Shown: positions 1-64,000 of the stretch, piece after piece | Layout of the letters: the number at the start of each line of letters is the position of its first letter | Position numbering within the stretch: the first letter of the stretch is position 1 | NCBI GenBank assembly: GCA_019247515.1 | Contig: JAFAOS010000529.1 | Span: 1 to 64,000, forward strand | From: Chloroflexota bacterium | GTDB lineage: Bacteria > Chloroflexota > UBA6077 > CF-72 | DNA: 64,000 nucleotides | Reading direction: 5' to 3' | Notes under the pieces: generated by a model | What the model saw: only the letters and a program-made list of their open reading frames with translations | What the model was told of the DNA's origin: nothing | Databases searched by the model: none | Made by a program: the position numbers and the translations under genes

Positions 1-798
1 CAGCAGCTCCGCGAGCCGGGTCACGGCAGTCTCGAACATCACCTTCCCTTTTTCGGGCGATGACAGGTGTGGATTGCCGATCGCTCCGGTTGGCGCGAGG
101 TCGGAGGTGATCCACGCTTCGATGACGTCCTGGCCTTTGAACGAGTAACCGATCAGCGGATTGGTCTCGTAGACGTAGCCCTCGGCACGCTCCATGTGGA
201 CCAGCTCCGGCGCGAGGTGGCGGACCATCGAGGTCTCCGAATCCCCCGCGTGCATGGCGATCGCGGATTCTTCGGCGCTGACCAGGCCGGGCACGCTGCC
301 GATGCTGCCGCTGTGAATCTTGAAGATGCGCATGTCCGTTTCCAGACGCAGGTCGCGGAAGAAATCGTCGATCGCGCCGACGTTGCCGCCGTGGCTACCG
401 AACAGCACCAGCTTGTTGAATCCGCTTCTGGCAACCGAAGTGGCGATATCGAGCATGACCATGCGCAACGTCTCGCCGCGGAAGCTCAACGTGCCCGCAA
501 AATTGCGATGCTCCTCACTTTTGCCCAGATTGGTGGGCGGCAGCGCCAGCACCACGACGTCCTCCGGCAATCGGCCCAGCGCGGCGCCGAGCGTTTCCAT
601 GCCGTTGAGCGTGTCGGTGATCGTCGGCAGGTGCGGTCCATGCTGCTCGACGGCGCCGACGTTCAACACCGCGGTGGCATTCGGGTCCGACCGCGCGAGC
701 TCCGCGATCTCGGGACCGGTGTAGTAACCCCAGAAGCGGTTGGGCGGCACCGGTCCGTGGACGCTCACCTGCAGGTGAGCGGGCAGCTTCTTCAACAT
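1..798 (-). CDS. Creatininase family protein (creatinine amidohydrolase-like), C-terminus cut by window edge
   Basis: My minus-strand translation from ATG at 798: MLKKLPAHLQVSVHGPVPPNRFWGYYTGPEIAELARSDPNATAVLNVGAVEQHGPHLPTITDT...GSHGGNVGAIDDFF. The GAxEQHGPHLP and GSHGGN motifs are creatininase hallmarks. Missing from ORF track because it has no stop in the window. Confidence 0.88.
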   Translation of the reverse strand, partial: MLKKLPAHLQVSVHGPVPPNRFWGYYTGPEIAELARSDPNATAVLNVGAVEQHGPHLPTITDTLNGMETLGAALGRLPEDVVVLALPPTNLGKSEEHRNFAGTLSFRGETLRMVMLDIATSVARSGFNKLVLFGSHGGNVGAIDDFFRDLRLETDMRIFKIHSGSIGSVPGLVSAEESAIAMHAGDSETSMVRHLAPELVHMERAEGYVYETNPLIGYSFKGQDVIEAWITSDLAPTGAIGNPHLSSPEKGKVMFETAVTRLAELL

Positions 799-800
799 CG

Positions 801-1958
801 TCACGCGCTCCTTGACAGCTCGCCAAGCGCCTCACCGCTCAGGACCGGCATGATGTCGCGGCAAAACCGATCGAGCTGGTCGAGCGTGTCGCGCTGGGTC
901 ATGCCCGGATAATGCGGAAAAATGGTCAAATACTCCACGCCGAGCTGCTCGCACATCGCCACCAGCTCGTCGCGCACCGCGCTGCTGGTGCCCACGAGAT
1001 ACGAGCCCTGCTCCATGGATTCCTCGAGCGAAAACGGCGGCCGATTCGCCAGCGCCGGATTCGACCTGACGGTGTTCGGCCAGATCAGCTTGCGCAGCTC
1101 ATCGTGTCCCGGCCGCGCCACGCGTTTGGCCTCCTCCAGCGAGTCGCCGATATGCGTGTTGACCACCAGCATGCGGTCTTCACCCGGTCGCAGCCGGACC
1201 CCGTGGAATTCCTTGACAAGCTCCGCATACCGATTCCAGACCTGGGCCAGGCGGTCCCTGGGCGTTTGCCAGAACACCGCCACGTGCCGCTGGCGAGCGG
1301 CGTACGTCAGCGTGTCGTCGCTCCTGACCGCCTGATAAATGCGGACCGGGTCCGTCAGGGGTCGGGGTACGAGCGAAAGTCGCGTGACCGGTGCGTCGCG
1401 GAACTCCAGGCCGTTGGGCGGCAGATCGTAGTGCTTGCCGTGGAAGCTGAACTCCTCCATGCCGATCGCCGCTTTGAAGATGGCGACCTGCTCTTCGAAG
1501 ACCTCGCGATTGTGGACGTCGTCGGGATCGCCGGCCCAGCCGACATTCACGCCGAACGGGTTGGACTCTTTCGGCTCGGTGCCACGGCCCAGTCCGCACA
1601 ACAGGCGGCCACCGGAGAGCACGTCGGCGAGCGCGTAGTCTTCGGCGAAGCGTACCGGGTGCCAGGAGGTCAGGACGTGTACCAGCGAGCCGAAGCGCAT
1701 GCGCGTGGTGCGTTCGGCAAGCACCGCGTTGAGCAGGACCACGTTCGGGACGACTTCGAAACCGTGGTGCTGGAAGTGGTGCTCGGCCGTCCACATCGAG
1801 TCGAAGCCCAGCTTCTCAGCGTGCTGGGCGTAGACGGTCAGATCGCGGTAGACCCGCCGATAGTCGGCCTGGGTGTAGCGGCGATGTTCCGCCCGCGGAC
1901 CGCCGACGCCGGCGTCGGGCATGTCGACGGTGCCGAAGAAGAAAGTCCCGAATTTCAA
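801..1958 (-). CDS. LLM class (luciferase-like) flavin-dependent oxidoreductase
   Basis: MKFGTFFFGTVDMP...GFDSMWTAEHHFQHHGFEVVPN...LSGGRLLCGLGRG; bacterial luciferase-like TIM-barrel motifs. Ends 2 nt from the creatininase start, so likely an operon. Confidence 0.9.
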   Translation of the reverse strand: MKFGTFFFGTVDMPDAGVGGPRAEHRRYTQADYRRVYRDLTVYAQHAEKLGFDSMWTAEHHFQHHGFEVVPNVVLLNAVLAERTTRMRFGSLVHVLTSWHPVRFAEDYALADVLSGGRLLCGLGRGTEPKESNPFGVNVGWAGDPDDVHNREVFEEQVAIFKAAIGMEEFSFHGKHYDLPPNGLEFRDAPVTRLSLVPRPLTDPVRIYQAVRSDDTLTYAARQRHVAVFWQTPRDRLAQVWNRYAELVKEFHGVRLRPGEDRMLVVNTHIGDSLEEAKRVARPGHDELRKLIWPNTVRSNPALANRPPFSLEESMEQGSYLVGTSSAVRDELVAMCEQLGVEYLTIFPHYPGMTQRDTLDQLDRFCRDIMPVLSGEALGELSRSA

Positions 1959-2061
1959 GCTTGAGCAAACCTCCTGGCGCGTGCCTGGCGCTCCCAGTTG
2001 AAGAGCCTACACGGCCAGGCGGCCCGCCCGCACACGCGCGGGTACCCTGTGAGCCTCAGAG

Positions 2062-2577
2062 GTGTACGTATTTCGCTTCTGCCCCGACTGCGGCAGCCCA
2101 CTCCCGCCGCCCGAGGACGCGTCCGGGCGATTGAGTGCCCAGGTGTGCAGTGCCTGCGGCTCGATCCACTTTCGCAACGCCAAGCCGTGCGCTGGCGCGC
2201 TCGTCGTGCGTGATGGCCAGGTGCTGCTCGGTCGCCGCGCGATCGAACCCGGGCTGGGTCTCTGGGACATTCCCGGCGGCTTCCTCGAACCCTGGGAGCA
2301 CCCCGCGGACGGCGCCGCGCGCGAGATCGCCGAGGAAACGGGCCTCCGCGTCCGGATGGCGGCACTGCTGACCGTGGTCATGGACAGCTACCACGACCAG
2401 TTCTACACGCTCAACATCTACTACCTGGCCGAAATTGTGGACGGTGAGGTCCAGGCCGCAGACGACCTCGCTGAGCTGCGCTGGTTTGGGGCCGACGCGC
2501 TGCCGGACGAGTTCGCCTTCGCCCACTGCGCGGCAGTGATGGACACTTGGCTCTCCACGTTGAAGAGCGGAGCCTGA
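2062..2577 (+). CDS. NUDIX hydrolase with N-terminal zinc ribbon
   Basis: CPDCGSPLPP...CSACGSIHFRN zinc ribbon and Nudix box GGFLEPWEHPADGAAREIAEETGL. Confidence 0.93.
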   Translation: MYVFRFCPDCGSPLPPPEDASGRLSAQVCSACGSIHFRNAKPCAGALVVRDGQVLLGRRAIEPGLGLWDIPGGFLEPWEHPADGAAREIAEETGLRVRMAALLTVVMDSYHDQFYTLNIYYLAEIVDGEVQAADDLAELRWFGADALPDEFAFAHCAAVMDTWLSTLKSGA

Positions 2578-3864
2578 TCAGGAGCCGGAGCCGGCGTGGG
2601 CCATGGCGGTGGACTCTTCACTGGCGTGATGCGTCCGCAGGTAGTACAGCCCGAGCCCGATGCCCAGCAGGCAGCACGCGGCGTTGGTGACCAGCGCGGC
2701 GCGGATGTCCCAGCGGTCGGCCACCGCGCCCGTCAGGCCGGCCCCGAGCGGAGTCGTGCCTACAAAGACCAGGTTGTAAATCCCCATGACCCGACCGCGC
2801 AGCTCGGATGGCGCCGCGAGCTGCACGCGCGTATTGGCCGTCGTCGAGAACGAGACACTCCAGAACCCCTGGGCCAGCAGCAGGACGATGGCCGCCAGAT
2901 AAAACGGCGCCAGACCCAGTAAGCCCAGGACCACCGAAAACGCCGTCGCGGTGAACGTCAGCGCCCGAACCGTGCTGCGACCCTGCCCCGCCGCGAAGAA
3001 CGCGCCCGCGATGGAGCCAATGCCCAGTGCCGAGTTCAGACCGCCGAAGCCGAGCGCGCTCGAGTCCAGCGCGAAACGCGCCAGCAGCGGCAGGACGACG
3101 TTGAAGTTGTAGCCGAACGTCCCGAGCGCGCAGACAAGGATCAGCGTGAAGGCCACATCGGGGGTCCGCCAGGAATAGACAAAGCCTTCGATGATCTGTC
3201 CGGCCAGTCCGGTTCGTCGGGTGTTGAGCACCAGCCGAAACTCCGACGATCGCATCATCAGCAAAGCGACGATCACGGCCAGGAAGCTCACGCCGTTCAG
3301 CAGAAAGCAGCCCGCGACTCCGACCAGCACGATGCCGAGTCCGCCCAACGCCGGGCCCACCACGCGCGCCGCGTTCAGCATGGCGGAGTTGAGCGCCACC
3401 GCGCTCGCCACGTATTCGCGATCGACCAGCTCTGAGGCCAGCGCCCGGCGCGCGGGCTGGTCCACGGCCGACGTGATCCCCAGCATCAGCGCCAGGGCGT
3501 AGACCTGCCATAACTGGACCGCGCCGGTCAGGACCAGGAATCCCAGCGCGAAGGCCTGCAGCATTTGCAGCGTCTGCGTCACGACCAGGAGGTCGCGCTT
3601 GGCGACACGGTCGGCGAGCGCGCCGCCGCCCCAGAGCGTGAAGAACAGCACTGGCACGAACTGCACGGCGGTCACCGTGCCGAGCGCCAGCGGCGAGCCG
3701 GTCAGGTCGAGCACCAGCCACGCCTGCGCGGTGCGCTGCATCCACGTCCCGACCTGGGAGACCAACTGGCCGATCAGATACAGGGGATAGTTCCGCTCGT
3801 GGAGCGCGCCCAACGAGCGCTGCATGCGCTCGGAGCGGAACGTCCTGCTGCTCAGTACCGCCAC
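2578..3864 (-). CDS. MFS transporter (MFS_3/EntS-like)
   Basis: 12-TM-like hydrophobic protein; NYPLYLIGQLVSQVGTWMQRTAQAWLVLDLTGSPLALG is typical of this subfamily. Confidence 0.9.
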   Translation of the reverse strand: MAVLSSRTFRSERMQRSLGALHERNYPLYLIGQLVSQVGTWMQRTAQAWLVLDLTGSPLALGTVTAVQFVPVLFFTLWGGGALADRVAKRDLLVVTQTLQMLQAFALGFLVLTGAVQLWQVYALALMLGITSAVDQPARRALASELVDREYVASAVALNSAMLNAARVVGPALGGLGIVLVGVAGCFLLNGVSFLAVIVALLMMRSSEFRLVLNTRRTGLAGQIIEGFVYSWRTPDVAFTLILVCALGTFGYNFNVVLPLLARFALDSSALGFGGLNSALGIGSIAGAFFAAGQGRSTVRALTFTATAFSVVLGLLGLAPFYLAAIVLLLAQGFWSVSFSTTANTRVQLAAPSELRGRVMGIYNLVFVGTTPLGAGLTGAVADRWDIRAALVTNAACCLLGIGLGLYYLRTHHASEESTAMAHAGSGS

Positions 3865-4038
3865 TCTAGATCAAAAAATGTTCTGCTTCTCTTTCAAGAG
3901 AAGATTTTGCCCCTTCATGCGGTACAGACGCGCCAGCGAACTGCATCACGCTGGCGCGCCCGTTCGGCCCTCAGGGTCACAGATTCCACCTGCGGTGGAG
4001 CCCTTCAGCTGAGCTTGCATGACCACCATAGCTACAGG

Positions 4039-5676
4039 CTAGCGCGAGTCGATACGCACGAGCCCCCGACCCCCGTCGACGGTAATGGTCATGCCGTCAC
4101 GCAGCACGGCCGTGCCGACGTGCGTGCCCACCACCGCGGGCAGTCCAAACTCGCGCGCGACGATCGCGCAGTGGCTCAGGATGCCGCCGGAGTCGGCAAC
4201 CACCGCGCGTACGGTCGCGAACAGGGGCACCCAGGTGGGCACCGTCATCTCGCACACCATGATGTCGCCTTGCTGGAGCTTGCTGGCTTCCACGAGCGTG
4301 CGCACGACCTTGGCAGTGCCCTGGGCGGTGCCGGGCGAGGCGGGGACGCCGTTGATGATGCTGGGGTCGGTACTGGGCTCGATCGGCAGGAATCCCAGCA
4401 TCTTGTCGACGATTGCGACGAAGAACGGATCCGGGTTGGCGGGCGTCGGCTCGCCGAGGTGGTCTGGCGGCACGATGCTGGTGGCTGCCTGAAAGGCGGC
4501 GCGACGCTCCGCCACCTGCGCGCGGAAATCCACCTTCTCGTTAAGCGCCTTTCGAATTTCATCCTTGTACAGGTACAGCACGTCATCGGCGCGCTCCACC
4601 ACTCCGCGCTGCACCAGCCGCTTGCCGACGCTGAGAAAGAAGCGGCGCAACGCGGCGACTCCCATCTGGTCGATCCAGTAACTGTGGTCCTCCACCACGC
4701 GCGTGTTGTATTTGGATGCCTCCATCAGCTCGTCGAAGCGACGCACTTTTGCGGGGTCGGAGGCCAGCCTGGCGCGCGCCGCGCTCGCCAGCGCCTCGCG
4801 TCGCTCGCTGGCTCGCACCATCGCCAGCGCCGGATTGTGCTCCTCGCCGAGACGCACATAACCCTGAATGGTGTTGAGCGGAATGGTCAGATCTTCGCGC
4901 CAGGTCGCGTCGCCAACCTCGTAGATGCCGTCGCTGCGCCAGCCGAATTCGTCGAGGTACGTGTGTAGCTGGTCCAGCAGGGCTTTGCCTTCGGCGGATG
5001 TCTCGAGGGCAGCCGGGATCTCTGCCGGGTCCAGCTCGAAAATCTTTGAAAGCGCCGGACTGGCTTTGACGGTCCGACTCAAGCGCCAGAGGCCGGAGCC
5101 CGCGTCGATGGACTTTGTCTTGTAACCCTGGAGCAACTGCCACGCTTCATTGCGATCCGCGGGTTGGATTTCCGCGTTGTAGAACTCGGTGAGGGCGGTC
5201 GCGGGCAGCAGCGACAGGTTGATCCAGCCATGGATTTCCCACATGTAGACGTGGTTTTTCATCTGCTCTTCGAAGGCCGCGCGGAGCTCCGCATCGCTCA
5301 TCGCGTCGAAGTCCGTGGTGCGGAGCTTCTGGAGGATGGGAATCAACGACGGTTCCCATTCGTTGATCCAGCGGTCGCCGGTGCGGAACGCGATCTTCTC
5401 GAGTGACTGGGAGTACTCGTTCAGGTCGGTGGTCGGCGGGGTGAAATCCGCGTCGGGCGTGAAGGCGGCGTACAGGTAGTTGTTGACCATTCGACACCGC
5501 AGGGCCAGCGGCGAACCGAAGCCGTGCTGGGCGATGGTAAAGCCCTCGCTCATACCCATGACCACCGCGTCGCCCGCGAGTGGGGTCAGCGGGCGCGGCG
5601 CATGGATCTTGTCCCAATCCCAGTACCCGGGGATCTCCTGCGGAGACGGAAACGCGATCTGGGCTTCCGACGTCAT
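4039..5676 (-). CDS. PEP-utilising-enzyme mobile (phosphohistidine) domain protein lacking an ATP-grasp domain
   Basis: C-terminal GGILSHCAIVAREFGLPAVVGT phosphohistidine signature; start MTSEAQIAF at 5676 preceded by AGGGAGGTGC (SD). No PPDK_N-like ATP-grasp motif seen in the protein. Confidence 0.8.
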   Translation of the reverse strand: MTSEAQIAFPSPQEIPGYWDWDKIHAPRPLTPLAGDAVVMGMSEGFTIAQHGFGSPLALRCRMVNNYLYAAFTPDADFTPPTTDLNEYSQSLEKIAFRTGDRWINEWEPSLIPILQKLRTTDFDAMSDAELRAAFEEQMKNHVYMWEIHGWINLSLLPATALTEFYNAEIQPADRNEAWQLLQGYKTKSIDAGSGLWRLSRTVKASPALSKIFELDPAEIPAALETSAEGKALLDQLHTYLDEFGWRSDGIYEVGDATWREDLTIPLNTIQGYVRLGEEHNPALAMVRASERREALASAARARLASDPAKVRRFDELMEASKYNTRVVEDHSYWIDQMGVAALRRFFLSVGKRLVQRGVVERADDVLYLYKDEIRKALNEKVDFRAQVAERRAAFQAATSIVPPDHLGEPTPANPDPFFVAIVDKMLGFLPIEPSTDPSIINGVPASPGTAQGTAKVVRTLVEASKLQQGDIMVCEMTVPTWVPLFATVRAVVADSGGILSHCAIVAREFGLPAVVGTHVGTAVLRDGMTITVDGGRGLVRIDSR

Positions 5677-5748
5677 CTGCGCACCTCCCTCTGTGGTTGC
5701 CAGCGTTCTGGTGAGCGTATCAGCCCACGTGCCTGCGATCATGAGCGA

Positions 5749-6870
5749 GTGTCCGATTCGTTCGCGACCAGGGGCATCGTCGAGCACGTACTCGGCAATC
5801 GCCTGAATATCCTGCTTGTCGCGCTGCCGTTCGCCCTGGTGCTGGACTTCGCCGGCGCCAGCGACGTGCTGGTGTTTTTGTTGTCAGCCGTTGCCGTGGT
5901 GCCGCTGGCGGGACTCATCGGCAATGCCACGGACCAGGCGGCGCGCTACGTTGGGCCCAGCCTGGGCGGATTCTTGAACGCGACGTTCGGCAACGCAGCG
6001 GAACTGATCATCGCGGTAGTGGCGCTGCGTGCCGGCCTGGTCGAAGTGGTGAAGGCCTCCCTGACCGGCAGCCTGCTGGGCAATGTGCTGCTGGTCCTGG
6101 GCGCGGCGATGCTGGTCGGCGGCTGGGGACGCGAGCGACAGGTCTTCAACCGGACCGCCGTGGGCGTCAGCGGCGGCCTGCTGCTGCTCACGGTGGGCGC
6201 CGTGCTCATGCCGGACATCTACGCGGAAACCCTCAACGGCGACCAACCCGTGCGTTCGCCAAACATCCTGGTCATCAGCGTGCTGGTCTCGATCGTCATG
6301 CTCGGCGCGTACGGCGCCAGCCTGGTGTTCTCGCTGAAGACGCACCGGCCGATGCTGGGCGCGGCGGCGCCCGAGGAGCAGGCGCTGCCCATGTTGACGC
6401 GTCGGAACGCCATCGTGCTGCTGGCGGTCGCGACCGTATTGACGGCGGTCGCCGCGGAGGTCCTCGTCGGTTCCGTCGAGGATGCCGCCAGGACACTGGG
6501 GTTGTCGGACCTCTTTGTCGGCGCGGTGATCGTCGCCATCGTCGGCAACGCGGCCGAACACTTCTCGGCTGTCATGTTCGCGCGGCGGGACCACATGGAC
6601 CTGACAGTCGGCATCGCCCTGGGCTCCGCCAGCCAGGTAGCCCTGCTGGTTGCGCCGGTGGCCGTGCTCGTATCGCTCGTGGTGGGCCATCCAATGGCGC
6701 TGGTGTTCGACCACTTCGAGCTGGGTGCGATCCTGATCGCGGTCCTGGGCGTGTGCTTCCTGAGCCTGGACGGCGAGTCGAACTGGTTCGAGGGTGTGCT
6801 GCTCCTGGCGATCTATCTGATCATCGCCATCATCTTCTTCTTCGTGCCTGAAACCAGCATCACGCCCTGA
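5749..6870 (+). CDS. Calcium/proton (cation) exchanger, CaCA/CAX family
   Basis: VSDSFATRGIVEHVLGNRLNILLVALPFALVLDF...GGFLNATFGNAAELIIAVVALRAG...VGNAAEHFSAVMFARRDHMDLTVGIALGSASQVALLVAP; duplicated CAX GNAAE motifs. GTG start chosen. Confidence 0.93.
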   Translation: MSDSFATRGIVEHVLGNRLNILLVALPFALVLDFAGASDVLVFLLSAVAVVPLAGLIGNATDQAARYVGPSLGGFLNATFGNAAELIIAVVALRAGLVEVVKASLTGSLLGNVLLVLGAAMLVGGWGRERQVFNRTAVGVSGGLLLLTVGAVLMPDIYAETLNGDQPVRSPNILVISVLVSIVMLGAYGASLVFSLKTHRPMLGAAAPEEQALPMLTRRNAIVLLAVATVLTAVAAEVLVGSVEDAARTLGLSDLFVGAVIVAIVGNAAEHFSAVMFARRDHMDLTVGIALGSASQVALLVAPVAVLVSLVVGHPMALVFDHFELGAILIAVLGVCFLSLDGESNWFEGVLLLAIYLIIAIIFFFVPETSITP

Positions 6871-6879
6871 CGGGGTTGC

Positions 6880-7375
6880 TGACCAGGTCTGCTGTCTGTT
6901 CGGAGAAGAATTGCCGGCACTGCGAAATATGGCGGCCATAAACGTGAGCTAGCGCCCTCTCCACGAACGCAGGTTCAGTGATTCCACCTACGGTGGAGCC
7001 CTTCGAGAGGTTTTTCGTCGACCTGCTACGGTGGAGCCCTTCGAGAGGTTTTCATCGACCTGATAACGGGCTGCTGACGAAGATCTGCTTCTCTGCAGAG
7101 AAGATTTGTCGGCACCGCGAAAGGTGGCGGCCACAAGCGGCAGCTAGCGCCCTGTCGACGAACGCAGGTTCAGTGATTCCACCTACGGTGGAGCCCTTCG
7201 AGAGCGTTCCAGCAACCTGCTACGGTGGAGCCTTCGAGAGGTTTTTCGTCAACCTGCCAACGGCTTGCTGACGAGGTCTGCTTCTCTGCAGAAAAGAATT
7301 GCCGGCACTTCGAGAGGTTTCCATCAACCTGCCACCTTGAGCCCGTCGAACGGTTTCATCAAGCTGCTGAGGCCT
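6880..7375 (+). repeat. Family 1 compound hairpin repeat cluster (two main copies plus truncated copies)
   Basis: Repeated core ...AGAAGAATTGCCGGCACTGCG...GGCGGCCA.AA.G..AGCTAGCGCCCT...ACGAACGCAGGTTCAGTGATTCCACCTACGGTGGAGCCCTTCGAGAGGTTTT. Confidence 0.85.
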
Positions 7376-7410
7376 TGTTACGCCGGAGGCGGCTTCGCCG
7401 TGAACTTCGT

Positions 7411-7935
7411 ATGAAACATGTGCTCATGGCCGCCGGAGGCGCGGCCTTGCTTCTGCTCGGCGCACTCGGAGTGGGTTACGCACAATCCACCCCTGCTCAA
7501 ACGCCGACCGCGACCCAGACTGCCGCCAAACAGCGGCGCCAGGCAATCATCTCCGATGCCGCGAGCCAGCTCGGCGTGAGCGCCGATCAGCTCCAGCAGG
7601 CGCTGACCCAGGCTCGCAAAAATGTCGGCGGCCGCGCCAGACCCCTGGCCGACCTTCGCAAAGACGAGCTGCAGGTCGCGGCCAGGGCGCTCGGCGTGAG
7701 CGACGTCAAAGCACTCCGCGCTCAGCTCGCGGGCACGACGCTGACCGCCGTGGCCCAGACCCACAACGTCCAGCCCTCGAGCGTCTCGGCCGCGATCATG
7801 TCCGACATTACCAGCAAGCTCCAGGCCGACGTCGCCGCGGGTAGCGTCAACGCCAATCAGGTGGCGACACTGACGCAGCGCGCACAGAACCGGGTCAACG
7901 CGTTGATGACCCATCAGTGGCCGGCATCACGCTAG
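7411..7935 (+). CDS. Secreted Ala/Gln-rich hypothetical protein with signal peptide
   Basis: MKHVLMAAGGAALLLLGALGVGYAQSTPAQ signal peptide, then helical repeats such as ASQLGVSADQLQQALTQARK. Confidence 0.75.
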   Translation: MKHVLMAAGGAALLLLGALGVGYAQSTPAQTPTATQTAAKQRRQAIISDAASQLGVSADQLQQALTQARKNVGGRARPLADLRKDELQVAARALGVSDVKALRAQLAGTTLTAVAQTHNVQPSSVSAAIMSDITSKLQADVAAGSVNANQVATLTQRAQNRVNALMTHQWPASR

Positions 7936-8002
7936 CGGACCACGCATATTGAGACCTGCGTGGCCGGCCTTACGCTAGCGGACCACGCATAATGAAACCG
8001 GC
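7917..8002 (+). repeat. 43-bp tandem duplication spanning a stop codon and abutting the next start codon
   Basis: Copies 7917-7959 and 7960-8002 differ at 5 of 43 positions; core GTGGCCGGC..(T/C)ACGCTAGCGGACCACGCATA.TGA.ACC.GC. Confidence 0.9.
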
Positions 8003-9667
8003 ATGCCGCGAGTACAAGCGCCATTGGTGGCGGCGGGCGCACCATCGCGTGCTGCACCGCAACACGGGCCCGCCACCCAGGTGCTCATCGTCGGCGCAGG
8101 ACCGGTTGGGCTGACCCTGGCGCTCGACCTCGGCCAGCGCGGCGTGCGCTGCACCCTCGTCGAGCGCAATCCGACCTCGATTCAGTTACCCAAGATGGAG
8201 CGCTGCAACGGCCGCACGATGGAGATCTACCGTCGTCTGGGAATTGCCGAGACCGTGCGTGCGGCGGGCCTGCCGCGCGAAGCGCCGATGGACGTATTTC
8301 TCACAACTTCGCTTGCCGACCCGCCGCTGGTCCACCTGCCGTACCCATCAGTTGCGGACGCCAGAGCCGACATCGCGGCTCATAATGACGGCACGCGGTT
8401 GCTGGAGCCGTACCAGCTCATCTCGCAGTACACACTCGAGCCACTGCTGCGGTCGCTCGTCGAAAGACTGCCGAGCGTGGACGTGAGATTCGGATGTGAA
8501 TTGCTGGCGTATACCCAGAATTCTGACGGTGTGGTCGCCTCGATCGACTCGGGCAAGGGCCCGACCACGCTGCAAGCGAGTTATCTCGTCGGCTGCGACG
8601 GCGGCTCCAGCACCGTCCGCAAGCAGGCCGGTATTCAGCTCCACGGCCGCGGCGGGATCCGCACGCTGCGCCAGGCGCTGTTTTATTGCCCCGACCTCTA
8701 CGAGCGTCTCCCGTTCGGCAAGGGCCGCCACTACCACATCGCCAGGCCGCCGTTGTTCCCCTTCATCATCCTGCAGGACAGCACCCGTCACTGGACCCTG
8801 CACGCGGCGGCCGCCAGCGACGCCGAGCTGGCGCGGATTTTCGCCGCCAGCCTGGGGATGCCACTCCCGTTCGACGTGCTGTCTGTCAATGAATGGACAC
8901 AGCACCTGCTGTGCGCCGACCGCTACCGGGATGGACGCGCGTTCATCGCCGGCGACGCGGCCCACCTGGTAATCCCCACCGGCGGACTGGGCATGAATAC
9001 CGGCGTCGGCGACGCGGTCGACCTGGCCTGGAAACTGGCTGGCACCCTCGCCGGGTGGGGCGGACCTGGCTTGCTGGAGTCCTACGAACCGGAGCGCCGG
9101 CCAATTGGACTCCGCAATATCAAGGCCTCCGGAGCCGCGATGGCCGGCCGCGACTCGTGGCGCGCGGCGCGTGGCGCGGAGATGGCGCGTCTGTTCGACG
9201 CCGAGCAGCGCAAGGTGACGGAGATCCAGGGGATCGAAGCCGGCTACCAGTACGTCGATTCGCCCATCATCTGGCCCGAAGACGGCGAGCGACCGGACCC
9301 TGACGCCGCCCGATACACGCCGACTACGTGGCCCGGGGCGCGACTGCCGCACGTCTGGTTAGAGGATGGAACCGCGCTGCACGACCGGCTCGGAGTGGGG
9401 TACACGCTGCTGCGGCTCGGCGGCACGAGCGACACCTGGGGTTTGGAAAATGCAGTCCGCCAGACCGGTGCGCCGCTGGACGTGCTCGAGATCGGCGACC
9501 GCGCGGCGCGCGAAGTGTACGGATGCGACCTGGTGCTTGTGCGTCCGGACCTCCACGTCGCCTGGCGGGGCAATTCCGCGCCGGCGGAGGCGGAGGCAAT
9601 CGCCAGTCGAGTCACCGGTTGGGAGGGGCATCGACCACCTCTCCCACGCGGAGAGGGAGAAGCCTAA
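8003..9667 (+). CDS. FAD-dependent monooxygenase (aromatic hydroxylase, PheA/TfdB/MhpA-like)
   Basis: VLIVGAGPVGLTLALDLGQRGVRCTLVER Rossmann motif; DG motif; GRAFIAGDAAHLVIPTGGLGMNTGVGDAVDLAWKL. Confidence 0.9.
   Translation: MPRVQAPLVAAGAPSRAAPQHGPATQVLIVGAGPVGLTLALDLGQRGVRCTLVERNPTSIQLPKMERCNGRTMEIYRRLGIAETVRAAGLPREAPMDVFLTTSLADPPLVHLPYPSVADARADIAAHNDGTRLLEPYQLISQYTLEPLLRSLVERLPSVDVRFGCELLAYTQNSDGVVASIDSGKGPTTLQASYLVGCDGGSSTVRKQAGIQLHGRGGIRTLRQALFYCPDLYERLPFGKGRHYHIARPPLFPFIILQDSTRHWTLHAAAASDAELARIFAASLGMPLPFDVLSVNEWTQHLLCADRYRDGRAFIAGDAAHLVIPTGGLGMNTGVGDAVDLAWKLAGTLAGWGGPGLLESYEPERRPIGLRNIKASGAAMAGRDSWRAARGAEMARLFDAEQRKVTEIQGIEAGYQYVDSPIIWPEDGERPDPDAARYTPTTWPGARLPHVWLEDGTALHDRLGVGYTLLRLGGTSDTWGLENAVRQTGAPLDVLEIGDRAAREVYGCDLVLVRPDLHVAWRGNSAPAEAEAIASRVTGWEGHRPPLPRGEGEA
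9639..9663. repeat. Partial family 4 CTCTCCC...GGGAGAG-type repeat at CDS 3' end
   Basis: cacctctcccacgcggagagggagaagcc encodes the tail PPLPRGEGEA. Confidence 0.55.
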
Positions 9668-9673
9668 TTTAAT

Positions 9674-10273
9674 TTAAGAATCCGGTGGTTTGCCGGTTGG
9701 AATGAACAGCCGGAGTCCGGCGACAATGTGATCTGGGTCCGCCAGCGCATTGGCGGTCACCACCGCGGTCACATCCACGTTGTATTCCAGGGCAATGGAG
9801 CGGAGTGTCTCCCCCGGCGCCACGATGTGCAGGACTCCGTCGGTACTCGGAATCTCCAGCTCTGAACCCGGCTGGAGCAGATCAGGATCATCCAGCTCGT
9901 TGACCGACGCGAGCGTCGCCGGACTCAACCCTGCCCGAGCGGCGATCGACTCCAGGCTATCCCCCGCTTGCACCACGTAGCGGCGTCGCGCGGCCTGTGG
10001 GGCCGTCGTCGCCGCGGGCCGCGCCGCCGAGGTGGCGTTGGCCTGGCTTCTGACGGCCCCGGCGGCCGCCGCCGACGTTCCGACGGCCGCTGGACGAGGC
10101 GCCGGCACGCCACCTACCCCACTCGTGCCGACAATTCGGAACAGGATGCCGACGACCGCGACGACCAGGACCAGGCTGCCGAGCAGCAGCCAGTTCGATC
10201 CTGGCCCCCGACCACGCCCATGCGCGCTGCGCTCGGCGAGCACCTGGCTGAGCAGCCGCTCATTACCGTCCAT
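9674..10273 (-). CDS. Membrane-anchored protein with two LysM domains
   Basis: MDGNERLLSQ... one TM segment (NWLLLGSLVLVVAVVGILF) then YVVQAGDSLESIAARAGLSPATLASVNELDDPDLLQPGSELEIP and HIVAPGETLRSIALEYNVDVTAVVTANALADPDHIVAGLRLFIP. Confidence 0.9.
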   Translation of the reverse strand: MDGNERLLSQVLAERSAHGRGRGPGSNWLLLGSLVLVVAVVGILFRIVGTSGVGGVPAPRPAAVGTSAAAAGAVRSQANATSAARPAATTAPQAARRRYVVQAGDSLESIAARAGLSPATLASVNELDDPDLLQPGSELEIPSTDGVLHIVAPGETLRSIALEYNVDVTAVVTANALADPDHIVAGLRLFIPTGKPPDS

Positions 10274-10354
10274 GCCGTCGGCGTCAATCGTAGACCAAGT
10301 GCGTGCCGCGTCCAAGGCTTGAGCAGGAGCCTGGACGGGCCGCCGCTCAACTGC

Positions 10355-10984
10355 TCAAGGGCTCGGGCAATCGGCGCGGGTCGACGACCCGAGCTGGATA
10401 TCGGCCACCTGCCAGTCAACGCCTGGCTTCTGCAGGATGTAGGTCTGCTCGCTGGTCTCGATCAGGCAACGGGCGCGATGATCGTCGGCGCCGCGCTCGT
10501 CGTAGGTCCAGCGTTCGCGCGTCTGCACCTGCGCCTCGTCCGGTCCAGGGCTCGTGGTGGTGACCACGTTCAGGTCGTAGCCTGAATCATCGGCCAGGTG
10601 CAGCCCGCCCGACAGCAGGTGTTCGACCTCGGGGCGCACCACGCTGAGCGCGGATGGCCCGAACGCGTCGCTCAGCGCTCGCAAGCGCTGATCGGTCGGT
10701 TCGCGTTCGGCGGCGAGCACCAGGCTCAAGCTGCGATCGACCGCGGCCGCGGGGCTGCTGGTGTACGCCAGCGCGGTGGCCGTCGCCGCCTGCATCTCGG
10801 CCTGCGCGGTGACCGCGGCTTCGGCGGTCGCCGCGCGGGCCTCGGCCTGGCCGACCCGCGCCTCGCTGACCTGCAAGGCCTGATCGCGCTGATTTGCCCA
10901 GAGCACGACCGCGACCAGCAACAGCAGCGCGATCAGCGTCATCCAGGCGGGAACGACAGTGGACATTGCCATAGACGGCCCCAT
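10355..10984 (-). CDS. Membrane-anchored hypothetical protein with Ala-rich coiled region
   Basis: MGPSMAMSTVVPAWMTLIALLLLVAVVLWANQRDQALQVSEARVGQAEARAATAEAAVTAQ. Track ORF extends upstream out of frame over the NAT gene; start trimmed. Confidence 0.65.
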   Translation of the reverse strand: MGPSMAMSTVVPAWMTLIALLLLVAVVLWANQRDQALQVSEARVGQAEARAATAEAAVTAQAEMQAATATALAYTSSPAAAVDRSLSLVLAAEREPTDQRLRALSDAFGPSALSVVRPEVEHLLSGGLHLADDSGYDLNVVTTTSPGPDEAQVQTRERWTYDERGADDHRARCLIETSEQTYILQKPGVDWQVADIQLGSSTRADCPSP

Positions 10985-11015
10985 TGTGCATCCCCCGAGG
11001 CATGCGAGCGAAGAG

Positions 11016-11861
11016 CTAGCGAGCCGCGAGGACGTTTCTGGCGCGCTGGATGGGCAATGCCGGCACGTGGAACACGTCCGCGGCGAGCCGCGCGTACTCG
11101 TCTGAGTCGGCGATGCGCGTGACTGACTTGCCGTCAGGCGTGAAGTGGCGCAGCTCATCATCGCGCAGTGACCAGACTTCCTCGGCGTCGCAGCGGGTGA
11201 GCACGAGGTTGTCCACGACCCAGCTCTGGCCCACGGTGTGGTGGTGCTGATAGGCGGCCTCGCGAATGCTGACGTCTGCCTCGCGCAGGTCGTATCTGCA
11301 GAACGGCACCCAGGCGTCGTCGATCCAGCGGTCCTGGATCCAGTCATCGGAATCCGGGTCCGGACCGAACCGATACGCGAGACCGGCGTAGCGGACCTCA
11401 CTCTGACCATCGAGTGGAATCGGATCCAGAAATGGTGCGCCATTCCCAACGTCGACCAGGTAGCGGGACCCCTCGAGGTCCACGATCAGCGCCTGGTGTG
11501 AGCCTGGCCAACTGATCTGGGCATTGATGGGTCGGGCTTGAAACCCGAAGGAGCGGAGGACGCGAAGGAACGTCGCGACCACTTCGAAGCAGACGCCACC
11601 ACCGCGCCGGTCGACCCATGCTTGCAGGAGCGCGTCGGTGTCGAGGCCGGGCACCGGGCCGAACGGATGCGCGGCGCGGCGCAAGATCGAGGTGATGCTT
11701 TCGAACGGGACGGTGCGGACCTGGGCGCGCGTCAGCTGCCCGAGCCCTTCCAGCGTCACCGGAGGTTGTCCCTTGAAACCAGGTCTGAGAAGATTCAGGT
11801 ACGCCTGCACGCGATCACTGTAGCGGCTTTCTAGCGGCGACGGAGCGACTAACGCCACCAC
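11016..11861 (-). CDS. nat: Arylamine N-acetyltransferase
   Basis: VQAYLNLLRP...VPFESI...RRGGGVCFEV (catalytic Cys)...PGSHQALIVDLEGSRYLVDVGNG. GTG start overlaps the upstream FUSC gene end. Confidence 0.9.
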   Translation of the reverse strand: MVALVAPSPLESRYSDRVQAYLNLLRPGFKGQPPVTLEGLGQLTRAQVRTVPFESITSILRRAAHPFGPVPGLDTDALLQAWVDRRGGGVCFEVVATFLRVLRSFGFQARPINAQISWPGSHQALIVDLEGSRYLVDVGNGAPFLDPIPLDGQSEVRYAGLAYRFGPDPDSDDWIQDRWIDDAWVPFCRYDLREADVSIREAAYQHHHTVGQSWVVDNLVLTRCDAEEVWSLRDDELRHFTPDGKSVTRIADSDEYARLAADVFHVPALPIQRARNVLAAR

Positions 11862-14074
11862 GGCATTCGGCTGGCGGCGAGTGTCTCGGCCACTGGAGTC
11901 TCCAGATCGTGGAGCAGGCTCTCCAGCTGGCCAATCCAATCGGCGCTGGAGGCCAGCCCGATGGCCGAGCGCAGCGCCTCCGGCGAGGCCGCTGTCGCCG
12001 CGGCTGACAGACCGGCGAGCGCGGCATTGCGCAGCTCCATCGACGCGTCGTCGGGCTCCGTCACCCGCAACGCCCGGCCACTCCGAATCTCCGCGGCCAT
12101 CCGCACGATGCTGTCCACCGCGTCCCCCGCAACTCTCCCCACAACATGGGCCGGAGGTCCCGCTTCCGCGGCCCTGTAGTCGCGCGCCGTCAGCGAGTCG
12201 ATCACTTCGCCGATCAGTCGGAAGTGCTTGCCACCGCTCAGCAGTGTCGCCCACACTTCAATGGCAGGCGACTGCCGACCTCGCTCGTGGAGAAAAAGCT
12301 CGAAAACCTCCTGTGCGCGGATCGCTTGTGTGTGCGCCAGGTCGTGCGCATCCTCAGCCGCACCGTCGTCGGAATCTGCGCTGTTGTCCACCAGCATCTG
12401 CCGGAAGCTGAAGGACAGTGAGCCCGCTCCCGCGTCATAGAGCGAGGCGACCGCGTCGCGGAGCTGACCCCGCGCACCCCGCGGCCACAGCATCAGCGCC
12501 ACCAGAGCGCTGATCCCGACGCCCAGCGCCGCGTTTTGTAAGCGTACGAACCCGATCTGCCAATCCGCCGGAGCCAGAATGTTGAAGATCACCACCACCA
12601 GCATGCTGAATGCCGCCTGTCCGACCACGAAGTGGACCGCCGCGGGCGTGTACGCAGCCAGAAAAACGAGAATTGGCAGCACAATCCAGAGCACCCACGG
12701 TTCGCTGCCCGTCACTCCGACGAATGGCATCGCGATCAGCACACCCACGGCGGTGCCACTGACCGCCTGGAGCGCGGTCCGGCCGGTAGCAGACGCGTTG
12801 CTGCGCAGCGCGGAGAGCGTGCCGAGCACCACCCAGAACGCAAACGAGAGTCCCAGCAAGCCAGTCACCAGCACAGCCAGGGTCACCGCCAGCGACGTCC
12901 GCAACGTGTTGCGCAGCGCGATGGACGCCGGCGTCAGCTCTTCCCAGAACGTGCTCCAGACGCCGCGACGGGTGGCGACCTGATCCGGTCCGGTTGGCGG
13001 TAAACCGGCCACCACCTCCGCATTCTGCGCAATGCTCAGCACCATGAACGACATCCGCCGCATCGGATACGAAGCTGAGAGTCCATCGAGCACGGACTCC
13101 GGCGTCGCGCCCGCCTGCAGTTGCTCCGCCGCCCAGCGGTCCAGGGCGGTGCGATGCGCGTCGCGGGCCGCGACCAGAGGCTCGATGTCGTGGGCGTCAC
13201 CGCCACCCTCCAGCAGGTCGGCGCTGGCGTGCAATGCGCGAACAACCGCTGCTTGCAGCACGCGCTCGTCGTCCACCACGACGGTGGACTCCACCGCCGT
13301 CGCGGACTCCGCGAAGGTGAGGGCTCGGCTCAACTCCGGTGCCAGCTCCGCCAGCGCGCGGTCACGCCGCGTAGCGCCGGACGGGCGCCGCTGCGCGACG
13401 ACGAATCCGCGCTGCAACACGGCCAATTGCTGACGCGCGGCGGACTCCAGGCGCGGAGTCGCCTGGTTGGGGGCGGCAATGGTGTCGGCGACCGCGCGGA
13501 TTACCGACGCCGCGGTGGCCCGCAGCGCCACGTGACCCGAACGCGGCCAGAGCAGCCAGGCCGCCAGCACCGCCGCGATGCCGGCGGTGGACCAGCCCGC
13601 GATGCGCGTCGGCAGCGCGTCGATACCGGCCGGGCTGGTGACGGACAGGACGACTGCCAGCAGGAGTGCCATCTGCGCGCTCAGGTAATAGCCGCCGAGT
13701 ATCCCCAGGCCGGCGACGCCAAATGCGACCACCGCCGCGACGCCGACCGCGAGCGGCAAGCTGACGGAGGCCAGCGTCCCGATCACGATCAGAACGATGC
13801 CAGCCAACGCCGTCAACACGTAGGCGAGCAGACGATCGCGTGTCTTGCCGCCGAAATCGGCGAAGACCAGGAGCGCCATCGCGCCAAAGACCAGGAATGT
13901 TGAAAACGCGCGCCCGAGATCCATGATCGTCGCGAACCCGAGCAGCGACGGCACGACGACGCCCGCGCGCAAACCGCGGCGCAGGCTGGCGTAGCCCGGA
14001 TCGTGCACCGATTCGAGCAGAAGGCCCGGCGCGTGCGTGAGCCAGTGCCAGCGGCGGCTTTCAGCCAGGGTCAC
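11849..14074 (-). CDS. FUSC-family (aromatic acid exporter-like) membrane protein
   Basis: Two repeated polytopic membrane halves (RRGLRAGVVVPSLLGFATIM...; LRNTLRTSLAVTLAVLVTGLLGLSFAFWVVLGTLSALRSNASATGRTALQAVSGTAVGVL). GTG start in GTGA overlap with the upstream gene stop. Confidence 0.88.
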   Translation of the reverse strand: MTLAESRRWHWLTHAPGLLLESVHDPGYASLRRGLRAGVVVPSLLGFATIMDLGRAFSTFLVFGAMALLVFADFGGKTRDRLLAYVLTALAGIVLIVIGTLASVSLPLAVGVAAVVAFGVAGLGILGGYYLSAQMALLLAVVLSVTSPAGIDALPTRIAGWSTAGIAAVLAAWLLWPRSGHVALRATAASVIRAVADTIAAPNQATPRLESAARQQLAVLQRGFVVAQRRPSGATRRDRALAELAPELSRALTFAESATAVESTVVVDDERVLQAAVVRALHASADLLEGGGDAHDIEPLVAARDAHRTALDRWAAEQLQAGATPESVLDGLSASYPMRRMSFMVLSIAQNAEVVAGLPPTGPDQVATRRGVWSTFWEELTPASIALRNTLRTSLAVTLAVLVTGLLGLSFAFWVVLGTLSALRSNASATGRTALQAVSGTAVGVLIAMPFVGVTGSEPWVLWIVLPILVFLAAYTPAAVHFVVGQAAFSMLVVVIFNILAPADWQIGFVRLQNAALGVGISALVALMLWPRGARGQLRDAVASLYDAGAGSLSFSFRQMLVDNSADSDDGAAEDAHDLAHTQAIRAQEVFELFLHERGRQSPAIEVWATLLSGGKHFRLIGEVIDSLTARDYRAAEAGPPAHVVGRVAGDAVDSIVRMAAEIRSGRALRVTEPDDASMELRNAALAGLSAAATAASPEALRSAIGLASSADWIGQLESLLHDLETPVAETLAASRMPWWR

Positions 14075-14454
14075 GGATTGAATGTCTGGTGATACGCCGC
14101 CGACGCGCGCTCGTTCTCCCAGAGCCGCACGCCGATACTTGACAGATTCGGGGCTGCGAGCTCGTCCGCGAGCCGCCGGCACACGATCCGCGCGAAATGC
14201 TCGAGACTCGGGTTCAGCCCGCCGAACTCCGGCAGGTCGTTGAGTAACCGATCGGCGTAGCTGGCACGCAGGTCGGCGAGGGCGCCTTCCACCTTGACGA
14301 TGTCGACCAGATAGCCGTGCTCGTCCAGGGTCGGTCCATCGAGCCGAACCTCGAGGACGTAATGGTGCGAGTTGCGCTGGTTTTCGGGTCCCCAGTCGCC
14401 ACCAAACAAAAAATGCTGGGCGATAAAGTCGGTGCGGAGAATGACGGAGTACAT
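14071..14454 (-). CDS. 6-pyruvoyl-tetrahydropterin synthase / QueD-like 6-carboxytetrahydropterin synthase
   Basis: MYSVILRTDFIAQHFLFGGDWGPENQRNSHHYVLEVRLDGPTLDEHGYLVDIVKVEGAL; PTPS/QueD-type HxH and catalytic pattern. Confidence 0.85.
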   Translation of the reverse strand: MYSVILRTDFIAQHFLFGGDWGPENQRNSHHYVLEVRLDGPTLDEHGYLVDIVKVEGALADLRASYADRLLNDLPEFGGLNPSLEHFARIVCRRLADELAAPNLSSIGVRLWENERASAAYHQTFNP

Positions 14455-14495
14455 CTCGGCGATCTTCCGAATGGTAACTTACTATCCTCTGATAC

Positions 14496-16064
14496 GTGTG
14501 GCGTCGCGGTATTGCGGTGCAGTTGGGTGCACTGGTCGCCATCGGATTGAGCCTGCGCGTGTGGGTCCTGCTGGGCACGCAACGCCTCAGCGCCGACGAG
14601 GCCATCCCCGGCTTGATGGCGCGCCACATCTTCTACGCGCACGAGCTACCGGTCTTTTACTGGGGGCAGACGTACTTTGGCGCCCTCGAATCCTATCTGC
14701 TGGCGGCCCTCTTCGGCGTGCTGGGCTTCCATCCCTGGCTCGTTTTCGCTCCAGCGACGCTGGCGTCGGTGGCCCTCATCCCACTGACGTGGATGTTGGC
14801 CGAGTACCTGGGACCGTCGCCGGCCGGCCTGATTGCCGCGGTGCCAGTCGCGATCACTCCACCTGTCCTGGGCAGACTCCTCGTCAACGCGGGCGGTGGT
14901 TTCGCACTCGGATTTGCGCTGCAGTTGACAACCCTGCTGCTGGTCATGCGCAGCATGCGCGCGTCCTCACCGCGGTTCGGCACACTTGCGCTGGCCGGAC
15001 TCGCGGGCGGCGCGGCTGCCTGGGTGTGGCAGCCAGCCATGCTCACTCTGCCCCTGCTGTTGATCGTTCCGTTCGCGTCAGTACACCAGTTTCGCAGTAC
15101 CCGAGGTCTGGCGTGCGTGACGCCGGTGTTGGTTGGGTTGCTCCCAATGCTGGTGTACAACGCCGCCTCCGACTGGCCGACGGCGACCGCGCTACTCCGC
15201 AAGTTCGACCAGCAGTCACTACCGGTCGCCGGGCTGTTGGCCCAGATCCAGCAGTTCACTTCGACGACCCTCGTCGCCCTGGGCGGAGGCGACGAGTCTT
15301 TCGGTGGCTCCAATCCAGCGGAGTCCGTGGTCCTCGCGGCGGTGCTGATTGTCGGTCCCGTGCTGATGACGTGGCACGCGTGGCGACGCCCGTGCAGCGT
15401 GTCGCGACAACGGGTGACCTCGATGGCCGTCCTGGTGGTGGCCACCACGGTCGGACTCGTGGTGGCGCACGGCGGTGCTCGTTACCTGGTGGGGGTGTTC
15501 CTCGCCGCGGCGGCGCTGAGTGGCGCGACGTGGGGCCTGCTCGTCCAGCGCGCGCCGCGAGCAGGTCACGCGCTCGTCTCGGTGTGGCTGGTGGCATGCG
15601 TGATCCCCAACTTGGCGGGTTACGCCAACCTCCGGGTTGTCATGCCGCCCGACCACCTGTCGGGGCTGGATGAGACGCACGCGGCGCTGGAAGCGCTCGA
15701 GCAACGCGGTCTTACAACCGGCTATGCAGATTACTGGACCGCGTATCCAATCACCTACGTTTCGGGCGAGCAGGTCATCGCGGCCCCCTCGCTGCCACCC
15801 CTGTATTCGGGTCGCCTCGATCGATACCCCGCGTACACCGCTCAGGTCGACGCGGTGGCCGACGCGCGGCGTCTGTTCCTGCTCGTGGATGCGCGCTGCG
15901 CGGCGCAGGCCTACCTGGACTCACTGACATCCGAAGGTGCCACCTACCGGGCAGATCCCGTGGCGCGCTGGGTGTTGATCTGGGATATCCAGCCGCCGCG
16001 TGGCGACGAGGGCGGTGTCCTTGCCGCCGTGCGCGCGGCGATAAGTTCGCAGCAAACGTGCTGA
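14496..16064 (+). CDS. Polytopic membrane glycosyltransferase (GT39/ArnT-like, dolichyl-P-mannosyltransferase family)
   Basis: LRVWVLLGTQRLSADEAIPGLMARHIFYAHELPVFYWGQTYFGALESYLLAALF; D-E motif in the first loop and many TM segments. Confidence 0.75.
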   Translation: MWRRGIAVQLGALVAIGLSLRVWVLLGTQRLSADEAIPGLMARHIFYAHELPVFYWGQTYFGALESYLLAALFGVLGFHPWLVFAPATLASVALIPLTWMLAEYLGPSPAGLIAAVPVAITPPVLGRLLVNAGGGFALGFALQLTTLLLVMRSMRASSPRFGTLALAGLAGGAAAWVWQPAMLTLPLLLIVPFASVHQFRSTRGLACVTPVLVGLLPMLVYNAASDWPTATALLRKFDQQSLPVAGLLAQIQQFTSTTLVALGGGDESFGGSNPAESVVLAAVLIVGPVLMTWHAWRRPCSVSRQRVTSMAVLVVATTVGLVVAHGGARYLVGVFLAAAALSGATWGLLVQRAPRAGHALVSVWLVACVIPNLAGYANLRVVMPPDHLSGLDETHAALEALEQRGLTTGYADYWTAYPITYVSGEQVIAAPSLPPLYSGRLDRYPAYTAQVDAVADARRLFLLVDARCAAQAYLDSLTSEGATYRADPVARWVLIWDIQPPRGDEGGVLAAVRAAISSQQTC

Positions 16065-16084
16065 ATTCGGGGCATCATACGGGC

Positions 16085-16513
16085 ATGCCACTTTCCGACT
16101 CCCTGATCACTCCTCAGCTCGAGCAGCTGTTGAAGGAGCCGTCGTATGCCCAGATTGCGACGCTCATGCCCGACGGCTCGCCACAAGTGACACAGGTCTG
16201 GGTCGACACGGATGGCACCTACGTCATTGTCAACAGCGTCGCCACCCATCAGAAGGTGAGAAACATCCGACGCGATCCGCGGGTTGCGATCAACGTCCAC
16301 GATCCGTCGAAACCGTTTCGGGTGGCCAACATCCGCGGCCGGGTAGTGGAGATCACCGTCGACGGCGCGGACCAGCACATTGACCAGCTTGCCAGGAAGT
16401 ACATGGGCGCCGACGCGTACCCGTTTCGCAGGCCGGGCCAGCAGCGGGTGGTGCTGAAGATCCGCCCGCAGACGATCCATTCGATGGGCCTCGACGGCGA
16501 CAGAACCATTTGA
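16085..16513 (+). CDS. PPOX class F420-dependent (pyridoxamine 5'-phosphate oxidase-like) oxidoreductase
   Basis: PSYAQIATLMPDGSPQVTQVWVDTDGTYVIVNSVATHQKVRNIRRDPRVAINVHD. Confidence 0.92.
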   Translation: MPLSDSLITPQLEQLLKEPSYAQIATLMPDGSPQVTQVWVDTDGTYVIVNSVATHQKVRNIRRDPRVAINVHDPSKPFRVANIRGRVVEITVDGADQHIDQLARKYMGADAYPFRRPGQQRVVLKIRPQTIHSMGLDGDRTI

Positions 16514-16572
16514 TTCGTGCTGCAAATGAGTTCCAATTGCCGCTCAGCCGGAACACGCGATATTGTGTGCCG

Positions 16573-17142
16573 ATGCGGACGCTTGCTTCTGGCGCGCTTT
16601 CGGCTCTCGCTTTGATCCTGGCCCTGCTCCCTGGCTCGGCCGCCGCTGACGGCGGTTGGCTCGACCAGCCGCTCGGGAACTGGAACAAGGCCGGCATGGA
16701 TATTCCTCAGGCGCCGGCGATGGACCCGTCGACGAACCCGCAGTGCTTGCCTCAGAAACGGCCTGTCGATACCGCGGCCGACCAGGCGCTCAGCGACGCA
16801 GGCTGGACGCTGTACGCTGGTTACAACGCCGGCTGGGACACGTACGTGGTCCGCGGGTTGTCTGGGTATGACGGCATGTGTCGCCCGCTGGGGTACAACG
16901 TGTTCGTTTTCGTCGACGGCCAGTTTGCGGGCACGATCTCACCCGATCTGATGGATTCGCGCACCGACGGTACCGGGGACGTCACCTCATTCGCCGCCAA
17001 AGACGCGATCAGCGCCGAGTTTCAGCGCTACGCGCCCACGGACCCGCTGTGCTGTCCATCTGGCGGCGCCAGCGTGTTCTATCAGGTGAATCGAACTCCC
17101 AACGGCCCCGTGCTGGTCCCGCAAAACGTGACAGCTCACTAG
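16573..17142 (+). CDS. Secreted LppP/LprE-like protein
   Basis: Signal peptide MRTLASGALSALALILALLPGSAAADGG; AGWTLYAGYNAGWDTYVVRGLSGYDGMCRPLGYNVFVFVDGQFAGTISPDLMDSRTDG. Family assignment is from memory of the motif. Confidence 0.6.
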   Translation: MRTLASGALSALALILALLPGSAAADGGWLDQPLGNWNKAGMDIPQAPAMDPSTNPQCLPQKRPVDTAADQALSDAGWTLYAGYNAGWDTYVVRGLSGYDGMCRPLGYNVFVFVDGQFAGTISPDLMDSRTDGTGDVTSFAAKDAISAEFQRYAPTDPLCCPSGGASVFYQVNRTPNGPVLVPQNVTAH

Positions 17143-17147
17143 CAACG

Positions 17148-17435
17148 ATGAAAAACGTCCCGCAGGGCTCCACCGTAGGTGGATTCACTGAACCTGCGTT
17201 CCTCAGCGGCGCGCTAGCTCACGTTTGTGGCCGTCACCTTCCGACGTGGCGGCAATACTTCTCTGGAGAGAAGCAGACTGACAGGCAGGTGATGAAAAAC
17301 GTCCCGAAGGGCTCCACCGTAGGTGGATTCACTGAAGCTGCGTTCCTCAGCGGCGCGCTAGCTCACGTTTGTGGCCGTCACCTTCCGACGTGGCGGCAAT
17401 TCTTCTCTGGAGAGAAGCAGATCAATTCAGCAACG
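17148..17435 (-). repeat. Family 1 compound hairpin repeat, tandem pair (144-bp period), opposite orientation to the other clusters
   Basis: Two copies starting at 17148 and 17292 (ATGAAAAACGTCCC...CTCCACCGTAGGTGGATTCACTGAA...CTTCTCTGGAGAGAAGCAG), 3 mismatches over ~129 nt. Confidence 0.92.
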
Positions 17436-17461
17436 TGCTGAGCAGCAAGGAGTCAAACGGC

Positions 17462-18979
17462 ATGGCGACAATCGTTCGGGGGAGCCGCTCGGCGGACATT
17501 CACAGGCAGCTCGACCATCCGGTGGTGGACGGCGACGCGCACTGGCTCGAGTCGGTCCCCGTCTTCCACGATTACCTGAAAGCCACCGGCGGGCAGAGCA
17601 TGCTCGACGAGTACGTCAAGACGCAGGATGGCGCCGACCGCTGGTTCCAGACGCCGGCCGAGGAGCGCTTCCGCCAGCGCATGGGCCGCCCCAACTACTG
17701 GTTCGGCCCCGGCAATACCGTGGACCGCGCGACGTCGATGATCCCGCGACTCATGTACGAGCGACTGCCGGACTTCGGCATCGACTTCGCGGTTGTCTAC
17801 CCCACCATGGGACTGGGCGGCTTTCAGGGCGCCAATCGGGTGCAGGGCGCCGGTCTGACCAGCGACCTGCGGCGCTGCTGCGTGCGCGCCTACAACATCA
17901 TGGCCGCCGACATGTTCCGCGCGTATGCCGATCGCATGACGCCGGCGGCAATTATCCCGACCGTCACGCCGCAAGAAGGCGTCGAAGAGGCTGAGTACGC
18001 CGTGAACACCCTGGGCCTGAAGGTCGGCATGTTGCACGGCGTCATCCAGCGACCCATTCCCGCCGACGAGGACTGGCAACCGGACCCGCGCCGACGCCGC
18101 CACTACTTCGACAACCTGGCGCTCGACAGTCCCTACGACTACGACCCGTTGTGGGCCAAAATGGTGGAGCTTGGCCTGGCCTACACCAGTCACAGCGGCA
18201 GCAGCAGCGACACGGCAACCCGCACCTCACCCAGCAGCGTCGTCCAGAGCCGGGTGGGCCACTTCGCGCAGGCGCATCAAATCGCGCTGAAAGGCCTTCT
18301 GCTGGGGGGAGTTCCGCACCGGTTCCCGACGCTGAATTTCGCGTTCCTGGAGGCCGGCATCGCGTGGGCCGTGAACGTGTGCATCGACCTGATGCTGATC
18401 TTCACCAAGTTTGGCCGAGAAGGTCTGGAGCGCGATCTTCATCCGCACAACCTGGACCCCCGCCAGTTGCGCGAGCTGTTCGACGAATACGCTACCGACG
18501 AGCAGTTCCGGGGCAGGATCGACCGCGTCTTCGACGAAAACAATTTGTGGCCCAATCAGCCGGGGAAGACGGCGGAAGACCTGATCGTGCGCGCCGCGGA
18601 CTGGGACGAGTTCGCCGCCGCGCACATCACACGTCCAGAGCAGATCCGCGAGCTGTTCATGCACCAGTTCTATTTCGGCTGCGAGTCAGACGATCCGACC
18701 GTCCGCTGGGCATTCGACGAGCACTCGTCGATGGGCACGCGCTTCAAGCCGATCTTCAGCTCGGATATTTCACACTTTGATGTGACGGACATGACCGAGG
18801 TGCTGGAGGAAGCCTGGGAGCTGGTGGAGCACGAGCTGGTGGACGAACAGGGCTTCCGCGAGCTGACGTTCACGAATCCGGTGACGCTCCATGGCCGCAT
18901 GAATCCTGACTTCTTCAAAGGCACGGTAGTGGAAGCGGAGGCCGAGCGCGAGCTGGCCAGCCCCGCGGTCGGAGTTTAA
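17462..18979 (+). CDS. Amidohydrolase family protein (amidohydrolase_2/ACMSD-like)
   Basis: HPVVDGDAHWLESVPVFHDYL...GIDFAVVYPTMGLGGF...HRFPTLNFAFLEAGIAW. Confidence 0.88.
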   Translation: MATIVRGSRSADIHRQLDHPVVDGDAHWLESVPVFHDYLKATGGQSMLDEYVKTQDGADRWFQTPAEERFRQRMGRPNYWFGPGNTVDRATSMIPRLMYERLPDFGIDFAVVYPTMGLGGFQGANRVQGAGLTSDLRRCCVRAYNIMAADMFRAYADRMTPAAIIPTVTPQEGVEEAEYAVNTLGLKVGMLHGVIQRPIPADEDWQPDPRRRRHYFDNLALDSPYDYDPLWAKMVELGLAYTSHSGSSSDTATRTSPSSVVQSRVGHFAQAHQIALKGLLLGGVPHRFPTLNFAFLEAGIAWAVNVCIDLMLIFTKFGREGLERDLHPHNLDPRQLRELFDEYATDEQFRGRIDRVFDENNLWPNQPGKTAEDLIVRAADWDEFAAAHITRPEQIRELFMHQFYFGCESDDPTVRWAFDEHSSMGTRFKPIFSSDISHFDVTDMTEVLEEAWELVEHELVDEQGFRELTFTNPVTLHGRMNPDFFKGTVVEAEAERELASPAVGV

Positions 18980-18985
18980 TGCACT

Positions 18986-19465
18986 ATGGCCACGATCATC
19001 GCCAACGCGCAACCGGTAACCGACCGAGCCAGCACGTTCAGCGTGCGCGACGCGCCGCTGTTGTCGGAAGGCCAGACGATGACGTTGCTGGCGCAGGCCA
19101 CGGACCTGAAGATCCACCTGAAGGTCCACGCTCCGGGTTGGAATGGCGAGCTGGTCCAGCACCATCATCCGCACGAGGACCACATGTTTTTTGTGCTGGC
19201 GGGCGAGGCGACGTTCCAGGATGAACGCGGCAAGCAGACCCGGGTCGGCCCGATGGAGGGCATCATGCTGCCCAAAGGCGTGATCTATTCGTTCGAAAAC
19301 AGTGGCACTGAGAACCTGGTCATCCTGCGAGCGGGCCTGGTCATCAGGCCCTCGAGCGGCGTGGTGCTGACCGATAAAAGCGCCGACCGGGCGGCGATGC
19401 GCCACGTCATCGACCACTTCGTGGCCAGCGGCACGACCTTCGCCGAGGGCCGCCCTGAGAAGTAG
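18986..19465 (+). CDS. Cupin domain-containing protein
   Basis: HHHPHEDHMFFVLAGEATFQDERG...GPMEGIMLPKGVIYSFENSGTENLVIL. Confidence 0.92.
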   Translation: MATIIANAQPVTDRASTFSVRDAPLLSEGQTMTLLAQATDLKIHLKVHAPGWNGELVQHHHPHEDHMFFVLAGEATFQDERGKQTRVGPMEGIMLPKGVIYSFENSGTENLVILRAGLVIRPSSGVVLTDKSADRAAMRHVIDHFVASGTTFAEGRPEK

Positions 19466-19552
19466 CCCTCACCCCAGCCCTCTCCCAGAGGAAGAGGGAG
19501 GGCTACTTGGCCTCCCTCTCCCTCTGGGAGAGGGTCGGGGTGAGGGAGCAGT
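19466..19552. repeat. Family 4 CCCTCACCC...CTCTCCC / GGGAGAGGG...GGTGAGGG inverted repeat
   Basis: ccctcaccccagccctctcccagaggaagagggagg...cctccctctccctctgggagagggtcggggtgaggg. Confidence 0.85.
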
Positions 19553-19555
19553 TGC

Positions 19556-20926
19556 TTACGCTGCCGCGAACTGGTGGGCGTAGCCTTCGTTGGGCGTCCC
19601 CACGTACGGGAAGCTGGCAAGAAAGGGGGAGGTGGGCGACGGCATGGTGCCGTCCTTGAGCTGTCCGGCAGCGTCGTCGGGCTTGTAGCTGGGTGCAACC
19701 AGGGGCAGCGTGACACCGGCGATGGCCCGCAGCTCGATCGCGACGATGTCGTCGACCAGGCGTCGACCGTTCGGGAAGCCGGCCGCGTCGCCCGCCACGA
19801 GACCAATCGGATTCGGCTGCTGCGTCGGAGGTACGGCGACATTCAATCGCAGCATGTCCGCCTGGGTCGCGCTGGTGAAGTTCTGGAACCCGGGCACGAC
19901 GCCGGCCGGAATACCGGTCAGCAAAATGGCTACCAGGTCAGCTCGCGGCATGTTGACCGCTGCCAGGTTGGGAAACACATTCGGGTACAGCACCGGCAGC
20001 AGCTTCTGGAGCTCAGGCGTTTGATAGTGCTGAAGGAACTGGCTCTCCTGGTTGACGGGTGTCTGGTTCCACAAGTCCTTGGACCACAGCGGGATCAGGA
20101 CCTCGTTGACCAGTGGATTGCCCAGACGCGAAACCTGGATCCACGGCCCCATGTCCTGCGGCGCGGTGCCCATGTTGCGCACGCGTGACTGCTGGCGACT
20201 GGCGGTGGACCACACCCCGATGGTGGCGGTGGAGTCCATCACTCCGTCTGGCCTGGCGCCAGTGCTCGTCAGCTGTTCGATCGGGACCTGAATGGCAATC
20301 GTATGCACGTTGAAGCCCTGCAGCTCGTTGAGTCCGTTGGCGGCAGCCGTTGGAATCAGGTGCAGGTTCTGGAAGGGTCGCAGGTCGCCGAGGTCGAAGA
20401 TGGAACCCAGGTCCACCCAGAAGGGGTCCGCGCGTTGGCCGGCGAAGACCTTGATGCCACCCGGCAGCGAGTGGATCGCCGCGTTGGCCAGGTCGTCGTA
20501 CTTGGGAGTAGAGCGCGGCCCGATGCGACACGGCGGAGTGGCCAGGTCCATGCCGAGGACGTCTGACCTGTCGCCCTGCACGCGTGTGACCGAGTAGAGC
20601 TGGCGCAGGTTCCAGTTGGGGTCCGTCAGCGACGTGATGGGACCCGTGTTGTACAGGAATGTGGTCTGGCTCTGGATATCGGTGGTGAAGCGGAATTGAA
20701 AGCTGATGTCCGGGTTGGCGCCAGGTGCATTGGAGACGTTGATCGAATACAGGACCGAGTCGCCGAAACGATAGAAATTCGGGCCGCCGGCCGGGTCCTG
20801 GCCGGGAATGAAGTTGGCGATCAACGTGACGGTGTCCGGCGCATCCGGACTGACGAACGCGTAGACGTCGGTATTGTCGGCCACGGGATCGGAGGCGATC
20901 TCGGGCGCTTCTCGGTGTGAGGACAT
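19556..20926 (-). CDS. DUF4331 domain-containing protein
   Basis: MSSHREAPEIASDPVADNTDVYAFVSPDAPDTVTLIANFIPGQDPAGGPNFYRF is the canonical DUF4331 N-terminus. Confidence 0.93.
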   Translation of the reverse strand: MSSHREAPEIASDPVADNTDVYAFVSPDAPDTVTLIANFIPGQDPAGGPNFYRFGDSVLYSINVSNAPGANPDISFQFRFTTDIQSQTTFLYNTGPITSLTDPNWNLRQLYSVTRVQGDRSDVLGMDLATPPCRIGPRSTPKYDDLANAAIHSLPGGIKVFAGQRADPFWVDLGSIFDLGDLRPFQNLHLIPTAAANGLNELQGFNVHTIAIQVPIEQLTSTGARPDGVMDSTATIGVWSTASRQQSRVRNMGTAPQDMGPWIQVSRLGNPLVNEVLIPLWSKDLWNQTPVNQESQFLQHYQTPELQKLLPVLYPNVFPNLAAVNMPRADLVAILLTGIPAGVVPGFQNFTSATQADMLRLNVAVPPTQQPNPIGLVAGDAAGFPNGRRLVDDIVAIELRAIAGVTLPLVAPSYKPDDAAGQLKDGTMPSPTSPFLASFPYVGTPNEGYAHQFAAA

Positions 20927-20941
20927 GGGAGTCTTGAATCT

Positions 20942-21258
20942 CCTGACAGGTTGCTCAAAAAATCTGCTTCTCTTTAGAGAAGAATTGCCGGCACTGCGTA
21001 AGCTGGCGGCCACAAACGTGAGCTAGCGCCCTCGGACGAACGCAGGTTCAGTGATTCCACCTACGGTGGAGCCCTTCGGGAGGTTTTCATCAACTTGCTA
21101 AACAGGTTCCTGAAAAAAGGCTGCTTCTCTTTAGAGAAGAATTGCCGGCATTGCGTAAGCTGGCGGCCACAAACGTGAGCTAGCGCCCTCGGACGAACGC
21201 AGGTTCAGTGATTCCACCTACGGTGGAGCCCTTCGGGAGGTTTTCATCAACCTGCTAA
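20942..21258 (+). repeat. Family 1 compound hairpin repeat, tandem pair (157-bp period)
   Basis: GCTTCTCTTTAGAGAAGAATTGCCGGCA at 20966 and 21123; both continue to GGTTCAGTGATTCCACCTACGGTGGAGCCCTTCGGGAGGTTTTCATCAAC. Confidence 0.93.
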
Positions 21259-21560
21259 GCGATCGCCTGATGCAGACTCTGCACGATGGCGCTGTTGGTG
21301 AACGGGATCGCCTGCTCGCCGACCAGGATGGTGCCCGCGCCCGTGGACGGGTCGTCGATATACACGACGAACGGCCGCCCGCCGACGACATTGACGACCG
21401 GCATGGGCGCTGGCGAGCTGGGCGCGGGCACCGGCTGGGCCGGCGTGCGCGTCCGCGAGTCGGCCAGAACTGGCAGCGGCGCTATGGCGCTGAGCGCGCC
21501 AATGGCCGCGACGCTGAGAGACGTCCGTGTGATGAATCCGCGGCGTGTAACAGATGGCAT
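21255..21560 (-). CDS. Small Tat-exported hypothetical protein
   Basis: MPSVTRRGFITRTSLSVAAIGALSAIAPLPVLADS twin-arginine signal; mature ~65 aa GGRPFVVYIDDPSTGAGTILVGEQAIPFTNSAIVQSLHQAIA. Confidence 0.7.
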   Translation of the reverse strand: MPSVTRRGFITRTSLSVAAIGALSAIAPLPVLADSRTRTPAQPVPAPSSPAPMPVVNVVGGRPFVVYIDDPSTGAGTILVGEQAIPFTNSAIVQSLHQAIA

Positions 21561-21664
21561 CGTCGCCTGCTCCTCGTGCGTGATGTCGAGACACAAGCCA
21601 GTACGTCGTCCCCAGCGAGTCGGATCAACGCCGTTCACGTACTGGTGTCCGCGCTGGTATCTTT

Positions 21665-22681
21665 GTGGGCGCGGCGGTGGAATGGAGCACGGACCAGCAA
21701 CAGTTTCAACAGCTCGCCGAGCCGCATCGGTACCAGCTCCAGGTGCATTGCTATCGCATGCTCGGGTCGTTGCACGAAGCGGAGGACCTGGTCCAGGAGA
21801 CTTTCCTGCGCGCGTGGCGCGCGCGGGAACAGTTCGAGGGCCGCGCGTCGTTTCGCAACTGGCTGTACCGGATTGCGACCAACGCCTGTCTGAATGTCAT
21901 CGCGAGCCGCGCGCACGCGCGCAGACTGCTGCCCGATGCGTACGGACCAGCGGCGCACGGCCCGCTGACGGGCTCGCCGCCTGGCGAAGCGGAGGTCGCC
22001 TGGCTGGAGCCCTATCCAGGTATGCTCGTCGACGAGATTGTCGACGTCGAGCCCGGGCCCGAAGCGCTCTACGAGCTGCGCGAGTCCGTCCAACTGGCGT
22101 TCGTCGCCGCCATCCAGCAGCTACCAGCCCGCCAGCGCGCGGTACTGCTGCTGCGCGACGTGTTGGGCTGGTCTGCCATCGAAACGGCGCGGCTGCTGGA
22201 TACCTCCGTGGCTTCGGTCAACAGCGCCCTGCAACGCGCGCGGGCGACGCTGGAGCGCATCGGAGGAGCACGCGAGCAGCTGTCACCGACTGCCACGGAT
22301 GAGCGGCAGCGTGAGCTTCTAGAGCGCTACCTCGAGACCTGGGAAGCCTCCGACATGGACGGGTTCGCGGCCCTGCTCAAAGAAGACGCGATCCTGAGAA
22401 TGCCACCGTGGATCGAGTGGTATCGCGGACGGGAGGCGATCGCCGCTCTCTTCCGCTCGATCCGCCAACCGCGGCCGGCGGGTGGCTCGCGCGCGGTGCT
22501 GACGAGTGCCAACGGGCAGCCAGCCTTCGCCCACTACACGCTCGCCAGCGACGGTTCCGCGTTCCAAGCACAGGCGATTCAGGTCGTCACGTTCGAACAG
22601 GATGCCATCGGCGCGCTGACCGCGTTCCTGGACACCGGGCTTTTCCCGAAGTTCGGACTACCAACAACCCTGCCGCTCTAG
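21665..22681 (+). CDS. ECF RNA polymerase sigma factor with C-terminal SnoaL/NTF2-like domain (SigG/SigJ-like)
   Basis: [97 protein letters not shown]-terminal [31 protein letters not shown]. Confidence 0.93.
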
Positions 22682-22749
22682 TATCCTTATCACCCCGCGG
22701 CCGGGCCAATGTCGTCCCTCGCGAAGGAACTTTTGCGACAGGGTGCGAC

Positions 22750-25700
22750 ATGCCGAAGGCCAAGCTTCGCTTTGACCAGACAACTCAACGACTGCCCTTC
22801 AGTTGTCTGCCTGAACGGGATGGCCTGTACGACCCGCGCTTCGAGCACGACGCGTGCGGCGTCTCGTTCGTCGCCGATATCAAGGGCCGCGCCAGTCGCG
22901 AGATCGTCGACACCGCGCTCAGCGCGCTCTGCAACCTGGATCATCGCGGCGCCCAGGGCGCCGAGCCCAATACCGGTGACGGCGCAGGCATCCTGGTCCA
23001 GGTCCCGGACGACTTCCTGAGGCCGATTGTCGACTTCGACCTTCCAGCGCGCGGCGCCTACGCCGTCGGCCTGTGCTTCGTGCCAGCCCAACCCCAGCTC
23101 GCCGCCCGTTCGATGGCCGGCGTCGAAGCAATCGTCCGTGACGAGGGCCTGCGCGTGCTCGGCTGGCGAGACGTGCCGATCAATCCTGCGAGCGTCGGCA
23201 AGACCGCGCGCGGGGTGATGCCCAGCTTCAAGCACCTGTTCCTCGACGACCCCGACGGCGCGCAGGGCGTCGAGCTGGACCGCAAGGTTTTCGTGGCGCG
23301 CAAGCGCTGCGAGCACGAGTTGTCGAGCGCCGAGGCGGTCTACTTCCCGTCGCTTTCGGCGCGAACGCTCATCTATAAAGGAATGCTCACCACGCCGCAG
23401 CTGGCGGAGTTCTTTCCCGACCTGTGCGATCCACGCCTCAGCTCCGCGCTGGCGCTGGTCCACAGCCGCTTTTCGACCAACACCTTCCCGTCGTGGCCGC
23501 TGGCGCATCCGTACCGGATGATCGCCCACAACGGCGAGATCAACACGCTGCAGGGCAACCGCAACTGGTTGCGGGCGCGCGAAGCGCTGATGTCGACGCC
23601 GTGCATCCCCGGTCTGGAGCGCGCATTCCCGATTGTCACCGCCTCGGGTTCGGACACCGCCAGCTTCGACGAATGCCTCGAGCTGCTCCACCTCGCGGGG
23701 CGGCCCATCTGGCACGCCGTGCTGATGATGATCCCCGAAGCCTGGGAAAACCACGCGAGCATGTCGCCGGAGAAGCGGGCCTTTTACCGCTTCCACGCCT
23801 CGCTCATGGAGCCCTGGGACGGCCCCGCGTCGATCGCGTTCACCGACGGCAGCGTCATCGGCGCGGTGCTCGACAGAAATGGCCTGCGCCCGAGCCGCTA
23901 CTGGATTACGGACGACGAGCGAGTCATCATGGCCAGCGAGACCGGCGTCGTGCCCGTCGAGCCGGCGCGGGTGGTCAAGAAAGGCCGCCTGCAGCCCGGG
24001 CGGATGTTCCTGGTGGACACGCGTCAGGGTCGGATCGTCGAGGACGCCGAGCTCAAGGCGCAGCTGGCGTGCGACCAACCGTACGCTCGCTGGCTGGACG
24101 ATGGGCTCATCCACCTGAACGACCTGCCCGCGCGCCAGCACGTGGCGGCCAGCCACGCGTCCGTGCGACGACGCCAGCAGGTCTTCGGCTACACGCACGA
24201 GGAGCTCAAAATTCTGGTGGCGCCGATGGCCCGCGACGGTAGCGAGGCGGTCGGCTCGATGGGTACCGATACGCCGGTGGCGGTGCTATCCGAGCGGCCG
24301 CGTCTGCTGTTCGACTACTTCCAGCAGTTGTTTGCGCAGGTCACCAACCCACCCCTGGATGCCATTCGCGAAGAGCTGGTGACGTCGCTGTCGTCCACGC
24401 TCGGACCAGAAGCAAACCTCCTGCAACCAGGTCCAGAGTCATGCCGACAGGTGGAGCTGCCGTTTCCGATCATCGACAACGACGATCTGGCACGGCTCAT
24501 CCACGTCGACGACGACGGGAACTATCCGCACCTGGCGGCGCACGTCGTCTCGGGTCTGTTCCGCGTGGCGGACGGCGGCGCTGGATTGCGCGTCGCTCTC
24601 GACCGGGCGTGTCTCGAATCGTCCGCCGCTATCGCCGACGGCTGCCGCATCCTGGTCCTGTCCGACCGCAACTCCGATGCGGAGTGGGCGCCAATCCCGT
24701 CACTGTTGCTGACCTCGGCCGTACATCACCATCTGATTCGCGAAAAGACGCGCACGCGGGTTGGCCTGATTGTCGAGACGGGCGACGCGCGCGAGGTCCA
24801 CCACATGGCGCTGCTCATCGGCTACGGCGCGGGCGCCGTCAACCCGTACCTCGCCTTCGAAACCGTCGACGACCTGATCGACAACTCCAGATTCGGGCTG
24901 GGCGGAGCCGACCCGCACGCCGCGATCAAGAAGTACATCAAGTCTGCCGGTAAGGGCGTGCTGAAAGTGATGTCCAAAATGGGCATCTCGACTGTTGCGT
25001 CGTACACGGGCGCGCAGGTGTTCGAGGCGATCGGTTTGTCGCGGGCGCTGGTCGACGAATACTTCACCGGCACCGTTTCTCGTCTGGACGGCATCGGTCT
25101 CGACGAGATCGCTCGCGAGGTCGCGCTGCGCCACGAGGTGGCGTACCCGCGCCGACCGGAGCAGCGCGCGCACCGCGACCTGGAGCTTGGCGGCGAATAC
25201 CAGTGGCGGCGCGAAGGCGAGTACCACCTGTTCAATCCGGAGACGGTCTTCAAGCTCCAGCATGCCACGCGCGCCAGGCGCTACGACGTCTACAAAGAGT
25301 ACACGCGTCTGGTCGACGACCAGGCCCGCCGACTCGCGACGCTGCGCGGCCTGTTCAGCTTCCGCGAGGGCGCGCGCCAGCCGGTGCCGCTTGACGAAGT
25401 GGAGCCGGTCAGCGAGATCGTCAAGCGCTTCGCAACCGGAGCAATGTCCTACGGGTCGATCTCGAAAGAAGCCCACGAAACGCTGGCCATCGCCATGAAC
25501 CGCATCGGTGGCAAGTCCAACACCGGCGAAGGTGGCGAAGACGCCGACCGCTACGTGCCCGATCCCAATGGCGACTGGCGGCGTTCGGCCATCAAGCAGG
25601 TCGCGTCCGGTCGCTTCGGCGTCACTTCGGAGTACCTGGTCAACGCCGACGACCTGCAGATCAAGATGGCGCAGGGGGCCAAGCCCGGCGAAGGCGGCCA

Positions 25701-27349
25701 GTTGCCGGGTCACAAGGTCTATCCGTGGATCGCTCGCACGCGGCATTCGACACCCGGCGTGGGGCTGATCAGTCCGCCACCGCACCACGATATTTACTCC
25801 ATCGAAGACATCAAACAGCTCATCCACGACCTGAAGAACTCGAATCCCCGCGCGCGGGTCCACGTCAAGCTGGTGGCCCAGGTGGGCGTTGGCACGGTGG
25901 CGGCCGGCGTGGCCAAGGCTCGCAGCGACGTGGTGCTGATCTCGGGTCACGACGGCGGCACCGGCGCGTCGCCGCTGACCTCGATCAAGCACGCCGGCGC
26001 ACCGTGGGAGCTGGGCATCGCCGAGACGCAGCAGACGCTGCTCAAGAATGGCTTGCGCGACCGGATTGTCGTCCAGTGCGACGGGCAGCTCAAGACCGGG
26101 CGCGACGTGGTCATTGCCGCGCTGCTCGGCGCGGAGGAGTTCGGTTTCGCGAGCGCGCCGCTGGTGGTGAGCGGCTGCGTGATGATGCGCGTCTGTCACC
26201 TGGACACGTGTCCGGTAGGCGTGGCGACCCAGAACCCGGAGCTTCGAAAACGGTTCTCGGGTAAGCCGGAGTTTGTGGTCAATTTCTTCGAGTTCATCGC
26301 CCAGGAAGTGCGCGAGCACCTGGCGGCGCTCGGCTTCCGGTCGATCGCCGAAGCGGTGGGACACGCCGAAGTCCTCGACATGCGCGCGGCGGTCACGCAC
26401 TGGAAAGCGAACGGGCTGGACCTCTCGCCGATTTTGAAGGTCGCCGACAATCCGTACCCCGGCCAGGACCTGCTGTGCACGCGCAAGCAGAATCACTACC
26501 TCGATCTCGCCCTGGACCAGGAGCTGATCGAGCAAGCCCGGCTGGCGCTCGAGGTTGGCTGGCGGGTAAAGATCGACCTGCCAATCCGCAACGTGAACCG
26601 CAGCGTGGGCACGCTGCTTGGCTCGGAAGTCACCCGCCGCTGGGGCGGCGAAGGACTGCCGGACGATACGATCGAAATCCATTTGCGCGGTTCCGCCGGT
26701 CAGAGCTTCGGCGCGTTTCTGCCGCGCGGGATCACGCTGCACCTGGAGGGCGACGCCAACGACTACACCGCCAAGGGTCTGTCTGGCGGACGCGTGATCC
26801 TGAATCCGGACCGCGACGCGACTTTCGCGGCTGAAGACAACATCATCGCTGGCAACGTCATCCTCTACGGGGCCACGTCCGGCGAAGCCTTCATCCGCGG
26901 CGTCGTCGGCGAGCGCTTCGCGGTGCGCAACTCTGGCGCGACGGCGGTCGTCGAGGGCGTGGGCGATCACGCGTGCGAGTACATGACCGGCGGCCGCGTC
27001 GTGGTGCTGGGACCCACCGGGCGCAATTTCGCGGCCGGCATGTCGGGCGGCATCGCGTACGTCTTCGACTCTGACGGCGCTTTCGAAACCCGTGTCAATC
27101 CAGAGATGGTGGACCTCGAGCCCCTAAACGCGGAGGACCGCGACTGGCTGCTCGGGATCATCGCTCGTCATCGCGAATTGACGGGCTCGCCAGTGGCCGC
27201 GTATATCCTCTCGGACTGGGGCGCGGTGATGCACCGCATGCAGAAGGTGATGCCGCGCGACTACAAGCGCGTGCTGGGCGTCATGCGCCTGGCGGAAGCC
27301 GACGGCATGTCGATCGACGAGGCTCACGATCGGGTGATGGTGGCCGCGC

Positions 27350-27357
<8 letters not shown>
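22750..27357 (+). CDS. gltB: Glutamate synthase large subunit
   Basis: [25 protein letters not shown] (Ntn-Cys), [78 protein letters not shown] at 22750; the 22408 start in the track is upstream read-through. Confidence 0.97.
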
Positions 27358-28798
<1,441 letters not shown>

Positions 28799-28895
28799 AA
28801 AATCGGGAATTGGCAGGTCGGCGGCACCGTTGAGGGTGGTGTCGACACACGCTCACCTCGGGTAGGGCGGCGTCGACAGGGAAACACTTTCAGCT

Positions 28896-29939
28896 ATGAC
28901 GCAACTTCTTCCAATCGGCGACGAGGGTGGCGTGCTGGACGCGGGGGCGCTTGTGCCCACCCCGCCGACAGAGGATGCCGAACTTCTCGACGCGTACTCT
29001 CAGGCTGTCGTCGGCGCCGCCGAACACGTGGCGCCGTCAGTGGTCAAGATCGACGTCCGACAGCGACTGGTCCGACCTGGCAGCCCGCAACGCTCACCCG
29101 TTGAGGTGGGCGGTAGCGGCTCGGGCTTCGTCTTCACGCCCGACGGACTGATTCTCACCAACAGTCACGTGGTGCACAACTCCAGCTCCATCGAGGTCAC
29201 GCTGGCCGACGCGCGCCGCCTGCGGGCGGACCTGGTCGGGGAAGACCCGGACACGGACCTGGCGGTGGTGCGCATCGCCGCCCCCGACCTGGTTCCCGCT
29301 ACGCTGGGTGACTCGGCAAGCCTGCGCCCCGGTCAACTGGTCGTCGCCATCGGCAATCCGCTGGGGTTTCAGGCGACGGTGACCGCGGGTGTGGTCAGCG
29401 CATTGGGCCGCTCGCTGCGGTCGCGCTCGGGACGGCTGATGGACAACATCATTCAAACCGACGCCGCGCTCAACCCCGGCAATTCCGGCGGACCACTTGT
29501 CGACAGCCGCGGCCGCGTCGTCGGCGTCAATACCGCCGTCATCATGCCCGCCCAGGGCATCGCCTTCGCCGTGGCCATCAACACCGCCAAATTCGTCGCC
29601 GGGCGATTGATTCGGGACGGTCGGATTCGGCGCGGCTATATCGGCGTCGCCGGCCAGACGGTCGTCCTCCACCCGCGCATCAGCCGCGCCTGGGGGCTCG
29701 CCGCTCGCTCTGGCGCGCTGATCGTCTCGATCGAACCGAATAGCCCGGCCCAGCAGGCCGGACTGCATGAGCGAGACATCATCGTGGCGCTCGACGGTCA
29801 ACCGGTGGCCAACGTCGACGATTTGCAGCGACTGCTCACCGAACGCCCAGTCGGCGCCCGGCTGCCGATCGTCATCCTGCGCGGCGCCGAGCGGCGCGAG
29901 CTCGACATCCTGCCAGGCGAGTACCAACCGGGGCGTTAG
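28896..29939 (+). CDS. HtrA/DegP-like serine protease (S1C) with PDZ domain, no obvious signal peptide
   Basis: GSGFVFTPDGLILTNSHVV (His), DTDLAVVRI (Asp), NPGNSGGPLVDSRGRVVGVNTA (Ser), PDZ NSPAQQAGLHERDIIVALDGQPV. Confidence 0.93.
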   Translation: MTQLLPIGDEGGVLDAGALVPTPPTEDAELLDAYSQAVVGAAEHVAPSVVKIDVRQRLVRPGSPQRSPVEVGGSGSGFVFTPDGLILTNSHVVHNSSSIEVTLADARRLRADLVGEDPDTDLAVVRIAAPDLVPATLGDSASLRPGQLVVAIGNPLGFQATVTAGVVSALGRSLRSRSGRLMDNIIQTDAALNPGNSGGPLVDSRGRVVGVNTAVIMPAQGIAFAVAINTAKFVAGRLIRDGRIRRGYIGVAGQTVVLHPRISRAWGLAARSGALIVSIEPNSPAQQAGLHERDIIVALDGQPVANVDDLQRLLTERPVGARLPIVILRGAERRELDILPGEYQPGR

Positions 29940-30022
29940 ACCAACGCTCTCATCCCCTCTCCATGAGAATATTTGTCACTTCCTGAGGTACGCCGCGCGA
30001 GCGTGAAGCGTTTGTGGCGCGT

Positions 30023-30949
30023 TCAACGGCGCGGGCGGGCGAAGCGCGCGCCCTGCTCCGCGGCGGTCTCGACCGTCCACTCACCGTCCTTGAGCGTCTG
30101 CGCGTAAGCGTCCAGCTCTTCGAGGATCTCGATCTCCCACCAGTTCGTGTCGCGATCCTGCATGTAGAACGAATAGCTGCCATGCTGGTACGTCGCCGGC
30201 AGGATCTTCATCACCCCAAACTCCGCGGCGCTGGTCTCGGCGCTCTTGCGCAGGTCGTCGATCAGCGCCTCGCGACCGCTGTACACCGTAATGCCGTGGT
30301 GGTTCAGCAGTGGCTGGGGGTACTCCATCGCGGGCACGTGGATGCCGATCACGTTCACTCCGCCGTTGCCGCGGCTGACGAAGTAGTGGCCGCGTGACTC
30401 CGCATCCAGCCCCAGAAAGTCGCGGAAAAAGCGTACCGACTGCTCCACGTCGACGCTTTCGAGTGTCACATAGCTGATGGGTCCCGCCGGCACCAGCGAG
30501 CCGCTCGGCTCCGCATCTGACGGAATCGCGACAGGTCCGAACGGCCCGTCGTTGTCCTCCACCCGCCACCAGTTGCCATCCACGTCGAGCAGGTAGAAAC
30601 CATACGTACCGACGCCGAACTGGCGCGGGTCTTCGGTCGCCGGTTCGGTGATGCACTGAATGGCGTACTCGTCCTGCGCCGCCACCAGCCGGGCGTGCAC
30701 GCGATCGACTTCGTCACGGTCCTGGACCGGACGCGCGTAGAAATTGTGCAACGGCTGCGGCGCGGGCCTCGGCACCTGGATGGACGCGGCGATGACACCG
30801 TTGCTGGCGCGGAAGACGGCGGCCATCTTCAAGCGTCGCAGCGTCGGCAGACCCATGACGTCGCGGTAGAAGCGAATACTCTGGGCCACGTCGCGGCACT
30901 CGAGCGTGGTGTGCGTGGCGAGCGTGGGCGCAAACAGTACGGGGTTCAT
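30023..30949 (-). CDS. Two-domain VOC (vicinal oxygen chelate) family protein
   Basis: HTTLECRDVAQSIRFYRDVMGLPTL... and YVTLESVDVEQSVRFFRDFLGLDAE...; FYMQDRDTNWWEIEILEE. Confidence 0.88.
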   Translation of the reverse strand: MNPVLFAPTLATHTTLECRDVAQSIRFYRDVMGLPTLRRLKMAAVFRASNGVIAASIQVPRPAPQPLHNFYARPVQDRDEVDRVHARLVAAQDEYAIQCITEPATEDPRQFGVGTYGFYLLDVDGNWWRVEDNDGPFGPVAIPSDAEPSGSLVPAGPISYVTLESVDVEQSVRFFRDFLGLDAESRGHYFVSRGNGGVNVIGIHVPAMEYPQPLLNHHGITVYSGREALIDDLRKSAETSAAEFGVMKILPATYQHGSYSFYMQDRDTNWWEIEILEELDAYAQTLKDGEWTVETAAEQGARFARPRR

Positions 30950-32112
30950 CGAGCTCCTCCAGAAGGTGCCATCGCGATTGTCGCCGAGAGGTCGACCTCC
31001 CAGGCATCGTAGCCGTACAGCCACTCGGTGTCTGGCTCGTGCTTGCGCAGCCAGGTGTTGGCGCTGGAAATCGCCTGAATCCGCGACGTGCGCGGCTTCC
31101 GATGCGCCTCGAACCGCCGGAACGCGGCTTCGACATCGTCTTGCTCGAGGCAGCGCGCCAGGACAACCGCGTCTTCTATCGCCGTGGCGCCCCCCTGGGC
31201 CATGTACGGCGTCATCGGATGGCACGCGTCGCCCAGCAGCACGACGCGTCCATCGCTCCAGCGCGGCAGCGGCTCGCGCTCGAGAATCGCCCACTTGTGG
31301 CAATCCGGACAGGCGGCGAGCGTGGCCTGCACGTCCGGGTGAAAGCCGACGTACGCCTTGCGCAGCTCACGGATGTCGCCTTTGGCCGACCACGATTCGC
31401 TCGTGAGCCAATCCAGCGGCTCTGGCACGCTGGTGACGAAGTACACCTCGTCGTGCGTGCGCGTCGTGTAGTACACGACGATATGGCGGTCCGGTCCCCA
31501 CCACTTCGTTCGCGAGGGGCCGAGGTCCAGTCCTCCGAGCAAGGCGGACGGAAACACCGCTCGGTAGGCCACCCGGCCACGGTGGATCGGACGATCCGGC
31601 CCGAGAAGCAGCTCGCGGACCAGCGAGTGCACCCCGTCGGCGCCGACCACGGCGTCCGCCTGCGCCCGCGTGCCGTCCGCGAAGGCCAGCGCGACACTTT
31701 CGCCGCGCGGCTCGAGCCCGACCAGACGCTTGTCGAGGTGAATCTGACGTGGGGGCACCATGTCCGCGAGCGCGCCGTGGAGCTCGGCACGATGCAGGCA
31801 GAGATATGGCGCTCCGAAGCGTTCCTCGGGCATCGGCATATCGTTGGTGACGTCGCCCGTGTCCCAATCGCGATCCAGGTGCGAGACTGGCGCAAAGGCG
31901 ATGTCGCGCAGTCGGTCTTCGAGCCCGAGGCGGCGCAGCACCTTCATCGGGTTGGGCAGCATCTGAATGCCGGCCCCCACGCGCGTGAACTGGCTGGCCT
32001 GCTCGAACACGTGAACGTCGAAACCCGCGCGCGAGAGGGTGATCGCCGCGGTCAGTCCGCCGATACCGGCGCCGACCACCGCGATCGAGCGCTGTGAAGT
32101 GCCTACGGCCAT
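30946..32112 (-). CDS. FAD-dependent monooxygenase (salicylate/3-hydroxybenzoate hydroxylase-like)
   Basis: IAVVGAGIGGLTAAITLSRAGFDVHVFEQ...GADGVHSLVRE...GRVVLLGDACHPMTPYMAQGGATAIEDAVVLA; ATGA overlap with the VOC gene. Confidence 0.93.
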   Translation of the reverse strand: MAVGTSQRSIAVVGAGIGGLTAAITLSRAGFDVHVFEQASQFTRVGAGIQMLPNPMKVLRRLGLEDRLRDIAFAPVSHLDRDWDTGDVTNDMPMPEERFGAPYLCLHRAELHGALADMVPPRQIHLDKRLVGLEPRGESVALAFADGTRAQADAVVGADGVHSLVRELLLGPDRPIHRGRVAYRAVFPSALLGGLDLGPSRTKWWGPDRHIVVYYTTRTHDEVYFVTSVPEPLDWLTSESWSAKGDIRELRKAYVGFHPDVQATLAACPDCHKWAILEREPLPRWSDGRVVLLGDACHPMTPYMAQGGATAIEDAVVLARCLEQDDVEAAFRRFEAHRKPRTSRIQAISSANTWLRKHEPDTEWLYGYDAWEVDLSATIAMAPSGGAR

Positions 32113-32159
32113 ATTGGAAAATGCTAGCCGACTACTTCCTCGCCGCCTGGTATAGCATC

Positions 32160-32215
32160 CCCTCAGTGGTGATTCCACCTGTGGTGGAGCCCTTCGAGAG
32201 GTTTTTCATCGACCC
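32160..32215 (+). repeat. Truncated family 1 repeat (CCACCTGTGGTGG variant)
   Basis: tggtgattccacctgtggtggagcccttcgagaggtttttcatcgacc. Confidence 0.8.
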
Positions 32216-32216
32216 G

Positions 32217-32957
32217 TCAGGGGTAGTAGTCGTAGTGGCCGATACTGGGGATGTACATCCCCGAGTGGATCATCTCTCGGGCTCGGTCGATCTCGGCGAA
32301 GTGCTTGTCCGTGTGCCGCCACGACCGTGAGACCGTGTGGAACTCGCGATACGCGGCGCACGGGTCCGGGTGGTCTGTGTAATACAGCAGCACCATCAGG
32401 TCGGGATCGCTGGGCGAGGCCAGTTTGACGGCGGCGGTGAACAGGCCGGTGTCCAGGATCATCGGCAGGTGGACAGACTCGTGCCACCTGGCGTAGCCGT
32501 CGCGCGCATCCGAATCAAGCAGCTTCATGACCACCAGCATCAGCGCCGAGGTCTGCGGCGCGAAGGTCGCCGCCTCGGCCGAGAGCTGCAGGCCGCGTCG
32601 CGCGTGGGCCGCAACCGGCACCAGGCGTTGGCCCCACGTGCGGTGGATGAATTGCATCGGCTGCATGCGTCCGAGCAGCGTCAGACGCTGCCCGAGCACC
32701 GAGAAATTGGACTCCAGCTCCGCCGGAGTGCCGCTGCTCCAGTACAGGTTGACGTATTCGCCGCCGTGGTGCTCCAGCCGACTCGCCGGCTGCTCCGCCA
32801 GCAGCTCGGGGGTAGCGACCCACCGTTGTGAGATGAAGATGTACGGCACGGTGCCGATCACTTCCGGCTTGTGATCCTGGTCGTGCCACAGACACACCTC
32901 GCGATGATGGCCCGCTTCGAAGTGGTACAGCGTCAGCGACGCGCTTCTGGCTTTCAT
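32217..32957 (-). CDS. Dimeric alpha/beta barrel (EthD-like) hypothetical protein
   Basis: CLWHDQDHKPEVIGTVPYIFISQRWVATPELL...YARWHESVHLPMILDTGLF; duplicated H-x(2)-D/HLP pattern suggestive of EthD-like folds. Confidence 0.55.
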   Translation of the reverse strand: MKARSASLTLYHFEAGHHREVCLWHDQDHKPEVIGTVPYIFISQRWVATPELLAEQPASRLEHHGGEYVNLYWSSGTPAELESNFSVLGQRLTLLGRMQPMQFIHRTWGQRLVPVAAHARRGLQLSAEAATFAPQTSALMLVVMKLLDSDARDGYARWHESVHLPMILDTGLFTAAVKLASPSDPDLMVLLYYTDHPDPCAAYREFHTVSRSWRHTDKHFAEIDRAREMIHSGMYIPSIGHYDYYP

Positions 32958-32980
32958 GGCTCGTCGCTCTACGCTATCAG

Positions 32981-33421
32981 TTACGACCCGACCGCTTGCA
33001 GGGCCATCGCGCTTGCCTCGGGCGAGTTGACCAGGAACGGCGCGAAAAAGCCGATCTGGTTCCCGTACTGCGCCGCCGCGTCACTTGACAGCTGACCCTG
33101 GCTGACCGCGGCATCCAGCTGCTGATCCGCCGAATCGACGACCACGTTCGTGACGTCCGATACGCTCTTGCCGTGCTGCTGGGTGACCTGCGCCAGAGAC
33201 TTGCCCACCAGCTCGCTCTGCAGCTGGTCCGTCGAGATGCCCAGGAACTGGGCCACCGCCGTTGCTTCGCCGGCGAGCACCACCTGTTTCAGCTGGTCGT
33301 TGCCGTCGAGGGATGGCAGGCCGCCTGGCAGCGTCTGGGCCGAAGCGACGCCGCCCAGCGCGACGGACAGGAGCGCCGCGCCCGCGAGCGCCGCGACTCT
33401 GGTCGAATGAAAGCGTTTCAT
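32981..33421 (-). CDS. Secreted hypothetical protein with signal peptide
   Basis: MKRFHSTRVAALAGAALLSVALGGVASAQTLPGGLP...FLGISTDQLQSELVGKSLAQVTQQHGKSVSDV; resembles the 7411-7935 product in style. Confidence 0.75.
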   Translation of the reverse strand: MKRFHSTRVAALAGAALLSVALGGVASAQTLPGGLPSLDGNDQLKQVVLAGEATAVAQFLGISTDQLQSELVGKSLAQVTQQHGKSVSDVTNVVVDSADQQLDAAVSQGQLSSDAAAQYGNQIGFFAPFLVNSPEASAMALQAVGS

Positions 33422-33573
33422 ATTCAATTCAGTTCTCCACGCGAAACGACGTAATTGTCTCGGCCAGTGATTGGCAAACTTTGAACGATTGGCTAAAAGA
33501 CTCGCAAAAGCCGGCGCGGGCTCGCCAGAGCGCACGCCGCGGCAAGGGGCGCGAGGGGTACGCTTGTGAGCCA

Positions 33574-34608
33574 GTGGAGAACTTCATCACCTTGGGTCAG
33601 TACGAGTGCGCGTTCCCGAGCAAAGTCAAGCCGGAGGTCTACGCGTACGTCACCGGCGGCTCCGCCAGCGAGCTCAGCCTGCGTCGCAATCGAGCCGCGC
33701 TCGAGCGCATCGTTGTCGAGCAGCGCATCGGCATGGACGTGCGGGCGATTGACCTGACCACCGCGTTTCTGGACATGCCGTTGCCGGCGCCGTTTGGCGT
33801 GTGTCCGATGGGCGGCATGCCGCAGGTGTGGCCGCGAGGCGACGTGGAGATGGCGCGCGGGGCGACCGTCGGCGGCTTGCTGGGTGTGGCCAACAGCGGT
33901 GGACCTCTGCACGAACGCATCGAGGTCGCCAGCGGGCCGCTGATGTATCAGCTGTACAACTACGGGGATCGCGACTGGGCTGCCGCGCGGGTGGAGGAGA
34001 TTCAGTCCGCCGGCTACAAAGCGATCACCGTTACCGTGGACACGGGGGTGCAGAGTCGGCGTGATGTCCACCTGGAAGCGCTGTACCGTGCCGGCGGCGG
34101 CCAGCTACCGGCGCCGCGCCCGGTCCAGCCGGGCAGTGACCCGATGTACCTGTCGATGATCACCTGGGAATACGTGAGATTCCTGCGCGACCTGATCAAG
34201 GTGCCGTTCGGCTTGAAAGGCGTCATGCACCCGGACGACGCGCGCGCGTGCCTGGATTGCGGGCTGGACTTCATCTGGATCTCCAACCACGGGGGACGCC
34301 AGCTCGATTCGGGCCGCGCCACGATCGACGCCTTGCCGCGCGTCGCCGCGGCTGTCGGCAATCGCGCGCCGATCATCGTCGACGGGGGCTTTCGACGCGG
34401 AACTGACATCATCAAAGGCCTGGCCCTCGGGGCAACCGTTGTCGCCATCGGCCGACCGTACATGTGGGGCCTGGCCCACGCTGGGGCGGAAGGCGCCGCG
34501 GCGATCAGCAGACTGCTCGAAGCGGAGCTTCGAGTCGACATGGCGCTGGCCGGCCAGACGTCCGTGCGGGGCATCACGCGCGACGCCGTCGACTACGTCA
34601 ACTACTGA
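33574..34608 (+). CDS. FMN-dependent alpha-hydroxy-acid oxidising protein
   Basis: YAYVTGGSASELSLRRNRAALERI...FIWISNHGGRQLDSGRATIDALPRVAAAV...PIIVDGGFRRGTDIIKGLALGATVVAIGRPYMWGLAHAG. GTG start is a guess. Confidence 0.93.
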   Translation: MENFITLGQYECAFPSKVKPEVYAYVTGGSASELSLRRNRAALERIVVEQRIGMDVRAIDLTTAFLDMPLPAPFGVCPMGGMPQVWPRGDVEMARGATVGGLLGVANSGGPLHERIEVASGPLMYQLYNYGDRDWAAARVEEIQSAGYKAITVTVDTGVQSRRDVHLEALYRAGGGQLPAPRPVQPGSDPMYLSMITWEYVRFLRDLIKVPFGLKGVMHPDDARACLDCGLDFIWISNHGGRQLDSGRATIDALPRVAAAVGNRAPIIVDGGFRRGTDIIKGLALGATVVAIGRPYMWGLAHAGAEGAAAISRLLEAELRVDMALAGQTSVRGITRDAVDYVNY

Positions 34609-34623
34609 GAGACCGCGAGCGGC

Positions 34624-35469
34624 ATGGACTTCCGCGAGGAATTCTTCGTCCGACCTGAACACCGCCTCCACCTGAGCCACATCGACCCCGGCTACAAGGG
34701 CGACCATGACACCGAAAAGTTGGCGGAGGAGCAGACGGCGAAGTACCACGCGAGCATTGGACGCCTGCAGTCCGTCATGGCGGCGCAGAAAGAGCACGCG
34801 CTGCTGATCGTCCTCCAGGGGCTGGACGCCGCGGGAAAGGACGGGACCATCAAACACGTCTTCTCGGCACTGAACCCGCAGGGCGTGTCGACGGTGGCCT
34901 TCAAGGAACCAACTGCTGTCGAGCTGGAGCACGACTTCCTGTGGCGTGTCCATCCGCACACTCCGGGCAGAGGTCAGATTGCGATTTTCAATCGCTCGCA
35001 TTATGAGGACGTGCTGGTCGCGCGGGTCCACGGGCTGGTCGACAAAGCGACCTGGACGGAGCGTTATGCGCTGATCCAGAATTTCGAACGCGGGCTGCTG
35101 GCCGCTGGCACCGTGGTGTTGAAATTCTTCCTGCACATCAGTCGGCACGAGCAGCTGCAGCGCTTCAAAGAACGTCTGGATGACCCTGCTCGCAACTGGA
35201 AGATCAGCGAAGCGGATTATCTCGAACGCGAGCGTTGGAATGCGTACAGGCATGCCTACGAGGATGCGCTGGCGGCCACGAGCACCCGCCACGCGCCGTG
35301 GTACGTGATTCCTGCCAATCACAAGTGGTTCCGCAACCTGGCGGTCTCGCAGATCGTGGCCTCCGCGCTGGAGGACCTGGACCTCGCGTATCCGGCGGCC
35401 ACGGTGGACCTGGAGCAGATACGCCGCCAGTACGAGCGCGCGCTCGAGGCCGAGCGGAAAGGCGAGTAG
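34624..35469 (+). CDS. ppk2: Polyphosphate kinase 2 family protein
   Basis: LLIVLQGLDAAGKDGTIKHVFSALNPQGVSTVAFKEPTAVELEHDFLWRVHPHTPGRGQIAIFNRSHYEDVLVARVHGLV (PPK2 Walker A and lid). Confidence 0.95.
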   Translation: MDFREEFFVRPEHRLHLSHIDPGYKGDHDTEKLAEEQTAKYHASIGRLQSVMAAQKEHALLIVLQGLDAAGKDGTIKHVFSALNPQGVSTVAFKEPTAVELEHDFLWRVHPHTPGRGQIAIFNRSHYEDVLVARVHGLVDKATWTERYALIQNFERGLLAAGTVVLKFFLHISRHEQLQRFKERLDDPARNWKISEADYLERERWNAYRHAYEDALAATSTRHAPWYVIPANHKWFRNLAVSQIVASALEDLDLAYPAATVDLEQIRRQYERALEAERKGE

Positions 35470-35556
35470 CGCAAGCCTAAAATTTGAACTGCTCATAGCA
35501 AGTTTTCTGGGAACAAGTTTTTTATGCAGTCGCAAGCCTGCGGGCTTGCTCCCCAG

Positions 35557-35822
35557 GGCTACTCGCCCTGGACCTCGCTCGCGTCAATTGGGAAAAATCG
35601 GCTCTTGCCGACTTTTCGCTCGCGTCGCACGTCCATGACAGACGACCACCGATCGAGAGTGTCACCACATGGTGGTGTTGTCACGCCGTCCGTCCACGAC
35701 CTCTCACATCGTGTCGACCAGGTCGTGACAGAGACTCGGCGCGAGCCGATTGCCAGCCGACCGGGAGTTGTCAGCCATCGAGCAACGGGCCGTCAGGATG
35801 CGCGGGTCCAGGGCGAGTAGCC
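35557..35822. mobile_element. Putative MITE-like element with perfect 18-bp terminal inverted repeats
   Basis: Left GGCTACTCGCCCTGGACC (35557-35574), right GGTCCAGGGCGAGTAGCC (35805-35822); exact reverse complements; non-coding interior. Confidence 0.6.
35593..35616. terminator. Bidirectional terminator-like hairpin
   Basis: AAAAATCGGC-TCTT-GCCGACTTTT: 10-bp stem with one mismatch, A-tract and T-tract flanks; between ppk2 (+) and ClC gene (-). Confidence 0.55.
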
Positions 35823-35828
35823 AGACTA

Positions 35829-35929
35829 TTCCCCAGAGGGGACCCAACGGGATAGCGCGAACGGGAGTTTCGCTGCCTGAGACGGCACGGATCCGGGCGG
35901 CAAATCTCCGGCGGGACCCCAATGGGGAA
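35829..35929. repeat. Family 3 TTCCCCAGAGGGGACCC repeat, short cluster with inverted end copy
   Basis: ttccccagaggggaccca (35829) ... gggaccccaatggggaa (35913-35929). Confidence 0.65.
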
Positions 35930-35940
35930 CACGAGCCCCG

Positions 35941-37209
35941 CTACTTATTCTCCGCCTGGATTTGCATCTGGGGTCTGCCGGTGACCAGCAGCCAGGCGGG
36001 CAGCATCACCAGGGTCAGGATCGGGATCAGGTTGATGTCCGGCACCATGACCGCGGCCATGAACAGGCTCAGCCAGCCCTGGCGGGTAATGGCGAGCAGG
36101 AAGCCGAGGACGGCGCACGCGACGGTCAGGGCGGGCGGGACAAACGGGAGAAACGCGTTGAAGGCCAGTCCAGCGGCCACGCCAATGAAGACCGACGGAA
36201 AAATGCGGCCGCCGCGAAACGCGCACGTGCCGGCGATGACCAGGGCCGCCATCTTGACCAGGGTCACCAGCACCAGGCCGGCAGCGGAGTACTGACTGGC
36301 GTCTTGCGCCAGCTCTTTCATCTGATCGAGCCCCTTGAAGAGCGTGATGGGTCCACCCACGGCGCCAAGGATTCCCAGTAGCACCCCGCCGAGCGTCAGC
36401 GCCAGGAGCGTATTGGTGACGCGCTTGAACAGCGGATACACGCCGCGAAAGGCGTAGACGGTCACCAGGCCGAGCAACGCGGCGACCGACGCGAGGACCG
36501 CCCCGATGAGCAGGTCGGGCAGATTGGCGCCGGGGTACGGCGGCAGTGAGACCGACATCGACAGTTGGCCACCGCTGAGCGCATCGGTGGTCAACGAGCC
36601 AGCCCCAGCCGCCACCATCGGTCCAAACAGCCGGTCCCACAGTGGCACCTGGGAATCGCCCGCGGCCATCGATTCGGTCAGGACCAGCGCGGCGGCCACC
36701 GGTGTTCCGAACATCGCGCCGAGCATGCCGGCGGTGGCCAGCCCAACCCAGATCTGCGCGCCAACGACGGGGATGAGCCGGCTGCCGAGGGCGTACACCA
36801 CGGCAATCGTGATGCCCATGATCGGATTCTCGGGCCCAAGGCTGATCCCGCCCGCCAGCATCAGGATCAACGCCAGCAGCAGGCTGGGCAGAATCGAGAG
36901 CGCGAGTGGCGGCTCAACAAGGCCGAGGGTCGCCGGGTCCGGACCGGCGTGGCCGGGCATTTTCCACACGATCAGGCCGACCGCGACACCCGTCAGCGTC
37001 AGAATCAGGACGATCCACGCAGGCGCATTACCCGAGACGCCGAATGCTTGGGGAATAACGCTCCACAACACGTGCTCGAGCTGATTGGCAACGTCGGTCA
37101 CCACCAGCAGGATCACGCTGGCGGCGACGCCCACCACCAGTGCCGGCACCGATAGTCGCAACAGCTGGCGAACCGGGGACGGACGCGTAGCGGGCAGGGT
37201 GTCGGTCAT
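35941..37209 (-). CDS. ClC-type chloride/ion channel protein
   Basis: GGISLGPENPIMGITIAVVYALGSRL...GMLGAMFGTPVAAALVLTESM...CAFRGGRIFPSVFIGVAAG; ClC selectivity-region-like motifs. Confidence 0.87.
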   Translation of the reverse strand: MTDTLPATRPSPVRQLLRLSVPALVVGVAASVILLVVTDVANQLEHVLWSVIPQAFGVSGNAPAWIVLILTLTGVAVGLIVWKMPGHAGPDPATLGLVEPPLALSILPSLLLALILMLAGGISLGPENPIMGITIAVVYALGSRLIPVVGAQIWVGLATAGMLGAMFGTPVAAALVLTESMAAGDSQVPLWDRLFGPMVAAGAGSLTTDALSGGQLSMSVSLPPYPGANLPDLLIGAVLASVAALLGLVTVYAFRGVYPLFKRVTNTLLALTLGGVLLGILGAVGGPITLFKGLDQMKELAQDASQYSAAGLVLVTLVKMAALVIAGTCAFRGGRIFPSVFIGVAAGLAFNAFLPFVPPALTVACAVLGFLLAITRQGWLSLFMAAVMVPDINLIPILTLVMLPAWLLVTGRPQMQIQAENK

Positions 37210-37236
37210 GGCAGGTCAAGGATAGTCGGCGTCGCG

Positions 37237-37836
37237 TCAGGATCGCGGAGTGGCGGCGACCCAGTCTTCCATCAGGTCCGCGAGCGCCTGAACCACCGGC
37301 GCGACCTGCGCGGGATCCTCGGCGATCATCGCCTGCATGCCAACCCCACGAATCGCACTCATGATCGTGTGTGCGACCAGGGCCACGTCCAGGTCGGCGC
37401 GGAGCACGCCGGACTGTCGGCCGCGCTCCAGGATGCTGCAGAGCCAGCCATGCCAGGCCGCGTCGATGTCGCGCAGGATCGCGGCGACCGACGCGTCGCG
37501 CTGGGCGCGCGCCACCAGCTCGGTGTAGACGACGGCGGCCTGATCCTGGAGGTGCTCGCCTGCATCGACGAACTCCCAGCGGATGGCCGCGAGCGGGTCG
37601 ACCGGCGCCCCGGGATTGTTGGGCGCCGCGGTCTGGCTGAACTGGTCGACCATCAGGCTGCCGACGGCGCGAATCAGGGCGTCCTTGCTGTCGAAGTAGT
37701 AGAGCAGGGTGCCGTTGTTGATGCCGGCCGCGCGGGCGACGTCGGCGAAGCGCAGGCCTTCGAGGCCGCGTTCGGCGATGAGGCGGTAGGCGACGTGGAC
37801 GATCTGGGCGCGGCGGTCGGTGCGGGGAGTCGGCAC
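37237..37836 (-). CDS. TetR/AcrR family transcriptional regulator
   Basis: VPTPRTDRRAQIVHVAYRLIAERGLEGLRFADVARAAGINNGTLLYYFDSKDALIRAV. GTG at 37836 preferred over the upstream ATG (37881). Confidence 0.93.
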   Translation of the reverse strand: MPTPRTDRRAQIVHVAYRLIAERGLEGLRFADVARAAGINNGTLLYYFDSKDALIRAVGSLMVDQFSQTAAPNNPGAPVDPLAAIRWEFVDAGEHLQDQAAVVYTELVARAQRDASVAAILRDIDAAWHGWLCSILERGRQSGVLRADLDVALVAHTIMSAIRGVGMQAMIAEDPAQVAPVVQALADLMEDWVAATPRS

Positions 37837-37862
37837 GCGGGCAGCGTACCACAGGTTCTCGT

Positions 37863-37878
37863 TCAACCAGACAGTTGA
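37863..37878. promoter_or_regulatory. Putative TetR operator site 1
   Basis: TCAACCAGACAGTTGA; inverted TCAAC/GTTGA arms, upstream of the tetR-like GTG start. Confidence 0.7.
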
Positions 37879-37915
37879 CACCGGCTCACGCTCGGGTTAG
37901 AGTGGTGATCAGCAG

Positions 37916-37931
37916 TCAACCATCTAGTTGA
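37916..37931. promoter_or_regulatory. Putative TetR operator site 2
   Basis: TCAACCATCTAGTTGA; same arms as site 1, 53 bp away, 16 bp upstream of the monooxygenase ATG. Confidence 0.7.
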
Positions 37932-37947
37932 ACGAAAGTGAGTTCTG

Positions 37948-39219
37948 ATGACCCTGCGCGTCCTCATCGCCGGTGGCGGCCTCGGCGGCCTCACCCTCGC
38001 GCATGCCCTCCGCTCCGCCGGCCTCCAGCCCGCCGTCTTCGAACGCAGCCCCGCGCACCTCGATCCCTCCACCAGCTACCGCATCCACATCGACGCCAAC
38101 GGCAGTCGCGCCCTGCACCAGTGTCTGCCGCCCGCGCTGTGGCGCGAGTTCGAGGCGCGCTCCGCCGCCGCCCCGCTCGGCATCGCCTTCGCTACGGAAC
38201 GCCTCAAGCAGCTCGCGTTTATTCCGGATCCAGCTTCGAACTCTGATCCCGCCGCGCACTCGCATCCGATCAGTCGCTCGGGGCTGCGCCAGCTGCTCTG
38301 CACGGGTCTGGAGGACGTGGTGAGCTTCGAGACGCGCGTCACCGGCTTCCAGCCGCACGCCGACGGCGTCGAGCTGTGCTTTGCCGACGGCACTTCCGCC
38401 CGCGGCGACGTGCTGGTCGGCGCCGACGGTTCGGCCTCTCCGATTCGCAAGCAGCTTCTGCCCGCTGCTCGCGTGTGCGACACCGGCGTCGGCGGTGTTG
38501 CCGGCAAGGTGTATCTCGACGAGCGGATGCGCCAACGCATCGGCGAGCGGCTGCTGCGCCAGATGACCATGGTCCTGCCCGTCCGCGGATTCGGGATGTT
38601 CCTCGCGCCGTTCTTGCGCCAGGACGCAGCCTCGGCGCTGGATTTGCCCGAGCACCTCTTCTGGGTCGTCCTCGGGCGATCAGCTGCTTTTGGACTGGAC
38701 TCGGACGCACACCGCGCGTCCGGAACCGGGCTGCAGCGGCTGGCCCTGCGCACCGCCGAGCGCTGGCATCCGCTGCTGCGCATGTTGATCGCCGCGGCTG
38801 ACGTGAGCACTGTCGTGGGCGTGCCGCTTCATTCGGCGGAGCCCGTGGCGGCCTGGCCCACCACGCGCGTCACCCTGCTCGGCGACGCGATCCACACGAT
38901 GACGCCGCTCCAGGGGCTCGGGGGCAACACCGCGCTGCAGGACGCGGCCGTCCTGGCCCGGCACCTGGCGCTCGCCGACCGCGGGCAGACGGATGTGCTC
39001 TCGGCGATCGGCGCCTACGAAGCCGAGATGCGGCTGTACGCCTTCGACGCGGTGCGACGTTCGCTGCAGGTCTCCGAGTCGGTGGCGACTACCAACGTGC
39101 TCGGGCGGATCGGTTTTCGAACGGTGCTGGAGCTTGTCAACGCGGTGCCGGCGCTCGGCAAGGTGATGTTCCAGCGCCCCGCCCGGCAGGCGGACGACTT
39201 CGGCCGTGTCGATTGGTAG
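37948..39219 (+). CDS. FAD-dependent monooxygenase
   Basis: VLIAGGGLGGLTLAHALRSAGLQPAVFER...VGADGSASPIRKQLLP...RVTLLGDAIHTMTPLQGLGGNTALQDAAVLARHL; divergent from the TetR gene. Confidence 0.93.
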   Translation: MTLRVLIAGGGLGGLTLAHALRSAGLQPAVFERSPAHLDPSTSYRIHIDANGSRALHQCLPPALWREFEARSAAAPLGIAFATERLKQLAFIPDPASNSDPAAHSHPISRSGLRQLLCTGLEDVVSFETRVTGFQPHADGVELCFADGTSARGDVLVGADGSASPIRKQLLPAARVCDTGVGGVAGKVYLDERMRQRIGERLLRQMTMVLPVRGFGMFLAPFLRQDAASALDLPEHLFWVVLGRSAAFGLDSDAHRASGTGLQRLALRTAERWHPLLRMLIAAADVSTVVGVPLHSAEPVAAWPTTRVTLLGDAIHTMTPLQGLGGNTALQDAAVLARHLALADRGQTDVLSAIGAYEAEMRLYAFDAVRRSLQVSESVATTNVLGRIGFRTVLELVNAVPALGKVMFQRPARQADDFGRVDW

Positions 39220-39345
39220 GGGAGACCCCTACAACCCCGATGGGTGGGGTCATCGACGGCGACGCTCGGGGGCGACCGACTGGTGGCGGATGACTTGGGT
39301 CGCGTCGACGGGTAGGGGAGACCCCTACGACCCCCAGTGGGATGG
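39190..39345 (+). repeat. Family 2 paired GTAGGGG-AGA-CCCCTAC hairpins
   Basis: ggcggacgacttcggccgtgtcgattggtaggggagacccctacaacccc and ggcggatgacttgggtcgcgtcgacgggtaggggagacccctacgacccc. Confidence 0.88.
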
Positions 39346-39353
39346 GCCCTGTC

Positions 39354-39475
39354 GATGTGAGACCTTCCTCTGTCACTACACGTGTTGACAGGGAGCGATG
39401 TGAGACTTCTCTCTTACTACACGTGTTGACACTGGCGACGTTAGACCCTCACCTCTCACTTCACGTGTTGACACG
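39354..39475 (+). repeat. Three tandem ~40-43 bp units each ending in CACGTGTTGACA
   Basis: gatgtgagaccttcctctgtcactacacgtgttgaca / gatgtgagacttctctcttactacacgtgttgaca / gacgttagaccctcacctctcacttcacgtgttgaca. Confidence 0.85.
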
Positions 39476-39556
39476 GCCTGTCGTCCTGAGCGATCGCGAA
39501 AACTCGCGCCTCTTTGCGAAGGCAGAGAGTTATTGGGACACGCGGTCGTTCGACCC

Positions 39557-40090
39557 TCAGCCTGAACCTAGCAGGTCCGCCAGTTCCAGCGTTAAATACA
39601 GGTAGCCGTCGTCGACCACCGTCTGGTACGTCGGCACCGTGTACGGGCCTTTGACCATGCCTTCCGCTGGCGGCTCTTCTGGTTGGTCATTCGCGGTGAC
39701 GATCATGCGATTCTTCACGCGATCGACCTCCGCCACGCGCAGGTCCGCTGGCAGTGCCGCCGGCTCGTCGACGCCCACCGCGTAGCTGCGGACGCGCAGG
39801 CGCTGTGGGTCGCACCACGACTGGCCGGTCTTGAGGTCGAATTCCCAGCCGTGCCAGACGCAGGTCAGGATCTCTTTGCGACTCTCATACTCGAACGCGC
39901 CAGGCACAGACGCCCGCAAAGCGCCCCACAGTTTGCCTTCGCACAGCGGGGCGCCCTGGTGCGGGCAGCGGTTGCGGATCGCGTAAAAGTTCCCGTCGAC
40001 GTTGAAAACGCCGATCGACCGCCCGGCAATGCGGACGATCTTGCGGCTGCCGGGCGGGATCTCGTCCACCCGCCCAACCAGGAACTTCAC
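39557..40090 (-). CDS. Rieske [2Fe-2S] domain protein
   Basis: RNRCPHQGAPLCEGKLWG...LTCVWHGWEFDLKTGQSW (CxH...CxxH). Confidence 0.94.
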   Translation of the reverse strand: MKFLVGRVDEIPPGSRKIVRIAGRSIGVFNVDGNFYAIRNRCPHQGAPLCEGKLWGALRASVPGAFEYESRKEILTCVWHGWEFDLKTGQSWCDPQRLRVRSYAVGVDEPAALPADLRVAEVDRVKNRMIVTANDQPEEPPAEGMVKGPYTVPTYQTVVDDGYLYLTLELADLLGSG

Positions 40091-40105
40091 GTTCGCGGAG
40101 CGTCC

Positions 40106-41191
40106 TCAGAGCCCGTACAGCTTGCGTCCGTTCTCCGCGTAGATCTTCTGCTTGACGTCATCCGGCAGGAAGTTCGGCACCGCGAAATCCGGGTCGTCGC
40201 TGTCCCAGTGCGGATAGTCACTCGCAAACAGAATGTGATCGACCATATCGCCGAACTGATCCAGCAACTGCACGAATTGCTGCGGTTTGTGCGGCTCCTC
40301 CACCGGCTGAGTCGTCAGCCACACGTGCTCGCGGATGTACTCCGACGGCAAGCGCTTCAAGTGGGGCACCTCGCTCTTGAGCAGCGACCACGCGGAATCC
40401 ATGCGCCACATCAGCGACGGAATCCACCCGAAGCCGTTTTCGACGGACACCAGCTTCAGGTCCGGGAAGTGTTCGAAGACGCCCTCGGTGACCAGCGACA
40501 CGATATTGGCCTGCATGGCCTGGGCTGGTCCGACGTGGTCCTCCAGGTAAAAAGAAGCCCAGCCGCTGCCGGTGATCGGATTGCCGTACGAGCCGAACGC
40601 GTGCGACATGATGTGCAGTCCGTACTTCGCCGCCGCCTCGTAGATCGGCCAGTACTTGCGCCGACCCATCGGCTCCTGCGGACGTCCCGAGAACTGGATC
40701 TGGACGAAGCGCTTGTCGTGGGCCACCCGCTCGATCTCGGCGACGGACGCTTGCGGGTCCTCGTGGGCGATCGTCAGCGACGCGCGCAGGCGCGGCTCCT
40801 TGTCGAGCCACTCCTCGATTTGCCAGTCATTGACGGCGCTGGCCAGCGCGGCGCCCAGTTCGAGGTTCATCTGGCGTGAGGCCGGGTTCAAGGGGATGCA
40901 GATCGCGTGCGCGACGTTGTAGGGATCGAGGTAGTCCCTGGCCGAATGGCCGACCTCCGAGCCACTGACGCGGCCCGAGGGTGGGCGCGCGTCCTCGCGA
41001 TGGTCCATGAACCGCGGGTAGTAGGCGCCCTGCGGCCCGCGCATGCCGTGCGTCTCGATGTGCTCCTGCCAGCGGCGCGACAGGTAGGGGTACAGGTCCT
41101 TGATCGAGTTGAGCTCGTTGTGAAAGTCGCAGTCGATCAGCGCGGGGCGCGATCGCAGCCGCGCCTCTGAACGGGTCAAGGTCTGGACCAT
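40106..41191 (-). CDS. Amidohydrolase family protein (ACMSD-like)
   Basis: ALIDCDFHNELNSIKDLYPYLSRRWQEHIETHGMRG...DHILFASDYPHWDSDDPDF. Confidence 0.9.
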   Translation of the reverse strand: MVQTLTRSEARLRSRPALIDCDFHNELNSIKDLYPYLSRRWQEHIETHGMRGPQGAYYPRFMDHREDARPPSGRVSGSEVGHSARDYLDPYNVAHAICIPLNPASRQMNLELGAALASAVNDWQIEEWLDKEPRLRASLTIAHEDPQASVAEIERVAHDKRFVQIQFSGRPQEPMGRRKYWPIYEAAAKYGLHIMSHAFGSYGNPITGSGWASFYLEDHVGPAQAMQANIVSLVTEGVFEHFPDLKLVSVENGFGWIPSLMWRMDSAWSLLKSEVPHLKRLPSEYIREHVWLTTQPVEEPHKPQQFVQLLDQFGDMVDHILFASDYPHWDSDDPDFAVPNFLPDDVKQKIYAENGRKLYGL

Positions 41192-41251
41192 CAGTATCTC
41201 CTGGTGCTAGTCATACCACGTTCCGCGCGTCATACCTCGCGCAAGGTCGCC

Positions 41252-41282
41252 AATTCCACCTACGGTGGAGCCCTCACGTACC
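41252..41282 (+). repeat. Truncated family 1 repeat
   Basis: ccaattccacctacggtggagccctcacg. Confidence 0.7.
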
Positions 41283-41337
41283 CTGGTCAGCGTCATCAAC
41301 CTCCACCTACGCTGGTCACGCTGTCTTCGGCGATTCG

Positions 41338-42432
41338 TCAGCTTGGTATCCCGAACAGGGCGCGAGCGTTGTCGGTGCGAATCTTACGCGCGACCCAATC
41401 GGGCAGGTGGCCGAGGAGCACCGTCTCGGGATCGGCCGCGTGCACGCGCGGGTAGTGGCTGGCGTACAGCAGCATGTCATCCGAGCCGAGCTGATCGACC
41501 ACGTCCAGCAGCTGGTGGGGATCGGCCGGCGCGTCCAGCGGCTGAACGGTGAGCCGCACGTGCTCGCGGATGTACTCCGAAGGCGGCCGCTTGACCCAGG
41601 GCACGAGGCGGCGCAGGTTGCGCCATTCTTTGTCGAAGCGCCACATGTGCGCCGGCAGCCAGGTGAAACCGGATTCGACGAGCACGACGCGCACCGACGG
41701 AAACTGATCGAACACGCCTTCCGCGACGATGTTGGTGAGCTGACTTGCGAAGGTGAAGGCGGCGCCGACGTACTCTTCATAGAAGTAGGACGGCCAGCCG
41801 GATGGCGTCGGCGGATTGCCGGGCACGCCTCCAAACTGGATCGCCGCGACCAGGTTGTGGCGCTCGATCGCCTGCCACACCGGGTGATACAGGCGACTGC
41901 CGAGCGGCCGCTCGGTGCGGACCGGCAGCGCAACCTGCACGAAGCCGGGGTGGTCGGCGACGCGTTCGATCTCCTCGGCGGCCTGCGCCGGCAACTGGAT
42001 CGGCACCACGATCGAGCCGCGCAAGCGCGGCTCTTTGTCGAGCCATTCGGCGATCTGCCAGTCGTTGAAGGCTCGGGCGAAGGCGATCGCGGCGTCCGGA
42101 TTGTGCAGGCTGTCGACCGGGTAGGGAGAACACAGGATCGCCGCCTCGACGTGTGGCTCGTCGAGCACCTGGCGGCGCACCGTGTCCAGGTCCGAGGCGG
42201 CCGGTATGACATTGGGCACGTTCGCCGCTGGACGGCCCTCCACTGGCTTGTAATCGGCGGGCATCGCCGGACGGCTGCCATCTCGCGCCGCGATCGGCGA
42301 CGTCGGCGGGTAATAGAACTCGGTTGGGCCCTTGAACATCGTGTTCTGCACGTGTTCGATCCAGTACGGGGGCAGGTACGGGAAGAGGGCCCGACTGGAT
42401 GGGACGTCGTTGTGGACCGCCGCGTCAATCAC
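41338..42432 (-). CDS. Amidohydrolase family protein (ACMSD-like), tandem paralogue of 40106-41191
   Basis: MIDAAVHNDVPSSRALFPYLPPYWIEHVQ...DMLLYASHYPRVHAADPE; shares KEPRLRGS, PSEYIREHVRLTVQP with its neighbour. Confidence 0.9.
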   Translation of the reverse strand: MIDAAVHNDVPSSRALFPYLPPYWIEHVQNTMFKGPTEFYYPPTSPIAARDGSRPAMPADYKPVEGRPAANVPNVIPAASDLDTVRRQVLDEPHVEAAILCSPYPVDSLHNPDAAIAFARAFNDWQIAEWLDKEPRLRGSIVVPIQLPAQAAEEIERVADHPGFVQVALPVRTERPLGSRLYHPVWQAIERHNLVAAIQFGGVPGNPPTPSGWPSYFYEEYVGAAFTFASQLTNIVAEGVFDQFPSVRVVLVESGFTWLPAHMWRFDKEWRNLRRLVPWVKRPPSEYIREHVRLTVQPLDAPADPHQLLDVVDQLGSDDMLLYASHYPRVHAADPETVLLGHLPDWVARKIRTDNARALFGIPS

Positions 42433-42467
42433 GACAAGCTCGCCTCATCGAAGGATAGTTGTTCCGG

Positions 42468-43619
42468 TCATCGCCAGACTTCGTCCGCCACGCGCTGGAT
42501 GAGCTCCAGCTTGCCCCACTGCTGCTCTTCGGTCAGTGCCGAGCCGAAGCCACAGCGCGGGCAGATCGCCAACTGTTCCAGTGGCAGATAGCGCGTCGCC
42601 TCGTCCAGTCGTTGCCGAAGGTAGTCGGGCGATTCCACGTCGCCGTGATTGCTCACCAGGCCCAGGACGGCGGTTTTGTCAGGCGGCATGAAGCGGAGCG
42701 CCTCGAGCGATCCGGCCGCGTCGCTATCGTATTCGAGCAGGAAGCGATCGAAATTGAGCTCGCGGAATAGTTCTTCGGCGATCGCGTCGTAGCTGCCTTC
42801 GCGGTGCCAGCCCGGCCCGCCCCGGCCGCCGCCGTTGCCGCGGCAGATGTGGACGGCGAACGTCACGTCCGGAAAACCGGCGATCAGCGCGTTGTCGGCG
42901 CGGATAGAGCGCTGCATGTTCAGGCGCGGGTCCTCGCCGCGGGCGTGCATGCGCTCGACGAGCGGTGGGTCGACATACGCGGTATAGCCCGGTTCGTCGA
43001 TCTGGATGTAACGACACCCGGCCGCGATCACCTCGGAGAGCATCCGCCGCTCGATGTCGATCACGTCCGCCAGAAATGCGTCCATGTCGGGGTATACATC
43101 GCGCGAATGCTCGTACTCGAAACGCTGCGAGATACGGTCGGGTCCGATCAGCGTGAGCTTGACCGGATGCGTGGCGAGGCTGCTGGAGAGCGCATACTCG
43201 TCCGCGAGCAGGTTGTGGACCAGCTCGAGGCGATGTTTGACGGGCAAACGGTTGTAGATCGCGGTGCCCGGCCCGCTGACGCCAGACTCGACGCGATGCG
43301 GCGTGGCGACCGCCGCCTGTCGGGCGGCTGCCGACGAGCGGCGGGTGGGCACGTACGGCAGCGCATCGAAACCTTCGACCGCGCCGCCGAAGCTCTGCTG
43401 GAAACCCGCGAAGCGCAACAACTCGCCGTCGGTGACCACCGGCAGACCGATCTGTTCCTGGCGACGCAGCACGTCGCGCACGGCGCGCACCTGGCCGCTC
43501 CGCAACGCGCCATCGTCGATCTGGCCCGCGTGGTGCTCGACGTACAGGTCGCGGAGCCAGTCTGGGGTGCGCAGCGCGCCCGTGTGATCGCTACGCGCGG
43601 TATGAAATGGCGAGCGCAT
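42468..43619 (-). CDS. MetE C-terminal-like (cobalamin-independent methionine synthase II family) protein
   Basis: MRSPFHTARSDHTGALRTPDWLRDLYVEHH...VVTDGELLRFAGF...YIQIDEPGYTAYVDP...HICRGN...LAICPRCGFGS zinc-ligand pattern. Confidence 0.88.
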   Translation of the reverse strand: MRSPFHTARSDHTGALRTPDWLRDLYVEHHAGQIDDGALRSGQVRAVRDVLRRQEQIGLPVVTDGELLRFAGFQQSFGGAVEGFDALPYVPTRRSSAAARQAAVATPHRVESGVSGPGTAIYNRLPVKHRLELVHNLLADEYALSSSLATHPVKLTLIGPDRISQRFEYEHSRDVYPDMDAFLADVIDIERRMLSEVIAAGCRYIQIDEPGYTAYVDPPLVERMHARGEDPRLNMQRSIRADNALIAGFPDVTFAVHICRGNGGGRGGPGWHREGSYDAIAEELFRELNFDRFLLEYDSDAAGSLEALRFMPPDKTAVLGLVSNHGDVESPDYLRQRLDEATRYLPLEQLAICPRCGFGSALTEEQQWGKLELIQRVADEVWR

Positions 43620-43839
43620 GGGTCCTGCCACGCTCCGCATGCTACGCCGCGAATGTAGCGGGTTGTTGACCTGTGGCTGCACTCGACGCGTGGTTCAATG
43701 TGGTTCTTCGGCGATGGCCTGCTACCCCGGTGTCTGGGAGCCCGTCGCTAACATGCATGCATCACGAGCGTTAACCAACTGATCCACGGCAGTCGCACGT
43801 CGGGCCGGTCTTCGCGTGCCTGTCAGAAGGGGTGGAGCT

Positions 43840-45663
43840 ATGCAGACAAACGTCAAGCTAGAACAACCGCAAGCCGGGACAAGAGGGGTGCCCGGACTTT
43901 GGGGCCGCTTCGCATTACGGGTGATCCTGCCTCTGGCGCTGGCGGCCATCGGGCTGGCCGCGCTGAGCGGCACCGCGCTGGCCCAGGCAACCTCGACGCC
44001 GACGCCACCCGCCGCAACGGCGACGCCACCGCCCACCTCGACAGCGGTGGTCGTCACGGCGACGCCGACGGCCACGCCGGCCGTCGTCACCGCGACACCC
44101 ACCTCGACGCCATCGGGTCCGACGCCCACGCCGGTGCCAGGCCTCACGCTGAGCACGCAGCAGGGACCGGCCGGCACATCGGTCGGGGCGACGGGCACGA
44201 ACTTTGCGCCGAACGACACGGTCCAGTTGCTGTTCAACGGCACGCAGGTCGATTCACAGCAGTCCGATTCGAGCGGTCTGGTCAATTTCCAGTTCTCCGT
44301 GCCGAACCTGGGCAACGGGCAGTATCCGGTGCTGGCCACGGGTAAGACCCGCGGCTCGGCCAGCGTGACGTTCACGATTTCTGGCACGTCGCTGGCGCTT
44401 TCGTCCCAGCAGGGACCGCCAGGCACGTCGCTGACGGCGACGGGCGCCGGCTTCCAGGCTGGCGAGACCGTGCTCGTCTTCTTCAATGGAGCGCAGGTTG
44501 CCTCGGCGGTGGCGGACACCACGGGTGGCCTCAAGGCGACCTTCACCATCCCGACACTCGGCAACGGCAGCTACCAGGTGGATGCCAAAGGTCAGAGCAG
44601 CGGCGACACCGCGTCCGCGCCGTTCACGGTGGGCGCGGTGACGGTGGCGCTCTCGACGAACTCGGGCGGCGTCGGAAGCTCGCTGACGGTCAATGGCTCT
44701 GGCTTCAATCCGGGTGACGCCATTCGTCTGGTCTTCGCTGGCTCGCTGGTGAATACGATGAACGCCGACACGAACGGCAACGTCACGTTCAACTTCGCGA
44801 TCCCCCAGGTGGCGGCCGGGACGTACCTGGTGGTGCTCACCGGTACCAACGGTGCAACGGCGAGCGCCTCCTTCAGCGTGACCGGGCCGTCCGGCACGCC
44901 CACGCCGGCAGTCACGCCAACCGCGGGGCCGACGCAGACGGCGCCGCCGATCACGCACGACGATCGCTACTTCGCGCAGACCGGCTACCGCATTGACAAC
45001 GACCAGATTTACAACTTCTTCCAGACGTATGGCCAGGTGCAGACGTTCGGATTCCCGACCTCGCGCACCTTCAACTTCCTGGGCTGTCCGGTGCAGTTCT
45101 TCCAGCGCCAGGTCATCCAGAACTGTCCCGGGGCGGGCGCGGCGCTGATCAATATCCTGGACCCCGACATCTTCCCGTACACCAGGGTCAACGGCAGCAC
45201 CTTCCCTGCCCCTGACGAGACGATGAAGGCCAACACGCCGCCGGTCAGCGACCCGAACTACTCGACCAACATCATCAGCTTCATCAACTCCAATGTCCCC
45301 AACACTTTCTCGGGGCAGCCGGTCAACTTCCTCAACTACTTCAACAACCAGGGCGCTCTGACCATCTGGGGCGCACCGATCTCACAACCGGCGCCGGACC
45401 CGAGCAACAGCAATTTCATCTACCAGCGCTTCCAGCGCGGGATCATGCACTACATCCAGGGCACCGGGACCGAGAGCATCCTGGTGGCCGACTACCTCAA
45501 ATCGTTGATCCTCGATCAGAACGTGCCGCTGGACCTGCGAGCCCAGGCGGTGGCGATGAACAGTCCATTCCTGAAGTCCTACTGCCCGGGCCAGCCCTTG
45601 TGGCTGTGCCAGCCGAATCAGGTCTCGGGGACGGACTACACCTTCGCCTTCGTCCCGGGCTGA
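43840..45663 (+). CDS. Large secreted protein: Thr/Pro linker, three tandem IPT/TIG-like repeats, Chloroflexota-type C-terminal domain
   Basis: Hydrophobic segment VILPLALAAIGLAALSGTALAQ; three ~85-95 aa repeats (LSTQQGPAGTSV..GTNFAPNDTVQLLFNG; LSSQQGPPGTSL..GAGFQAGETVLVFFNG; LSTNSGGVGSSL..GSGFNPGDAIRLVFAG); C-terminal FFQTYGQVQTFGFPTSRTFNFLGCPVQFFQRQ. Confidence 0.85.
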   Translation: MQTNVKLEQPQAGTRGVPGLWGRFALRVILPLALAAIGLAALSGTALAQATSTPTPPAATATPPPTSTAVVVTATPTATPAVVTATPTSTPSGPTPTPVPGLTLSTQQGPAGTSVGATGTNFAPNDTVQLLFNGTQVDSQQSDSSGLVNFQFSVPNLGNGQYPVLATGKTRGSASVTFTISGTSLALSSQQGPPGTSLTATGAGFQAGETVLVFFNGAQVASAVADTTGGLKATFTIPTLGNGSYQVDAKGQSSGDTASAPFTVGAVTVALSTNSGGVGSSLTVNGSGFNPGDAIRLVFAGSLVNTMNADTNGNVTFNFAIPQVAAGTYLVVLTGTNGATASASFSVTGPSGTPTPAVTPTAGPTQTAPPITHDDRYFAQTGYRIDNDQIYNFFQTYGQVQTFGFPTSRTFNFLGCPVQFFQRQVIQNCPGAGAALINILDPDIFPYTRVNGSTFPAPDETMKANTPPVSDPNYSTNIISFINSNVPNTFSGQPVNFLNYFNNQGALTIWGAPISQPAPDPSNSNFIYQRFQRGIMHYIQGTGTESILVADYLKSLILDQNVPLDLRAQAVAMNSPFLKSYCPGQPLWLCQPNQVSGTDYTFAFVPG

Positions 45664-45702
45664 ACTACATCAAGGTGAGGGAAATGTACGCGCGGTATGA
45701 CG

Positions 45703-45755
45703 CGTACCCCTCACCCGCGCTTCGCGCGACCTCTCCCAGCGGGAGAGGTGATCGG
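45703..45755. repeat. Family 4 repeat, single copy
   Basis: tacccctcacccgcgcttcgcgcgacctctcccagcgggagaggtgatc; close match to 60920-60967. Confidence 0.8.
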
Positions 45756-45778
45756 CGGCGGCTCCCGCTGATTACAAC

Positions 45779-46768
45779 TCAGAAGTCGTCGTATGCGACG
45801 CGGTTGTAGACCTGCAGCCGGTGGCGGCAGCTGTCCACCACGAACAGGTGGTTCGCCCCGTCGAGTGTGACGCCCGTTGGACCCCAGAAATACTTCTCGG
45901 GCTCCAGACTCGCCACCGCACGGCCGCGGAGGATGTCTTCACTGGCTGAGATGTACTCCGCGCCCCACTTCGACAGGTCCGCGTCGCCCACCAGCGTCGT
46001 CAGCGGATAGCCATCCGGCTCGAAGACGCTCACCCGCTCGTTGCCCCAGTCGGCGACGTACACGTTGCCCGTGTAATCCACGGCTACATCGGCCGGTCGC
46101 CTGAGCTGGCCGACTTCGCTGCCCGAGGACCCGAACGTGCTCAGATACTTGCCGTCCGGGCTGAACTTCTGGACCCGGTCATTGCGCCAGTCGGCGACGT
46201 AGACCGCACCTTCGGCGTCCACGCCAACGCCCCACGGCATGTTGAGCTCGCCGTCGCCGGCGCCAGGCGCGCCCCACTTTGCGAGCAGCTTGCCTTCCGG
46301 GGAAAACCGCAGAATGCGATTGTTCAGCGTATCGGCAACGAGCACGTTGTCGTTGGAGTCAACGGCCAGGCCAGCCGGCCGGTTCATGTGCGCGTCGTCG
46401 GCGCCCAGGCCGCCCCACTTGCGCACGAACTTGTGGTCCGCGTCCCACACCTGCACGTCGTGACGGTGCTCATCGGCGAGATAGGTATTCCCCCGGCTGT
46501 CGACGTCGATGGCGGTGGGCCAGACAAATTCGCCGTCACCCATGCCGTACTTGCCGAACTCGCCAAGGTAGTCACCGGCCACGTTGCAGATGGTGATGCG
46601 CACCGCGCCCTGCAGAGCTTGCGTGGAGTTGGAGCGATTGGCGACGTAGACCGTTCCGTCGCTGGTGACCGCGGCGTTCATCGGATTGCTGAAGCCACGT
46701 CCGGTGAGCGCCAGCAAGCCGATCGTGTGCGAGTACTCGAGTGGTGGTGGCGGAACAACAACCATCAT
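45779..46768 (-). CDS. NHL-repeat (six-bladed beta-propeller) protein
   Basis: Repeated GVGVDAEGAVYVADWRNDRVQKFSPDGKYLSTFG / DVAVDYTGNVYVADWGNERVSVF / GLAVDSNDNVLVADTLNNRILRFSPEG. Confidence 0.93.
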   Translation of the reverse strand: MMVVVPPPPLEYSHTIGLLALTGRGFSNPMNAAVTSDGTVYVANRSNSTQALQGAVRITICNVAGDYLGEFGKYGMGDGEFVWPTAIDVDSRGNTYLADEHRHDVQVWDADHKFVRKWGGLGADDAHMNRPAGLAVDSNDNVLVADTLNNRILRFSPEGKLLAKWGAPGAGDGELNMPWGVGVDAEGAVYVADWRNDRVQKFSPDGKYLSTFGSSGSEVGQLRRPADVAVDYTGNVYVADWGNERVSVFEPDGYPLTTLVGDADLSKWGAEYISASEDILRGRAVASLEPEKYFWGPTGVTLDGANHLFVVDSCRHRLQVYNRVAYDDF

Positions 46769-46790
46769 GGCGACTTACCTCCCTCCGCGG

Positions 46791-47963
46791 CTAAACGATC
46801 GCGAACTCCTCGAACTTGCCGTTCACGATCGGCTCCGACTCGATGTGCATCCACTGATCCAGGATGGTGGCGTACGCCGATCGGAAGTCCACGTTGTATT
46901 TCAGGTTGCCGAGCGTCAATTCATCGGCTTTCAGCGACGGATACTCACCGTACATGCCGCCCTTGACGTGGTCACCCAGGATGAACGCGACGCCGCCCGC
47001 GCCATGGTCGGTGCCGGCGCCGTTGTCCTTCACCCGCCGGCCGAACTCCGACCAGATCAGCAGCATCACGTCGTCCGCGGCGTCCTGCGCGCGCAGGTCG
47101 TCGAAGAACGCCGCGACGCCCTCAGAGACGTCCTGCCAGAGCTTGGCATGTGCTGGCAGCTGGGTCGCGTGGGTGTCGAATCCGAACAGCGAGGTATAGA
47201 AGACGCGGGTGCCGAGATCGGCCAGCTTTACCTGCGCGATGCCTTTGAGATTCTGCGCAATCGAGCTGTTGGGGTACTGCACGCTGGACTGGTACTTGCC
47301 GAGCGCCGTCCGCAGGATGTCCGCGCCCTTCTGCGCGTCCAGTCCGGTCTGCCCCATGTAGCGCAGCACCTCGTCTCCAGGTCCGGCGGCGTCCGGGGGT
47401 CTGGCTGACTGGCCCTGGTCGTTCCAGCCATCGTCGTACAGACACGAGAACACTTCGAGGGCCGATTGGCGCTGCGGCACGCTGGACAGACTGGTCAGCA
47501 GTCCATACGTGTCGAGCTGCGCGACGGAAGCCACCGGCACTCCAGACAGCGACAGCGCCCTTGGCAAGCCGCGGCCGAAGTTCACCGCGGTCAGCACGTT
47601 TTCCGCCTTGGGGTCGATCTCTTTGACGGCCTTGCCGAGCCAGCCGTCGGTAGCGATCTTGTCGGGCTCGCACGTGTACCAGATGTCCATCGAGCGGAAG
47701 TGCGAGTAGTTGGGGTTCGGATAGCCAACGCCCTGGATGATGGCCATGTTGCCCGCGTCCCAGAAGGGTTTGATGGCCTGCATCGAGGGATGGAATCCGA
47801 AGCGATTGTCGATGGGCAGCACGTCATCCTGGGCGATGCGCACCGTCTTGCGGAGGTCGTAGTACAGACCTTCGCCGTAGGGGACGATGGTGTTGAGCGG
47901 ATCGTTGCCGCCGGTGAGCTGCAGGACAACGAGTGTGGGTGGTTGTTTGGAGTTGTCAGACAT
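46791..47963 (-). CDS. DUF1501 domain-containing protein
   Basis: LVVLQLTGGNDPLNTIVPYGEGLYYDLRKTV...LLIWSEFGRRVKDNGAGTDHGAGGVAFILGDHVKGGMYG. Confidence 0.94.
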   Translation of the reverse strand: MSDNSKQPPTLVVLQLTGGNDPLNTIVPYGEGLYYDLRKTVRIAQDDVLPIDNRFGFHPSMQAIKPFWDAGNMAIIQGVGYPNPNYSHFRSMDIWYTCEPDKIATDGWLGKAVKEIDPKAENVLTAVNFGRGLPRALSLSGVPVASVAQLDTYGLLTSLSSVPQRQSALEVFSCLYDDGWNDQGQSARPPDAAGPGDEVLRYMGQTGLDAQKGADILRTALGKYQSSVQYPNSSIAQNLKGIAQVKLADLGTRVFYTSLFGFDTHATQLPAHAKLWQDVSEGVAAFFDDLRAQDAADDVMLLIWSEFGRRVKDNGAGTDHGAGGVAFILGDHVKGGMYGEYPSLKADELTLGNLKYNVDFRSAYATILDQWMHIESEPIVNGKFEEFAIV

Positions 47964-48026
47964 ATTCAGAGCGTTCTCCTCTGGAGCGCTACGCGATCTC
48001 GCGTCGGGTGGCCACTGAAAAGCGAA

Positions 48027-49433
48027 CTACACCAGTTGAAACTCGCGAGTGGCGACGATCATCGACAGCATGGCGCCGACGCGCTCCTCGGCGGCGCGAT
48101 CGCCAGGCGTGAGCGTGAGATTGCCGTCCTTCCTGGCGAAATCCACCAGCGCCGCGCGCGTCTGGTCGCCAAGCTGGAGTGGTCCCATCAGATCGGCACA
48201 GGCATCCACCAGCTGCTCTGGAGTGAGCGTGCCCATGTCCCGCAGCCGGCCGACGAGCTTCTGAACCCCGGGTTTGTCGACGTTCCCGACCTGGGCGGCG
48301 GCGAAGTTGATGCGCTCCACCAGGATGCCCGTGTCGATCCACTCCTTACCGACGTGCCAGCCTTCGACACTCGGCGGGTTCATCAGGTCCTGGCCCATGT
48401 ACCGACATTCGAGCGCGATGTCGCGGATGCCGTGCTTCGGATACGTGAAGTCCTCCACCAGCCGCATGATGCCTACGACGTGCTCGGCTGGACTCTTGAC
48501 CTTCGCGTAATACGCGTTCTCCGAGCGGAAAGCATCGGACAGGAACAGCCAGCGCAGCATGGAGCGAATGTCGTAGTTGGAGTCGCGCGAGACCTGCGCG
48601 AGCTGGTCGATGGTGTCCTCGTCGGGCGTATCCGACACGAAGAACTTGTACAGGCGCATGGCCACGAACTGCGCGGTGGCCGGTTGGCGGACGATGATGT
48701 CGATGATGTCCGTGCCGTCGAAGGCGCCTTTTTCTCCGAGGAACTCCTTGTCGCTGTAATCGTGCAGGTCCGGCCGGAACTCGAACTCCCAGTCGAAGCG
48801 ACCGTACGGCTGCGCGGCGGGGATGGTCGGCTTGAGCGTCCAGCCGGTAAAGGCGCGTGCGCAATTCTTGACGTCGTCTTCGCTGTAGTTGCCGATCCCC
48901 ATCGAGAACAGCTCCAACAGCTCACGGCCGTAGTTTTCGTTGTGAACGCGCTTGGTGTTGGTGTGATTGTCCAGCCAGAAGATCATGGCGGGATCGCGCG
49001 AGATTTCGACCAGGAGTGACCGAAAGTCACTGAGTCCGAAAGTGCGCAACATCGCCACCTGGTTGGTCATCACCTTGGCGTGGTTCAGCTTGGCGAAGCC
49101 GGTGGCAAACAAGTGATGCCAGAACAGCGCCATCTTCTCCTCGAGCGGTCGCTGGGTGTTGATCATCCGATACACCCACAGCGACTGGGCGGGATCGATC
49201 TGACGCGCCTCCTTCATGTCCGGCCAGTAGCGGTAGATGAGATCCTCCTCGAGGGGCGGGGCCTGCTCGGGATGCAGCAGCTCCTCGACGCTCGCCTCGT
49301 AGCCGCGGGCGAGCGCGGCCTCGAGTTGATCGCGAGTCGCGCCGAAGCCGGCACGACGGTACAGGTGGGCCATCAGCTCGATCCCGGTGAGCTGCCTGGC
49401 TTCAGGTGGGCGGACCGCAACGACCATGAGCAC
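48027..49433 (-). CDS. DUF1800 domain-containing protein
   Basis: AHLYRRAGFGATRDQLEAAL...EKMALFWHHLFATG...TKRVHNENYGRELLELFSMGIGNYSEDDVKNCARAFTGWTL. Confidence 0.95.
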   Translation of the reverse strand: MLMVVAVRPPEARQLTGIELMAHLYRRAGFGATRDQLEAALARGYEASVEELLHPEQAPPLEEDLIYRYWPDMKEARQIDPAQSLWVYRMINTQRPLEEKMALFWHHLFATGFAKLNHAKVMTNQVAMLRTFGLSDFRSLLVEISRDPAMIFWLDNHTNTKRVHNENYGRELLELFSMGIGNYSEDDVKNCARAFTGWTLKPTIPAAQPYGRFDWEFEFRPDLHDYSDKEFLGEKGAFDGTDIIDIIVRQPATAQFVAMRLYKFFVSDTPDEDTIDQLAQVSRDSNYDIRSMLRWLFLSDAFRSENAYYAKVKSPAEHVVGIMRLVEDFTYPKHGIRDIALECRYMGQDLMNPPSVEGWHVGKEWIDTGILVERINFAAAQVGNVDKPGVQKLVGRLRDMGTLTPEQLVDACADLMGPLQLGDQTRAALVDFARKDGNLTLTPGDRAAEERVGAMLSMIVATREFQLV

Positions 49434-49624
49434 ACCTCCCTACGATGTGGGCGACCACGGTGTCCACCGCTCAGGTTGCCACTGCCCGTGTCCGAGGGCA
49501 AGGTTTTGGACGCCAGGATTTCAACGGAAATGAGTCGGCATCGAAACGTGTGCGCGACCTGGCGGTGACTACGCTAGGTGATCATCAGACGTGGTCACTG
49601 ACAACGACGTCAGGAAGCTGGTCC

Positions 49625-49843
49625 ATGACCTTGCCAATCGTTGGCGCGCACAACGCGGTGCCGCCCTATCCATACGCACAGATTCGTCTGCCGACACCCA
49701 GCTCGGCCGTCTGCGGCTGCGGCGCCGTGTACGACCGGGGCAACGTGGTCGTGCCGGCGGAATTTCTTGGCCTGTGCGGCCGCTGCGCCTTCGACCGCGG
49801 GCTGCGGCCCGGCGACTGCACACGGCCGGCGTTCGAGACGTGA
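49625..49843 (+). CDS. Small cysteine-containing (possible zinc-binding) hypothetical protein
   Basis: MTLPIVGAHNAVPPYPYAQIRLPTPSSAVCGCGAVYDRGNVVVPAEFLGLCGRCAFDRGLRPGDCTRPAFET; CxC...CxxC arrangement. Weak evidence. Confidence 0.4.
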   Translation: MTLPIVGAHNAVPPYPYAQIRLPTPSSAVCGCGAVYDRGNVVVPAEFLGLCGRCAFDRGLRPGDCTRPAFET

Positions 49844-49852
49844 GCTCTGGCC

Positions 49853-50000
49853 GTGTCGATGAGTAGGGGGGACCCCTACAACCCCGACGGGGAGGGGCTA
49901 CGGACGACGTCCACGTGACACCCGAGGAGTCGCAGGATCGCTGACGTTGGCTGTGTCGATGAGTAGGGGAGACCCTACAACCCCCATGGGGACTGCGCCA
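49853..50000 (+). repeat. Family 2 paired GTAGGGG-AGA-CCCCTAC hairpins (100-bp spacing)
   Basis: gtgtcgatgagtaggggggacccctacaaccccgacgggg (49853) and gtgtcgatgagtaggggagaccctacaacccccatgggg (49953). Confidence 0.87.
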
Positions 50001-50127
50001 CTGTTCGGGCTCGACCCTACAAGCTGATGCGTCTCCGCAAAACGCCGGTTCAAAGTTTGCCGCCGGCGGCGTCGGCGAGCGATCATCGCCGTCCTGAACA
50101 TGCTGATGGGCTGAGGTGGGCACCAGG

Positions 50128-51189
50128 ATGTACTTCAAGCAATTCCTTCACGACGAGACAGGCTGCGCCTCCTACTTCGTGGCCTCGCGGCAGTCACGCG
50201 AGGCGGCGGTCATCGATCCGCAGCGCCACATCCAGGCCTACCTGGACCTGGCCCAGGAGCGCGAGTACCGCATCGTGCAGGTCATCGATACCCATCTCCA
50301 CGCCGACCACCTCTCGGGCAACCGCGCCCTCGCGGCCGCGACCGGCGCAGTGCTCATGCTGCACGAGCTTGCCGACGTGGACTTCCCGTTTCAGCCTTTG
50401 CGCGACGGTCAGGAAGTTCGCCTGGGGCAGATCGTCATGCGCGTGGTGCACACGCCCGGCCATCGGCCGGAGTCGATCTCACTGGTGCTGACCAATCCCA
50501 TTCGCAGTCCCGCGCCGTCGATGGTCCTGAGCGGCGACACACTGTTCGTCGGCGACGTGGGTCGGCCTGACTTCGGTGGCGACGAAGGAGCGCTGGCGCA
50601 ATACGCCAGCGTGCAGCGGCTCCTCCGACTCGAGGATTACGTCGAAGTCTTTCCGGCCCATTTCGAAGGCTCGTGCGGCAAGGGCATGTGCGGCCGGCCC
50701 AGCACGACCATTGGTTTCGAGCGGCGCTTCAATCCCGTGCTGCAGTTGTCGCGCACTGACTTCCTGGCGAGCACCGGTGAGGTGCCGCCACGCCCGCTTA
50801 ACATGGCCGCCATCCTTGCGACGAACCAGGGGCGGGGTGACTACGGCTGGGTTGGCGAAGGAATGGCGTCAAGCAGCGAAGTCCCGTCGGTGTCGCCTAC
50901 CGCCGCGCCGGCGTGGATCGCCGAGCACCATGCGCTGGTGGTGGACGTGCGTGAGCCCGACGAGTTTGCCGCGGGGCACGTGCCCGACGCGGTCTCGATC
51001 CCTCAGGCCGAACTGGCCCTGAAGCTGGACCGCGTGCCGCGGGATCGCGACGTGCTGGTGGCGTGTCGGAGCGGGAGCCGGTCGCTGGGCGCGGCGCGGT
51101 TCCTGAAAGGCGTCGGTTATGACAGAGTGGCAAACCTCGAGCGCGGGACGCTGGGCTGGGTTGACGCCGGCAACCCCGTGGATGTCTGA
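50128..51189 (+). CDS. MBL-fold metallohydrolase fused to rhodanese domain (persulfide dioxygenase-like)
   Basis: QVIDTHLHADHLSGNRALA...FVGDVGRPDFGG; C-terminal HALVVDVREPDEFAAGHVPDAVSIPQAEL...VLVACRSGSRSLGAARFLKGVGY. Confidence 0.94.
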   Translation: MYFKQFLHDETGCASYFVASRQSREAAVIDPQRHIQAYLDLAQEREYRIVQVIDTHLHADHLSGNRALAAATGAVLMLHELADVDFPFQPLRDGQEVRLGQIVMRVVHTPGHRPESISLVLTNPIRSPAPSMVLSGDTLFVGDVGRPDFGGDEGALAQYASVQRLLRLEDYVEVFPAHFEGSCGKGMCGRPSTTIGFERRFNPVLQLSRTDFLASTGEVPPRPLNMAAILATNQGRGDYGWVGEGMASSSEVPSVSPTAAPAWIAEHHALVVDVREPDEFAAGHVPDAVSIPQAELALKLDRVPRDRDVLVACRSGSRSLGAARFLKGVGYDRVANLERGTLGWVDAGNPVDV

Positions 51190-52016
51190 CGCGCGTGGGT
51201 GACGGAGCGCGGATCGAGCGCGTCGCGCACCGCGTCGCCGACAAAATTCAGCCCCAGCACGGTTACGAATAGCGCCGCGCCAGGGCCAAAGACGATCCAC
51301 GGCGCCTGCTGCAGGTATCCGCGGCCGGTGTTGATCATGCTGCCCCAGGACGGCTCCGGCGGCTGTATGCCGAGCCCCAGGAACGACAGGGACGCCTCGG
51401 CCAGAATCGCGAAGCCGACACTCAGCGACGCCTGGACCACGATCGGCGTCGAGGAGTTCGGCAAGATATGGCGCAGCAGAATCCGCCAGTCCGCGCCGCC
51501 CAGCACCCGCGCGGCGTGGACGTAGTCGCGCGTGCGGACGGTCAGCACCTGACCGCGCATCAGGCGGGCAAACGTGGGCGTGTAGACCACGCCGAGGGCG
51601 ATCAACACGCCTCCCAGTCCGGCGCCAAGCACCGCGCCGAGCGCCAGGGCCAGCACCAGCGCCGGAAATGACAGCACCGCGTCGATCAGGCGCATCAGGA
51701 CGCCGTCCACGCGACCGCCCCAGTAGCCGGCCGCCAGTCCGATCGCGCAGCCAGCGACGACCGCCAGGGCTACCGACACGAGGCCGGCGATCAGCGACAC
51801 GCGCGTGCCCCAGACCACGCGCGAGAGGACGTCTCGACCGTCGTTATCGGTCCCGAGCAGATGCAGCGTGCTCGGCGGCGCCAGCAGGTTATTGAGGTCC
51901 TGCTTGAGCGGGTCGTACGGCGCCAGCAGTGGTGCGAAGAGCGCCATGAGGACCACCGCCAGCAGCACGATTGCGCCAAAAGCGGCGCCTCTGGCGGTGA
52001 GCGCGCGGCGGAGCAT
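51117..52016 (-). CDS. Peptide/nickel-type ABC transporter permease (DppC/OppC-like)
   Basis: APYDPLKQDLNNLLAPPSTLHLLGTDNDGRDVLSRVVWGTRVSL...LGLGIQPPEPSWGSMINTGRGYL. Confidence 0.95.
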   Translation of the reverse strand: MLRRALTARGAAFGAIVLLAVVLMALFAPLLAPYDPLKQDLNNLLAPPSTLHLLGTDNDGRDVLSRVVWGTRVSLIAGLVSVALAVVAGCAIGLAAGYWGGRVDGVLMRLIDAVLSFPALVLALALGAVLGAGLGGVLIALGVVYTPTFARLMRGQVLTVRTRDYVHAARVLGGADWRILLRHILPNSSTPIVVQASLSVGFAILAEASLSFLGLGIQPPEPSWGSMINTGRGYLQQAPWIVFGPGAALFVTVLGLNFVGDAVRDALDPRSVTHARQTSTGLPASTQPSVPRSRFATLS

Positions 52017-52964
52017 CTAGGCGCTCGTCCGAATGCGCGGGTCGAGCCACCCGTACAGGACGTCGACGACGAGATTGCACACGATGAAGCCGATACAGAT
52101 GAGCAGCACCACGCCCTGCACGAGCGGATAATCGCGCGCAAAGACCGAGTCCACTACGAGCCGGCCGACGCCTGGTATCGCAAAGACGTACTCGGTGATG
52201 ACCGCGCCGCCGATCAGCGTGCCGAACTGGAGTCCGATCACGGTTACGACCGGAATCAGCGCGTTTTTGAGCGCGTGGTGGCGGACCACCGCGGTGGAGT
52301 TCAGACCCTTGGCGCGCGCGGTCTTGATGTACTCCTCGGAGAGCGTTTCCAGCAGGCTGGAGCGCAGCGTTCGGGTGATCACCGCCGCAAGGGCGAGGCC
52401 CAGCGTGATGGCGGGCAGCGTCAATGACTTGATGCCTGCCAGTGGATTTTCGAACGGGTCGGTGTAGCTGGCGATTGGCAGCCAGTGCAGCGAGACGCCG
52501 AAGATGAAGATCAGCAGCAGCGCCAGGACGAAGTTCGGCATGCAGATGCCGAAGAGGGCGAACGACGTGCCGAAACTATCCAGCGGGGAGTTGCGGTGCG
52601 TCGCGGTCAGGATGCCGAGGGGCACCGCGACGGCGGTGGCGATGAGCATGGCGTAGATGGCCAGCTCCAGCGTGGGCCGGATACGCTGCGAGACGTTGTC
52701 GAGCACGGTCTGGTGGGTGCGCACCGAGCGGCCGAGGTCGCCCTGGGCCGCGCGCACCAGCCAGTTGGCGTACTGGACGTACAGTGGCTGGTCCAGACCC
52801 AGGTCATGCCGCAAGGCCTGCATCGCCACGGGGTCCTGATTTTCGCCCAGCATCACCACCACGGGGTCGCCCGGCACCAGGTGAATGAGCATGAACACCC
52901 CGATCGTCACCAGGAACAGAACAGGAACAGTAGCCAGCAGCCGGCGCAGAATCAGGCGGAGCAT
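52017..52964 (-). CDS. Peptide/nickel-type ABC transporter permease (DppB/OppB-like)
   Basis: MLRLILRRLLATVPVLFLVTIGVFMLIHLVPGDPV...EEYIKTARAKGLNSTAVVRHHALKNALIPVVTVIGLQFGTLIGGAVITEYVFAIPGVGRLV. Confidence 0.95.
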   Translation of the reverse strand: MLRLILRRLLATVPVLFLVTIGVFMLIHLVPGDPVVVMLGENQDPVAMQALRHDLGLDQPLYVQYANWLVRAAQGDLGRSVRTHQTVLDNVSQRIRPTLELAIYAMLIATAVAVPLGILTATHRNSPLDSFGTSFALFGICMPNFVLALLLIFIFGVSLHWLPIASYTDPFENPLAGIKSLTLPAITLGLALAAVITRTLRSSLLETLSEEYIKTARAKGLNSTAVVRHHALKNALIPVVTVIGLQFGTLIGGAVITEYVFAIPGVGRLVVDSVFARDYPLVQGVVLLICIGFIVCNLVVDVLYGWLDPRIRTSA

Positions 52965-52982
52965 CGAGCGGTCAAGGCTTCA

Positions 52983-53367
52983 TTCCCCAGAGGGGACCCA
53001 ATGCCGTTTGCGACGGTGTATTCCCCAGAGAGGACCCTGTAATGTTGGGGCGGTATTCCCCAGGGGTGACCCAGTGCCGTTTGGGACGGTTTTTCCCCAG
53101 AGGAATCCATGGGTCCAACACCCGCCACGGCGATGAAACTCCTCATCGTGAGGGTCGTCACAAGAGGTCTCGACAGACATTTTCGTGGGAGGGGACGCAC
53201 GCTCGGAAGGTATTTTCCCAGATGGGCCCCGCCGGTGTTGCATCCCTTCGGAACCGCGGACCCTGGGTGGCAGATTTGTTCATCAGATTGTCCTCACGGG
53301 ACCGCGCAAACCCTCGGGGGTCCCGTCTCGGGAATCCGGTCCAACCCCTGGGTCCCCTCTGGGGGAA
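52983..53367. repeat. Family 3 TTCCCCAGAGGGGACCC cluster bounded by an inverted copy
   Basis: Direct copies at 52983, ~53022, ~53065 and ~53093; inverted TGGGTCCCCTCTGGGGGAA at 53349-53367. Confidence 0.8.
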
Positions 53368-53376
53368 CACGTCCTG

Positions 53377-55008
53377 TCACCCTTTCAAATACGCATCTCT
53401 GAAGCGCAGCATGCCGTCTGGAATCGGCGTGTAGCCCTGCAGTTTGGGGCTCAGCGCTTTCGGTTCCACGGGATGAATCTCCCACACCACCGGCGCCTCC
53501 GCGGTCAGGATCTGGATCGCCTGGCTGTATAGCTGCTTGCGCTGATCGTGGTCGGTCACCTGCCGCGTCTGTTCCAAGAGCTGGTCCAGCTGCGGATTCG
53601 AGATGCCGGACCAGTTGAGAGAAACGCCCGGTGTGGTGTGGAAGAACTGGTAGGTATTGCCGTCCGGGTCCGGCCGCCCACTCCAGTCATAGGAGGTCAT
53701 GTCATACGTCTTGTTGTTGCCGTCCGACAATTGGCGGGCGCCGTCGATCTGGACCACGTTGCAGGTGATGCCGGCTTCGGCCAGCTGCGCCTTGACAACT
53801 TCACCCTCTTGAATGCCAATCGGCACATTGACAACTTCGAAGTCGAAGGAAAAGCCGTTCGGCTGACCGGCCGCCGCCAGGTACTGCCTGGCTTTGTTCA
53901 GGTCGCGCGCAACGGGCTTGATCGAATCGTCGTACGCCCAGCTGGCCGGCGAGATCGGTCCGTTGGCCGGCACGCCAACGCCCAGGTAGACCCCTTTCAC
54001 GAGCGCGTCGACGTCCAGGCCATACACCAACGCGAGCCGCAGATTCTTGTCGCTGAAGGGCGGCCTGGTGGTGTTCAACGTGAACCAGAACGCCGCTAGC
54101 GAGGGCACGTCGATCACCACCAGGTTGGAGTCGGACTTGGCGGTCGAGACGTTGCGCGGCGCCAGATAATCCAGGACGTCGATCTCGTTGTTCTGCAGGC
54201 TCTGCAGCTTGACGGTGTCATCCGGAATGGGCCGGTAGCGAATCTGGTCGAAATATGGTCCGCCGCTCGTGCTCCAGTAGCTGTCATTGCGTTTCAGCAG
54301 CACGTGGTCGTCGGGCACCCACTCCACAAACTGGAAGGGACCGGTGCCGGCTCCGGTGGCGTTGTTGCCCAGGTCGGCGCCGAGTTTGCCGAGCGCCGTT
54401 GGCGAGATCATCATCCCCGCGCGATCGGTCAACGTGGCCAGTAGCGAGCTGTCGGGCTGCTTGAGGCTGAGCTTGAGCGTGAGCGGGTCGACCACCTCCG
54501 CCGACGCGATGTTGGCGACTTCACCCTTGCGGACGGACTTCGGATCGTTCGCCATGCGGTCGAAATTGAACCTGGCCGCTTCGGCGTTCAGGTCGGTACC
54601 GTCGTGGAATTTCAATCCCGAACGGAGCTTGATGAGCAGCGTCTGGGGGTCCGGAGTCTGGTAGGACTCCGCCAGGTTGGGCTGGATGCCGAGCTTCTCG
54701 TCAAGAATGAACAGCGGGTCGTACAGGTTGTGATAGACCTGGCGGTCGAACTTGCTGCCAGACAGATGCGGGTCGAGGGTGACCACGTCGACGCTGAGGC
54801 CGACGCGCAGCGTGCCGCCTCTCGTCGGACTGGCGGCCGCGGCGGCGGCAGTCGGCTGCGACGCGCCGGCGGGCGTGGTCGCCCCGCCGGGGGCGCTAGC
54901 CGCCCCAGGTGTGGAGGGCGCGGAAGGCGCGGGCGCGCAGGCCGCAAGGAGCGCCAGGCCGCCGGACAACAGAAGGGTGCTCCGCAGGAGCTGACGCCGA
55001 TTCAGCAT
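53377..55008 (-). CDS. Peptide-type ABC transporter substrate-binding protein (SBP_bac_5)
   Basis: Lipobox LALLAACAPAPS; TLRVGLSVDVVTLDPHLSGSKFDRQVYHNLYDPLFILD...LKFHDGTDLNAEAARFNFDRM. Confidence 0.95.
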   Translation of the reverse strand: MLNRRQLLRSTLLLSGGLALLAACAPAPSAPSTPGAASAPGGATTPAGASQPTAAAAAASPTRGGTLRVGLSVDVVTLDPHLSGSKFDRQVYHNLYDPLFILDEKLGIQPNLAESYQTPDPQTLLIKLRSGLKFHDGTDLNAEAARFNFDRMANDPKSVRKGEVANIASAEVVDPLTLKLSLKQPDSSLLATLTDRAGMMISPTALGKLGADLGNNATGAGTGPFQFVEWVPDDHVLLKRNDSYWSTSGGPYFDQIRYRPIPDDTVKLQSLQNNEIDVLDYLAPRNVSTAKSDSNLVVIDVPSLAAFWFTLNTTRPPFSDKNLRLALVYGLDVDALVKGVYLGVGVPANGPISPASWAYDDSIKPVARDLNKARQYLAAAGQPNGFSFDFEVVNVPIGIQEGEVVKAQLAEAGITCNVVQIDGARQLSDGNNKTYDMTSYDWSGRPDPDGNTYQFFHTTPGVSLNWSGISNPQLDQLLEQTRQVTDHDQRKQLYSQAIQILTAEAPVVWEIHPVEPKALSPKLQGYTPIPDGMLRFRDAYLKG

Positions 55009-55059
55009 GCGGCCATCTTATGCCCCTGTCGAGCGCATCCCCTTGCGGGGCGGCTCGGC

Positions 55060-55314
55060 TCAGCGCTCGAGCCGTCCGAAGGCCCACCTGCGCATGATGC
55101 CAACGGCAATCAGCGGGAACACCAGGCGGGCGGCGAACAGCATCAGCCGGCCGCCCATCCAGGCCACGCGCCAGTTGCGCTGCAGTCGCCACCATTCGTC
55201 GTCCGAGCCGCCGGTCAAGCCCACGATGAGCGCGGCGGTGGAGGGTCCGAACGTGTTCCGCAAGGTTGCGCGCGAGCGATCAGAAGACAGGGACGCGAGA
55301 GCGGTGTCGGTCAT
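55060..55314 (-). CDS. Small membrane-associated hypothetical protein
   Basis: 84 aa with hydrophobic segment GGRLMLFAARLVFPLIAVGIMRRW. Confidence 0.4.
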   Translation of the reverse strand: MTDTALASLSSDRSRATLRNTFGPSTAALIVGLTGGSDDEWWRLQRNWRVAWMGGRLMLFAARLVFPLIAVGIMRRWAFGRLER

Positions 55315-55366
55315 CGGGGAGACAGTGTAAGCCGCGCTGCTCAGGACCTGCTCAGGGCAGTAAGCG

Positions 55367-55522
55367 TCAGGTGCCGGTCGTGGTGATGTGCGACGCCAGC
55401 GGCGTGAACCACAGCAACACCTGGTTCCCGAACGAATGCACGCCGAAGAGCACTACCAGCGCAATCGAGGCGATCATCAGACCGTATTCGACGACGTTCT
55501 GCCCGCGGCTCTTCCCACGCAC
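55367..55522 (-). CDS. Flp/Fap-type pilin-like small protein (GTG start; not in ORF track)
   Basis: My translation: VRGKSRGQNVVEYGLMIASIALVVLFGVHSFGNQVLLWFTPLASHITTTGT; GQ(N/S)xVEYGL-hydrophobic helix-F/LGN is the Flp pilin pattern. Confidence 0.7.
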   Translation of the reverse strand: MRGKSRGQNVVEYGLMIASIALVVLFGVHSFGNQVLLWFTPLASHITTTGT

Positions 55523-55626
55523 GGGCGAAACGATACGGGCTGGTCGTTGCCGTCATGTTCCGCGCGTGTTGAGGAGCAGTATCGGTTTGGGGATGAACTC
55601 ACGAGGGTGAACTATCCTGGCGGATT

Positions 55627-57318
55627 ATGGGCACTGCAGTCCGTCTCGTTCGGCCGTTGCCGCCCGCGTTGGCGGCTCTCAGTCTGTTACTGGCTGCCTG
55701 TCAATCGCAGCCGCCGGCCGCCGCCCCACCCGCGGCGACCTCCGCGCCGAGCAGTGCGGGCGCCGCCGGCAGCACGCCCGCCGCGGGGTCAACCAGCCAA
55801 CCCGCCGCCGCCGCGCCGACCCAGGGCGGGACCGTCACCATCGGCGTCGACCAGGAGCCGCCGACAATGGACCCCGAGGCGTCGCCGTCGGCGATCACCT
55901 TCTACATCACGTCCTCCACCGGTGAGACGTTGCTGTACGTCGACCAGAGTCGCAAGATCCAGCCCTGGCTGGCGCAGTCGTACGAGGTCTCGGAAGACGC
56001 GCGGACCTTCACCTTCCACCTGCGAAACGACGTCACGTTCCAGGACGGGACGCCCTTCAACGCCGCCGCGGTGAAGTGGAACCTGGATCGGGTCGTCGAT
56101 CCCAACTACAAAGCCGGCGGCGCGCTCGCCCAGTTGACTGGCTACCAGGGCACGGACACCCCGGACGACTACACCGCCGTCGTCCACTTCAAGGATCCCT
56201 TCGTCCCCTTCTTGATTTACGCGGGCAGCCCGTACCTGCCCATGCTGTCGCCAACCGCTACGCAACAGCAAGCCGATCAGGTCAACCAGACTCCGGTCAT
56301 GAGCGGCCCATACAAGATCGACGAATGGGTGCCCAAGGATCACATCACGATCTCGCGCTGGGACGGCTACAAGCGTCGGGCGCCGTGGTCCGACCATGAC
56401 GGACCCGGCTACCTGGACAAGGTGGTCTGGAAGTTCATTCCCGAGCCGGGCACCCGCTCGGCGACAGTGGAGTCCGGCGAGACGCAGGTCGCCACGGTGC
56501 TCACCCCGCAGGACATCCCCCGCCTGCAATCGGAGGGTTTGCAAATCAGCAGCACGCCCTGGGTAGGCATGCCATTCATGATGTTCCTGACGATCACCCA
56601 GCCGCCGACCGACGACGCGAATGTGCGACAGGCGGTTGAATACGGCATCGACCGCGACGCGCTCGTTGCGGCCCTGTACCAGGGCATCGGCCAGAAGGCG
56701 ATTGGTCCGCTGGCGGCGATCATGCTCGACGACCCCTCGTTGCGGGCGATGTATCCGCACGACACCACCAAAGCTGGCCAGCTGCTGGATCAGTCGGGCT
56801 GGAGTCCGGGCTCGGACGGCATTCGCACCAAGAACGGTCAGCGGCTCACGTTCTCGATGAACGCCATCGACTACGGCGGTGGTCCGGACCAGAGCAACCA
56901 GCTCATCCAGGGTCAGCTGCGCCAGATCGGCATGGACGTCAGCATCAAAGCGCAAGCGCGTCCGCCCTGGTACGAGGACAACTACAAGTGCGCCAACAAC
57001 GGCATGGAGCTGTTCTTGCGCTCGGGCGAGCTGGACGTGCTGGACGCCGCGTTCGACTCCACCAACGTCGGCGGCAACTTCAACTGGTCGTGTTTGAAGG
57101 ACCCGAGCGTCGACAGCATGCTGCAGCAAGGCCGACAGGAAACTGACGCCACCAAACGCCAGCAGCTCTATCTCCAGCTCGAACAGAAGCTGATGGACCA
57201 GGCGGTCGTGGTGCCGCTGGTCGACCAGTTGTCGGTGTTCGCGCTGCGGCCCAACGTGAGCGGGCTGAAGTTCTCCGGCAACTCGTATCCACTGATTACG
57301 GACATGTCGACGAAGTAA
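55627..57318 (+). CDS. Peptide-type ABC transporter substrate-binding protein (SBP_bac_5)
   Basis: Lipobox LSLLLAACQSQ; GTVTIGVDQEPPTMDPEASPSAITFYITSSTGETLLYVDQ...VTFQDGTPFNAAAVKWNLDRVVDP. Confidence 0.95.
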   Translation: MGTAVRLVRPLPPALAALSLLLAACQSQPPAAAPPAATSAPSSAGAAGSTPAAGSTSQPAAAAPTQGGTVTIGVDQEPPTMDPEASPSAITFYITSSTGETLLYVDQSRKIQPWLAQSYEVSEDARTFTFHLRNDVTFQDGTPFNAAAVKWNLDRVVDPNYKAGGALAQLTGYQGTDTPDDYTAVVHFKDPFVPFLIYAGSPYLPMLSPTATQQQADQVNQTPVMSGPYKIDEWVPKDHITISRWDGYKRRAPWSDHDGPGYLDKVVWKFIPEPGTRSATVESGETQVATVLTPQDIPRLQSEGLQISSTPWVGMPFMMFLTITQPPTDDANVRQAVEYGIDRDALVAALYQGIGQKAIGPLAAIMLDDPSLRAMYPHDTTKAGQLLDQSGWSPGSDGIRTKNGQRLTFSMNAIDYGGGPDQSNQLIQGQLRQIGMDVSIKAQARPPWYEDNYKCANNGMELFLRSGELDVLDAAFDSTNVGGNFNWSCLKDPSVDSMLQQGRQETDATKRQQLYLQLEQKLMDQAVVVPLVDQLSVFALRPNVSGLKFSGNSYPLITDMSTK

Positions 57319-57363
57319 GGCGCGTGTTGGACTCGGCGGGCGTGGGTTTCGAGTAAGGGTCGG

Positions 57364-58287
57364 GTGAACGCCTATATCGCCCGCCGCGTCCTGGCGACCA
57401 TTCCCGTCCTGTTCGGCGTCTCGCTGCTGGTGTTCCTGATGCTCGAGCTGGTGCCCGGCGACCCGGCCCAGCTGATGTTGAGCGAATTCCAGACCAACCC
57501 GGAACAGATCGCCCGCCTCCGCTCGCAGCTGCACCTCGACGATCCGCTGCCGGTGCAGTTCGGCCGTTTCGTCTGGGACGCCATGCACGGCGACCTGGGC
57601 ACCTCGATTCGCACCCGCCGCCCGGTGTTGCAGGAGATCCAGGACAACTTTCCATCCACCATTGAGCTCGCGGTCGCCGGCCTGGTAGTGGCCGCCATCA
57701 TGGGCGTGGGCTTCGGCATCGCCGCGGCGGCCAATCAGGGCACGTGGCTGGAACTGGGCTCGATGACGGTGGCGTTGATCGGCATTTCGATGCCGAGCTT
57801 CTGGCTGGGACTCCTGCTCATTTTTTCGCTCTCGCTGCGCGTGCCCGTCTTCCCGGCGACCGGCGGCGGCGACCTGCAGCACCTGATACTGCCCGCGATC
57901 ACGCTCGGGCTTGGCGCCGCCGCCATCCTGGCGCGCCTCACGCGCTCCAGCATGCTCGAGATCCTCCGCCAGGAGTACGTCACCACCGCGCGCGCCAAGG
58001 GCCTCGCCGAGTGGGCGGTCATCTTGCGCCACGCGCTCAAAAACGCGCTGATTCCGGTGGTCACCATCTTTGGACTCCAGTTCGGCCAGTTGCTGGCGGG
58101 CACCGTGGTGGTTGAGACGGTCTTCGCGCGGCCCGGACTTGGCCGACTGATCATCGACGGCATCCTGAACAAGGACTTTCCCATGGTGCAGGGCGTCGTG
58201 CTGGTGATCGCCGCTTGCTACGTGGTGGTCAACCTGCTGGTGGACCTGGTGTACGCGGTGCTCGATCCGCGCATCCGCTACACCTGA
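57364..58287 (+). CDS. Peptide/nickel-type ABC transporter permease (DppB-like)
   Basis: VNAYIARRVLATIPVLFGVSLLVFLMLELVPGDPAQ...QEYVTTARAKGLAEWAVILRHALKNALIPVVTIFGLQFGQLLAGTVVVETVFARPGLGRL. Confidence 0.95.
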   Translation: MNAYIARRVLATIPVLFGVSLLVFLMLELVPGDPAQLMLSEFQTNPEQIARLRSQLHLDDPLPVQFGRFVWDAMHGDLGTSIRTRRPVLQEIQDNFPSTIELAVAGLVVAAIMGVGFGIAAAANQGTWLELGSMTVALIGISMPSFWLGLLLIFSLSLRVPVFPATGGGDLQHLILPAITLGLGAAAILARLTRSSMLEILRQEYVTTARAKGLAEWAVILRHALKNALIPVVTIFGLQFGQLLAGTVVVETVFARPGLGRLIIDGILNKDFPMVQGVVLVIAACYVVVNLLVDLVYAVLDPRIRYT

Positions 58288-58289
58288 CG

Positions 58290-59126
58290 GTGCTCGGGAC
58301 CAATCTGCGGCGTTTACTGCGCAACAAGGGCGCGGTGTTCGGCCTGGTCGTTCTCGGCATCATGATCGGCTCGGCGGTGCTTGCGCCGCTGCTGCCGCTG
58401 GCCGATCCGATCCAGATCGACTCGACACACGCGCTGTACAGCCCGGGCACGCCGTTTCTGTTTGGCAGCGACCAGTATGGTCGAGACGTCTTCAGCCGCG
58501 TGATCTATGGTGGGCGCATCTCGCTGCTGGTAGGCCCGATTGCCGTGGCAATTGCGCTGGTGCCCGGGGTGACCATCGGGCTGGTGGCGGGTTACTACGG
58601 ACGCTGGCTCGACTCGGTGCTGATGCGGGTGATCGACGTGATGCTGGCGTTTCCCGGGATTTTGCTGGCGCTGGGCATCGTCGCCGTGCTCGGTCCGAGT
58701 CTGACGAGCCTGATGATCGCCGTCGGCATCGCGGCGATTCCGACCTATGCGCGGCTGACTCGCGCGTCGGTGCTCTCGGCACGCGAGAACCTGTACGTCG
58801 ACGCGGCGCGCGTGGTCGGCGCCCGCGATTCGGCGATCCTGTCGCGGCATATCCTGCCGAATATCGTGGCGCCGATCATCGTGGTGAGCACGCTGGGCGT
58901 CGGCGCGGCGATCCTGGTGGCCGCCACGCTCAGCTTCCTGGGCCTCGGCAGTCAGCCGCCCACGGCCGAGTGGGGCCGAATGCTGAGCGAGGGCCGACAG
59001 TACCTGCGCGAACAGTGGTGGATCGCCACCTTCCCTGGAGTAGCGATCATGCTGACGGTGCTGGCCCTGAACCTGCTGGGCGACGGCCTGCGGGATGCGC
59101 TCGACCCCCGGCTCCTGGATGCATGA
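58290..59126 (+). CDS. Peptide/nickel-type ABC transporter permease (DppC-like)
   Basis: VLGTNLRRLLRNKGAVFGLVVLGIMI...FGSDQYGRDVFSRVIYGGRISLLVG...LGLGSQPPTAEWGRMLSEGRQYL. GTG start at 58290. Confidence 0.94.
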   Translation: MLGTNLRRLLRNKGAVFGLVVLGIMIGSAVLAPLLPLADPIQIDSTHALYSPGTPFLFGSDQYGRDVFSRVIYGGRISLLVGPIAVAIALVPGVTIGLVAGYYGRWLDSVLMRVIDVMLAFPGILLALGIVAVLGPSLTSLMIAVGIAAIPTYARLTRASVLSARENLYVDAARVVGARDSAILSRHILPNIVAPIIVVSTLGVGAAILVAATLSFLGLGSQPPTAEWGRMLSEGRQYLREQWWIATFPGVAIMLTVLALNLLGDGLRDALDPRLLDA

Positions 59127-59137
59127 CAAGGAGTTGT

Positions 59138-59636
59138 TTCCCCAGAGGGGACCCAGTGGGAGACGTCATGTGTTCCCCAGAGGGGACCCGGCGGGAGATG
59201 GAGTGTTTTTCCCCAGAGGGACGCCAGTGGGAGACGTCATGTGTTCCCAGAGGGGACCCGGCGGGAGATGGAGTGTTTTCCCCAGAGGGACGCCAGTGGG
59301 AGATGTCATGTGTTCCCCAGAGGGGACCCGGCGGGAGATGGAGTGTTTTCCCCAGAGGGACGCCAGTGGGAGACGTCATGTGTTCCCTAGAGGGGACCCA
59401 GTGGGAGATGTCATGTGTTCCCCAGAGGGGACCCGGCGGGAGATGGAGTGCTTTTCCCCAGAGGGACGCCAGTGGGAGATGTCGTCTGTTCCCCACAGGG
59501 GACCCAGTGGAGACGTCATGTGTTACCCAGTAGGCGACGTACTGCGTCCCCTGTGAGTAAGTGATGAGTCTTCCTCCGAGGGGAACCGTATGGTGAACTG
59601 TTGAGAATATATCCCCCCTGGGTCCCCTCTGGGGAA
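59138..59636 (+). repeat. Family 3 tandem array: ~12 units of ~35 bp alternating between two subtypes, plus an inverted end copy
   Basis: Unit starts at 59138, 59173, 59209, 59244, 59278, 59313, 59348, 59383, 59418, 59454, 59489, 59523(degenerate); inverted TGGGTCCCCTCTGGGGAA at 59619-59636. Confidence 0.95.
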
Positions 59637-59656
59637 CTTGTCTTTTGTGAGGTCAA

Positions 59657-60892
59657 ATGCGGACCCTGATCTATCCCGAATGGTTGATTGACGGCACCGG
59701 CGCGGATGCACTCGGTGGCTACGCGCTGGCGTTTGGCGAAAGTGGGCGGATCGCGGCGGTGGCTCCAGCGAGCCAGGTGGCGGAGGCCGCGGCTGACAGC
59801 GTCGTGCGCGCGCCTGGAATGACGCTGCTGCCAGGGCTGATCAACATGCACGTCCACCTCTCGCTGGCCAGCGACAACGCGCCGTTCATCCCGTACATGG
59901 ATGCCCACTCCGACGTGGCCCTTGGCCTGCGCGCCGCGCACAGCGCGGCAGCCTCGCTCCAGGCGGGCGTCACGACGCTGCGCGATTGCGGCTCGCGCGG
60001 ACGCAGCGTGCTGGATCTGCGCGCCGCGCGCGCGGAGGGCCTGCTACACATCCCGCGCGTGCTGGCCGCCGGCCACGCGCTGACCATCTCCGGCGGTCAC
60101 ATGCGACCCTTCGGCGGCGAGGTGGACGGCGTCGACGGCGTGTGCCGAATGGTGCGGCAACTGGTGAGTAACGGCGCCGACTTCATCAAGATGGCCGGCT
60201 CGGGCGGCGGCACGCCCGGCAGTCTGACCGACTACCCGAGCTTTTCGATCGCGGAGTTCCAGGCAGCGGTAGAAACAGCGCACGGACTGGGTCGTCGCGT
60301 GACGGTCCACTGCACCGCGGCCGCCGCCATCGAGCGCGCCGTCTCGGCGGGAGTCGACAGCATCGAGCACGGCTATTTCGGCGCGCCGGGCAACTTCCAG
60401 GCATACGATGCGCGCCTGGCCGACCAGCTGGCGCAGCAGCGGGTGTCGGTGACGCCCACGTTGCAGGTGTTTCGCGACATGGCCGAGCTTCTCCCGGCTG
60501 GAGCGGAGCGAGACTTCTGGCAGAGCCGGCGCGAAATCCTGGTGACGAACGTAGGCCGCCTGCACGCCGCCGGAGTACAACTGACGGCCGGCTCTGACGC
60601 CGGTTGGCGCTTCACCCGCTTCGACAACTACGCCCGCGAGCTCGAGGAGATGGCCAGCGCCGGACTCTCGGCGCTAGAGGTGGTCCACGCCGCCACCGGC
60701 GCCGCCAGTCAGGCGATCGGTCGGGAGGCGGAGTTCGGCACGCTGCGGCCTGGCCTGAGCGCCGACCTGGTGCTGGTCGACGGCAACCTCGCCGAGGACA
60801 TTCGTCACGTTGGCTCAGTGCGCCGCGTGTACGTGGAGGGCGAGCTCATGGCCTCTCCCACTCCCTCTCCCTCTGGGAGAGGGCAGGGGTGA
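59657..60892 (+). CDS. Amidohydrolase family protein (imidazolonepropionase/prolidase-like)
   Basis: GMTLLPGLINMHVHLSLASDNA...GVTTLRDCGSRG...VTVHCTAAAAIERAVSAGVDSIEHGYF...AGSDAGW...GTLRPGLSADLVLVDGN. Confidence 0.94.
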   Translation: MRTLIYPEWLIDGTGADALGGYALAFGESGRIAAVAPASQVAEAAADSVVRAPGMTLLPGLINMHVHLSLASDNAPFIPYMDAHSDVALGLRAAHSAAASLQAGVTTLRDCGSRGRSVLDLRAARAEGLLHIPRVLAAGHALTISGGHMRPFGGEVDGVDGVCRMVRQLVSNGADFIKMAGSGGGTPGSLTDYPSFSIAEFQAAVETAHGLGRRVTVHCTAAAAIERAVSAGVDSIEHGYFGAPGNFQAYDARLADQLAQQRVSVTPTLQVFRDMAELLPAGAERDFWQSRREILVTNVGRLHAAGVQLTAGSDAGWRFTRFDNYARELEEMASAGLSALEVVHAATGAASQAIGREAEFGTLRPGLSADLVLVDGNLAEDIRHVGSVRRVYVEGELMASPTPSPSGRGQG

Positions 60893-60967
60893 GGGCTGCG
60901 TATGAGCGGCACGGATACGCTAGCCCTCACCCGCGCTGCGCGCGACCTCTCCCAGAGGGAGAGGTGA
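60846..60967. repeat. Family 4 inverted repeat pair between convergent genes
   Basis: ctctcccactccctctccctctgggagagggcaggggtgaggg ... ccctcacccgcgctgcgcgcgacctctcccagagggagaggtgac. Confidence 0.87.
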
Positions 60968-61856
60968 CTCCGCGTTCACGAAACCCACTCTCGAAAACGC
61001 GGTCGGCCATTACCTGACAGCGCTTCATCAGCCGCTCCTCGCCGGGACCGTAGTCCGCCACGGCCATGTGGATCGTGCGGATGTGGTCCCACACGAGCAC
61101 GTCGCCTTCGGACCAGCTGTGCTGATAGCGGAACTTCGGCTGCAGCTGATGCTCGAACAGCGCCTCCAGCACGCGCTCGCTCTCGTCGGGTGACAGCTCG
61201 TTGATGCGGACCGCATACCCCGGATTGCAGTACAGGACGCGACGCCCGGTGATCGGGTGCGACATGAACAGCGGATGCACGGATGGCGGCCGGTTGCTGC
61301 GCTGCGCCGGTGACAGCGGATCGCGCCGACTGCCCGGACGCGTGCGCATCATTTCCCAGAACTTGTTGAAATCGTGTGTGGCGGTGGCGTCCTTCAGGCG
61401 CTCCTTCAGGTCAGGATGCAGGTCGTCGTACGCGGCGCCCATGTCGGAGAAAGCCGTCGCGCCGAGCACCTGATCGCCGCGGCGCGGAACTTTGACCGCG
61501 TACAGCACGTTCAGGAAGCCAATCGTCTCGTTGTAGGACATGTCGGTATGCCAGTCCTGGCCGGCATCCGCCAGTCCGATTGGCTTGCCGTTTTCGACGA
61601 CGTTGGAGAGGATGCCCACTTCGGGCACGCCGGGCTCCGCGAACTGGCCGGTCACCGAACCCTGAATGCTGCCGAAGTTCAGGGAGAAGTCGCGCAGGGC
61701 AGCCGCGTCGAGCCGCTGGTTTGGAAAGCGCAGCACGCCGTAGTCACCCAGCGCTTGCAGGATCGCCCCGAAATCGACGTCGCTGAGTGGCTGGGCCAGG
61801 TCGATGCCGCGCACGGAGGCGCCCAGGACCTTGCCGCTCGGTTCCACGCTGATCAT
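60927..61856 (-). CDS. TauD/TfdA-family Fe(II)/2-oxoglutarate dioxygenase
   Basis: MISVEPSGKVLGASVRGIDLAQPLSDVDFGAILQALGDYGVLRFPNQRLD...DWHTDMSYNE...VLVWDHIRTIHMAVADYGPGEERLMKRCQV. Confidence 0.93.
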   Translation of the reverse strand: MISVEPSGKVLGASVRGIDLAQPLSDVDFGAILQALGDYGVLRFPNQRLDAAALRDFSLNFGSIQGSVTGQFAEPGVPEVGILSNVVENGKPIGLADAGQDWHTDMSYNETIGFLNVLYAVKVPRRGDQVLGATAFSDMGAAYDDLHPDLKERLKDATATHDFNKFWEMMRTRPGSRRDPLSPAQRSNRPPSVHPLFMSHPITGRRVLYCNPGYAVRINELSPDESERVLEALFEHQLQPKFRYQHSWSEGDVLVWDHIRTIHMAVADYGPGEERLMKRCQVMADRVFESGFRERGVTSPSGRGRAQRG

Positions 61857-62713
61857 CGTCTCGATCCTATCGCTTCGGTGACCGGGTTGGTCAGCTCGCC
61901 GACACCCGTCACCCGGATCGTGATCCAGTCGCCGGGCTTGAGGTAGCGGCCCTCCGCGTGGCCGACTCCAGCCGGTGTCCCGGTGGAGACGATGTCCCCG
62001 GGCTCGAGGGTGGTTCGAGCCGACAGGAAGCTCAACAGCTCGGCAACGGGCCAGATCAGCGTACTGGTGCGGCTGTGCTGGCGCTGCTCGCCATTCACGA
62101 AGGTGGTGAGCTCGATGTCGTCTGGACTGGCGAATTCGTCGAGGGTCGCCAGACATGGTCCGCACGGCGTGAAGGTGTCGAAGCTCTTGGCCATCGACGT
62201 ATTCGGCCGCGCGCCCGCCACGTGCTGGCCGCCCTGTATGTCGCGCGCGCTGACGTCGTTCAGAATCGTCACGCCGGCCACGTGCGACCACGCCTGCTCG
62301 GGTGCAATATGGCTCGCCGGGCGACCGATGACGAGAGCCACTTCGCCTTCGTAGTCCACGTGATCGGGCGCCACGCGCGGCAGCACGATGGGCTGGCCGG
62401 CGCCGAGCAGCGACGACGGCGCCTTCAGGAAGAAGAACGGTTCGGCATCCTGCTGGCGGCCCATTTCGCCGACGTGCGAGGCGTACGCCAGACCGAGCGC
62501 CCAGATCTTGCTCGGCCGTACGACCGGCGGCAAGACGCGGACCTGGCTCATCGACAGGCGCTCGCGCGTCGGAGCCGCGGCGATGTCCTGCGCGGTCAGG
62601 CCTCGCTCGAACGCCTCGCCAAGATCACGGACGCCGAGCGTCAGCAGCGTGAGGTTGTCGCCGTCCGCGTCGACCAGGCCAAGGCCCTGGTCGGTGGTCA
62701 TCAGCCGTGCCAT
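61853..62713 (-). CDS. Fumarylacetoacetate hydrolase family protein
   Basis: KIWALGLAYASHVGEM...VDYEGEVALVIGRPASHI...VTILNDVSARDIQ...KSFDTFTPCGPCLAT...GDIVSTGTPAGVGHAEGRYLKPGD; ATGA overlap with the TauD gene. Confidence 0.95.
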   Translation of the reverse strand: MARLMTTDQGLGLVDADGDNLTLLTLGVRDLGEAFERGLTAQDIAAAPTRERLSMSQVRVLPPVVRPSKIWALGLAYASHVGEMGRQQDAEPFFFLKAPSSLLGAGQPIVLPRVAPDHVDYEGEVALVIGRPASHIAPEQAWSHVAGVTILNDVSARDIQGGQHVAGARPNTSMAKSFDTFTPCGPCLATLDEFASPDDIELTTFVNGEQRQHSRTSTLIWPVAELLSFLSARTTLEPGDIVSTGTPAGVGHAEGRYLKPGDWITIRVTGVGELTNPVTEAIGSRR

Positions 62714-62754
62714 GGGGTTGCAGGGTAGCGGTCCGGTGGCGGACAGCTTGTCTC

Positions 62755-62945
62755 GTGTCGATAGGTAGGGGAGACCCCTACGACCCCCACATGTCTAAAT
62801 TGGGAGACAGCGACGACCCCACCGTTGGTCGAAGATCGTCGCCTCTGGCGCGGCCGACGTCCGGCTGGAAAGTTTCGGCGTTGGTTTGGCGGACAACTCG
62901 TGTTGTGTCGATGGGTAGGGAGAAACCCCTACGACCTCGAACGTG
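62755..62945 (+). repeat. Family 2 paired hairpins (150-bp spacing)
   Basis: gtgtcgataggtaggggagacccctacgaccccc (62755) and gtgtcgatgggtagggagaaacccctacgacc (62905), both preceded by tggcggacaact/gctt. Confidence 0.85.
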
Positions 62946-62979
62946 GCCGTGCCGAGTGGGCTGAGGTAGCCTGAAGAGC

Positions 62980-64000
62980 GTGACTACCACCGCTCCATAC
63001 TACGGCCTGGGTTTACGCGGGCGTCCGCCAGTCTCTGCCAGGAGGCCAGCGCCCGACGTTGGCGAGCGTTTTGGTCGGATGCGCGACAACGGGGAGCGGC
63101 TCGTGCAGGAGCCGTTCAAGGGCATTACCACCGACGGCAACGTCGTCCCCGACCTGTTTCCGCTGGCGAAGACCGGGGTCTCCACGGAGCCGATCCGCCG
63201 CGCCGCTCTCGATTTTCTCGACGCCCTCGACGCCAACCAGCGCCAGCAGGCCCGCTTCGACCTCACGTCTGACGCCTGGCGGCGCTGGTGGAACATCCAC
63301 CCGTTCCTCATGCGGCATGGTGTGCAACTGGAGGAGCTCAATGATCAGCAGCGCGCGTCGGCGCTGCGGCTGGTTGAAAGCACGCTGAGCGCCAGCGGGG
63401 CCCGCACCGCGCGCGACATCATGCGCCTGAACTACACCATCGGCGAGATCACCGGCAGCTGGACCGAGTATGGGGAGTGGATTTATTTCGTCAGTATCTT
63501 CGGCGAGCCAGCGGCGGACCAGCCGTGGGGCTGGCAGATCGACGGTCACCACCTGATCGTCAACTGCTTCGTCATCGACGATCAGGTCGTGATCACACCC
63601 GTATTCATGGGTTCCGAGCCGGTGGTCGCCGAGACCGGCCTTTACAAAGGCACGAGCGTCCTCCAGACGGAGCAGAACGAAGGGCTGGCGTTCATCAACG
63701 CGCTGAACGCCGAGCAGCGCGGCAAGGCAATTCTGTACGACTCCATCCTGTCGACGGTATTGCCGCCCGAGCGTGGTATTGGCTCGGACGGACGCGTCCA
63801 GACCGCCGCGTTCCGCGACAACATGCAGATCCCGTACGAGGGCATTCGATGCGATGCGCTGACGGCCGGCCAACGCGAGCAACTGGTGCGTTTGGCAGCG
63901 CTGTACACCAATAAATTACGCGCCGGCCACGCCGAGCTGTGGCTGAATTCGGTCCGCCAGTACCTGGATGACACCCATTTCATGTGGATGGGCGGCATCG
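62980..64000 (+). CDS. DUF3500 domain-containing protein, C-terminus cut by window edge
   Basis: My translation (GTG 62980; alternative ATG 63079): ...MRDNGERLVQEPFKGITTDGNVVPDLFPLAKTGVSTEPIRRAALDFLDAL...PWGWQIDGHHLIVNCFVIDDQVVITPVFMGSEP. Not in ORF track because it is open at the right edge. Confidence 0.88.
   Translation, partial: MTTTAPYYGLGLRGRPPVSARRPAPDVGERFGRMRDNGERLVQEPFKGITTDGNVVPDLFPLAKTGVSTEPIRRAALDFLDALDANQRQQARFDLTSDAWRRWWNIHPFLMRHGVQLEELNDQQRASALRLVESTLSASGARTARDIMRLNYTIGEITGSWTEYGEWIYFVSIFGEPAADQPWGWQIDGHHLIVNCFVIDDQVVITPVFMGSEPVVAETGLYKGTSVLQTEQNEGLAFINALNAEQRGKAILYDSILSTVLPPERGIGSDGRVQTAAFRDNMQIPYEGIRCDALTAGQREQLVRLAALYTNKLRAGHAELWLNSVRQYLDDTHFMWMGGI

Follow-up and report, generated by a model that had tools for sequence, protein, structure and literature searches.

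We found that the repeat block between a permease gene and an amidohydrolase gene of a soil Chloroflexota bacterium is probably a member of a genus-restricted, dispersed family of REP/REPIN-like palindromes that has been amplified locally together with its flanking DNA. The element proper is a core of 17-18 bp, usually present as a singleton or in a short cluster, and the array at this locus stems from local duplication. The block lies near the end of the window, by which we mean the whole stretch of 64,000 nucleotides that was analysed.

Architecture of the repeat block

The permease and amidohydrolase genes share a strand, with the block between them. Both gene names come from reading the translations.

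58215 to 59126, plus strand: upstream gene, the longest open reading frame, an ABC-type dipeptide/oligopeptide permease
59138 to 59522, plus strand: tandem array of 11 clear units of 34-36 bp, each beginning with the core TTCCCCAGAGGGGACCC or a near variant
59138 to 59154, plus strand: first, gene-proximal core copy, exact, 11 nt past the TGA stop (59124-59126) of the permease gene
59523 to 59619, plus strand: degenerate twelfth unit and unrepeated interior DNA
59620 to 59636, minus strand: inverted core copy GGGTCCCCTCTGGGGAA, an exact 17-mer that closes the element, 20 bp ahead of the ATG at 59657
59657 to 60892, plus strand: downstream gene, an amidohydrolase-like protein

An earlier sequence-only reading had counted about 12 units of roughly 35 bp, which agrees with the 11 clear units (starts at 59138, 59173, 59209, 59244, 59278, 59313, 59348, 59383, 59418, 59454 and 59489) and a poor twelfth that begins at 59523. 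TRF called a period-35 array at 59138-59538 (11.4 copies, score 459) and gave a better score, 531, to a period-70 call at 59130-59538. The subtypes follow one another in the order A B A' B A' B A' A B A' A, A' having GGGACGCC in place of GGGGACCC. The alternation of A and B with a higher order of about 70 bp, as first described, is real through the first seven units and broken after unit 7, where units 8-10 start again with A-B-A', as units 1-3 do. A CCCC-AGA-GGGG hairpin had been assigned to every unit; the four A' units and units 4, 8 and 11 have an altered stem or loop, and the others carry it. The inverted copy before the amidohydrolase start was correctly recognised. Core matches with up to 3 mismatches number 21 in the whole window, compared with 0.18 expected from shuffles.

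Local duplication best explains the array, because no other locus shares its spacer and the DNA ahead of the first core resembles the tail of a B unit. This likeness, between the flank GGAGTTGT and the tail GGAGTGTT, is expected if flanking DNA was duplicated. A coding repeat was rejected, as most of the unit lengths (34-36 bp) cannot be divided by three and the open reading frames that overlap the array look spurious.

The core is predicted to fold in RNA as UCCCC-AGA-GGGGA at -7.1 kcal/mol, and none of 100 shuffles folds as well as the array together with its inverted end. Good folding is trivially expected of any repeat that has inverted copies. An effect of the predicted RNA fold (z -5.2) on the permease-amidohydrolase pair is plausible. 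No known RNA family was found in the window. Intrinsic terminators along the array were also rejected, since no T-runs lie behind the plus-strand cores and the two overlapping terminator matches are at the inverted end only.

Copy number and spread of the core

The 8.3-Mb genome contains 342 matches to the core at up to 2 mismatches, compared with 10 for a reversed control, and within the 0.97 Mb sampled for context no 12-mers are more over-represented than those of the core (88 seen against 0.21 expected). Part of this sample was chosen for its repeats, and 0.59 Mb of it was picked regardless of them. Only 7 of the 128 core matches in the sample fall inside predicted genes. It is extremely improbable that the array is a pure slippage minisatellite of local origin with no wider meaning. 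Its 35-bp unit and its A/B subtypes do exist at the permease-amidohydrolase locus only, but hundreds of core copies lie elsewhere with fixed placement and orientation, and the count of 342 against 10 refutes this explanation.

The family is restricted to one genus. At up to 1 mismatch we counted 260 copies in the source genome, 63 in G001 and 7 in G002, a comparison of three species of that genus with one genome each and with fragmented assemblies (510-680 contigs); the remaining 58 of the 61 genomes of the phylum contributed a single stray match. This appears to be an undescribed REP-like family in Chloroflexota, strongly expanded in one species. The loop in G002 is mostly GGA rather than AGA. 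A search of the genome and its relatives for the core, as the sequence-only reading had proposed, therefore returned many copies in three species, together with a consistent inverted end; absence of both would have spoken for a private product of slippage. Arrays of this kind were not seen in genome contigs of other species, nor in viral contigs, and a viral origin was rejected.

When 150 copies are profiled, the bases from TT through ACCCA are conserved, a GGG a short way beyond is less so, and no upstream position is strongly conserved. Changes in the stem are mostly one-sided, 51 against 1 that is Watson-Crick-compensated. Compensatory evolution of the core stems, tried as a signature, was essentially absent. 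With nearly all of them one-sided, the stem changes lend no support to selection on the core hairpin itself.

Placement behind stop codons

Core copies are strongly associated with gene ends. Among the outermost copies, 35 of 50 have, on their TT side, the stop codon of an open frame of at least 100 codons at a distance of 0-22 nt, compared with 4 of 50 on the other side and with a background of 222/3426 for random positions. The copies in G001 (3/7) and G002 (5/14), few as they are, tend likewise to stop-proximal placement. With genes called by a simple codon-bias caller, so that distances to start codons are approximate, a core was near 21 of 352 gene ends versus 6 of 348 gene starts. Convergent intergenic regions carry a core in 12 of 95 cases and tandem regions in 18 of 342 (together 30/437), whereas none of the 96 divergent regions does.

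Such placement could also be read as that of a host 3'-end signal, a terminator or RNA-processing hairpin which is not mobile, which arose and was kept behind genes by selection, and which was duplicated locally. The tight 0-22 nt spacing, the lack of copies in divergent regions, the same position in both sister species and a terminator-like match at the inverted copy (59616-59634) fit this reading. However, conservation of the 17-mer far exceeds what a hairpin needs, most copies have no T-run behind them, some cores are near gene starts, copy number differs widely across the sister species, and compensatory stem changes are nearly absent. Overall we regard a host signal as quite unlikely.

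Orientation and arrays at other loci

Two further loci in the window carry the core.

52983 to 53366, no single strand: second cluster, with four plus-strand cores then two minus-strand cores, and an inner module at 53095-53191
35829 to 35929, no single strand: third locus, with one plus-strand core and one diverged minus-strand core, 84 bp from start to start

The order of cores follows a strict rule. Both orientations are present in 14 of the 42 sampled loci, with plus-strand cores first, minus-strand cores last and TT ends pointing outward, and the reverse order, minus then plus, occurs at none of the 42. The other 28 loci have one orientation only at up to 3 mismatches, being single copies or one-orientation arrays. 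About one in four of the observed loci has an array of at least 3 evenly spaced cores, with periods elsewhere such as 25, 27-28, 31-32, 35-37, about 80 and 84 bp (range 25-84). Spacer DNA differs from array to array, each locus having its own; outside the core, the 35-bp unit has a best match elsewhere of 78%. The proposal of a defined element rather than simple slippage is accordingly upheld for the core, which is found genome-wide and obeys the inverted-end rule at all 42 loci, but it fails for the 35-bp unit and its A/B subtypes, which are private to the locus and owe their array to local duplication.

A dispersed module of about 98 bp, with the consensus CCCCAGAGGACTCCATGGGTCCCACACCCGCCAGCGGCGATGAAACTGTTCCCCTTGTGGGTCGTCACTAGAGGTGTCGACGGACATTTTCGTGGG (window 53095-53191, plus strand), is found inside many of the core-bearing regions. 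Of its 18 copies in 0.97 Mb, 15 have a core no more than 300 bp away, and the module and the adjoining cores usually point the same way. This module folds better than column-shuffled alignments, and its covariation term (+0.85) lends no support to a structure.

Also considered was a non-autonomous DDE-type MITE, of which the core would be the terminal inverted repeat cut by the transposase of a parent IS, and the tandem cores would be iterated ends of the foldback or BrickBuilt kind. The plus-to-minus order, the lineage-specific presence, the 98-bp module common to the surroundings of many cores and the BrickBuilt precedent (PMC4596501) all favour such an element. Nevertheless, 15 bracketed loci showed target-site duplication no more than expected by chance (shared words averaged 1.2, versus 1.06 with shuffled partners), with a lone candidate, TCAGCTGA, at L070 only. 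Moreover, most loci have one orientation, interiors vary from locus to locus, and among the exact copies listed no plus-to-minus pair is 0.7-6 kb apart and able to bracket a transposase gene. A MITE is a possible but unlikely explanation.

Other repeats in the window

Several further repeats were observed in the same window. The dispersed palindrome CTCTCCCAGAGGGAGAG is present at 60865, 60947, 19480, 19516 and 45731, with 53 matches at up to 2 mismatches in 0.97 Mb; it is abundant in G001 too, where one copy lies at an orthologous gene end that bears the core in the source genome (L056:12499). A third dispersed repeat, GGGCTCCACCGTAGGTGGA, has 10 matches in the window (3985, 6983-7178, 17165-17309, 21056-21213, 32174 and 41255), partly in tandem duplications of 38, 144 and 157 bp, and single copies in some other contigs. 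The palindrome TAGGGGAGACCCCTAC (39217, 39313, 49864 and 62766) has 11 matches at up to 2 mismatches in 0.97 Mb. Finally, a 41-bp tandem repeat has three copies at 39353-39476, and its CTACACGTGTTGACA part was found nowhere else in the 0.97-Mb sample.

Gain or loss between sister species

At the permease-amidohydrolase junction the source genome has 530 bp from stop to start, whereas in G002 the stop and the ATG are 8 bp apart and the junction reads ...GCGTGTGAGGCCCCGATGCG... At a second locus (L056:5375-5624) the core is missing from G001, where the convergent intergenic region is short. These empty sites are between species, which are only about 70-80% identical in DNA. The block was thus gained or lost in a lineage-specific manner. 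Insertion in the source lineage is the simpler reading of the empty junctions, and deletion in the sister is possible.

Proposed origin of the array

We propose that the spreading unit of the REP/REPIN-like family is the hairpin core TTCCCCAGAGGGGACCC(A), or an inverted pair of cores with a variable interior, and that it may be mobilised by a transposase acting in trans. The core would land, or survive, within a few bases downstream of a stop codon, its TT end turned toward the gene. Replication slippage or unequal crossing-over, made easy by the strong hairpin, may then copy the core and adjoining DNA head-to-tail, and such local duplication would give rise to locus-private arrays with periods of 25-84 bp. 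Once transcribed, the hairpins would fall within the 3' portion of the upstream gene, and they could act as has been proposed for REPs, either by protecting the mRNA 3' end or by causing partial termination between the permease and the amidohydrolase.

Comparison with known systems

REPs lie less than 20 bp from the 3' ends of open reading frames, mostly in convergent or unidirectional regions, and can be reiterated in tandem with flanking DNA (PMC3733652). The family described here likewise consists of many short extragenic palindromes dispersed through the genome, which are found near the 3' ends of genes and rarely in divergent regions and which form inverted dimers and clusters reiterated with their flanks. 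Unlike the GTAG- and CGTC-tagged superfamilies of REPs (PMC3733652), it has a stem of only 4-5 bp and only the plus-to-minus order within a locus. No conserved GTAG or CGTC tag was found within 20 bp on either side in the profile of 150 copies. A search of the source genome (G000) for a RAYT-type Y1 transposase (PF01797) gave 5 candidates, none above the cut-off, with a positive E. coli control, in an assembly that is 93% complete and may thus miss a gene. Three Y1 transposase loci, L045 in G001, L046 in G004 and L047 in G003, had no core nearby. The family is REP-like in behaviour but of unassigned kind; it is not classed as REP because neither the tag, nor a RAYT-type transposase, nor a target-site duplication was found.

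REPINs are inverted pairs of REPs, some of them in ordered tandem arrays that include flanks (PMC3116915). Our family shares with them the inverted pairs of a REP-like core around a spacer and the occasional ordered array with flanks, but its pairs are often about 85-500 bp apart with locus-specific interiors, many copies are single, and no RAYT partner was found. Its strict polarity toward stop codons with no recognised mover makes it well suited to the questions of what mobilises REP-like repeats in the absence of RAYTs and how hairpin repeats become tandem arrays inside operons. Conceivably, though we doubt it, the family is a novel class of mobile palindrome in prokaryotes, distinct both from REP/RAYT systems and from MITEs with target duplications, which inserts directly behind stops with fixed polarity and builds foldback-like iterated ends by amplifying its own terminal module.

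The BrickBuilt MITE of Porphyromonas gingivalis also has a tandem minisatellite in a short element with inverted ends that is always intergenic (PMC4596501). However, the tandem unit of BrickBuilt is separate from its terminal repeats and common to all copies, whereas in the array described here the core itself is iterated and the spacer is private to the locus. The foldback-like Galileo transposons of Drosophila (PMC3573991) are eukaryotic and much larger, and the likeness is in layout only: their inverted ends, too, are built of internally repeated sequence.
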